Shown here: piece by piece, positions 1 to 32,209 of the stretch | Position numbering within the stretch: the first letter of the stretch is position 1 | How the letters are laid out: the number at the start of each line of letters is the position of its first letter | NCBI GenBank assembly: GCA_913057645.1 | Contig: CAJXOU010000035.1 | Location: forward strand, 1 to 32,209 | Length of the DNA: 32,209 nucleotides | Direction of reading: 5' to 3' | Origin: an uncultured Rhodobiaceae bacterium | GTDB taxonomy: Bacteria > Pseudomonadota > Alphaproteobacteria > Parvibaculales > Parvibaculaceae | Translations under genes and position numbers: made by a program | Notes under the pieces: generated by a model | Told to the model about the DNA's origin: nothing | Seen by the model: only the letters and a program-made list of their open reading frames with translations | The model's database searches: none

Positions 1-3000
1 GGCCAGCGCGGACGGTGCGGGTGACCCCGGGGCAGGAGTGGCAGGGACGGGGGAGAGAGCCGCGAAGGCGAAGGTCGTAGGCGGCGGAACCGTTGCGGTA
101 TAGCCGTCGATCGAGACGAAGTTGGCGCGCAAGCCCAGATGCGGCGTCACTTCCCATTTTCCGTAGTTCAGCACCTTGCCCGCTTCCATGCGCGTCATGA
201 TCTGCGTGCCGTCGTAGTCGGCGACGTTCGCGCCGCCAAGCGCCAGCCGCGTGCTGTCGTAATTGTTCAGGCCATAGCCGAAGGTTGCGTTGATGTAGTA
301 ATCGTCCGGCCGGTACGTGCCGTAGACGAGCACGCCGTAGCCCTCGATCTTCTGGCTGCTGTTCGCTCCTGCGCCGTTTTCGTCGGCACTCGTATCCGAA
401 TAGAACAGCGCGATGCCGAGGCGCAGGTTTTCGGCGAACTCTCCATCGGCACCGAGCGAAGCGGCAAACGTGTCGGAGTCGAAGCCGTTGATATTGTCCG
501 GCGTGTATTCCGCCACGCTGCCGCCGATGCGGCCCCAGAGCGCGATATCGTGCGGCCCGCCAAGCGCCTGGTCGCCGGCGGAGACGCCGGTCCGGCCGGT
601 GCCCGCATCGGCGACGCCCCCGCCGCCGCCCGACAGCCGGTCCATTACAAGGTCGAGCACCATGTCGGACGAGACGACGGTGTTGCTGCCGTCCGCATTC
701 GACTCGGAAGGAAGCGAGTCCTGCACCAGCTTGTAGAGCTGTTCTTCCTGCTCCTCGAGGGGGAACTGCGCCAGATAGATCACGATCGGGTTGTCCGCCG
801 GCGCGCTGTCGATGAAGCGGTCGATGGCGTCCGCGATGCTCTTCGCATTCGTGCGGCCGTTGTTGTTGTCGGTCGCCTGCGAGGCCGTCAGCACGCGCTC
901 CACGATCAGGTAGAGCTGATCGCCGAGATCGCCACTGCGGATTTCATGCGTGAAGTCGAAAAGCGTCGTGTTGTCGTAAACCGAAACGCCGTAGTCGAGA
1001 ATGCCGTTATTGGCATCGGCGATCTGGATCTCGCCGCCATCCGTCAGCTCGATGCCGCGCGTCACGTCCGCATAGATCTGCGAGTCGTCCTCGAAGGTGA
1101 TCGTGCTGGCATCGAGAAAGCCGTTCGTGCGCGCTCTTCTCTTGAGCTGCACGCTCCTGTCTTCCACGGCATAGGGCTCGTCGACGCCGACCGTGAACCG
1201 GCCAAGCGCACCGAAGGTCACGTCGCCGCTGACATGGATCTCGGAATCGGCGGCAACGGAGAGCGTCGCAACCCGCTCGGCGGCAGGGGCATCGCTGTTT
1301 CCGGTCACGTTCACCGTGTGGGCATCGAATGTCACATACCCGCCGGAGACGCGCGCTGTCGCACCATTGTAGACATTCACCTGGGTGCCGGACGCCTCCA
1401 TCGACAGCGGCTGGATACCGCCATCGCCGTCCATCAGGCCGTCGGGGACCGCCCCGGAGTTGACGATGTCGACGCCGTAGAACTCCGTCACACCGTCGAA
1501 GAAGTTCACCGTCTGGAAGTTCTCGATGGCGCGTCCGGAATATCCCGAATTCAGAACCAGCGTGTCGGTCTGCTGGAAATTGAGCGTCGATGCGGGCTCC
1601 GGCTCGGGCTCCACATCGATGTCGAACGGTACGACGTTCATTTCGACCCGCGTAACCCGGGAAACGATGCTGCCGTCGATCACGTTTCCGTCGCCGCTGA
1701 TGGTGACGGTGTTTTCGCCATAGCCGAGGGAAATGGCGACCTCGCCGTCGCCGACCGCGCCCCCGATATTGTTGACCGTCGTATCCGTGGCATAGGCAAA
1801 GTTGATGGTGCCGTCGATCGTGCCGGTGTTCTCCACCGTCATGCCGCTGGTGGCCCGGGCCTTGACCGCGACCCGCCTGTCGCCGCCGCCGTTTACATCG
1901 CCCGTGATGGTACCGGCATTGCTGATCGTGCCCGATCTCGCGCCGCCGGCGATAACGGCGATGCCCGACGCGCCGGAAGAAATCGTCGCACCTTCCGCAT
2001 TGGTGATGTTGACCGTCGGCCCGACGCCGACAACGCCGGTCGAATATTCCGACGTGACCGTGATCGTGCCGTTGTTGACGAGGTTCGTCGTCGCGAGGCC
2101 GTAGGAGTTGCCGCTGATGGCGGCCGAATAGTCGCCGCTCACCTCGATCGTCCCGTTGTTCGTGCCCGTCACCGTGTCGCCGGTGAGCGCGATGCCGGTC
2201 GAACTACTGTCGGTGACGTAGATCGTGCCGTCGTTTGTCACGTTGGCGACGCTGCCCTGGGCATAGATTCCTGCGGCGCTCTCGCCGTTGACCGTGACGG
2301 TACCGCCTTCGAGGTTGTTCGCCGTCGCCGTACCGTTGTTCGCTACGGCGACCAGGCCGTTGGCGCTTATCCCGGAGGCGGTGACGCTGCCCGAGTTTTC
2401 CGCCAGCGCCGAACTTCCGCCGCGGCTGACAAGGGCGTCGCTGTGGTCCCCGGTTGTGACCACGGTGCCGGCGTTGCTGGTTTCGGCGGTCTCGCCGGAA
2501 AAGGCGTAGAGCGCGAAGCTCGTATCGCTCGTGGTCGAGGCGTAGCCGCCGTCCTTGTTCTCGACGCGCGAGGTGCCCGACATGCCGCTGACGGAAAGCG
2601 CGTCGTGCCGCGAATAGGTGTAGTGGCTCGGCGTGACGCTGGTGGTGACGGAACCGTAATTGGTGAGCGTCGACGCGTCGCCGGTCACGCGGATGCCCGC
2701 ATTCACGCCCACACCGAAGGCTTCGCCCGTGGTTTCGATGCTGAAGGTCTCGTCCGCCGTCACCGTCAGCCCGTCGCCCATGATGAGCACGCTGGTGTCG
2801 CCATTGTCGCCGCTGCAGGTATAGGTCGAGGGCGACCCGTCCTGCACGCACGCCGCCGGAGTTGCGCCCGCGGGAACTCCGAACGCCATGACGGAAGTCG
2901 ACGAGAGCAGCGCCGCCGCGAACAGCCGCTTCAGCCCTTTCGCCGCGCCGCCGTCGCCGGACGTTTCCGCGACGGTCGCGCTGTAGTAGTTATAGGCGCC

Positions 3001-3066
3001 GTTGTTGATTTTCTCGGCGATGCCTGCGGCCCCCGCCGCATCTGTCAGCCTGGCTCCGGACGTCAT
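1..3066 (-). CDS. Autotransporter (type Va), C-terminus outside window
   Basis: Minus-strand frame open from an ATG at 3064-3066 to the window edge: 1022 codons and no stop, so the C-terminus is missing. The first 46 residues are an unusually long N-region, followed by a hydrophobic stretch at about 48-63 and an Ala-rich cleavage region near 67-72. Residues about 75-830 are a passenger rich in Gly, Thr, Asn and Val with many degenerate NxGTI/NxGTV repeats (NNGTIEVSGD, NDGTIYVTD, NTGTIDGTI), as expected for a beta-helix. From about residue 838 (IALWGRIGGSV) the pattern matches the autotransporter barrel, including LGLRANFVSIDGYT. The last visible stretch is a Pro/Ala-rich insert, probably a barrel loop. 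The family secretes its passenger through its own outer-membrane barrel. Adhesion is the common role, but nothing here fixes it. A GTG four codons upstream is an alternative start. The gene is monocistronic as far as can be seen. Confidence 0.88.
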   Translation of the reverse strand, partial: MTSGARLTDAAGAAGIAEKINNGAYNYYSATVAETSGDGGAAKGLKRLFAAALLSSTSVMAFGVPAGATPAACVQDGSPSTYTCSGDNGDTSVLIMGDGLTVTADETFSIETTGEAFGVGVNAGIRVTGDASTLTNYGSVTTSVTPSHYTYSRHDALSVSGMSGTSRVENKDGGYASTTSDTSFALYAFSGETAETSNAGTVVTTGDHSDALVSRGGSSALAENSGSVTASGISANGLVAVANNGTATANNLEGGTVTVNGESAAGIYAQGSVANVTNDGTIYVTDSSSTGIALTGDTVTGTNNGTIEVSGDYSAAISGNSYGLATTNLVNNGTITVTSEYSTGVVGVGPTVNITNAEGATISSGASGIAVIAGGARSGTISNAGTITGDVNGGGDRRVAVKARATSGMTVENTGTIDGTINFAYATDTTVNNIGGAVGDGEVAISLGYGENTVTISGDGNVIDGSIVSRVTRVEMNVVPFDIDVEPEPEPASTLNFQQTDTLVLNSGYSGRAIENFQTVNFFDGVTEFYGVDIVNSGAVPDGLMDGDGGIQPLSMEASGTQVNVYNGATARVSGGYVTFDAHTVNVTGNSDAPAAERVATLSVAADSEIHVSGDVTFGALGRFTVGVDEPYAVEDRSVQLKRRARTNGFLDASTITFEDDSQIYADVTRGIELTDGGEIQIADANNGILDYGVSVYDNTTLFDFTHEIRSGDLGDQLYLIVERVLTASQATDNNNGRTNAKSIADAIDRFIDSAPADNPIVIYLAQFPLEEQEEQLYKLVQDSLPSESNADGSNTVVSSDMVLDLVMDRLSGGGGGVADAGTGRTGVSAGDQALGGPHDIALWGRIGGSVAEYTPDNINGFDSDTFAASLGADGEFAENLRLGIALFYSDTSADENGAGANSSQKIEGYGVLVYGTYRPDDYYINATFGYGLNNYDSTRLALGGANVADYDGTQIMTRMEAGKVLNYGKWEVTPHLGLRANFVSIDGYTATVPPPTTFAFAALSPVPATPAPGSPAPSALA

Positions 3067-3266
3067 CGCATTCCCCACTTTGTGCCTGCTACCCTGCCGT
3101 GCGGCGCGCCGTTCATCGCGCGCTGCAACCGCTTGCAACATCGGCTTAGGGAATCCGGTAAACGCCGCCAATCACCCTAAATGGTGAGCGCCGCGGGAGT
3201 CGCAGGGGATTCCGTCGGATTCCGCTGTGAGGAAAATGTGAAACTTGGTTAAATCGCGAAATCCGT

Positions 3267-4346
3267 TCACGCGGAAGCGGGTTTGTCCGCTTCGTCCCAG
3301 TCCTCGATGGTGATGAGCGACTGGATGGTTGGATCGAGAAGCCCCGTTGCCATCGGGTTTTTCACGCCGGGCAGCGTGAACACGTCGAACAGCTCGCGAA
3401 TTTCGCCGGTAAACCGGATCCACTGCACCACGTTGCCGTTGCGCGTATCGATCACCTGCACGCCGCACCAGGGTTCCGCGTCCCGCTTCTCCAGCTCGCC
3501 GTCGAGTTCGAGACCCGAAAAACTGCCGTCGCGCGGCAGCGACAGCCCCACAAACGCGAACGGCCCGTGAAACGCGAGACCGCGCAGAAAACCGGGCAGG
3601 AAGGCGATTGTTTCCGTCTCGCCGGTCTTCTCGTCGACCGTGCAGAGCCGTCCGCGCCCCGAATCGAGTACCCACAGCTTGCCGTCATGCAGCCGCGGCG
3701 AATGCGGCATCGACAGCTTCTGTGTCACGAACTCGTTCGTTTTCACGTCGATGATCGAACCGCCCTCCGCGCGCCGGTCGCGCCAGCCCGTCACCACGTC
3801 GCTCCGGCACACCGCCGTGACATAGCGCGCTTCCCCGTCCTGCATCGCCAAGCCATTGAGATGACAGCGGTCTTCCGGCGCGAGGCGTGAAATGAAAGGC
3901 GGCTTCCAGATCGGTTTGAAACTGTGCGTCGTGCTCGGGGTCGCAAGGCAGGAATACTTCGTGTTGACGAAGATGACGCGGCCCGATTTCTCGACGCCGA
4001 CATCGTGAATGTCGAGATCGCCCGTCGTCTGCGCATTGCGCGGCACGTAGTTGCGGTCGAACTCGCCCACCGTTTGCCCGTGTGCCAGTACGTTCTCAAG
4101 CCGCCATATCTGGTAGTGATTGGCGAGAAAAATCCGCTGCGGCGTCGCGGAAACGCCCATGGCGCGCACGAAATGACGTTCGTGGAAGCTCAACACACCG
4201 TTCGCCTGGTGGCCGACGAGGTAGAGCCTGCCCGACTGGTACGACGTCAGCCCGAAGCTCACATTGTTCTGCGCGAGCCATGTCGAGAAGTCCCGCGAAC
4301 AGGAAATTTGCGTGCTTGCTTTCGGTTTTTCTTGCGCTTCCGGCAT
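3267..4346 (-). CDS. TIGR03032/DUF4915 family protein
   Basis: The product is 359 residues. The opening SRDFSTWLAQNNVSFGLTSYQSGRLYLVG, shortened here to its core SFGLTSYQSGRLYLVG, together with WRLENVLAHG, DIHDVGV, LNGLAMQDG and LPGFLRGLAF, is the pattern of the TIGR03032 family, a predicted beta-propeller-like protein of unknown biochemical role. No signal peptide or membrane segment is visible. I chose the ATG at 4346 because AGGCGAAG lies directly upstream. A GTG at 4394 would add 16 residues but has no recognisable ribosome binding site. It is transcribed away from the two-component genes starting at 4516 and toward the autotransporter, with 200 bp between. Family assignment is firm; function is unknown. 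Confidence 0.8.
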   Translation of the reverse strand: MPEAQEKPKASTQISCSRDFSTWLAQNNVSFGLTSYQSGRLYLVGHQANGVLSFHERHFVRAMGVSATPQRIFLANHYQIWRLENVLAHGQTVGEFDRNYVPRNAQTTGDLDIHDVGVEKSGRVIFVNTKYSCLATPSTTHSFKPIWKPPFISRLAPEDRCHLNGLAMQDGEARYVTAVCRSDVVTGWRDRRAEGGSIIDVKTNEFVTQKLSMPHSPRLHDGKLWVLDSGRGRLCTVDEKTGETETIAFLPGFLRGLAFHGPFAFVGLSLPRDGSFSGLELDGELEKRDAEPWCGVQVIDTRNGNVVQWIRFTGEIRELFDVFTLPGVKNPMATGLLDPTIQSLITIEDWDEADKPASA

Positions 4347-4436
4347 CTTCGCCTGCTTTGTTTGGGTGGGGGGACTAGACAAAATGCGTCGCACTCTGGC
4401 AATGCTTTTCTACGCGATGATTTTTCGCGCGCAGAT

Positions 4437-4452
4437 AATCCGATGACGGATT
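4437..4452. promoter_or_regulatory. Inverted repeat in a divergent promoter region
   Basis: AATCCG and CGGATT form a perfect inverted repeat with a 4-base spacer ATGA. It lies between the divergent starts at 4346 (minus) and 4516 (plus). The geometry suits a dimeric regulator, for example the response regulator encoded at 4788. No binding partner is known; this is a candidate operator only. Confidence 0.3.
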
Positions 4453-4515
4453 TTCGTTTTGTCGCGCATTTGGCCGCGCGTTCGGCGTCGTGCTGACGGG
4501 CAAGGGGAGGGGATA

Positions 4516-4791
4516 TTGGCGACACTCACACAGGACGCGATCGGCCGCCTGAAGGCGATCTCGCCCGCCCATGCGATCCTTGTTTCGGGCCTTCTCGTCG
4601 CGGCGGCGATCCTTGTCGCATCGAGCTTTCGCCCGCCTGCCGTCTACATGCCGAACCCGCAAGGCGGTATCTGGATCCGGACGGCGGAAGGCCTTTTCCT
4701 CTGCCGCGCCGTGCTCGATGAGCCCGCGCCCTGCGTCGACATGGCGACCGGCAAGGCGACGACCTACGACACGCTGGAGCCCGTCCGTTGA
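4516..4791 (+). CDS. Small single-pass membrane protein, unknown
   Basis: The product is 91 residues. The start is a TTG at 4516 because a strong purine run, AGGGGAGGGG, sits just upstream; an earlier TTG at 4459 has nothing comparable. Residues about 20-37 (AILVSGLLVAAAILVASS) form one membrane segment. The rest, probably periplasmic, contains two cysteines (C63 and C73) that could form a disulfide. Its stop overlaps the start of the response regulator in TTGA, so the two are almost certainly co-translated. I do not recognise the family. Inference: an accessory or sensor partner of the two-component system. Confidence 0.7.
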   Translation: MATLTQDAIGRLKAISPAHAILVSGLLVAAAILVASSFRPPAVYMPNPQGGIWIRTAEGLFLCRAVLDEPAPCVDMATGKATTYDTLEPVR

Positions 4792-5456
4792 GCAGGCGCC
4801 GGATCGAAATTGCCCTTGTCGACGACCATCGCATGTTTCTCGACGGTCTGACCGAGGTGATCAATTCGCTCGATCCGGCCTATCTCTGCACGGCCTTTGC
4901 CTCGCCGCGCGAGGCCATCGCGACCATCGAGCAGGGCCGCGAATACGATCTCATCGTCTCCGACCTCGTCATGGAGGAGATGAACGGCGTCGCCTTCATC
5001 CTCGCGCTTCAGGCGCGCCGCTGCACGGCGCCGGTGCTCATCGTCTCGGGAATCGATACCCTGCCGCCGGTCGAGAAGGTGCTCCGTCTCGGCGCGCTCG
5101 GCTTCGTGCCGAAATCCGCACCCGCCGGCATGCTCGGCGAGGCGATCCGCGCTGCCCTTCAGGGGGAAATCTTCCTGCCGCCTGATTTGTGGACCGTCGT
5201 CGAGGACAATCCGAAATCGCCGCGCAAGGTGGCCGGCGGGCCCGAAACGGGTCTTGACGAAGAGCTCCTCGGGCCGCGTCAGATCGAGGTTCTGCGTCTC
5301 ATGGCGGAAGGCTATTCCAACAAGCGCATCTCCGAAGTGCTCGGCATCAGCGAGAACACGGTCAAGACGCATATCAAGCAGATCTTCCGCCGGCTCAATG
5401 TGGCGCGGCGCACGGCCTGCGTCAGCAAGGCCCGCGCGGTGGGTCTGCTGGACTAG
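4788..5456 (+). CDS. NarL/FixJ-type response regulator
   Basis: The product is 222 residues. The N-terminal receiver domain has the acidic pair in LVDDHR, the phospho-acceptor D59 in VSDLVMEE, S87 and K109 (FVPKS). The C-terminal LuxR-type helix-turn-helix spans about 161-221, with LGPRQIEVLRLMAEGYSNKR and ISENTVKTHIKQIFRRL. The start is TTG, overlapping the preceding gene's stop by four bases. The gene converges on a hybrid histidine kinase at 5453-7231, and the two stop codons share CTAG at 5453-5456. The likely function is a DNA-binding transcription regulator phosphorylated by that kinase. The stimulus is unknown. Confidence 0.9.
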   Translation: MSRRRIEIALVDDHRMFLDGLTEVINSLDPAYLCTAFASPREAIATIEQGREYDLIVSDLVMEEMNGVAFILALQARRCTAPVLIVSGIDTLPPVEKVLRLGALGFVPKSAPAGMLGEAIRAALQGEIFLPPDLWTVVEDNPKSPRKVAGGPETGLDEELLGPRQIEVLRLMAEGYSNKRISEVLGISENTVKTHIKQIFRRLNVARRTACVSKARAVGLLD

Positions 5457-7231
5457 GCAGGCTCCCTCTCGGCCTTTTCCCTCGCGATCTCGCCGAGCAG
5501 CCGGTGCAGCAGTTCCGGTTCCACCGGCTTGTGCAGGACGCGCAGCGCTCCGTCCTCCCGCTCTGTCTCCACCGAAATGTCGCCCGTCATCATGATCGCG
5601 CGTACATCCTCGTTGAGTTCGTCCCGCAGCCGCTCGACCACGTCAGGCCCCGTTTCGTCGCCGCCGAGCCGCTGATCGACGATGAGAACGTCGGGCACGA
5701 GGTCCATTCGGTCGAGAAGCCCGATGGCGTCGTCGCCGGAGGCCGCCGACAGCACTTCGCAGCCCCAGCTCGACAGCACGGTCGACATGCCGCTGCGGAT
5801 AGCGTCCTCGTCGTCGATCACGAGCACGCAGAGCGCGCTCACTTTCGAATGCGGTTCGGCGGTCGATGCCGCGTCGTCGCCCGTGCCGCCGCCGGCCGTG
5901 GCGCCGGGCACCATCAGCGAGAAGCGCGTGCCCTTGCCCGGCTCCGAAGAGAGCGTGAGACGGATGCCGAGCAGTTCCGCAAGCCGCCTGACGATGGAGA
6001 GCCCGAGCCCGAGGCCTTTCTCCCGGTTCCGCTCGCGGTTGCCGAGCTGTACATACTCGTCGAACACCGCCCGCTGCTGCGCCGCCGGAATCCCGATACC
6101 CGTATCCTCTACCGCGATCTCGAAGCCGTCTTCGGCGGGCAGGACCGAAAGCGAGACATGCCCGCCTTCACTCGTGAACTTGATGGCGTTCGAGATCAGG
6201 TTCCGCAGGATGCGCCCCAGCAGGATCGGGTCCGTCCACGCTGCCGCAGGGTCTGCTTGCACGGAGAGGGCGATCTTCTTTTCCGCCGCGGCCGCCGAGA
6301 ACTCGTCGGCGATTCGCGCGGCAAGGGCGGCGATATCGGTACGCCGCCTGTCCGCCACGATCGCGCCTGCATCGAGCCGCGATACGTCGAGAAGTCCGTC
6401 GAGCAGATTGCCGAGCCCGCGCCAGCTCGCCTCGATCTTCGCGATCAGGTCGAGCTGCTGCGGGTCCCTGGTCTTCTCGCGCAGCGCCGCGAGGAAAAAG
6501 CCCTGCGCATGCAGCGGCTGCGCCAGGTCGTGGCTCGTGGCGGCGAGAAAGCGCGTCTTCTCCTCGCTCGCCTTCTGCAGTGCGTCGCGCTGCTTGCGCA
6601 GTTCCTCCATCAGCGCCTGGTTCTGCTTCACCGCGAGCGCGTCCCGTGTCGCGATCTCGACGCGCGCACTCGACGACATGAAGAAGGCATAGGCGAACAG
6701 CGCGCCGACACCGACCGCGTTGAGCGGCCACTCCGCGGAGAAGAAGATGAAACCCGCATAAGGCAGCAGCGCGCAGCTTGCGAGCCCCACATAGGAGCGG
6801 CGATAGGCCGATTGCGGTGAAATCCCGCCAAGCGTCAGGCTGAGCAGCATGATGCCGGTCGAATAGATGCTGATGTCGGAGGCCGTGTCCGTCAGCCAGA
6901 TTGCGCCGGCCCCCCAGACGAGTCCGGTCGCCGATGCGGTTGCCGTGTGCCAGAAAAGATACTTGCGCGCATTGCCGGTCGTGAGCCCGCGCTTTTCGTA
7001 CAGCGCCGGCTGCAACAGCGTAGCGCCGATCATCGCCGCCGCCGCCGCCGCCCAGATCGCGATATGGAGTAGGGGTGCCGTGAAGGTCAGGATGACCGCA
7101 TAGAGCGAAAGCAGCATCAGCACGGACAGCGCCGAACTCGGCGCGCGCTCCTTCAGAAGCTGCGCGCGTTGCAGGTCCAGCGTCTCCGGCGCAATCCGCA
7201 GCCGCTGGATGTTCGATTGTCGCTCCGCCAC
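5453..7231 (-). CDS. Hybrid sensor histidine kinase with C-terminal receiver
   Basis: The product is 592 residues. The start is a GTG at 7229-7231 preceded by GAGGGCGGGGACC; extending upstream would run into the cupin gene that ends at 7312. About six membrane segments lie between residues 34 and 190, with no PAS or large periplasmic domain, so sensing is probably within the membrane. A coiled linker at about 195-224 leads to the H-box with H234 in SHDLAQPLHAQG. The N-box follows (N344 and N348 in RNLISNAIKF), then G1 DTGIGIP at 376-382 and G2 GLGLGLS at 406-412. The C-terminal receiver has the acidic pair in VIDDEDAI, D519 and K568. The HDLAQPLHA form is typical of hybrid kinases paired with NarL-type regulators, which matches the convergent neighbour. 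Confidence 0.9.
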   Translation of the reverse strand: MAERQSNIQRLRIAPETLDLQRAQLLKERAPSSALSVLMLLSLYAVILTFTAPLLHIAIWAAAAAAMIGATLLQPALYEKRGLTTGNARKYLFWHTATASATGLVWGAGAIWLTDTASDISIYSTGIMLLSLTLGGISPQSAYRRSYVGLASCALLPYAGFIFFSAEWPLNAVGVGALFAYAFFMSSSARVEIATRDALAVKQNQALMEELRKQRDALQKASEEKTRFLAATSHDLAQPLHAQGFFLAALREKTRDPQQLDLIAKIEASWRGLGNLLDGLLDVSRLDAGAIVADRRRTDIAALAARIADEFSAAAAEKKIALSVQADPAAAWTDPILLGRILRNLISNAIKFTSEGGHVSLSVLPAEDGFEIAVEDTGIGIPAAQQRAVFDEYVQLGNRERNREKGLGLGLSIVRRLAELLGIRLTLSSEPGKGTRFSLMVPGATAGGGTGDDAASTAEPHSKVSALCVLVIDDEDAIRSGMSTVLSSWGCEVLSAASGDDAIGLLDRMDLVPDVLIVDQRLGGDETGPDVVERLRDELNEDVRAIMMTGDISVETEREDGALRVLHKPVEPELLHRLLGEIAREKAEREPA

Positions 7232-7311
7232 GGTCCCCGCCCTCTTGTCTGGGAGTACCCATGCTAGCCGCCCGGGTCCCCGTGCGGAAGGTGGGCCGTC
7301 GGCACCGCCGG

Positions 7312-8004
7312 TCAGGTGGACGCGATGGCCGCGAGATCCACATCGACGAAGCGAAGATGGCCTTCCTTGACCCAGACGAGACAGCCACCGGCACCGGCCC
7401 TGGCGTCGAGCGCGGCGTTCTGCGGCAACCGGAGCCATGAATGTCTCCGGAAAGTCTCTCCGTTTTCCACGAAACGGCCATCGAGGCAGAAAATCTCGAG
7501 CCCGCCGTTTGGCGGGAGCTTGACGGGCATGTCGGCCTGCCAGTGTTCGACGCGTACCTCTTCGCGGTCGCTATGGAAGATGTCGGCAGCCGTTACCCCC
7601 TCCCGCCCCGGAACGGGCTTTCGTTCCGTGTCGAGCAGGTCGCGGTTCACGCAGCGGCGATCGGCCGCGTCGAACTGCCAGAGCTTCACGAAGATCGTGC
7701 AGCCTGCTGCCGAGCCGGGCGTGTGGCGCGATTGCGGCGGGTTGCGGACATAGCTCCCCGCCGGGTAGTCGCCATGCTCGTCCTGGAACACGCCGTCGAG
7801 CACGATGAACTCCTCTCCGCCGCCATGCACATGCGGCGAAAAACGGCTCGCCGGCGCATAGCGCACGATGGACGTCGCGCGCGCCACCTCGCCGCCGACC
7901 CGGTCCAGCATCTTCCGCTCGACGCCCGGCATGGGCGAGGGCACCCAGTCGATGGCGTCCGCGGGAACGCTGGCGCGAACGGAAAAATCGTCGTTGATCT
8001 TCAT
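7312..8004 (-). CDS. ChrR-like bicupin protein
   Basis: The product is 230 residues. The first cupin has metal-ligand candidates H58, H60, E64 and H94, within SPHVHGGGEEFIVLDG and NPPQSRHTPG, which is the ChrR cupin signature. A second, degenerate cupin half follows from about residue 140 (LEIFCLDGRF). The zinc-binding anti-sigma domain of true ChrR is absent and no sigma factor lies next to it, so this is a stand-alone cupin rather than an anti-sigma factor. It is the last gene of a minus-strand operon with the tautomerase, NTF2-like and GST genes; the gap to the tautomerase is 36 bp. A role in oxidative or electrophile stress is inferred from family and context. Confidence 0.82.
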   Translation of the reverse strand: MKINDDFSVRASVPADAIDWVPSPMPGVERKMLDRVGGEVARATSIVRYAPASRFSPHVHGGGEEFIVLDGVFQDEHGDYPAGSYVRNPPQSRHTPGSAAGCTIFVKLWQFDAADRRCVNRDLLDTERKPVPGREGVTAADIFHSDREEVRVEHWQADMPVKLPPNGGLEIFCLDGRFVENGETFRRHSWLRLPQNAALDARAGAGGCLVWVKEGHLRFVDVDLAAIAST

Positions 8005-8040
8005 CGGTTTCTCCCCGGCGGCGCTGTTCCTTGGCGCCCG

Positions 8041-8259
8041 CTATTTGTCCGCCTTCAGCTCCAGCGTCCGGCGATAGGCATCGACGGGGAGTCCGCCGAC
8101 GCCCCAGTCTTCCAGCTCGACCTCGTCCAGCACGACGAAGGTCGTCGCCGGATCCTTGTCGAGCACATCCTTCAGCAGGCCGGTCACGCCCTTGATGAGC
8201 GCCGCCTTCTGCGCCCGCGTCGTGCCTTCCCGCGTGATCCTGATATTGACATAGGGCAT
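8041..8259 (-). CDS. 4-oxalocrotonate tautomerase family protein
   Basis: The product is 72 residues, a normal length for the family. The start at 8259 gives MPYVNIRITREG, so removal of the initiator Met exposes the catalytic N-terminal proline. ATTFVVLDEVELEDWGVGG matches 4-OT paralogues in proteobacteria. The family catalyses keto-enol tautomerisation on small acids through Pro1; the substrate here is unknown. The gene lies 16 bp downstream of the NTF2-like gene and 36 bp upstream of the bicupin gene, consistent with one transcript. Confidence 0.85.
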   Translation of the reverse strand: MPYVNIRITREGTTRAQKAALIKGVTGLLKDVLDKDPATTFVVLDEVELEDWGVGGLPVDAYRRTLELKADK

Positions 8260-8275
8260 TGCCTGTCTCCTTGCT

Positions 8276-8671
8276 TCAGTTCGCCTGCGCCGCCTGGGCG
8301 TCCCGCAGGTCGTAATGGAAGACCTTGGAAATGATCTGCCATTCCGCATTGGTCTTGATGAAGGTGAGAAAATCCGTGAAGTGACGCTCTCCCACCGCGC
8401 AGCGCACGCGCGCGAAGGCGGTCTTGGGGCCGGCGAACTCGATCGAGACGATCTCGTCGCGCCGCTTCTCTCCCCGGCTCGCGGGTGAGGCGCGCCGCTC
8501 GACGATCGGGAAATACTCTTCCATGCCGATATTCACGAGCGTCTCGTCCGTCGCGCAGACATAGCGTGCTTGCGGGTGGAGTACGCGGCGAAGTTGCAGC
8601 GTGTCGCTGTGGTGGAGGCCGTCGAAATAGACCTGCAATTGCGCCGCGATGGCGTCGAATTCCTGTTTCAT
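8276..8671 (-). CDS. NTF2-like/SnoaL-fold protein
   Basis: The product is 131 residues. The fold pattern of the nuclear transport factor 2 superfamily is visible: an N-terminal helix (FDAIAAQLQVYFDGLHHSD), the LRRVLHPQARYV turn, and C-terminal strands ending in FIKTNAEWQIISKVFHYD. It resembles the putative lumazine-binding subgroup. Enzymes and binding proteins share this fold, so no reaction can be given. The start at 8671 is the Met nearest the family's usual N-terminus. It is the second gene of the operon that begins with GST (53 bp gap). Confidence 0.78.
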   Translation of the reverse strand: MKQEFDAIAAQLQVYFDGLHHSDTLQLRRVLHPQARYVCATDETLVNIGMEEYFPIVERRASPASRGEKRRDEIVSIEFAGPKTAFARVRCAVGERHFTDFLTFIKTNAEWQIISKVFHYDLRDAQAAQAN

Positions 8672-8724
8672 GGCTTGTACTCCGGATGGCGGCGCGGGAG
8701 CCGGAGCTCCCGCGCCCCGCAGTC

Positions 8725-9339
8725 TCAGTTCAGAAGGCCCTCGCGCTTCAGCACATCCTGCACACGCGGGCGGGCCGCGACGCGGGCGACGAACTTCTGC
8801 ACATTGGGCCAGGGGGCAAGGTCGAGACCGATGATCCCGGACCAGGAGGCGACGACGAACATGTAGGTGTCCGCCACGGTGAAGGTCTCGCCCATCGCGT
8901 AGTCGCGTCCGTCGGCAAGCAGCGCCTCCAGCGCGTCGAAGCGACGCTGCAGCTTCGTCATCGCCTGGTCGCGCGCGGCACCTTCCGGCTTCACTGCCGC
9001 AAAGAACGGCCCGAACGACTTGTGCAGTTCCGAAGCCGTGAAGTTCAGGTGCTGCTGCAGCTTCACCCGTTCCATCGTGCCGGCGGCGGGGGCGAGTTTC
9101 GATTCCGGCTTCATATCCGCCAGATATTGCAGGATCGCCGGGGCTTCGAGCAGCACGTCGCCACCGTCGAGCTCGAGCGCGGGCACATAGCCGAGCGGGT
9201 TGATCTTGCTGAAATCCTCGCCGCTTTCGGTCGTCTTCGTGGCGAGGTCGACCTTTTCCAGCGTGAAGTCGGCGCCGATTTCGCTGAGCGCAATGTGAAC
9301 GGCCTGCGAGCATACGCCCGGTGTGTAATAGAGCTTCAT
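8725..9339 (-). CDS. gstA: Beta-class glutathione S-transferase
   Basis: The product is 204 residues, typical for bacterial beta-class GST. The N-terminal thioredoxin domain begins MKLYYTPGVCSQAVHIAL with the class-defining Cys10. The cis-Pro loop is YVPALELDGG and the glutathione-binding ILQYLAD segment follows. In the helical domain H106 and K107 (ELHKSF) match the conserved beta-class residues. The enzyme conjugates glutathione to electrophiles or acts as a glutathione-dependent reductase. It is the first gene of a four-gene minus-strand operon and is divergent from the HxlR regulator across 145 bp. That layout suggests an inducible detoxification unit. Confidence 0.9.
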   Translation of the reverse strand: MKLYYTPGVCSQAVHIALSEIGADFTLEKVDLATKTTESGEDFSKINPLGYVPALELDGGDVLLEAPAILQYLADMKPESKLAPAAGTMERVKLQQHLNFTASELHKSFGPFFAAVKPEGAARDQAMTKLQRRFDALEALLADGRDYAMGETFTVADTYMFVVASWSGIIGLDLAPWPNVQKFVARVAARPRVQDVLKREGLLN

Positions 9340-9484
9340 GGTTCTGTTTCCCTGGAGTGATGTCTCGAAGCCGGCTTCGGAGGGAGATTTACGAATGGTG
9401 CTTTCTCTTGTAAACCAGATTTCCAAAGGATACCGAACATTGGGGTTTCCCTCGGGTAACCACCGCACCGTGGAGTAAGTCGTC

Positions 9485-9904
9485 ATGTCGTTGAAAATAC
9501 GCAAGAACAGGAGCCCGGCCGCTCCGGAGTCGTGCCCGCTGCTCGAATGCATGTCGATCATCGGCGGCGCATGGGCGCCGAACATCGTCTGGCATCTTGC
9601 AGGCGGTCCGCGCCGTTTCAGCGAGCTGCGCATCGACATTCCGCTCGTCTCGCCCAAGGTGCTGACGACTCGGTTGCGGGAAATGGAAGAGGATGGCGTG
9701 ATCGAACGTCACGTCATGCCCACATCGCCGCCTTCGGTCGAATATGCGCTGACCGATCTCGGTGCGCGACTCATACCGGCCATCGAGGCGATTGCGGAAG
9801 TGGGAGAAGAGTTGAAGCGCCGCCGTTCTAAGGACCGCAAGCGGGTGACGAGGCGCTCGGCGCCGAAGCATTTTCGCGGGCTTCGCCGCCAGGCGGCGGA
9901 ATAA
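9485..9904 (+). CDS. HxlR-family winged-helix regulator
   Basis: The product is 139 residues. CPLLECMSIIGGAWAPNIVW followed by GGPRRFSELRIDIP, SPKVLTTRLREMEEDGVIER and VEYALTDLGARL is the HxlR domain. Cysteines C17 and C22 are in the region where redox- or electrophile-sensing HxlR proteins keep their reactive thiol. GGAG lies a few bases before the ATG. The C-terminus is a basic tail rich in Arg and Lys. The gene is divergent from GST, so it probably controls the GST, NTF2-like, tautomerase and bicupin operon and perhaps itself. The intergenic region holds a GGTT-N10-AACC half-site pair near 9442-9460, a weak operator candidate. Confidence 0.88.
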   Translation: MSLKIRKNRSPAAPESCPLLECMSIIGGAWAPNIVWHLAGGPRRFSELRIDIPLVSPKVLTTRLREMEEDGVIERHVMPTSPPSVEYALTDLGARLIPAIEAIAEVGEELKRRRSKDRKRVTRRSAPKHFRGLRRQAAE

Positions 9905-9905
9905 G

Positions 9906-9937
9906 CGGCCGCGGGAAGCGTGAAAGCCCCGCAGCCG
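9906..9937 (+). terminator. Probable terminator of the HxlR gene
   Basis: CGGC and GCGGG on the left pair with CCCGC and GCCG on the right, with a 1x1 mismatch and a 12-base loop, followed by CCCGTTTTC. It sits directly after the stop at 9904, between convergent genes. The T-run is short, so strength is uncertain. Confidence 0.4.
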
Positions 9938-9944
9938 CCCGTTT

Positions 9945-10148
9945 TCAGCGCTTGCCGTAGCGGTTGGTCGACGGCGTGAAGTCGCGGGCAGCGGCTTCGC
10001 TGCCGGAGAAGACGTTCACCGATGCGGTGGCGTTCTTCGCGCTGCCGAGCGTCGGGCTGCCATCCTTGGCGAAGACGCCGGTACCCGTCAGTGCGGCCAG
10101 CGCCGCGACAAGAGTTGCCACCGTCAGGTTACGCTTTTTCTGCGTCAT
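9945..10148 (-). CDS. Small secreted protein, unknown
   Basis: The product is 67 residues. A clear signal peptide occupies residues 1-27 (MTQKKRNLTVATLVAALAAL, then TGTGVFA), with cleavage likely after VFA. The mature part is only about 40 residues, hydrophilic, with no cysteines, ending NRYGKR. Start choice is supported by GGAG seven bases upstream. The 5' leader contains a perfect hairpin at 10170-10187. I do not recognise a family. It lies 144 bp downstream of nnrS on the same strand, and whether it belongs to that transcript is not known. Confidence 0.6.
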   Translation of the reverse strand: MTQKKRNLTVATLVAALAALTGTGVFAKDGSPTLGSAKNATASVNVFSGSEAAARDFTPSTNRYGKR

Positions 10149-10169
10149 TTTTCTGCTCCGTTTTGTTGT

Positions 10170-10187
10170 GCGGGCGTCGGCGCCCGC
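10170..10187 (-). promoter_or_regulatory. Hairpin in the leader of the small secreted protein gene
   Basis: GCGGGCG and CGCCCGC form a perfect 7-bp stem with a 4-base loop, about 20 bases before the ATG at 10148. The transcript side is followed by ACAACAAAACGG and the ribosome binding site, not by a T-run, so it looks like a 5'-UTR structure rather than a terminator. Confidence 0.35.
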
Positions 10188-10231
10188 TCACAGGTGTGGA
10201 GCAGGGGGGCGGGTTTGAATTCAACAGCGTG

Positions 10232-10245
10232 TCACGATGCCGTGA
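10232..10245. promoter_or_regulatory. Fnr/Crp-geometry inverted repeat with atypical half-sites
   Basis: TCACG-ATGC-CGTGA is a perfect 5-4-5 inverted repeat with the same geometry as Fnr-class boxes but different half-sites. It is about 85 bp upstream of the small secreted protein start at 10148. Just beside it, TTGAATTCAA at 10215-10224 is a 10-bp palindrome. Binding partner unknown. Confidence 0.3.
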
Positions 10246-10292
10246 TCGAGTTGTATATGCACTAACGAACGCACGGGCGGTGGCTGGAACCT

Positions 10293-11492
10293 TCATGCCT
10301 TCGCGCGCGGACGCGCGAGATAGCGCCCATAAACGAGCGCGAAGCCGAGAAAGCCGGCAAACCACAGCGCGCCCGAGAGCACGAGCAGCGTCATCGTCAT
10401 TCCGGGCAGGAAGGCAGCGGCAATGCGCGTCAGCGCGGCAAGGATGATGGCGGCGTAAAGCGCCACCGTCGCGCGGTCCGCGCGGAGCGCCCGGCCGGTA
10501 TGGCCGAGCGTCGCCCGCGTCATCACCGCCAGGATCATGGTGCCGACCGCCCCGGCACCGAAAGCGTGCAGCGCCGCCGCCTGCGGCACCGCGCTTGTGA
10601 GAATGGAGAAGCCGAGCAGTGCGAGGCCGAGCGGGATGAACGCATAGCCGAGATGGAGGATCGCCACCAGCGGCTCCGCGCCGGTGGCGGCCCCGCGCCA
10701 GCGGACGAGCCTCGCGGCCTGCGCGAGAGCGGCGGCAAGCGCGATCCAGGCGAGCAGGGCGCTCTCCGGCGCAACGACGAACACGGCAATCGCCGCCGCC
10801 GTCGCGCCGAGCGCAATGCGGTCCGTCCAGCCGAAACTTGCTGGCAGCTTCGTCTCCCCGCGCTTCGCCAGCCAGTTCCGCGTGAAGCTCGGCACGATCC
10901 GCCCGCCGACCAGCGATATGAGAAGCACCAGCAGGCCGAGCCCGAGTCGCGCGCCGGTTCCGGGCGGAATCGCCGCCCCGGCCGCTTCCGCATGCATCAG
11001 CGCATTGCTCGCAAGGAGCAGCGTCAGCGCCCCCGTCATCGGCAGGTTCCGCCAGTTCCGCCCCGCAACGATCTCGCGCGCCACCACCGCAAGAAAGACG
11101 AGCGGGAAGGCGAGGTCGACGGCCGCCGCCACGCCCGCGCCCGTCAGCGCCGAAAAGGGCATCACGATGCGGCCCGCTCCCCACAGAAGGACCAGGACAA
11201 GCAGCGGCAGTCCTTGCAGCGGCATGCGGCCCGTCCAGTTCGGGATCGCGGTGAGCATGAAACCGGCCACCGCCGCCATGGCGAAGCCGTGGATCATTTC
11301 ATGAGCATGCCAGCTGAGCAGGGGGAAATGCATGGGTGGCGTCCAGTCGCCGGCCAGCACATGAATCCAGAGCGCCAGCGCCAGCGCGGCGTGAAGCCCG
11401 GCGAGCAGAAAGAAGGGCCGGAACCCCTGTTCGAGGATCGCCGGGCCTTTCCATTTGCGATAGCGCGGTATGCCGCCGGAGGCCGCTTTCAT
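10293..11492 (-). CDS. nnrS: NnrS family protein
   Basis: The product is 399 residues and highly hydrophobic, with about 12 membrane segments. The N-terminal RPFFLLAG and the SWHAHEMIHGFAMAAVAGF segment with its histidines are hallmarks of NnrS, a haem- and copper-containing membrane protein linked to nitric oxide and nitrosative stress in denitrifiers. The ATG at 11492 overlaps the stop of the DUF1858 gene in ATGA, so the two are translationally coupled. An Fnr-type box upstream of the pair at 11788-11805 and the nearby Crp/Fnr and nirK genes place it in an NO-responsive regulon. Its exact biochemical activity is not established in the family. Confidence 0.92.
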   Translation of the reverse strand: MKAASGGIPRYRKWKGPAILEQGFRPFFLLAGLHAALALALWIHVLAGDWTPPMHFPLLSWHAHEMIHGFAMAAVAGFMLTAIPNWTGRMPLQGLPLLVLVLLWGAGRIVMPFSALTGAGVAAAVDLAFPLVFLAVVAREIVAGRNWRNLPMTGALTLLLASNALMHAEAAGAAIPPGTGARLGLGLLVLLISLVGGRIVPSFTRNWLAKRGETKLPASFGWTDRIALGATAAAIAVFVVAPESALLAWIALAAALAQAARLVRWRGAATGAEPLVAILHLGYAFIPLGLALLGFSILTSAVPQAAALHAFGAGAVGTMILAVMTRATLGHTGRALRADRATVALYAAIILAALTRIAAAFLPGMTMTLLVLSGALWFAGFLGFALVYGRYLARPRAKA

Positions 11493-11734
11493 GGCCGTTC
11501 TCCCGTTGCGTGCGAAAGCGTGGCAGAACCGATCGCCTGCTCGATGTCCCGCTTCAGCGCCTGCGCATCGACATGATACTCGCCCGCAGCCTCGTCCACC
11601 GTCATGAAAGGGGCGATGGGACAGGCCGGACAATTCATCTTGTAGTCGAGGAAAATTCTTACGGCGGCGGGCCAGCGCCGCAGCAGCTCGCCGACCGTCA
11701 GATCAGAAAGATCCTCCGTAAATACCTTTGTCAT
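11489..11734 (-). CDS. DUF1858 protein with CxxC
   Basis: The product is 81 residues. LTVGELLRRWPAAVRIFLDYKMNCPACPIAPFMTVDEAAGEY, in part LTVGELLRRWPAAVRIFLD, is the DUF1858 pattern, with C35 and C38 in NCPACPIAPF. The domain is often found beside hybrid-cluster or NO-related proteins and is assumed to be redox-active or metal-binding. The start at 11734 is preceded by GGAGGGACGAG, a strong ribosome binding site. Overlap with nnrS makes it the first gene of a two-gene operon. The upstream 14-bp box suggests induction by nitric oxide through the neighbouring Crp/Fnr regulator. Confidence 0.85.
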   Translation of the reverse strand: MTKVFTEDLSDLTVGELLRRWPAAVRIFLDYKMNCPACPIAPFMTVDEAAGEYHVDAQALKRDIEQAIGSATLSHATGERP

Positions 11735-11762
11735 CTCGTCCCTCCGGTGTCGTTCCGGAGGC

Positions 11763-11805
11763 AGCCTAGCTGCTTTGCCTGCGGCGGATTTGCGCGGGCG
11801 CAAAT
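11763..11805 (-). promoter_or_regulatory. NnrR/DNR-type box and -10 of the DUF1858-nnrS operon
   Basis: ATTTGCG-CGGG-CGCAAAT at 11788-11805 is a perfect palindrome whose core, TTGCG-N4-CGCAA, has Fnr-family geometry and the half-site described for NO-responsive NnrR/DNR regulators. On the minus strand TAGGCT at 11763-11768 is a weak -10 whose centre is 31 bp from the box centre, the spacing of a class II (-41.5) activator site. Confidence 0.7.
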
Positions 11806-11812
11806 GCCGCGC

Positions 11813-12511
11813 TCACGCCTGGCCGGCGATTTCCACCAGCCGGTGCGGCCGCCGGATGACGAGATGGCTGGAGCGGCGCGACTCCACGACTCCTTCCTGA
11901 TCCCAGGCGGAAAGTGTGCGGCTCACCGTGTGCAGCGTCGTCGCCGTCATCTCGGCGAGGTCCTGCCGCGAGAGCGGAAAGGGAATCTCGATGCCCTCCT
12001 CCACGCGCCGGCCCGCCTGATTGGCGAGGCGGAGCAGCGCCGAGGCGATCCGTTGCTCCACGCGCTGCGTCGCCACTTCCTGCAGCCGCCGCTGCAATTC
12101 CTCGATCCGGCCGCCGACGACGTTGAGCGCGTTCTGCGCGATCAGCGGAAAGCGCGCCATGAGGTCGGAGAGCCGTGCCGCGCTCCACCGGAACACCAGT
12201 CCGTCCTCCAGCACCACCGGCGTCGCCGGAAAGGGAATGCGCCGGAACACCGCGACGATGCCGATCATCTCGCCTGGGCCCATATGTCGCAGCACCACGT
12301 TCTGTCCGTCCGGCGTCACCTGGTCGAGACGGATCTGCCCCCATCCGACGACATAGCCATGGGTGGCGTCATCTCCCTGCTCGAAGAGCTTTTCCCCTTT
12401 GGAAACAGGCAGTTCCAGCGCCGCATCCGCGACGGCGCCGAGCCCTTCGTCGTCGAGACCCGAAAACAGGCCGACCGGTCTGACGAGTTCCACGCGCCGC
12501 TGCCTGTCCAT
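11813..12511 (-). CDS. Crp/Fnr-family regulator, NnrR/DNR-like
   Basis: The product is 232 residues from the ATG at 12511, chosen because AGGGGAAG lies directly upstream; an ATG at 12547 lacks a ribosome binding site. The N-terminal cyclic-nucleotide-like sensory domain (LFEQGDDATHGYVVGWGQIR, then LRHMGPGEMIGIVAVF) has no Fnr cysteine cluster, so it is not an iron-sulfur oxygen sensor. The C-terminal helix-turn-helix is SRQDLAEMTATTLHTVSRTL, as in DNR/NnrR proteins. It lies between nnrS and nirK, and matching TTGCG-type boxes precede both units. Inference: it senses NO, probably through haem, and activates both. It is divergent from nirK. Confidence 0.88.
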   Translation of the reverse strand: MDRQRRVELVRPVGLFSGLDDEGLGAVADAALELPVSKGEKLFEQGDDATHGYVVGWGQIRLDQVTPDGQNVVLRHMGPGEMIGIVAVFRRIPFPATPVVLEDGLVFRWSAARLSDLMARFPLIAQNALNVVGGRIEELQRRLQEVATQRVEQRIASALLRLANQAGRRVEEGIEIPFPLSRQDLAEMTATTLHTVSRTLSAWDQEGVVESRRSSHLVIRRPHRLVEIAGQA

Positions 12512-12558
12512 CTTCCCCTGCTTTCCGTGTGAGTGGTCCTGGTCCATTCGCTGCCGAG

Positions 12559-12599
12559 TTGTTGCAGCGCAAATCGCGTTTCTGCGGCGTGCCTATCTT
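12559..12599 (+). promoter_or_regulatory. nirK promoter with Fnr-class activator box
   Basis: TTGTT-GCAG-CGCAA at 12559-12572 is a 5-4-5 box sharing the CGCAA half-site with the box at 11788. TATCTT at 12594-12599 is a plausible -10, and the centre-to-centre distance of 31 bp fits a class II activator at -41.5. The predicted start of transcription is near 12607, about 48 bases before the nirK ATG. The box also lies about 54 bp upstream of the regulator's own start at 12511 and could allow autoregulation. Confidence 0.65.
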
Positions 12600-12654
12600 T
12601 CCGTCATGGACGAAACAGAAAGCGTCCCCAACAAGAGCGTCAAGGAGAACGCAA

Positions 12655-13704
12655 ATGAGCAGGTTCAGGCAAGCTCTCATCGGAACGGCAAGCGCGATGG
12701 CGCTGATCGCCGGTCTCTCTCTTGGCGCCGGTACCGCTGCTGCCGAAGAGGCGCAGGATGCCGACGCCCTCGCGTCGATCGCCCTCGATCCCGCTGCCGT
12801 TCCCGCGCCCATCGTGCGCGATCACGCTGCGGTCGTGAAGGTCGAACTCGAGACGGTCGAGCGCGAAGCATTGCTCGCCGACGGCACGAGTTTCCGCTTC
12901 TGGACCTTCAACGGCACGGTGCCCGGTCCCTTTGTTCGCGCGCGCGCCGGCGACACGGTGGAGGTGACGCTGAAGAATGCCGAAGACAGCATGATGTTCC
13001 ACTCCGTCGACTTCCATTCCGTTACGGGGCCGGGAGGCGGCGCGGTCGCCACGCAGACGGAGCCCGGTCATGAAACCCACTTCAGCTTCAAGGCGATGAA
13101 GCCGGGCATCTATGTCTATCACTGCGCGACGCCGATGGTGGCGGACCATATTCAGGCAGGCATGTATGGCCTGATCCTGGTCGAGCCGGAAGGCGGGCTG
13201 CCCGCGGTCGACCGCGAGATCTATGTCATGCAGGGCGAGGTCTATACGGAACTTGCCTACGGCCAGAAGGGCGAGGCCTTCACCGACTACGACAAGCTCC
13301 TCGACGAGAAGCCGGAATACTACGTCTTCAATGGCACGGTCGGCGCCATCACGGGCGACAAGGCGATCAAGGCCCATGTCGGCGAAACCATGCGCATCTA
13401 TTTCGGCGTCGGCGGTCCGAACAAGACCTCGAGCTTCCACGTCATCGGCGAGATCTTCGACAAGGTCTACACGCATGGCTCCCTGACGAGCCCCGCTTCC
13501 GAGGACGTGCAGACCGTCACGGTGGCACCGGGCGGAGCGACCGTCGTCGACCTCACTTTCGAGGTGCCGGGCCGCTACATCGTCGTCGACCACGCCCTCT
13601 CCCGCATGGAGCGCGGCCTCGTCGCCCAGATCGCGGTGGATGGGCCCGCCGACAGCACGATCTTCGACACGTATGGCGCCGATCTGAGCATGGCCGGGCA
13701 CTGA
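12655..13704 (+). CDS. nirK: Copper nitrite reductase NirK, class II (AniA-like)
   Basis: The product is 349 residues. AAGGAG precedes the ATG by eight bases. Residues 1-30 are a signal peptide ending AGTAAA. Two cupredoxin domains follow. Type 1 copper ligands are H116, C157, H165 and M170; type 2 ligands are H121, H156 and H313; the catalytic pair is D119 and H262. The short linker between C157 and H165 (CATPMVADH) and GMYGLILVEPEGGLP resemble class II enzymes such as Neisseria AniA rather than class I. The enzyme reduces nitrite to nitric oxide in the periplasm, taking electrons from a cupredoxin, here most likely the pseudoazurin encoded next. No nor or nos gene is visible in this window. 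Confidence 0.95.
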   Translation: MSRFRQALIGTASAMALIAGLSLGAGTAAAEEAQDADALASIALDPAAVPAPIVRDHAAVVKVELETVEREALLADGTSFRFWTFNGTVPGPFVRARAGDTVEVTLKNAEDSMMFHSVDFHSVTGPGGGAVATQTEPGHETHFSFKAMKPGIYVYHCATPMVADHIQAGMYGLILVEPEGGLPAVDREIYVMQGEVYTELAYGQKGEAFTDYDKLLDEKPEYYVFNGTVGAITGDKAIKAHVGETMRIYFGVGGPNKTSSFHVIGEIFDKVYTHGSLTSPASEDVQTVTVAPGGATVVDLTFEVPGRYIVVDHALSRMERGLVAQIAVDGPADSTIFDTYGADLSMAGH

Positions 13705-13736
13705 GCTCCGGCATGGCGGTGGGGCGTCGCAGGGGG

Positions 13737-13766
13737 CTCGCGGGCGGGGTTCGTCCCGCCCGCGAG
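13737..13766 (+). other. Perfect 12-bp hairpin between nirK and pseudoazurin
   Basis: CTCGCGGGCGGG pairs fully with CCCGCCCGCGAG around a 6-base loop. It lies in the 96-base nirK-pseudoazurin gap and is not followed by a T-run. It may be an mRNA-stabilising or processing structure allowing different levels of the two products, or a weak terminator. Confidence 0.5.
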
Positions 13767-13800
13767 GTCTCCGGTTTCAGGAATACAGGAGTGATATGAA

Positions 13801-14271
13801 ATGAAAGTTCGTATACAGAACAAGATCCTCGCCGCAGCCGCCCTGCTTGCGGTGTTCGGGGCCTTGCCGGCGGAAGCGGCCGAGTTCGAGGTGAAGATGC
13901 TCAATCGCGGCGAGGCGGGCGCCATGGTCTTCGAGCCGGCCTTCCTGCAGGTCGGGAAGGGCGACACCGTCACCTTCGTGCCCACCGACCGCAGCCACAA
14001 TGCCGAAAGCCTCAAGGACATGACGCCGGAGGGGGCCGAACCCTTCAAGGGCAAGATGAATGCGCCCGTCACCGTCACCTTCGAGACGGAAGGCGTCTAC
14101 GGCTACAAATGCCTGCCGCATTACGCGATGGGCATGGTCGGCGTGGTCGTTGTCGGCGACGCCGGCGCGAACCTGGCCGAAGCCGCGAAGGTCTCCCACC
14201 CGGGCAAGGCGAAGACCGTGATGGCCGAACTTCTGGAGCAGGCGGAAGGAAAGCACGTCGCCGCGAAATAG
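13801..14271 (+). CDS. Pseudoazurin (blue copper electron carrier)
   Basis: The product is 156 residues. The signal peptide covers residues 1-27 ([11 protein letters not shown], then AEF). Type 1 copper ligands are H66 in DRSHNAES and C104, H107 and M112 in [19 protein letters not shown], with the C+3 and C+8 spacing of pseudoazurins. The protein shuttles electrons in the periplasm, classically to copper nitrite reductase, which fits nirK directly upstream. AGGAG at 13787-13791 serves the start. A second ATG at 13796, four bases after AGGAG, opens only ATG AAA TGA and overlaps the true start, so initiation may be shared. Co-transcription with nirK is likely. Confidence 0.93.
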
Positions 14272-14277
14272 AACTCC

Positions 14278-14302
14278 GGGGCGCGCCGGGATGGTGCGCC
14301 CC
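14278..14302 (+). terminator. Probable terminator after pseudoazurin
   Basis: GGGGCGCGCC and GGTGCGCCCC pair in a 10-bp stem (one G-T pair) with a 5-base loop, seven bases after the pseudoazurin stop. Only a weak TTCCCGGTT tail follows, so it may be partly Rho-dependent. Confidence 0.5.
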
Positions 14303-14309
14303 TTCCCGG

Positions 14310-14329
14310 TTGTCCCCGTCCGGGGATTT
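14310..14329. repeat. Left bounding palindrome (CCCCG/CGGGG)
   Basis: TTGTCCCCG and CGGGGATTT face each other across TC. The core TCCCCG/CGGGGA is a perfect inverted repeat. It is the imperfect counterpart of the palindrome at 14638-14659. Confidence 0.5.
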
Positions 14330-14367
14330 CACAGGATATTAAACACCCGGGGATAACCGCGCTCCAT

Positions 14368-14400
14368 GTAACGGTTCGATGACGTTCGTGTGACGGTCGC
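14368..14400. repeat. Array 1: three 11-bp direct repeats
   Basis: The units are GTAACGGTTCG, ATGACGTTCGT and GTGACGGTCGC. On the opposite strand they read as CGTCAC/CGTCAT half-sites every 11 bp, the period and core of PhoB boxes. The first 32 bases match array 2 at 28 positions. Confidence 0.65.
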
Positions 14401-14598
14401 CGCGACTTGTCCTCGCTTGCGCGAGACAGGTGCATGATCGCCGGCGAGACGAAGCGGGGATAAGCGGCGTCTTTTCTCGACTGCCGAAAGCGGGGATAAC
14501 GCTGCCGCTGTCTCCGTGCGAAGGGGCCTCGGTCGGGAAATCGGGTCGGGAAATGCGCACCCTAAATTTCTGCGGGATAAGTCAGTCCGAAGGTCCTT

Positions 14599-14631
14599 GT
14601 GACGGTTCGGTGACATTCGTGTGACAGTCGG
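14599..14631. repeat. Array 2: three 11-bp direct repeats
   Basis: The units are GTGACGGTTCG, GTGACATTCGT and GTGACAGTCGG, the better-conserved set. It starts 231 bp after array 1, equal to 22 turns at 10.5 bp per turn, so the two arrays lie on the same helical face. Confidence 0.7.
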
Positions 14632-14637
14632 GCGTAT

Positions 14638-14659
14638 TTATCCCCGTTTCCGGGGATAA
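14638..14659. repeat. Right bounding palindrome (TTATCCCCG/CGGGGATAA)
   Basis: TTATCCCCG and CGGGGATAA are a perfect 9-bp inverted repeat around TTTC. It lies seven bases after array 2 and uses the same GGGGATAA word scattered through the region. Confidence 0.7.
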
Positions 14660-14681
14660 GTAGGCATTCGCGGACATGAAA

Positions 14682-14707
14682 AAGGGACGGGCGTGACCCC
14701 GTCCCTT
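14682..14707 (-). terminator. Intrinsic terminator of the aminotransferase gene
   Basis: AAGGGACGGG and CCCGTCCCTT form a 10-bp stem with loop CGTGAC. In the minus direction it is followed by a run of T (TTTTTC), giving a textbook terminator 28 bases past the aminotransferase stop. Confidence 0.8.
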
Positions 14708-14735
14708 GTCTTATTGATCCGTCTACGGATTTATG

Positions 14736-16061
14736 TCACGCGACCTTGTCGAGCGTCCGGCGGAACTTGTCGAAGGCTTCTTCCAGATGTTTCTCCTCCG
14801 CGATCAGCGGCGGCGAGAAGGCAATGGTGTCGCCCGAGACGCGGACCATCATGTTCTCTTCGTGGAAGGCGACGCGCATGGCGTCGAAGCCGCGCTTGCC
14901 GGGCAGCCCCTCGACGGGGGCGAGGTCGAAGGCGGCCACGAAACCGATGGTGCGGATGTCCTGCACGAGGCTGTGCCCCTTGAGGCCCATCGCGGCGGCG
15001 GCCATCTTCGGTTCCATCTCTTTCGAGCGCTCGAACAGGCCCTCGTCGCGATAGAGGTCGAGCGTCGCGAGCGCCGCGGCCGCGGCGAGCGGGTGGCCCG
15101 AATAGGTGTAGCCGTGGAAGAGGTCGATCACATGATCGGGGCCCGTCTGGAACGCCTCATAGATATGGTTCCTGACGATGCAGCCGCCCATCGGCACGGT
15201 GCCCGACGTCACGCCCTTGGCGAAGGTCATGATGTCCGGCGTCACGCCGAAGCGTTCCGCCGCCGTCGCATGCCCGAGCCGTCCGAAGCCCGTGATGACC
15301 TCGTCGAAAATCAGGAGGATGCCGTGCTTATCGCACAGGTCGCGCAGCCGCTTGAGATAACCCTTCGGCGGCGGCAGTACGCCGGTCGACCCCGCCATGG
15401 GCTCGACGATGACGGCCGCGATGGTCGACGCGTCGTGAAGCTCCACCATGCGCTGCAGCTCGTCGGCGAGATGCGCGCCCCAGTCGGGCTCGCCCACGGT
15501 GAACGCCTGCTCGGCGCGGTTGTAGGTGTGGGGCAGGTGGTCGGTGCCCGCCAGCAGCGGTCCGTAGAACTTCCGGTTCGCGACCATGCCGCCGACCGAG
15601 ATGCCGCCGAAGCCGACGCCGTGATAGCCGCGCTCGCGGCCGATGAGGCGCGTGCGCGTGCCCTCGCCATTGTTGCGGTGGTAGGCAATCGCCATCTTGA
15701 GCGCCGTGTCCGCCGCCTCCGATCCCGAATTGCAGAAGAACACATGATCGAGATCACTGGGCGCGAGCGCCGCGATCCGGCTCGCGAGTTCGAAGACCTT
15801 GGGATGCGCGAACTGGAACGAGGGTGCGAAATCGAGCTCGCCCGCCTGTTCCTGGATCGCTCTCACGATCGGCTCGCGGCAATGCCCGGCATTCGAACAC
15901 CAAAGACCCGCCGTCGCGTCGAGCACCGCCGTCCCGTCGGGCTTGTAGTAATACATGTCCTTCGCCCGCGAAATCAGCCTAGGCTCGCGCTTGAACTGCC
16001 GGTTCGGCGTGAAGGGCAGCCAGAAGGATTCGAGGTCGTTCGGCGTCGTTTCCGCGCTCAT
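14736..16061 (-). CDS. Omega-amino acid:pyruvate (class III) aminotransferase
   Basis: The product is 441 residues. It is a fold-type I PLP enzyme: D253 in LLIFDEVITGFGRLG binds the pyridine nitrogen and K282 in MTFAKGVTSG forms the Schiff base. WLPFTPNRQFKREPRLISRA near the N-terminus and FHGYTYSGHPLAAAAAL are typical of beta-alanine/omega-amino acid:pyruvate transaminases. The likely reaction transfers the amino group of an omega-amino acid or amine to pyruvate, giving alanine and a semialdehyde. It is divergent from an XRE-cupin regulator, the usual layout for polyamine and omega-amino acid genes. No semialdehyde dehydrogenase gene is adjacent. Confidence 0.9.
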   Translation of the reverse strand: MSAETTPNDLESFWLPFTPNRQFKREPRLISRAKDMYYYKPDGTAVLDATAGLWCSNAGHCREPIVRAIQEQAGELDFAPSFQFAHPKVFELASRIAALAPSDLDHVFFCNSGSEAADTALKMAIAYHRNNGEGTRTRLIGRERGYHGVGFGGISVGGMVANRKFYGPLLAGTDHLPHTYNRAEQAFTVGEPDWGAHLADELQRMVELHDASTIAAVIVEPMAGSTGVLPPPKGYLKRLRDLCDKHGILLIFDEVITGFGRLGHATAAERFGVTPDIMTFAKGVTSGTVPMGGCIVRNHIYEAFQTGPDHVIDLFHGYTYSGHPLAAAAALATLDLYRDEGLFERSKEMEPKMAAAAMGLKGHSLVQDIRTIGFVAAFDLAPVEGLPGKRGFDAMRVAFHEENMMVRVSGDTIAFSPPLIAEEKHLEEAFDKFRRTLDKVA

Positions 16062-16088
16062 GGAATTCTCCGTTTAAGACTTTCTGCG

Positions 16089-16117
16089 ATTGAAAATCCG
16101 GAACCCGCGGAAAGCAA
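16089..16117 (-). promoter_or_regulatory. Candidate promoter of the aminotransferase gene
   Basis: On the minus strand TTGCTT (16112-16117), a 17-base spacer and TTCAAT (16089-16094) make a fair sigma-70-type promoter about 28 bases before the start at 16061, which has GGAG close by. Confidence 0.4.
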
Positions 16118-16129
16118 GCATTCTCCTGC

Positions 16130-16162
16130 GTGACTCTGGAACGGCCGTTTAGTATTCTAGAC
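16130..16162 (+). promoter_or_regulatory. Candidate leaderless promoter and operator of the XRE gene
   Basis: GTGACT (16130-16135), 17 bases, and TATTCT (16153-16158) match 4/6 positions each. Transcription would begin at or next to the ATG at 16165, which has no ribosome binding site. GTTTAG-TATT-CTAGAC at 16147-16162 is a near-perfect inverted repeat overlapping the -10, fitting autorepression. Confidence 0.42.
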
Positions 16163-16164
16163 AA

Positions 16165-16779
16165 ATGGCAGGGGATTTCAGGCGCGCGCATAGCTCGGTG
16201 CCGGACGCCGGGGCAGGCGGCAACGACACCGACGGACAGGATCTCGGCGTCCGCCTTCGCGAACTGCGCAAGATGTACGGGCTGTCGCAACGCGAGCTGG
16301 CGAAGCGCGCGGGCGTCACCAACGGCACGATCTCGCTGATCGAGCAGAGCCGGATCAGCCCCTCCATCGGCTCGCTGAAGAAGGTGCTGGGCGGCTTCCC
16401 GATCTCGATCGCGGACTTCCTGACGCTCGACATGAGCCCGCGCGCCAAGGTCTTCTACCAGGCGAAGGACCTGCGCGAGATCGCGGGCGGCGACGTCTCC
16501 TTCCGCCTCGTCGGACGCGACACGCGCGACCGCGCGATCCAGATGATGCATGAACGCTATGTGCCCGGCGCCGATACCGGCGAGGAGATGCTCTCCCATG
16601 CCGGCGAGGAATGCGGCATCGTCATCTCCGGCGTGCTGGAACTGACCGTGGGCGGCGAGAGCCGCCGTCTCGTGCCGGGCGACGCCTACTACTTCAACTC
16701 GCGCCTCCCCCACCGTTTCCAGAACCCCGGCACCGTCGATTGCGTCGTCGTCTCGGCCTGCACGCCGCCGAGCTTCTGA
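16165..16779 (+). CDS. XRE-family regulator with C-terminal cupin (PuuR-like)
   Basis: The product is 204 residues. A helix-turn-helix at about 28-83 (LRELRKMYGLSQRELAKRAG, then VTNGTISLIEQSRISPSIGSL) is joined to a cupin at about 120-200 (AGEECGIVISGVLELTVGG, LVPGDAYYFNSRLPHRFQNPG). This architecture is that of PuuR-like repressors of polyamine and amino-acid degradation, where the cupin binds the effector. It is divergent from the aminotransferase with 103 bp between starts, so control of that gene is likely. The N-terminal 27 residues are disordered in appearance. The start lacks a Shine-Dalgarno sequence and appears leaderless. Confidence 0.88.
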   Translation: MAGDFRRAHSSVPDAGAGGNDTDGQDLGVRLRELRKMYGLSQRELAKRAGVTNGTISLIEQSRISPSIGSLKKVLGGFPISIADFLTLDMSPRAKVFYQAKDLREIAGGDVSFRLVGRDTRDRAIQMMHERYVPGADTGEEMLSHAGEECGIVISGVLELTVGGESRRLVPGDAYYFNSRLPHRFQNPGTVDCVVVSACTPPSF

Positions 16780-16943
16780 AGCCCTCTCTTCTTCGTTCCA
16801 TAATAACATCAACGTGGTTGATGCATTTGCGTTGAACGGAAGAAAAATCCGTACAGGGAACGATTGAAACTTATGGAACGTAACCGCGCCATGACGCGGA
16901 AATGAGTGGGAAATCGTTTCTGCATTCGATTTCCGCGGTGAAA

Positions 16944-16958
16944 TTAATTTTCCGTCAA
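16944..16958 (+). promoter_or_regulatory. CtrA-like site
   Basis: TTAA-N7-TCAA matches 7 of 8 bases of the alphaproteobacterial CtrA motif TTAA-N7-TTAA. It is about 100 bp upstream of the start at 17059 in the most AT-rich part of that gap. The region 16780-17058 otherwise shows only a CATCAA/TTGATG hairpin at 16807-16823. Confidence 0.3.
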
Positions 16959-17058
16959 CCCTGCTTACTCATAGACTGATGTCATCGGTTTGCGCGTGGA
17001 AGACGGCTTGGGCGCGCCTGCCGGTCAACTGACAATTCGGGATGCGAAAGGTCGCGTC

Positions 17059-18690
17059 ATGGCGAGAAGCGGCGGGCGCTCATGCGCTGCCATCTGCCTC
17101 GCGCTCATTTCCGGCGCCCTGACGGGCCTGGCCGGAGGGAGCGCGCAGGCGGCCTATGAGGGTGCGCCCGACGGCGCGATCTTCGCCGATCATTTCGCGG
17201 TGCTCGAAGCCCATGAAAAGCTCCTGAACGGCGCGCCAACGAGCCGCCCGAAGCCGCCACCGGTCTCTTCCTTCCTTTCAACGCGGCGCCGGGCATCTCT
17301 CCCGCCGCTGCCCGATCTTCACGAGATAAGGGGCCTGACGGTCGCGGCGCTGGCGACGCGACCCGGCTGCCCGCGCTGCCAGCCGGGACCCGCGGCGGCG
17401 AGCCTCGGGCTGCCGGTCGGTCTGTTCGAGGAAGCGCGCCGCGCGGCGCTCAGGGAAGGCTGGCGCGCCGGTTACGACGTGATGCGCCCCGCCGTGCCGC
17501 GCGCGGAGCCGCCGGGTGTCGGGAGCCCGGCAGCGCGCCGCGCCTATGCGCTGCGCTATATCCGCCGCATCGTCCATGGCTGGCAGGTGGCCGCCGTTCG
17601 CACCTTGAGTGCCCAGAAGAAGATCACGGCGGAGCAGTCGGCGCGCTATCTCGCCGTGCTGAACGCAACATTGCCGCCACCGGGCGCGGCACCCCATGCA
17701 CCGCAGCGCATCCGCACGGGCTGGGTGTCCGACGAGGAGATGGACAGGCTCGACCGCCGCAGGGCCCCGCGTCAGGCAACGACAAGGCTCGCCGACGGCG
17801 ACGCGGCGCGCATCGAGGCGCGCTTCCGGCAGCCGACGCAGAAAGCCAAGAATGAAGCGGCAGCCGTCGAAGGAAGCGGCAGCATCATTCCCTTCGCGCG
17901 GATCGCGACGGGCTATGCCGAAAGAATGCTGCTTGGCGAGGCGAAATCGTTTCTCCCGGACGATATGCAGATATGGAGCGAGACGAGCGGCGCCTGGACG
18001 CTGGACGGTGCAAAGCACCGGCTGATCGTGTCGGGTGGCGGCGCCTGGCCGCTCGATGAAACGACGAAGATTGGCGCCGCGATAAGCTGGGGCCGCTCCT
18101 GGCGCGACGCGGCCTCGTCGTGGGGCGCGGAATCGTTCTACGTCTCGCCCTTCGTGACACATGGTCTGACCGAACATCTGAGCCTGCGTGCCTTTGCGGG
18201 CGCGGGCACACGCACCGACAGGGTCGACGCAAGCGCCTACAGCGCGCGCTATAGCGGCTCAAGCCTTCATTCGGGGGCGAGCCTCGAAGGCGCATGGGCC
18301 TTCGGCGGGTTGAAGTTCAAGCCCGCGGGCGAGGTGAGCCTCAGCCGCATCGATCTTCATTCCGTCTCGGCCTATGGCGAGACGCGCTCGCGCGGCCGGG
18401 CGACCTGGCGCAACGGCTTCACCTATGACGTGGCCGAGGAAGGATTTTTCTCGACGGTGCGGCCTTACGCGAATGTCGAAACGCACTGGACCTTCGACCG
18501 CGCCATACGCGGCGTACCGGGGGCGGTGGAGAAGCTCGACGACGATGTGACCGGCGATATCGAAACCGGCGTGTTCCTCAAGGCGCTGGACGACCTTCTC
18601 GACATGAAGATGGCGACCGGCATCGCCGATCTCGGAGTGGCCGGAGACACGAATTACACGGTGTCGGGAAAGATCAGCCTCTCCTTCTAG
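17059..18690 (+). CDS. Secreted protein with probable C-terminal outer-membrane barrel
   Basis: The product is 543 residues. The start at 17059 puts a signal peptide at residues 1-31 (AAICLALISGALTGLAGG, cleavage after SAQA); a TTG at 16990 would precede it with 23 hydrophilic residues. Residues about 32-300 are an unrecognised, Arg/Ala/Pro-rich helical domain with a CxxC (C104, C107 in GCPRCQPG). From about residue 303 (MQIWSE) amphipathic strands alternate to the final residues KISLSF, ending in Phe, the signature of proteins inserted by the Bam complex. This resembles an autotransporter barrel with a short, non-beta-helical N-terminal domain. Function is unknown. Confidence 0.7.
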   Translation: MARSGGRSCAAICLALISGALTGLAGGSAQAAYEGAPDGAIFADHFAVLEAHEKLLNGAPTSRPKPPPVSSFLSTRRRASLPPLPDLHEIRGLTVAALATRPGCPRCQPGPAAASLGLPVGLFEEARRAALREGWRAGYDVMRPAVPRAEPPGVGSPAARRAYALRYIRRIVHGWQVAAVRTLSAQKKITAEQSARYLAVLNATLPPPGAAPHAPQRIRTGWVSDEEMDRLDRRRAPRQATTRLADGDAARIEARFRQPTQKAKNEAAAVEGSGSIIPFARIATGYAERMLLGEAKSFLPDDMQIWSETSGAWTLDGAKHRLIVSGGGAWPLDETTKIGAAISWGRSWRDAASSWGAESFYVSPFVTHGLTEHLSLRAFAGAGTRTDRVDASAYSARYSGSSLHSGASLEGAWAFGGLKFKPAGEVSLSRIDLHSVSAYGETRSRGRATWRNGFTYDVAEEGFFSTVRPYANVETHWTFDRAIRGVPGAVEKLDDDVTGDIETGVFLKALDDLLDMKMATGIADLGVAGDTNYTVSGKISLSF

Positions 18691-18700
18691 CCGCGGTGGC

Positions 18701-19228
18701 TTACGCCGCCTGCGGCTTGTGGAAGTCGACCTTTGCGGGCGGCTTCGAATGCGGTAGGTCGTCAGACTTCAGCGCCGCGAGCGCGCGGTCCCGGTCTTCC
18801 TTCGTGAAGGCGCCGGTCGTGAGGCAGAACTCCACGAAATTGCCGTTCGGGTCCTTCGTGTAGACCGAATGGCACCAGTTGTGGTCGATCTCCAGCACCT
18901 CGAGCCCGGCATCGAGCCAGCGCCGGCGGCGCTCATCAAGCTCGGCCCTGTCCTTCACGTCGAAGGAGATGTGGTTGATGTGGTCCGGCACGCCCGCCGC
19001 CTTGGAGAGATTGGTCTCGAAATTCTCGGTGCCGGGCATGTCGTGCATCTCCCAGAAGGCGATGAACTTCGAGTCGTCCTCCATGCGGTAGAAGAAGTGC
19101 TTGGCCCAGCCGCCTTCGGGCGAGGGGCCGATCTCGACCTTCACGAGCTCGAAGCCCATCACGCCTTCATAGAATTTGTGGATCGCCTTCATGTCGCGCG
19201 CGACGAGCGCAAGGTGATGATATCCCAT
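18701..19228 (-). CDS. VOC-superfamily (glyoxalase/dioxygenase-fold) protein
   Basis: The product is 175 residues. Two beta-alpha-beta-beta-beta modules are visible. Likely metal ligands are H5 (HHLALVARD), E60 (IAFWEMHD), H86 (HINHISFDV) and E133 (DPNGNFVEFCL). The superfamily includes glyoxalases, extradiol dioxygenases and epimerases, and the substrate cannot be told from sequence. It follows the AhpD-like gene by four bases on the same strand, so they form an operon. A C-terminal tail of about 35 residues is unusual for minimal VOC proteins. Confidence 0.82.
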   Translation of the reverse strand: MGYHHLALVARDMKAIHKFYEGVMGFELVKVEIGPSPEGGWAKHFFYRMEDDSKFIAFWEMHDMPGTENFETNLSKAAGVPDHINHISFDVKDRAELDERRRRWLDAGLEVLEIDHNWCHSVYTKDPNGNFVEFCLTTGAFTKEDRDRALAALKSDDLPHSKPPAKVDFHKPQAA

Positions 19229-19232
19229 CTCT

Positions 19233-19874
19233 TCAGTCCTTCTGCTTGTCGACCATGCTCATGACGTCGTTGGAACTGCCCTCGGGCGCCGCGATCTCGA
19301 CCACGCGCTCGTCCACGTCGTCATATTCGAGCCGGAGCGCGCGCGACATCGTGGCGTGCATCTCGTAGGTCGTGGTGACATAGGTGAATTCGAGAATCTC
19401 TTCGTCGGAAAGATGCTTCTTCATCGCGTCGAAGATTGCTTCCGGCACGCGGCCGCCCTGCAGCACGAGGCAATCGGTATAGGCAAGCAACGCGCGTTCG
19501 AGCGGCCCGAAGCAGTCCGCGATCTGCCAGTGCGGGATCGCCTCGATCTGCTCTTCGGTGAAGCCGAGATCGCGGCAGGCCTTGCAATGCTGCGAGAAGA
19601 CGAATTGCGAGCCGCGCGCGAAGCCCGCCCTGATCTGGCCGAGCTCGCGGAGCTTCGGATCGAGCTTGCGGTTCGGGCTCCGGTAGAACTGGAAGCCTTC
19701 GGTCGTGTGCTTGAAGGCGTCCGGCACCAGCGCAAAGACAGTCCACCAGTTGCCGGGCGTGCCTGTCGCCGTGCCCGGCTCCTTCACCGGGTCGCGCTCG
19801 CCGAAAAGCATCTTGTAGAGCTGCTGCGCGAAGGGATCTGCGTCCGCTTTCGCGACCTGTCTCAGTCTCGGCAT
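19233..19874 (-). CDS. Carboxymuconolactone decarboxylase/AhpD-like protein
   Basis: The product is 213 residues. The core motif SQHCKACRDLGFTEEQIEAI carries C97 and C100, the CxxC of AhpD-like peroxidase-type members of the CMD family. RKLDPKLRELGQIRAGFARGSQ precedes it, as in the family. Such proteins act in peroxide reduction or in opening or decarboxylating lactones, and the CxxC favours a redox role. It is the first gene of a two-gene unit with the VOC gene and is divergent from a MarR regulator, 80 bp between starts. Confidence 0.83.
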   Translation of the reverse strand: MPRLRQVAKADADPFAQQLYKMLFGERDPVKEPGTATGTPGNWWTVFALVPDAFKHTTEGFQFYRSPNRKLDPKLRELGQIRAGFARGSQFVFSQHCKACRDLGFTEEQIEAIPHWQIADCFGPLERALLAYTDCLVLQGGRVPEAIFDAMKKHLSDEEILEFTYVTTTYEMHATMSRALRLEYDDVDERVVEIAAPEGSSNDVMSMVDKQKD

Positions 19875-19887
19875 GCCTGTCCTCCCG

Positions 19888-19932
19888 TTGCATGACCGGC
19901 GGAAATGTAAGATAAACTGACGAATGACTCAA
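19888..19932. promoter_or_regulatory. Overlapping face-to-face promoters, MarR divergon
   Basis: Plus strand: TTGCAT (19888-19893), 17 bases, GATAAA (19911-19916), toward the MarR gene. Minus strand: TTGAGT (19927-19932), 17 bases, TACATT (19904-19909), toward the AhpD-like gene. The two overlap, so one repressor dimer near 19904-19916 could silence both directions. Confidence 0.45.
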
Positions 19933-19954
19933 GCCGGGAATGGGCGAGGAAGCG

Positions 19955-20422
19955 ATGGACAGGAAACCCGGACTTCTGATGGCGCAGTTGCTCAACCGCT
20001 TCATCTGGTTCGACGGCGCGCTGCAGAAGAGCCTCGATGCGCGCGGACATGGCGGCGTGCGGCGGCTTGAATCCATGTGCATGGTCTATGTTCACGCAGG
20101 CGTGCGCCGGCCGACCGAACTCGCGCGGCTGCTCGGCGTGACGCGGCAATCCGTGAACACGGCCTTGCGCGAACTGGAGGAAAAGGGGCTTATCTTTCTC
20201 GAGCCCGACCCGGAAGATGCGCGCTGCAAGCAGGTCCGCTTTGCGCCGGAAGGGGCGGCGATGCGGGCCGAGGCGCTCGAAATCGTGCTCGCGCTCGAAG
20301 CCGAACTCGAGGAGCGGCTGGGAGCGAAGGCGGTCGGCGATCTTGCGCGGATCGTGTGCGCGGACTGGGGAGAGGCGCCGGTGCTGGAAGCGCCGCAGCG
20401 CAAGCGAAAGAAGAGAGCATGA
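19955..20422 (+). CDS. MarR-family regulator
   Basis: The product is 155 residues. The winged helix-turn-helix is RRPTELARLLGVTRQSVNTA followed by LRELEEKGLIFLEPDPEDAR, with the wing DPEDARCKQVRFAPEG. The start at 19955 is preferred because GAGGA precedes it by four bases; an ATG at 19940 has no usable spacing. The stop overlaps the start of the next gene in ATGA. It likely represses both its own operon and the divergent AhpD-VOC genes in response to a small aromatic or electrophilic ligand, as is common for the family. Confidence 0.87.
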   Translation: MDRKPGLLMAQLLNRFIWFDGALQKSLDARGHGGVRRLESMCMVYVHAGVRRPTELARLLGVTRQSVNTALRELEEKGLIFLEPDPEDARCKQVRFAPEGAAMRAEALEIVLALEAELEERLGAKAVGDLARIVCADWGEAPVLEAPQRKRKKRA

Positions 20423-21297
20423 CGAACTTCGCCGATCTTCTCGCCGGGTCCGGCATCATCGTCGCACCCGGCGCCTATGACGCGCTGTCGGCGAAGCTCG
20501 CCGCGAAGGCGGGCGCGAACGCGGTCTACATGACGGGCTTCGGCGTTTCGGGCGCGAGCTTCGGCCTGCCGGATATCGGGCTCGTCAGTGCCGCCGAAAT
20601 GAGTGAGCGCGTGCGCGCGATCGCGGCGTCCTGCGCGCCCGTGCCGCTGATCGCCGATGGCGACAACGGCCATGGCGGGCCTTTGAATGCGGCGCGGCTG
20701 GCGCGCGCCTATGAAGCGGCGGGGGCAGCCTGCATCCAGATCGAGGACCAGGTGTTCCCGAAGCGCTGCGGCCATATGGAAGGCAAGGAAGTCGTCGCGA
20801 TGGAGGAAGCGGCGGCGAAGATCCGCGCGGCGGCGGAGGCGCGCGAGAGCCGCGACTTCAAGGTGATGGCGCGCACCGATGCGCGCGCGACGCATGACCT
20901 GGACGAGGCGTTGCGGCGCGGCGAGGCTTTCCTGAAGGCGGGCGCGGACATTCTCTTCATCGAGGCGCCGCGCGACGAGGCGGAACTGCGGAAGGTTGCC
21001 GACACATTCAAGGGTGTGCCGCTGGTCGCGAACATCGTCGAGGACGGCAAGACGCCTTATCTCGGCGCGAAGGCGCTGGAAGAACTCGGCTTCAGGATCG
21101 CGCTCTTTCCCGTTTCGGCGCTTCTTGCCGTCACCGCGCGGCTGCAGGGCGTCTACGAGACGCTGGTGAAGGGGGAGGGCTTGCCCGATGGCGAGGCGCG
21201 CGTCACCTTCCAGCGCTACAATGAACTGATCGGCTTGGGCGAGATGATGGCCGAGGCGGCCCAGATCACAAAAGAGATCGCGAAAGAGGGAGACTGA
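20419..21297 (+). CDS. Isocitrate lyase/PEP mutase superfamily enzyme
   Basis: The product is 292 residues. The signature KRCGHM (115-120) holds the catalytic C117 and H119. Metal and substrate residues D80, D82 and R152 fall at the same spacing as in methylisocitrate lyase PrpB. The family breaks or makes C-C or C-P bonds at 2-oxo acids; members include methylisocitrate lyase, oxaloacetate decarboxylase and carboxyphosphonoenolpyruvate mutase. GFGVSGASFGLPD in place of the PrpB loop leaves the exact substrate open. No prpC or prpD is nearby, so propionate metabolism is not favoured. Translation is coupled to the MarR gene upstream and the thioesterase downstream. Confidence 0.85.
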   Translation: MTNFADLLAGSGIIVAPGAYDALSAKLAAKAGANAVYMTGFGVSGASFGLPDIGLVSAAEMSERVRAIAASCAPVPLIADGDNGHGGPLNAARLARAYEAAGAACIQIEDQVFPKRCGHMEGKEVVAMEEAAAKIRAAAEARESRDFKVMARTDARATHDLDEALRRGEAFLKAGADILFIEAPRDEAELRKVADTFKGVPLVANIVEDGKTPYLGAKALEELGFRIALFPVSALLAVTARLQGVYETLVKGEGLPDGEARVTFQRYNELIGLGEMMAEAAQITKEIAKEGD

Positions 21298-21725
21298 TGC
21301 CGAGCTGGGGGAACATCCTGAAACGGATCGAGGCGGGCGAGACGGAGAAGGCGCCGCCGCATGTTTCGGCGCTCAATCTCTATGCGGGGAAGCTCACCGT
21401 GCTGGAGCCGGGGCGCATCCGTTACGACTGGCCGGTCGATCCGGCCTACATGAACCCGGTGGCGGTGTTCGGCGGCTATCTCGCGACACTTGCCGACCAG
21501 ACCTGCTCCTTCGCACTAATGACCCTGCTGAAGGACGACCAGAACTTCACGACCGTCGACCTGCAGACGCATTTCTTCCGTCCGGTGACGGAGGGCATTC
21601 TCTCGTGCGAGGGCCATGTACTGAACGTCTCGAAGACGCAGGCTTACGTGGAAGCGGTGTTCACGAACGCGGAAGGCAAGCTGGCGCTGAAGGCGCGCGC
21701 GGTGGAACGCATCATTCCGGCGTGA
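21297..21725 (+). CDS. PaaI-type hotdog thioesterase
   Basis: The product is 142 residues. NPVAVFGGYLATLADQTCSF corresponds to the active-site helix of PaaI/YdiI-like acyl-CoA thioesterases, with D67 as the likely catalytic acid and FGG in place of the usual HGG. VDLQTHFFRPVTEG is the conserved strand pair. Its ATG shares one base with the preceding TGA, so it is the third gene of the MarR operon. Role: probably hydrolyses a CoA ester produced or protected in this small pathway. Confidence 0.85.
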   Translation: MPSWGNILKRIEAGETEKAPPHVSALNLYAGKLTVLEPGRIRYDWPVDPAYMNPVAVFGGYLATLADQTCSFALMTLLKDDQNFTTVDLQTHFFRPVTEGILSCEGHVLNVSKTQAYVEAVFTNAEGKLALKARAVERIIPA

Positions 21726-21731
21726 GGAGAA

Positions 21732-21904
21732 CCCACCCTCCCCTTGAGGGAGGGTCAAACGGCTGCAAGCCGTTTGGGGCGGGGGCGCGGCGGAGCGGCA
21801 CTTTCAATCGATAACGGGTCGGGCGCAGCTAGTCAGAGACCCCGCCCCGAAATTTGTTTCGCTACGCTCACAAATTATCGACCCTCCCTCAAGGGGAGGG
21901 TGGG
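21732..21904. repeat. 173-bp intergenic inverted-repeat element
   Basis: Perfect 25-bp inverted arms (21732-21756 and 21880-21904; outer sequence CCCACCCTCCCCTTGAGGG) enclose nested structure. There is a hairpin AAACGGC-TGCAA-GCCGTTT at 21757-21775, GGGGCGGGG at 21776 matched by CCCCGCCCC at 21840, and AATTTGT/ACAAATT around 21851-21877. No gene is inside. It resembles the short palindromic intergenic elements dispersed in alphaproteobacterial genomes and may be a MITE remnant. Sitting between convergent genes, it could end both transcripts. Confidence 0.8.
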
Positions 21905-21943
21905 GAGACCGGGACGACAATTTTTGTTTGGGCTGGGCAGAGA

Positions 21944-22723
21944 TTACTCAACCCACTTCTCGAAAATCTTCCGCTTCTTCCCACTCGCCTCCATCTCGCC
22001 AAGCCAATCATCGACGCGCACTTTCCACGCCTCGTCCTTCGGCAGCAGGTAGGCCTTCTCGGATTGCGTGAAGGGCGCGTCCGGGTTGGTCGCGCAGAGC
22101 GTGGGGTAGTCGCGCGCGACGATGCGCGTTTCGATGGCGTCGGTGATCATGACGTCGGCGCAGCCTGCCGCGATTTCCTCGAAGATCGTCGCATTATCGG
22201 TGTGGAGGACGAGCGTCGCGTTGGAGATGTTCGCGCGGGCGAATTTTTCGTTGGTGCCGCCGGGATTGACGATGACGGTGACGCCTTCGCGGTCGATCCC
22301 GTCGAGGGTCGCGAAGCGCGCGGCGTCTTCGCAGCGCGCGACGGGCGCCTTGCCGTCGGTGAGGAGCGGCGCCGAGAAGAGGGCGCGTTCCTTCCGCTCG
22401 TCAGTCACCGAAATGCCGCCCATGCCGATGTCGTATTTGTCCGCGGCAAGGTCTTCCATCAGCGTTGGCCAGCTCGTCCGCACGATGACGAGGCGGACGC
22501 CGAGTTCTTCGGCGAGCGCTGCGGCCATCTCGGCGTCGAGCCCCTCGAAATGGCCTTCCGGCTCCTCCCAGGAAAAGGGCTTGTAGTCGCCGGTGAGGCC
22601 GATGCGGACCTCCCCCGTGGTCTCGATCCGCTCGAGCACGGGGCTCTCCTCGCCGCAGGCGGCCAGAGAGGCAGCGAGGGGGAGCAGAAAGGCGAGGAAA
22701 AGGGCAGGCAGAAGGCGGCGCAT
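21944..22723 (-). CDS. pheC: PheC-like cyclohexadienyl dehydratase, predicted lipoprotein
   Basis: The product is 259 residues. It is a periplasmic-binding-protein fold with signatures of PheC: GDYKPFSW, TSWPTLMEDLAADKYDIGMG, VNPGGTNEKFARAN and DVMITDAIE, with EKAYLLPKDE near the C-terminus. PheC converts prephenate or arogenate to phenylpyruvate or phenylalanine outside the cytoplasm. The signal peptide ends SLAAC with C23, a good lipobox, so unlike soluble PheC this copy is probably lipid-anchored. An amino-acid-binding transport protein is the alternative, but no permease or ATPase gene is adjacent. TATTAT at 22730-22735 lies six bases before the ATG and no ribosome binding site is present, suggesting a leaderless mRNA. 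Confidence 0.8.
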   Translation of the reverse strand: MRRLLPALFLAFLLPLAASLAACGEESPVLERIETTGEVRIGLTGDYKPFSWEEPEGHFEGLDAEMAAALAEELGVRLVIVRTSWPTLMEDLAADKYDIGMGGISVTDERKERALFSAPLLTDGKAPVARCEDAARFATLDGIDREGVTVIVNPGGTNEKFARANISNATLVLHTDNATIFEEIAAGCADVMITDAIETRIVARDYPTLCATNPDAPFTQSEKAYLLPKDEAWKVRVDDWLGEMEASGKKRKIFEKWVE

Positions 22724-22729
22724 GGCCGG

Positions 22730-22735
22730 ATAATA
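22730..22735 (-). promoter_or_regulatory. Candidate -10 element of the pheC-like gene
   Basis: TATTAT on the minus strand matches TATAAT at 5 of 6 positions and sits six bases before the ATG at 22723. No good -35 is visible at 17 bases. Confidence 0.35.
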
Positions 22736-22772
22736 GTCGGAGAGGGGGGCTCCCGGAAGGCCGCGCCTTTAC

Positions 22773-22801
22773 TGGACTGTTAAGGGACCGGCTGCTAGAA
22801 A
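22773..22801 (+). promoter_or_regulatory. ileS: Candidate ileS promoter
   Basis: TGGACT (22773-22778), 17 bases, and TAGAAA (22796-22801) match 4/6 positions each. Transcription would start at about 22807-22810, that is at the first base of the leader-peptide ATG, which has no ribosome binding site. Confidence 0.45.
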
Positions 22802-22809
22802 CTCGCCCC

Positions 22810-22881
22810 ATGACGAAGCTGGGAGCGAGCGGGACCCATCCCGCCATAATCGCGCGAATTACAGGCCCGGCCTGCCGCTGA
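22810..22881 (+). CDS. Putative isoleucine leader peptide of ileS
   Basis: This is a 23-codon reading frame, ATG to TGA, too short for standard gene finding. Codons 13, 14 and 17 are ATA, ATC and ATT, so IIARI uses all three isoleucine codons within five positions. ATA is otherwise very scarce in this GC-rich window. The stop lies inside the 5' arm of the hairpin at 22866-22910. The frame has no Shine-Dalgarno sequence, but the predicted transcription start makes it leaderless, as known for the trpL leader of Sinorhizobium. Inference: a ribosome short of charged tRNA-Ile stalls on these codons. Confidence 0.6.
   Translation: MTKLGASGTHPAIIARITGPACR
22829..22844 (+). promoter_or_regulatory. 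Upstream (pause-type) hairpin in the ileS leader
   Basis: GCGGGA-CCCA-TCCCGC is a 6-bp stem with a 4-base loop directly before the Ile codons. GGACC at 22832-22836 could instead pair with GGTCC at 22891-22895, giving a mutually exclusive alternative structure. Confidence 0.45.
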
Positions 22882-22916
22882 GGACCAGATGGTCCGGGGC
22901 AGGAGCCGGGTTCTTT
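22866..22916 (+). terminator. Attenuator hairpin before ileS
   Basis: CCCGGC (22866-22871) pairs with GCCGGG (22905-22910), CTGCC (22872-22876) with GGCAG (22898-22902), and GGACC (22882-22886) with GGTCC (22891-22895). TTCTTT follows. A ribosome stalled on the Ile codons would cover the left arm and prevent the stem, allowing read-through into ileS 40 bases downstream. Confidence 0.6.
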
Positions 22917-22950
22917 CACGTTCGCGCAACCCCGATTTCCAGGACCTTCC

Positions 22951-25866
22951 ATGTCGACCGATACGACGTCCACCGACACGACCGAAGCCGAGCCCCGTGA
23001 CTATCGCGGCACGCTGTTCCTCCCGAAAACCGATTTTCCGATGAAGGCGGGCCTGCCCGTGCGCGAGCCCGAATGGCTGGCGCGCTGGGAGAAGCTCGAT
23101 CTCTACGGCAGGCTCCGCGAGAGCGCGAAGGGCCGCGAGACCTTCGTCCTGCATGACGGGCCGCCTTACGCGAACGGCAACATCCATATCGGCCATGCGC
23201 TGAACAAGATCCTGAAGGACATCGTCGTCCGCTCGCAGCAGATGATGGGCAAGGACGCCGCCTATATTCCGGGCTGGGACTGCCACGGCCTGCCGATCGA
23301 ATGGAAGATCGAGGAGAAGTACCGCAAGAAGGGCAGGAACAAGGACGAGGTGCCGCCGCTGGAGTTCCGCCGCGAATGCCGCGAATTCGCTCAACATTGG
23401 GTCGACGTGCAGCGCGAGGAGTTCAAGCGCCTCGGCGTTTCCGGCGAGTGGGACAATCCCTACCTCACCATGTCGTTCGACGCCGAAGCGAAGATCGTCG
23501 AGGAATTCCAGAAGTTCCTGATGAACGGCTCGCTCTATCGCGGCTCGAAGCCCGTCATGTGGTCGGTCGTGGAAAAGACCGCGCTGGCGGAAGCGGAAGT
23601 CGAATATCAGGATCACACCAGCCACACGATCTGGGTGAAGTTTCCTGTGCAAAGCAGCGGTGGCGACGTTCCTTTCACGAGCTTGCTCAACGCAAACGTT
23701 GTCATCTGGACGACAACGCCGTGGACCATTCCAGCGAACCGCGCGATCTCTTATTCGCCGAAAATCGCCTACGGACTTTATGAAGTCACCGCCTCGGGCG
23801 AGAAACTCGTTCTTGCCGATGCGCTGGCTGAGCAAGTGAAGAAGGACGCCAGGATCGAGGAGTGGACCCGGCTCGAAGACGTGCCTGCGAGTTCTCTCGC
23901 TCTGACTGTTTGCAAGCACCCCTTCAACGGCGTTGAAGGAGCAGATGACTATTACGATTTCGGCGTTCCCCTTCTCGCCGGCGACCACGTCACGGAAGAG
24001 GCCGGTACCGGCTTCGTGCATACCGCGCCCGGCCACGGTCAGGACGACTACATGATCTGGGTCGAGAACTTTGGGCAAAAGGACATCCCCGAAACCGTGA
24101 ACGAGGAAGGCGGATACTACGACCACGTGCCGCTCTTCGCGGGCAAGTTCGTGCTGACGCGGCAGGGCAAGGAGGGGAACGCCAACGCCGCCGTGATCGA
24201 GGAGCTGGAGAAGGCGGGCGCGCTGCTTGCCAAGGGCAAGGTGACCCACTCCTATCCGCATTCATGGCGCTCCAAGGCCCCGCTCATCTTCCGCAACACG
24301 CCGCAATGGTTCGTGGCGATGGATGCGAAGATCGAGGCGGCGGGCGGCAAGCCATTCCGCGACGTCGCGCTGGAAGAGATCGAGAAGGTGCGCTGGGTGC
24401 CCGCGCGCAACCGCAACCGCATCTATTCGATGGTCGAGGGCCGCCCCGACTGGGTGCTGTCGCGCCAGCGCGCCTGGGGCGTGCCGCTGACGCTCTTCGT
24501 GAACAAGAAGACGGGAGAACTGCTGCGCGACGAGGCGGTGAATGCGCGCATCGTCGAGGCGGTCGCGAAGGAAGGTGCGGATGCCTGGTTCGAACATCCG
24601 GCAAAAGATTTCCTCGGCAATGACTACGATGCGGTGGACTACGAGAAGGTCACCGACATTCTCGACGTCTGGTTCGATTCAGGTTCGACCCATGCCTTCG
24701 TGCTCGAGGCGCGCGGGCTGCCGGTGCCGGCCGACCTCTATCTCGAAGGCTCCGACCAGCATCGCGGCTGGTTCCAGTCGTCCCTGCTCGAAAGCTGTGG
24801 CACCCGGGGCCGCGCACCTTACAGGCAGGTGCTGACGCATGGCATGACGCTGACCGACAAGGGCCTCAAGATGTCGAAGTCGCTCGGCAACGCGATCGAG
24901 CCCGAAGCGATCATCAAGCAGAACGGCGCGGACATCCTGCGCCTCTGGGTCGGCTCGACCGATTACTGGGAAGACCACAATATCGGCAACGACATCATCA
25001 AGTCGAATGTCGAGGGCTACCGGAAGTTGCGCAACACTTTCCGCTACCTGCTCGGCAATCTCGACGGCTTCGCGGAGGAAGAGCGCGTCGCGGTCGCCGA
25101 CATGCCGGAACTCGAACGCGCGATCCTGCACCGTCTCGCCGAACTCGATGCGCTCGTGCGCGGCGCCTATATGGATTACGATTTCAAGCGCGTGACGCAT
25201 ACGCTGTCGAACTTCATGAATGTCGATCTCTCGGCCTTCTATTTCGACATCCGCAAGGACACGCTTTATTGCGACGCGCCGTCGAGCTTGCGCCGCCGCG
25301 CCTGCCGCACGGTTCTCGACCACCTCTTCTCCTGCCTGACGGCCTGGCTCGCGCCGGTGCTCTGCTTCACGATGGAAGAGGTCTGGCTGTCGCGCTTTCC
25401 CTCGGACGAGGACTCCGTTCACCTGCGCACCTTCCCGGAAATTCCGGGCGACTGGCGCAACGAGGCGCTTTCCGAAAAATGGAAGAAGGTGCGCGAACTC
25501 CGCCGCGTGGTGACGGGCGCGCTCGAGGTCGAACGCCGCGAAAAGCGGATCGGCGCGAGCCTCGAAGCCGCACCGGAAGTCTTCGTCTCGCGGCCCGACC
25601 TTCTCGAAGCGATGAAGGGCGTGGACCTTGCCGAACTCGCGATCACGAGCCAGGCGACGCTTGCCGAAGGCGAGGGGCCGGCGGATGCGTGGCGGCTCGA
25701 CGAGGTGCCGGGCGTCGCGGTGGTGCCGAAGCTCGCCGAGGGCCGCAAATGCGCGCGTTCATGGCGCATCCTGCCGGAAGTGGGGAGCGATCCCGACTAT
25801 CCCGACCTGTCGCTGCGCGATGCGGCGGCGGTCCGCGAATATGATGCCCAAGCGGCGAACGCCTGA
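22951..25866 (+). CDS. ileS: Isoleucyl-tRNA synthetase
   Basis: The product is 971 residues, normal for bacterial IleS. The class I signatures are present: [16 protein letters not shown] with HIGH at 79-82 and [12 protein letters not shown] with KMSKS at 640-644. The CP1 editing domain ([22 protein letters not shown]) removes mischarged valine. The C-terminal zinc motif is degenerate: KCARSW keeps one of the usual cysteines and the second CxxC is absent. AGGA precedes the ATG by about seven bases. Hand counts show third-position GC of about 66% over 23641-24000 against 90-100% in sampled flanks. It heads a run with lspA (12-base gap). Confidence 0.97.
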
Positions 25867-25878
25867 AGGGAACGCGAT

Positions 25879-26430
25879 ATGAACCGGCTGAGCCGCGAAA
25901 CCTTCTGGGGCCCGTTTTCGCTCTACGGCTTCCTGATCGCGCTCGCCGGGTTCGGCGTCGACCGCTTCCACAAATGGTGGATGCTTGATGTCTACGACAT
26001 CACGTCGCGGGGCCGGGTCGAGGTGACGTCGTTCTTCGACCTCGTCATGGCCTGGAACAAGGGCGTGAGCTATGGCCTCTTCGAGGCCGAGACGGCGCTC
26101 GGCGTTGCGATCCTCGCGATCTTTGCGCTTGCGGTGAGTCTCGGCCTCGCGCTCTGGCTGGCGCGGGTGGACATGAAATGGACCGCCATCGCCATCGGGC
26201 TCGTCCTCGGCGGGGCGCTCGGAAACGTCTATGACCGCATTTCCTACGGCGCGGTGGCGGACTTTTTTAGTTTTCATGCCTTCGGCTTTTACTGGTATAT
26301 CTTCAACATTGCCGATGTGTGGATCGCGCTTGGCGTCGCCTTGATTATCCTCGAATCGGTCTGGCCGGGCCTTTTCGGCAGCCGCGAAAAAGACGGTCCG
26401 GACGGAAAAGCGGGCGACAGGCCGGCTTGA
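25879..26430 (+). CDS. lspA: Lipoprotein signal peptidase (signal peptidase II)
   Basis: The product is 183 residues with four membrane segments. Catalytic aspartates are D128 in VADFF and D146 in FNIADVWIALG, within the conserved blocks GNVYDRISYGAVADFF and YIFNIADVW. The enzyme cleaves prolipoproteins ahead of the lipid-modified cysteine in the inner membrane. ATG with AGGGAA upstream, 12 bases after ileS; ileS-lspA linkage is common in bacteria. It immediately precedes a lipoprotein gene whose product it would process. Confidence 0.95.
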   Translation: MNRLSRETFWGPFSLYGFLIALAGFGVDRFHKWWMLDVYDITSRGRVEVTSFFDLVMAWNKGVSYGLFEAETALGVAILAIFALAVSLGLALWLARVDMKWTAIAIGLVLGGALGNVYDRISYGAVADFFSFHAFGFYWYIFNIADVWIALGVALIILESVWPGLFGSREKDGPDGKAGDRPA

Positions 26431-26499
26431 ACAGCACCAACGGCCCCGAACGGCGGCAGACGGCCCCAAACGGCAAAGCATCGTTAAGGAGACTGCGAC

Positions 26500-27099
26500 G
26501 TGAGCAAAGAAGCGAAAATCTCCCGGTCCGCCGGGTGGAGCGCAAAAGCAGGCATGCTTGCCGTTTTCTCCATGACCCTTGCCGGTTGCGGCGGCGACAG
26601 CCTCCAGGACACGCTTGGTTATGGCAAATCCGCGCCGGACGAATTCGCCATCGTGACGAAGGCGCCGCTGGTCATTCCGCCCGATTATTCGCTGCGTCCC
26701 CCGCAGCCGGGCGCGCCGCGGCCGCAGGAAATGGAAATCCAGCCCTCGCTGGGCGCCCAGCGCGCCCTGATCGGCGAGAATGCGCTTGCCGAGGGCGGTG
26801 ACGGCAATTCGCAGGGCGAACAGGTGCTGCTCGAGCAGACCGGCGCCACCGAAGCCGATCCGCGCATCCGCCAGGTCGTGAACGCGGAAACGCGCTCCCT
26901 GGTCGAGCGCGACAGGACCTTCGTCGACAGCGTGATCTTCTGGAAGGAGCCGGGTCCGGCGCCGGACGAGAAGCTTGTGAACCCGGCAGAGGAATCGCAG
27001 CGCATCCAGCAGAACGAAGCCGAAGGCAAGCCCGTTACCGAGGGCGAAACCCCCACCGTGGAGCAGAAGAAGGAAGGCCTGCTCGAAGGCATCTTCTAG
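26500..27099 (+). CDS. DUF3035 lipoprotein (BamF-like)
   Basis: The product is 199 residues. The start is GTG at 26500 with AAGGAG eight bases upstream. The signal peptide ends LAGC with the lipobox Cys at residue 30. The mature N-terminus DTLGYGKSAPDEFAIVTKAP followed by LVIPPDYSLRPPQPG is the hallmark of DUF3035. Members of this family have been linked to the alphaproteobacterial Bam complex as subunit BamF; I apply that by family, not by direct evidence. The remainder is low-complexity and acidic, likely extended in the periplasm. Confidence 0.85.
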   Translation: MSKEAKISRSAGWSAKAGMLAVFSMTLAGCGGDSLQDTLGYGKSAPDEFAIVTKAPLVIPPDYSLRPPQPGAPRPQEMEIQPSLGAQRALIGENALAEGGDGNSQGEQVLLEQTGATEADPRIRQVVNAETRSLVERDRTFVDSVIFWKEPGPAPDEKLVNPAEESQRIQQNEAEGKPVTEGETPTVEQKKEGLLEGIF

Positions 27100-27198
27100 G
27101 CGCGTTTTCGGGGCGCGCGCGGGTTCCGCCGAGTCCCCGCCTCGCCGCCCGCCTCTTCCTGCCAGAACCAACGAGCGCGTATTTCCCGGAGGGAAGAG

Positions 27199-28566
27199 TT
27201 GCTCCGTCTCCGATATCTTGCCGCCTTGCCGTTCGTGGCACTGGTCCTCCTCGTCGCTCTCGGCCTCGTCTTCGGGCGCGGCAATACGCTGGCGACGGGG
27301 GCCGCACCCCAATCCTTCACGCTTGAGAACGGCATGAACGTGCTCGTGATCCCCGATCACCGCGCGCCTGTCGTGACGCATATGGTCTGGTACGAAGTCG
27401 GCGCCGCGGACGAGACGCCGGGCAAGACCGGCCTTGCGCATTTCCTCGAACATCTGATGTTCAAGGGCACGGACAAGATCGCGCCCGGCCAGTTCTCGCG
27501 CATCGTCGCGCGCAATGGCGGACAGGACAACGCCTTCACGCATTACGATTTCACCGCCTATTTCCAGGTCATCGCGAAGGACCGCCTGCCTCTCGTGATG
27601 GAGATGGAGGCGGACCGCATGACGAACCTCGAGCTGACCGACGCGGAAGTGCTGCCCGAGCGCGATGTGGTGCTGGAAGAGCTGCGGATGCGGATCGAGA
27701 ACAGTTCCTCCGCCCTGCTGCAGTCGGACATGAATGCCGCCCTTTATGGCGACCATCCCTATGGCCGGGACATCATCGGGCACAAATCCGAAGTCGCGCA
27801 GCTCGGCACGGAGGATGCGCTCGATTTCTACAGGCGCTTCTACACCCCGAACAACGCGACGCTGATCGTCGCCGGCGACGTCACGGCCGATGAACTGAAG
27901 CCGCTTGCGGAGAAGTACTATGGCTCCATTGCGGAGCGCGCGCCGGCTTTCGTGCGCGAGCGGCCCGCGGTCGCGTGGCCCGACGAGAACAAGCGCGTCG
28001 TCCGCCGCGACCCGCGCGTCAACGAAGCCACATGGATGCGCTATTACCCGGCGCCCGGCTATGCGACGGCGAGCGCAGAGGAAGCGCCGGTTTTCGACGT
28101 GCTGGCGGAAATTCTGGGCGGCGGCACAACGAGCCGTCTCTACCGGGCGCTGGTGGTGGAGCAGGGCGTCGCGGCGGGCGTGCAGAGCTGGTACGAGGGC
28201 AGCCGCCTCGATGAGGGCAAGTTCGGCATCTATGCCCTTCCGCGCGCGGGCGGCGCCCTCGATGCGCTGGAAAAGGCCGTCGATGAAGAAGTGGCGCGCC
28301 TGCTCGAAACGGGCGTCACGGACGAGGAGCTCGAGCGGGCGAAGACGGTGATCGTCGCCAGCGCCGTCTATGCGCGCGACAGCCAGCGCAGCATGGCCTA
28401 CGCCTATGGCGAAGGTCTGATGACGGGGCTTGGCGTGGACGATATTCACGAATGGCCCGAACGCGTCGCGGGCGTCACGAAGGACGACGTTCTTGCCGCC
28501 GCGCGGAAGGTATTCGAGGACACGCATTTCGTGACAGGCGAGCTTCTGCCGGGAGGAGACAGTTGA
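27199..28566 (+). CDS. M16 family zinc peptidase (active subunit type)
   Basis: The product is 455 residues. An N-terminal signal or anchor at residues 5-25 (RYLAALPFVALVLLVALGLV) is followed by an M16 domain with the inverted zinc motif H81-F-L-E84-H85 and the distal glutamate at 160/161 in VVLEELRMR. The R/Y pair typical of the C-terminal half-domain is in the TTSRLYRALV region. It degrades peptides in the periplasm. Start TTG with CGGAGGGAAG upstream. Its stop overlaps the next M16 gene in TTGA, so the two proteins are made together and probably form a heterodimer like mitochondrial processing peptidase. Confidence 0.92.
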   Translation: MLRLRYLAALPFVALVLLVALGLVFGRGNTLATGAAPQSFTLENGMNVLVIPDHRAPVVTHMVWYEVGAADETPGKTGLAHFLEHLMFKGTDKIAPGQFSRIVARNGGQDNAFTHYDFTAYFQVIAKDRLPLVMEMEADRMTNLELTDAEVLPERDVVLEELRMRIENSSSALLQSDMNAALYGDHPYGRDIIGHKSEVAQLGTEDALDFYRRFYTPNNATLIVAGDVTADELKPLAEKYYGSIAERAPAFVRERPAVAWPDENKRVVRRDPRVNEATWMRYYPAPGYATASAEEAPVFDVLAEILGGGTTSRLYRALVVEQGVAAGVQSWYEGSRLDEGKFGIYALPRAGGALDALEKAVDEEVARLLETGVTDEELERAKTVIVASAVYARDSQRSMAYAYGEGLMTGLGVDDIHEWPERVAGVTKDDVLAAARKVFEDTHFVTGELLPGGDS

Positions 28567-29939
28567 TCCGTCTCACTGCTTTCGCCCTGGCCGTTCTGCT
28601 GAGCCCCTTCGCGACGGCCAGCGCCATGGATATCGAACGGGTGGTGAGCCCGGGCGGCATCGAGGCGTGGCTGGTCGAGGAGCCTTCGATCCCCGTCGTC
28701 GTCATGGAAGTGGCGTGGAAGGGCGGCACGGCAACCGACCCGGCCGACAAGGCGGGCCTTGCCAACATGGTCTCCGGTCTTCTCGACGAGGGCGCCGGCG
28801 ACCTTGCCTCGGCCGAATTCCAGGAACGTCTCGACGATGTCGCGGCGAAGATGTCGTTTTCCGCCGAGAGCGATTATTTCACCGGCAGCCTGACGACGCT
28901 CGCCGACCGCAGGGACGAGGCCTTCGATCTCTTCTCGCTGGCGGTCACGGCGCCGCGCTTCGACGAGGAGGCGGTCGAGCGCATTCGCGCGCAGATCGGG
29001 ACCATCGTCTCGCGCAACCGGGATTCCCCCGACTGGATCGCGGCGAATACCTGGTACAAGACGGCGCTGGGCGACCATCCCTACGCTCTGGCAAACGAAG
29101 GCACGCCGGAATCGATCCCCCGCATTACGCGCGCGGACCTTCAGGATTTCGCTGCGCGTGTATTCGCGCGCGACAACATGAAGATCGCCGTCGTCGGACC
29201 GATCTCCGCCGCCGAACTCGGAACCCTGCTCGACCGGACCTTCGGCGCGCTGCCGGAGGCGGCGGACATCCCCTCGATTCCCGATGTCGAGATCGCGCCC
29301 GACGGACAGGTCATGGTGGTCGTTCGCGACTTTCCGCAAAGCGTCGTGATCTTCGGGCTGCAGGGGCTTGCCCGCGACGACCCGGATTTCATTCCGGCCT
29401 TCGTCATGAATTATGTGCTGGGCGGCGGCAGCTTCTCGTCGCGGCTGATGGAGGAAGTGCGCGAGAAACGCGGCCTCGCCTACTCCATCGGCACCTATCT
29501 GCATCCGCTCGATCACGCGGCGATGCTGTTCGGCCAGGTCGGCACCAAGAACGAACGCGTCGGCGAGACGCTCGCGATTGTGCGCAAGGAAATGGCGCGC
29601 ATGGCGGAAGAGGGCATCGGCGAGGAAGAGCTGGCGGACGCCAAGACCTTCCTGACCGGCTCCTATCCGCTCCGCTTCACCTCGAACAAGTCGATTGCGA
29701 ACCAGCTTCTCGGCATCCAGCTCGAAGACCTCGGCATCGATTACGTCGAGCGCCGCAATGCCATGATCGAGGCCGTGACGCAGGAAGACATTGCGCGGGT
29801 CGCGAAGCGCCTGCTGAAACCGGAAAACATGCTGGTCGCGATTGTCGGAAAACCCGACCTTTCGCCCGATTCGGGCCTGCCCGAGAAGGACGACATGGCT
29901 CCCGCCAGCCCCGCGCATCCCGGCGAAATGCCGAACTGA
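28563..29939 (+). CDS. M16 family protein, catalytically degenerate partner
   Basis: The product is 458 residues. It has a signal peptide at residues 1-21 (FALAVLLSPFATASA) and the M16 fold, but the zinc motif is lost: the segment corresponding to HxxEH reads NMVSGLLDEGAG. The C-terminal half-domain is well kept (VLGGGSFSSRLMEEVREKRG, LAYSIGTY). The start TTG follows GGAGGAGACAG and overlaps the previous stop. Pairing of an active and an inactive M16 subunit from tandem genes is well known, with the inactive one shaping the chamber. Confidence 0.92.
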   Translation: MIRLTAFALAVLLSPFATASAMDIERVVSPGGIEAWLVEEPSIPVVVMEVAWKGGTATDPADKAGLANMVSGLLDEGAGDLASAEFQERLDDVAAKMSFSAESDYFTGSLTTLADRRDEAFDLFSLAVTAPRFDEEAVERIRAQIGTIVSRNRDSPDWIAANTWYKTALGDHPYALANEGTPESIPRITRADLQDFAARVFARDNMKIAVVGPISAAELGTLLDRTFGALPEAADIPSIPDVEIAPDGQVMVVVRDFPQSVVIFGLQGLARDDPDFIPAFVMNYVLGGGSFSSRLMEEVREKRGLAYSIGTYLHPLDHAAMLFGQVGTKNERVGETLAIVRKEMARMAEEGIGEEELADAKTFLTGSYPLRFTSNKSIANQLLGIQLEDLGIDYVERRNAMIEAVTQEDIARVAKRLLKPENMLVAIVGKPDLSPDSGLPEKDDMAPASPAHPGEMPN

Positions 29940-30044
29940 CACCCGCGGAACCGGCCTGCTGGCAGGGCGTTGGCGTTCTTGTTACGCTTGTTGCGGGCGG
30001 CGCGATTCCGCAAGCCCGCCATTCCCTTTCGATGGAACATGTAA

Positions 30045-31379
30045 ATGGCCGGTACAGAGCTGCCCTATCGCCAGTCTCTCGACAATTGCTTCGCGGACAA
30101 GATAGGCGAGGGAGGGTTGCCGGAAGCGAGCTACGAGGCGGCGCTTGGCGAAGCGGAGGCGGCGCTCGACTGGCTGCGCGGCGCCCATGAAAGCGGCGAA
30201 CTGCCGCTGCTTCGCGTGCCCGCTCGCACGGACGACCTCCCGCGGATAGAGGAAGTCGCCGAAAAGCTCCTCGACAACACCACCGACATCTTCGTCTTCG
30301 GCATTGGCGGCTCTGCGCTCGGCGCGCAGGCGCTGGCGCAGCTCACTGGCTGGGGTACGCAGGCGCACATCCAGAAAGGCGTGCGCCTCCATATTCCCGA
30401 TAATCTCGATGCCACGACGATGGACGCGGTTCTGACGAATGCCGATCTGCGCACCACGCGCTTTCTCGTCGTCTCGAAATCGGGTGGCACCGTCGAACCC
30501 GCGATCCAGACGCTCGCCGCCATGAGCGCGCTCGAAACGGCGGGCGGCGGCAAGTACATGAAACACCATTTCGCGGTGCTGACGGAGCCCGCCAAGGACG
30601 GCAAACCGAACCCGATGCGCGCGCTTGCCGAAGCGAACGATTTTCCGACGCTGGAGCATGATCCGGGTGTCGGCGGGCGCTATGCGGTGCTGACCAATGT
30701 CGGCTTGCTGCCGGCCCACCTGATGGGGCTCGACATCGCGGCGGTGCGCGCCGGCGCGGCATCGGTGCTCGCACAGGTGCTCGATGGGCGTCCCGCGAAG
30801 GATGTGGCCCCGGCCGCCGGCGCGGCGCTCTCGGTGGCGATGGCGCTGGAGAAAGGCGCTTCGATGTCTGTCGTCGTAGCCTATGCGGACCGGCTCGAGC
30901 GCTTCCTTGCCTGGTATTGCCAGCTCTGGGCCGAAAGCCTCGGCAAGGACGGCAAGGGAACGACGCCCGTCAAGGCGCTCGGTCCCGTCGATCAGCACAG
31001 CCAGTTGCAGCTCTGGCTGGCGGGCCCGAAGGACAAGCTCTTCACGCTCTTCCTGACGGAGACGAAGGGCAAGGGACCGGAGGCGCTGGCGGAGATTGCG
31101 GCAAAGACGAAATTCGATTTCCTCGGCGGCCACCGGATCGGCGACCTCGTCGACGCAGAACAGCGCGCGACCGCCGACACGCTGGTGAAGAACGGGCGGC
31201 CCGTCCGCACCTTCACCTTGCCCGCGCTCGACGAACGGACGCTCGGCGCGCTCTTCATGCACTTCATGCTGGAGACGATCATTGCGGGCCGGATGCTCGG
31301 CGTCGATCCCTTCGACCAGCCGGCGGTGGAAGAGGGCAAGATCCTCGCGAAGCAGTATCTCGCCGAAGGGAAAGCCTGA
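30045..31379 (+). CDS. pgi: Glucose-6-phosphate isomerase, short form
   Basis: The product is 444 residues, about 100 shorter than the E. coli enzyme but typical of the short Pgi of many alphaproteobacteria and firmicutes. The sugar-phosphate-binding SIS core includes FVFGIGGSALGAQAL and VVSKSGGTVEP, and the family motif GPVDQHSQLQLWLAGPKDK is present. It interconverts glucose-6-phosphate and fructose-6-phosphate in the cytosol. No strong ribosome binding site precedes the ATG. The 105-bp gap after the M16 gene contains a GCGGGC/GCCCGC inverted repeat around 29994-30028 in the presumed leader. mutL begins four bases after the stop. Confidence 0.95.
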   Translation: MAGTELPYRQSLDNCFADKIGEGGLPEASYEAALGEAEAALDWLRGAHESGELPLLRVPARTDDLPRIEEVAEKLLDNTTDIFVFGIGGSALGAQALAQLTGWGTQAHIQKGVRLHIPDNLDATTMDAVLTNADLRTTRFLVVSKSGGTVEPAIQTLAAMSALETAGGGKYMKHHFAVLTEPAKDGKPNPMRALAEANDFPTLEHDPGVGGRYAVLTNVGLLPAHLMGLDIAAVRAGAASVLAQVLDGRPAKDVAPAAGAALSVAMALEKGASMSVVVAYADRLERFLAWYCQLWAESLGKDGKGTTPVKALGPVDQHSQLQLWLAGPKDKLFTLFLTETKGKGPEALAEIAAKTKFDFLGGHRIGDLVDAEQRATADTLVKNGRPVRTFTLPALDERTLGALFMHFMLETIIAGRMLGVDPFDQPAVEEGKILAKQYLAEGKA

Positions 31380-31382
31380 CGC

Positions 31383-32209
31383 ATGAGCCGCATTCGCCGC
31401 CTCAGCGAGGGAACGATCAACCGCATCGCCGCGGGCGAAGTGGTGGAGCGCCCCGCGAGCGCAGTGAAGGAACTGGTCGAGAACGCGCTCGATGCAGGCG
31501 CGCGCCATATCGATATCGTGGTCGAAGGCGGTGGGCGCGACCTTATCCGGGTGACCGATGACGGCAGCGGCATGGACGCGGAGGAAATGGCGCTCGCGGT
31601 GGAACGCCATGCGACTTCGAAGCTCCATGTCGATGGCAGCGGCCAGGAAGACCTGCACGACATTGCGACGCTCGGCTTTCGCGGCGAGGCCTTGCCGTCG
31701 ATCGGCGCGGTCGCGCGGCTCGGTATTGTCAGCCGCACGAGGGACGGCGATACGGCACACCGAATTTCCGTCGAAGGCGGACGCACCGGCGCCGTCGAAC
31801 CGGCGCCCGGGCGCGCGGGCACACAGATCGAGGTGCGCGATCTTTTCTACGCGACGCCTGCCCGCCTCAAATTCATGAAAAGCGAGCGCGCGGAAACGCA
31901 GGCCGTGTCCGATGTCGTGAAGCGACTCGCGATGGCGCATCCGGAAACGGGCTTCACGCTGACAAGCGGTGGGCGGAACCTGCTGCGCCTCGAGCCGGAA
32001 TTGCCGGGCGAAGCCGGACGCCTCACCCGTCTCGGCGCGATCATGGGCCGGGACTTCGAACAGAACGCTCTCGCCATCGATGCTATGCGCGAGGAGATCG
32101 GGCTTACCGGTTTCGCCGGACTGCCGACCTATAATCGCGGCACGGCGCAGATGCAGTATCTCTTCGTGAACGGGCGGCCCGTGCGCGACAAGCTCATCGT
32201 CGGCGCGGT
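31383..32209 (+). CDS. mutL: DNA mismatch repair protein MutL, N-terminal part
   Basis: The first 275 codons are present; the gene runs off the window. The GHKL ATPase motifs are intact: E30 and N34 in [19 protein letters not shown] at 59-65, and [13 protein letters not shown] at 98-110. [12 protein letters not shown] and [10 protein letters not shown] are the conserved MutL blocks that follow. MutL couples mismatch recognition by MutS to strand removal. Whether this copy carries the C-terminal endonuclease motif cannot be seen. It follows pgi with only three bases between stop and ATG, so the two are co-transcribed. Confidence 0.96.

Follow-up and report, generated by a model that had tools for sequence, protein, structure and literature searches.

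Whether and how an alphaproteobacterium adjusts expression of ileS, the gene for isoleucyl-tRNA synthetase, to the charging of isoleucine tRNA is the question raised by a short reading frame and a hairpin that lie directly upstream of this gene in an uncultured Rhodobiaceae bacterium. The DNA analysed here (the window) is a stretch of 32,209 nt, namely contig G000:C35 of a 3.75-Mb genome. In Gram-positive bacteria, tRNA synthetase genes, ileS among them, are often controlled by T-boxes according to tRNA charging; T-boxes bind uncharged tRNA directly, without translation of a leader. For Alphaproteobacteria, no described mechanism of ileS control was found in the open-access literature searched: no paper combined ileS, attenuation, leader peptide and alphaproteobacteria, none was recognised as describing the element, and the matches listed in a text search for its core letters looked unrelated. 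The comparison presented here favours, with a probability of roughly two in three, a ribosome-mediated leader-peptide attenuator of ileS, which would sense isoleucyl-tRNA charging and would probably raise enzyme output when charged isoleucine tRNA runs short.

The leader upstream of ileS

The features on which the argument draws are the following:

22773–22778, forward strand: −35-like element TGGACT, seen in close relatives and matched by a T-rich peak in other leaders; missed by a consensus scan
22796–22801, forward strand: −10-like element TAGAAA, 8 nt 5′ of the leader ATG, matched by TAnA(A/G) offsets in other leaders; missed by a consensus scan
22810–22881, forward strand: leader ORF of 23 codons, MTKLGASGTHPAIIARITGPACR followed by a stop, predicted from sequence and comparison to be translated, probably from a leaderless mRNA
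22829–22844, forward strand: small hairpin 5′ of the Ile codons, with a putative role as a pause-type hairpin
22846–22851, forward strand: accessory upstream Ile codons ATA and ATC, not conserved in relatives
22855–22861, forward strand: core CGA-ATT-A, consisting of an Arg codon, the invariant ATT sensor codon (22858–22860) and an A
22866–22910, forward strand: GC-rich hairpin that holds the leader stop, its base 11 nt from the first base of CGA, supported by folding and class-wide covariation
22911–22917, forward strand: U-rich tail TTCTTTC, a possible intrinsic terminator tail, variable in the family and absent in Rhodobacterales
22951–25866, forward strand: ileS ORF for isoleucyl-tRNA synthetase, the presumed regulated gene

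Among the 61 genomes of the ileS search, many have a close full-length relative, although some rows are no more than weak matches to other synthetases. The initial annotation had drawn attention to a 23-codon frame with AUA, AUC and AUU codons packed into five positions and to a GC-rich hairpin, 40 nt before ileS, with the stop codon in its left arm, and both are present in the window. The Ile codons are ATA (22846–22848), ATC (22849–22851) and ATT (22858–22860); when 22773–22950 was base-shuffled, a comparable cluster (three Ile codons inside five positions of a frame opened by ATG) arose in 12 of 20,000 shuffles, in a test framed post hoc. ATA is found at none of the 972 codons (stop included) of the window ileS. 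The hairpin region folds at −30.8 kcal/mol, and the stop codon (22879–22881) sits inside the left arm. The pause-type hairpin also proposed at this locus has counterparts in several genus members, but its stability is no greater than that of shuffles. An outer helix, GCGCGA/TCGCGC, was considered as a general feature around the main hairpin and discarded, as by eye it seems confined to close relatives.

Support for the element rests on comparison with other genomes, because a simple consensus scan of 22500–23100 found no promoter and no terminator, an Rfam scan of the window gave no family at the gathering score (with E values up to 10, P27 alone at E 0.44 on the opposite strand), and the 188-nt fold around the leader surpasses shuffles by a small margin (z −1.87, with 9 of 200 shuffles folding equally well). 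The T-box RNA family is present in Rfam, and in the absence of any family match the window leader does not qualify as a T-box by this search.

Conservation of the ileS leader

The ileS search took in 37 genomes of the family, its own included, and the upstream DNA was read in 29 of them (26 from the first search plus L047, L048 and L049). L008 and L031 had too little upstream DNA, and L024 and L030 were set aside because their match stopped short of the ileS start. CGA-ATT-A is in frame with an ATG in all 29 readable members, the window among them, and every one of these leader peptides ends in R-I-x-x-P plus a few residues; the N-terminal half is variable across the family. With positions numbered from the C of CGA, hairpin pairing starts at +11 to +13 in 28 of 29 members and at exactly +11 in 26, with L020 giving a minimum-energy fold that has no hairpin base at +11 to +13. 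A short frame with Ile codons and a hairpin are thus shared with relatives. The proposal that all three Ile codons serve as a conserved sensor, however, had to be given up: the ATT beside the hairpin alone is conserved, and ATA and ATC are replaced in several close relatives, where the peptides read AINARI, AICARI, ATIARI or RITARI. In the 8 nt past the hairpin, 3–5 T are present in the closest relatives and 0–4 in the remaining family. Outside the family, 17 of the 24 matched class members were fetched; CGAATTA ahead of a hairpin lies upstream of ileS in four of these and CGAATTC in one, and 12 have no core upstream of ileS. The second match in the own genome (C88:798) has no leader with the core.

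A further set of loci was chosen by the protein alone, as the best 80 of at least 590 candidate ileS loci (the named set), and was searched upstream with up to four mismatches to the core plus CCCGG and with the hairpin anchored at +11. This relaxed pattern matched 60 of the 80 loci (44 exactly) and left 20 without a match; four matches (L182, L195, L206, L207) lacked an ATG frame and were not used further. The leader is therefore present at 56 of these 80 loci, as well as in 29 of 29 readable family members. An attenuator is recognised in part by such a short ORF, conserved in the 5′ leader ahead of an amino-acid gene. The sensor codon is ATT in 56 of 56 leaders and is followed by A in 55; within the ileS genes of the same loci, by comparison, ATT serves for 9.1% of isoleucines (198 of 2183 codons). 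The codon before the sensor is CGA in 47 of 56 leaders (otherwise CGG, CGC, AGG, GGG, GGC, TCG or GAG), with Arg exchanged for Gly, Ser or Glu in six. Between the ATG and the core, Ile occupies 91 of 569 codons (16%) in frame vs 19 of 513 and 11 of 513 (2–4%) in the other frames, so that the ORF is enriched in cognate codons, again as in an attenuator; the Ile share in the ileS genes of the 56 loci is 2183 of 50,400 codons. The enrichment peaks beside the core, where the three nearest positions have Ile in 29, 23 and 12 of 56 leaders, and ATA makes up 28 of the 91 in-frame leader Ile codons vs 16 of 2183 in ileS.

A hairpin base at +11 to +13 is found in 56 of 56 named leaders, with a mean z of −3.8 against base shuffles; as these hairpins were selected at +11, the z carries that bias and the spacing reflects the search. 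In the 8 nt past the hairpin, the named leaders have a mean of 1.86 T vs 1.38 further downstream, and at least 4 T are present in 11 of 56; the 16 loci that we take, partly from genus names, to be Rhodobacterales have 0–2 T without exception. The U-rich tail that would turn the hairpin into an intrinsic terminator is thus seen in the window, the closest relatives and 11 of 56 named loci, but not in these Rhodobacterales or in several genomes of the same family. By eye, a second short stem (GGTG/CACC or GGCG/CGCC) seems to trail the main hairpin before ileS in the Rhodobacterales loci L196, L199, L200, L204, L205, L220 and L225. At 21 of the 24 named loci that have no leader, the match is preceded at under 100 nt by the end of a frame of at least 120 codons, an arrangement like that of a ribF-ileS operon; the frames are mechanical calls, counted for those 24 loci.

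A strict pattern, CGAATTANNNNCCCGG-(8–60)-CCGGG, is present in 110 of 387 genomes of the class, and its reversed form, used as a control, in 3. In a sample of the phylum, to which the distribution search was confined, the strict pattern occurs in 47 of 88 class genomes vs 4 of 161 others, with one control match (classes counted from the table). As far as can be judged from these comparisons, the arrangement of leader ORF and ileS recurs widely in Alphaproteobacteria. The pattern fixes the five outer hairpin pairs only and leaves the inner pairs free for a covariation test. The five pairs inside the fixed ones were scored in 34 hits with the hairpin end at +33, where 146 of 170 cells are standard pairs against a shuffle mean of 108.7 and a maximum of 120, and in 35 hits with the end at +34, where 148 of 175 are standard (shuffle mean 115.6, maximum 126); the shuffles ignore relatedness; when the partner is slid by one or two bases, 41–64% of pairs are standard. 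The compensatory changes sought in relatives are thus borne out across the class, and L176 and L181 carry CCCCATTCC-type stems that are paired despite changed sequence.

The layout TGGACT-17-TAGAAA-8-ATG is nearly unchanged among close relatives. The 37 named leaders that contain one ATG only show two peaks, one −10-like at −12 to −8 and one T-rich and −35-like at −36 to −34, and a TAnA(A/G) hexamer starts 12 nt before a leader ATG in 13 of 56 named leaders and 13 nt before it in 11 of 56, with any other offset seen in at most four. The candidate promoter and leaderless frame of the initial annotation are therefore backed by conserved spacing and by offset peaks, but not by the consensus scan. 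In Methylorubrum extorquens DM4, a transcription start was reported 150 nt upstream of ileS, with the promoter TTCCCC-17-TAGAAGcgctcca and A as the start base (PMC9320726). Among 111 genomes of the genus to which G277 belongs, six contain this promoter string; these six read TAGAAGCGCTCC-ATG, and an in-frame ileS start candidate lies 149–151 nt past the A of the ATG (150 in four of six). The 150-nt distance fits the leader AUG, and the published letters, taken literally, put the start one base later, so that the DM4 transcription start agrees with the leader AUG of these six genomes within a base or so. As the promoter spacing suggests, the leader mRNA is probably leaderless. Taken together, a conserved ORF, in-frame Ile enrichment, an invariant ATT, a hairpin at constant distance, covariation and promoter placement emerge from the sequence comparison.

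Other genes behind the leader

A part of all listed strict-pattern hits was read, namely 112 hits in 109 loci (30 + 79 usable regions). Motif sorting assigned ileS to 54 of these hits, a small ACT-like gene to 36, AAA_33 to seven, NTF2-like to four, PALP to two and other genes to nine, and Pfam supports the PALP, AAA_33 and DUF4743 assignments of downstream genes. Among the nine others, L058, L059 and L149 look like chance matches, and L102, L111, L123 and L130 have ACT-like frames by eye. A second main target is a standalone small ACT-fold protein (L052, L060, L063, L064, L100, L101, L150 and others), for which Pfam and NCBIfam matches are weak. Matches of the ACT-like proteins to models of the acetohydroxyacid synthase (AHAS) small subunit are likewise weak (2 of 16 members, best E 0.011 and 0.028), and a profile search of the ACT set in solved structures placed AHAS small subunits at E 0.7–0.8, behind unrelated chains. 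Structure prediction gave a confident fold (mean pLDDT 92). Among solved structures, IlvN matches it best (5ypp, E 9.6e-06), ahead of further ACT folds and folds like them. As modelled, the ACT-like protein resembles IlvN in fold, and this likeness suggests a branched-chain or isoleucine response.

Both PALP targets resemble threonine deaminase (named by eye), and L117, sorted as ACT, has another threonine-deaminase-like PALP gene further down. The AAA_33 kinase-like and NTF2-like targets (L091, L121, L142, L144, L145, L158, L159, L073–L076) have no obvious isoleucine role, and leaders of the PALP, AAA_33 and NTF2 types contain few or no further Ile codons. The leader frame overlaps the start codon of the ACT gene in many cases; some of these frames run through the hairpin and stop at +87 to +120, past the ACT start at about +73 to +83. 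A DUF4743 gene lies downstream of the ACT-fold gene at several loci. At L141, L143 and L146, from three genomes of one genus, two tandem leader copies about 180–200 nt apart precede one ACT-like gene, and at L133 the pattern precedes what by eye is a ribF-like gene, an order that would suit a leader at the head of a ribF-ileS operon.

Proposed mechanism and its alternatives

In the proposed mechanism, transcription would start at or beside the A of the leader AUG, and a ribosome would translate the short ORF with RNA polymerase just ahead. When Ile-tRNA is ample, the ribosome would clear AUU and finish at the stop codon, after which the hairpin would fold and the transcript would end or be held back before ileS; a point against this is that a ribosome at the stop codon also covers the hairpin, so that release must precede folding. 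When Ile-tRNA is scarce, the ribosome would wait at AUU in its A site while CGA occupies the P site, and its leading edge would lie on the first hairpin base pairs. A ribosome footprint reaches about 15 nt beyond the first P-site base and the hairpin begins five bases past AUU; on these distances, the footprint would end on the first five hairpin pairs, and the hairpin would lie within reach of a stalled ribosome, as in an attenuator. A delay in decoding AUU would leave the hairpin unfolded or keep the ribosome pressed against it, the blocked hairpin could not form properly and ileS would be expressed. Ribosome stalling, blocking of the hairpin and the direction of regulation are what we infer from this arrangement. 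A programmed frameshift at CGA-AUU was considered and rejected by inference only, the sequence not being slippery.

The sensor is better supported than the output. In the window, intrinsic termination is plausible from the sequence, and it would be the simplest output there, in the closest relatives and at the 11 of 56 named loci with a U-rich tail; the U-tract is missing in the 16 Rhodobacterales loci, so that this output may not apply in every lineage. Of the initial attenuator interpretation, the probably leaderless leader ORF and the Ile control codons before a hairpin, conserved and covarying, are supported; the use of all three Ile codons is not conserved, and the U-rich tail is absent from part of the loci. 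Several observations speak against an attenuator: the U-tract is weak or missing in many loci, the ACT leaders that overlap the downstream start do not fit simple termination, and the AAA_33 and NTF2-like targets have no evident isoleucine role. Moreover, 52 ileS leaders of the pattern set possess an ATG, and in 15 of these the stretch up to the core is free of Ile codons; the leader is lacking at 24 of 80 named loci and the strict pattern in 277 of 387 class genomes.

It is conceivable, if rather unlikely, that the same sensor acts through another output, with the AUU-waiting ribosome and the hairpin controlling translation, RNA stability or Rho-dependent termination. The 0–2 T past the hairpin in 16 of 16 Rhodobacterales and the few T in several family members would fit such an output, as would the ACT leaders that stop beyond the ACT start and the constant distance of the hairpin from the sensor codon, whereas the window, its closest relatives and 11 of 56 named loci, all of which have a U-rich tail, argue against it. 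One form of it, a hairpin loop that masks the ileS ribosome-binding site, was tried and rejected, as by eye AGGACC could pair with GGUCC in the window, but no such pairing is possible in L005 and L006. Very improbable is a nascent-peptide arrest, in which R-I-x-x-P would stall the ribosome via the exit tunnel and sense something other than Ile-tRNA: the C-terminal peptide is indeed conserved class-wide, yet it is the codon itself that is kept (ATT in 56 of 56) and not the residue alone, Arg is replaced in six of 56 leaders, the P-A/V residues are dictated by the left arm of the hairpin, and the N-terminal part is variable and Ile-enriched. Still less credence can be given to a conserved RNA or DNA signal, such as a protein-binding or processing site, that is independent of leader translation. 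It would account for conservation of the core at the level of letters in the family and at 44 of 80 named loci, but not for the in-frame ATG that 105 of 112 hits have at a distance of up to 25 codons (a count made in the leader frame alone), for Ile enrichment confined to the leader frame or for stems that change in sequence while staying paired, as in L176 and L181.

Extending the leader-peptide attenuator beyond ileS, it can be tentatively proposed that the class possesses a leaderless isoleucine-charging sensor with an invariant AUU five bases before a hairpin, the two being read together. Its regulon might comprise ileS, the standalone IlvN-like ACT gene, threonine-deaminase-like genes and some of the AAA_33 and NTF2-like genes, and its outputs might be several, one of them without an intrinsic terminator. 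The element would thereby link ileS with genes for ACT-fold and threonine-deaminase-like proteins in a possible common response to isoleucine. With its invariant at the codon level, such a leader makes it possible to test directly how a single Ile codon and a single hairpin turn charging into expression, and would permit the annotation of leader ORFs that are now overlooked.

Among known systems, T-box leaders are similar in that ileS would be controlled by tRNA charging, but they bind uncharged tRNA directly, and the ileS element here has no Rfam match in the window. One report mentions a T-box for hisS, and ileS does not occur in its main text (PMC2965389). The statement of the initial annotation that no case is established for ileS in Alphaproteobacteria holds, within the literature searched, for a mechanism but not for the leader as such, as an ileS leader CDS, CCNA_03934, was named in Caulobacter in 2014 together with a trpS leader CDS (PMC4117421). 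It is likewise a short CDS before ileS in the same class; it served as a negative control for overexpression, and the passages concerned contain neither a mechanism nor conservation (PMC4117421). The same paper describes attenuation of Caulobacter ilvBN, which resembles the present element in having Ile codons in a short leader ORF and a stalled ribosome that blocks a hairpin, also in an alphaproteobacterium. In contrast to ilvBN-type branched-chain attenuators, the target here is a tRNA synthetase gene, an invariant AUU stands at a fixed distance from one hairpin, and the U-tract is not universal. An ilvB leader peptide in alphaproteobacteria has also been mentioned, with reference to Vitreschak 2004 (PMC1273637). 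The uORFC-8-2 motif upstream of cysS in Rhodobacterales, for which ribosome-mediated attenuation was proposed, likewise places a leader ORF containing control codons before a tRNA synthetase gene of alphaproteobacteria, but it has Cys codons, two prominent stems and a U run in all cases, and is limited to Rhodobacterales (PMC8632094). A leaderless leader ORF in an alphaproteobacterium is known from trpL of Sinorhizobium, which starts at the 5′ end of the mRNA, although in that case it belongs to a Trp attenuator before trpE (PMC10117765).
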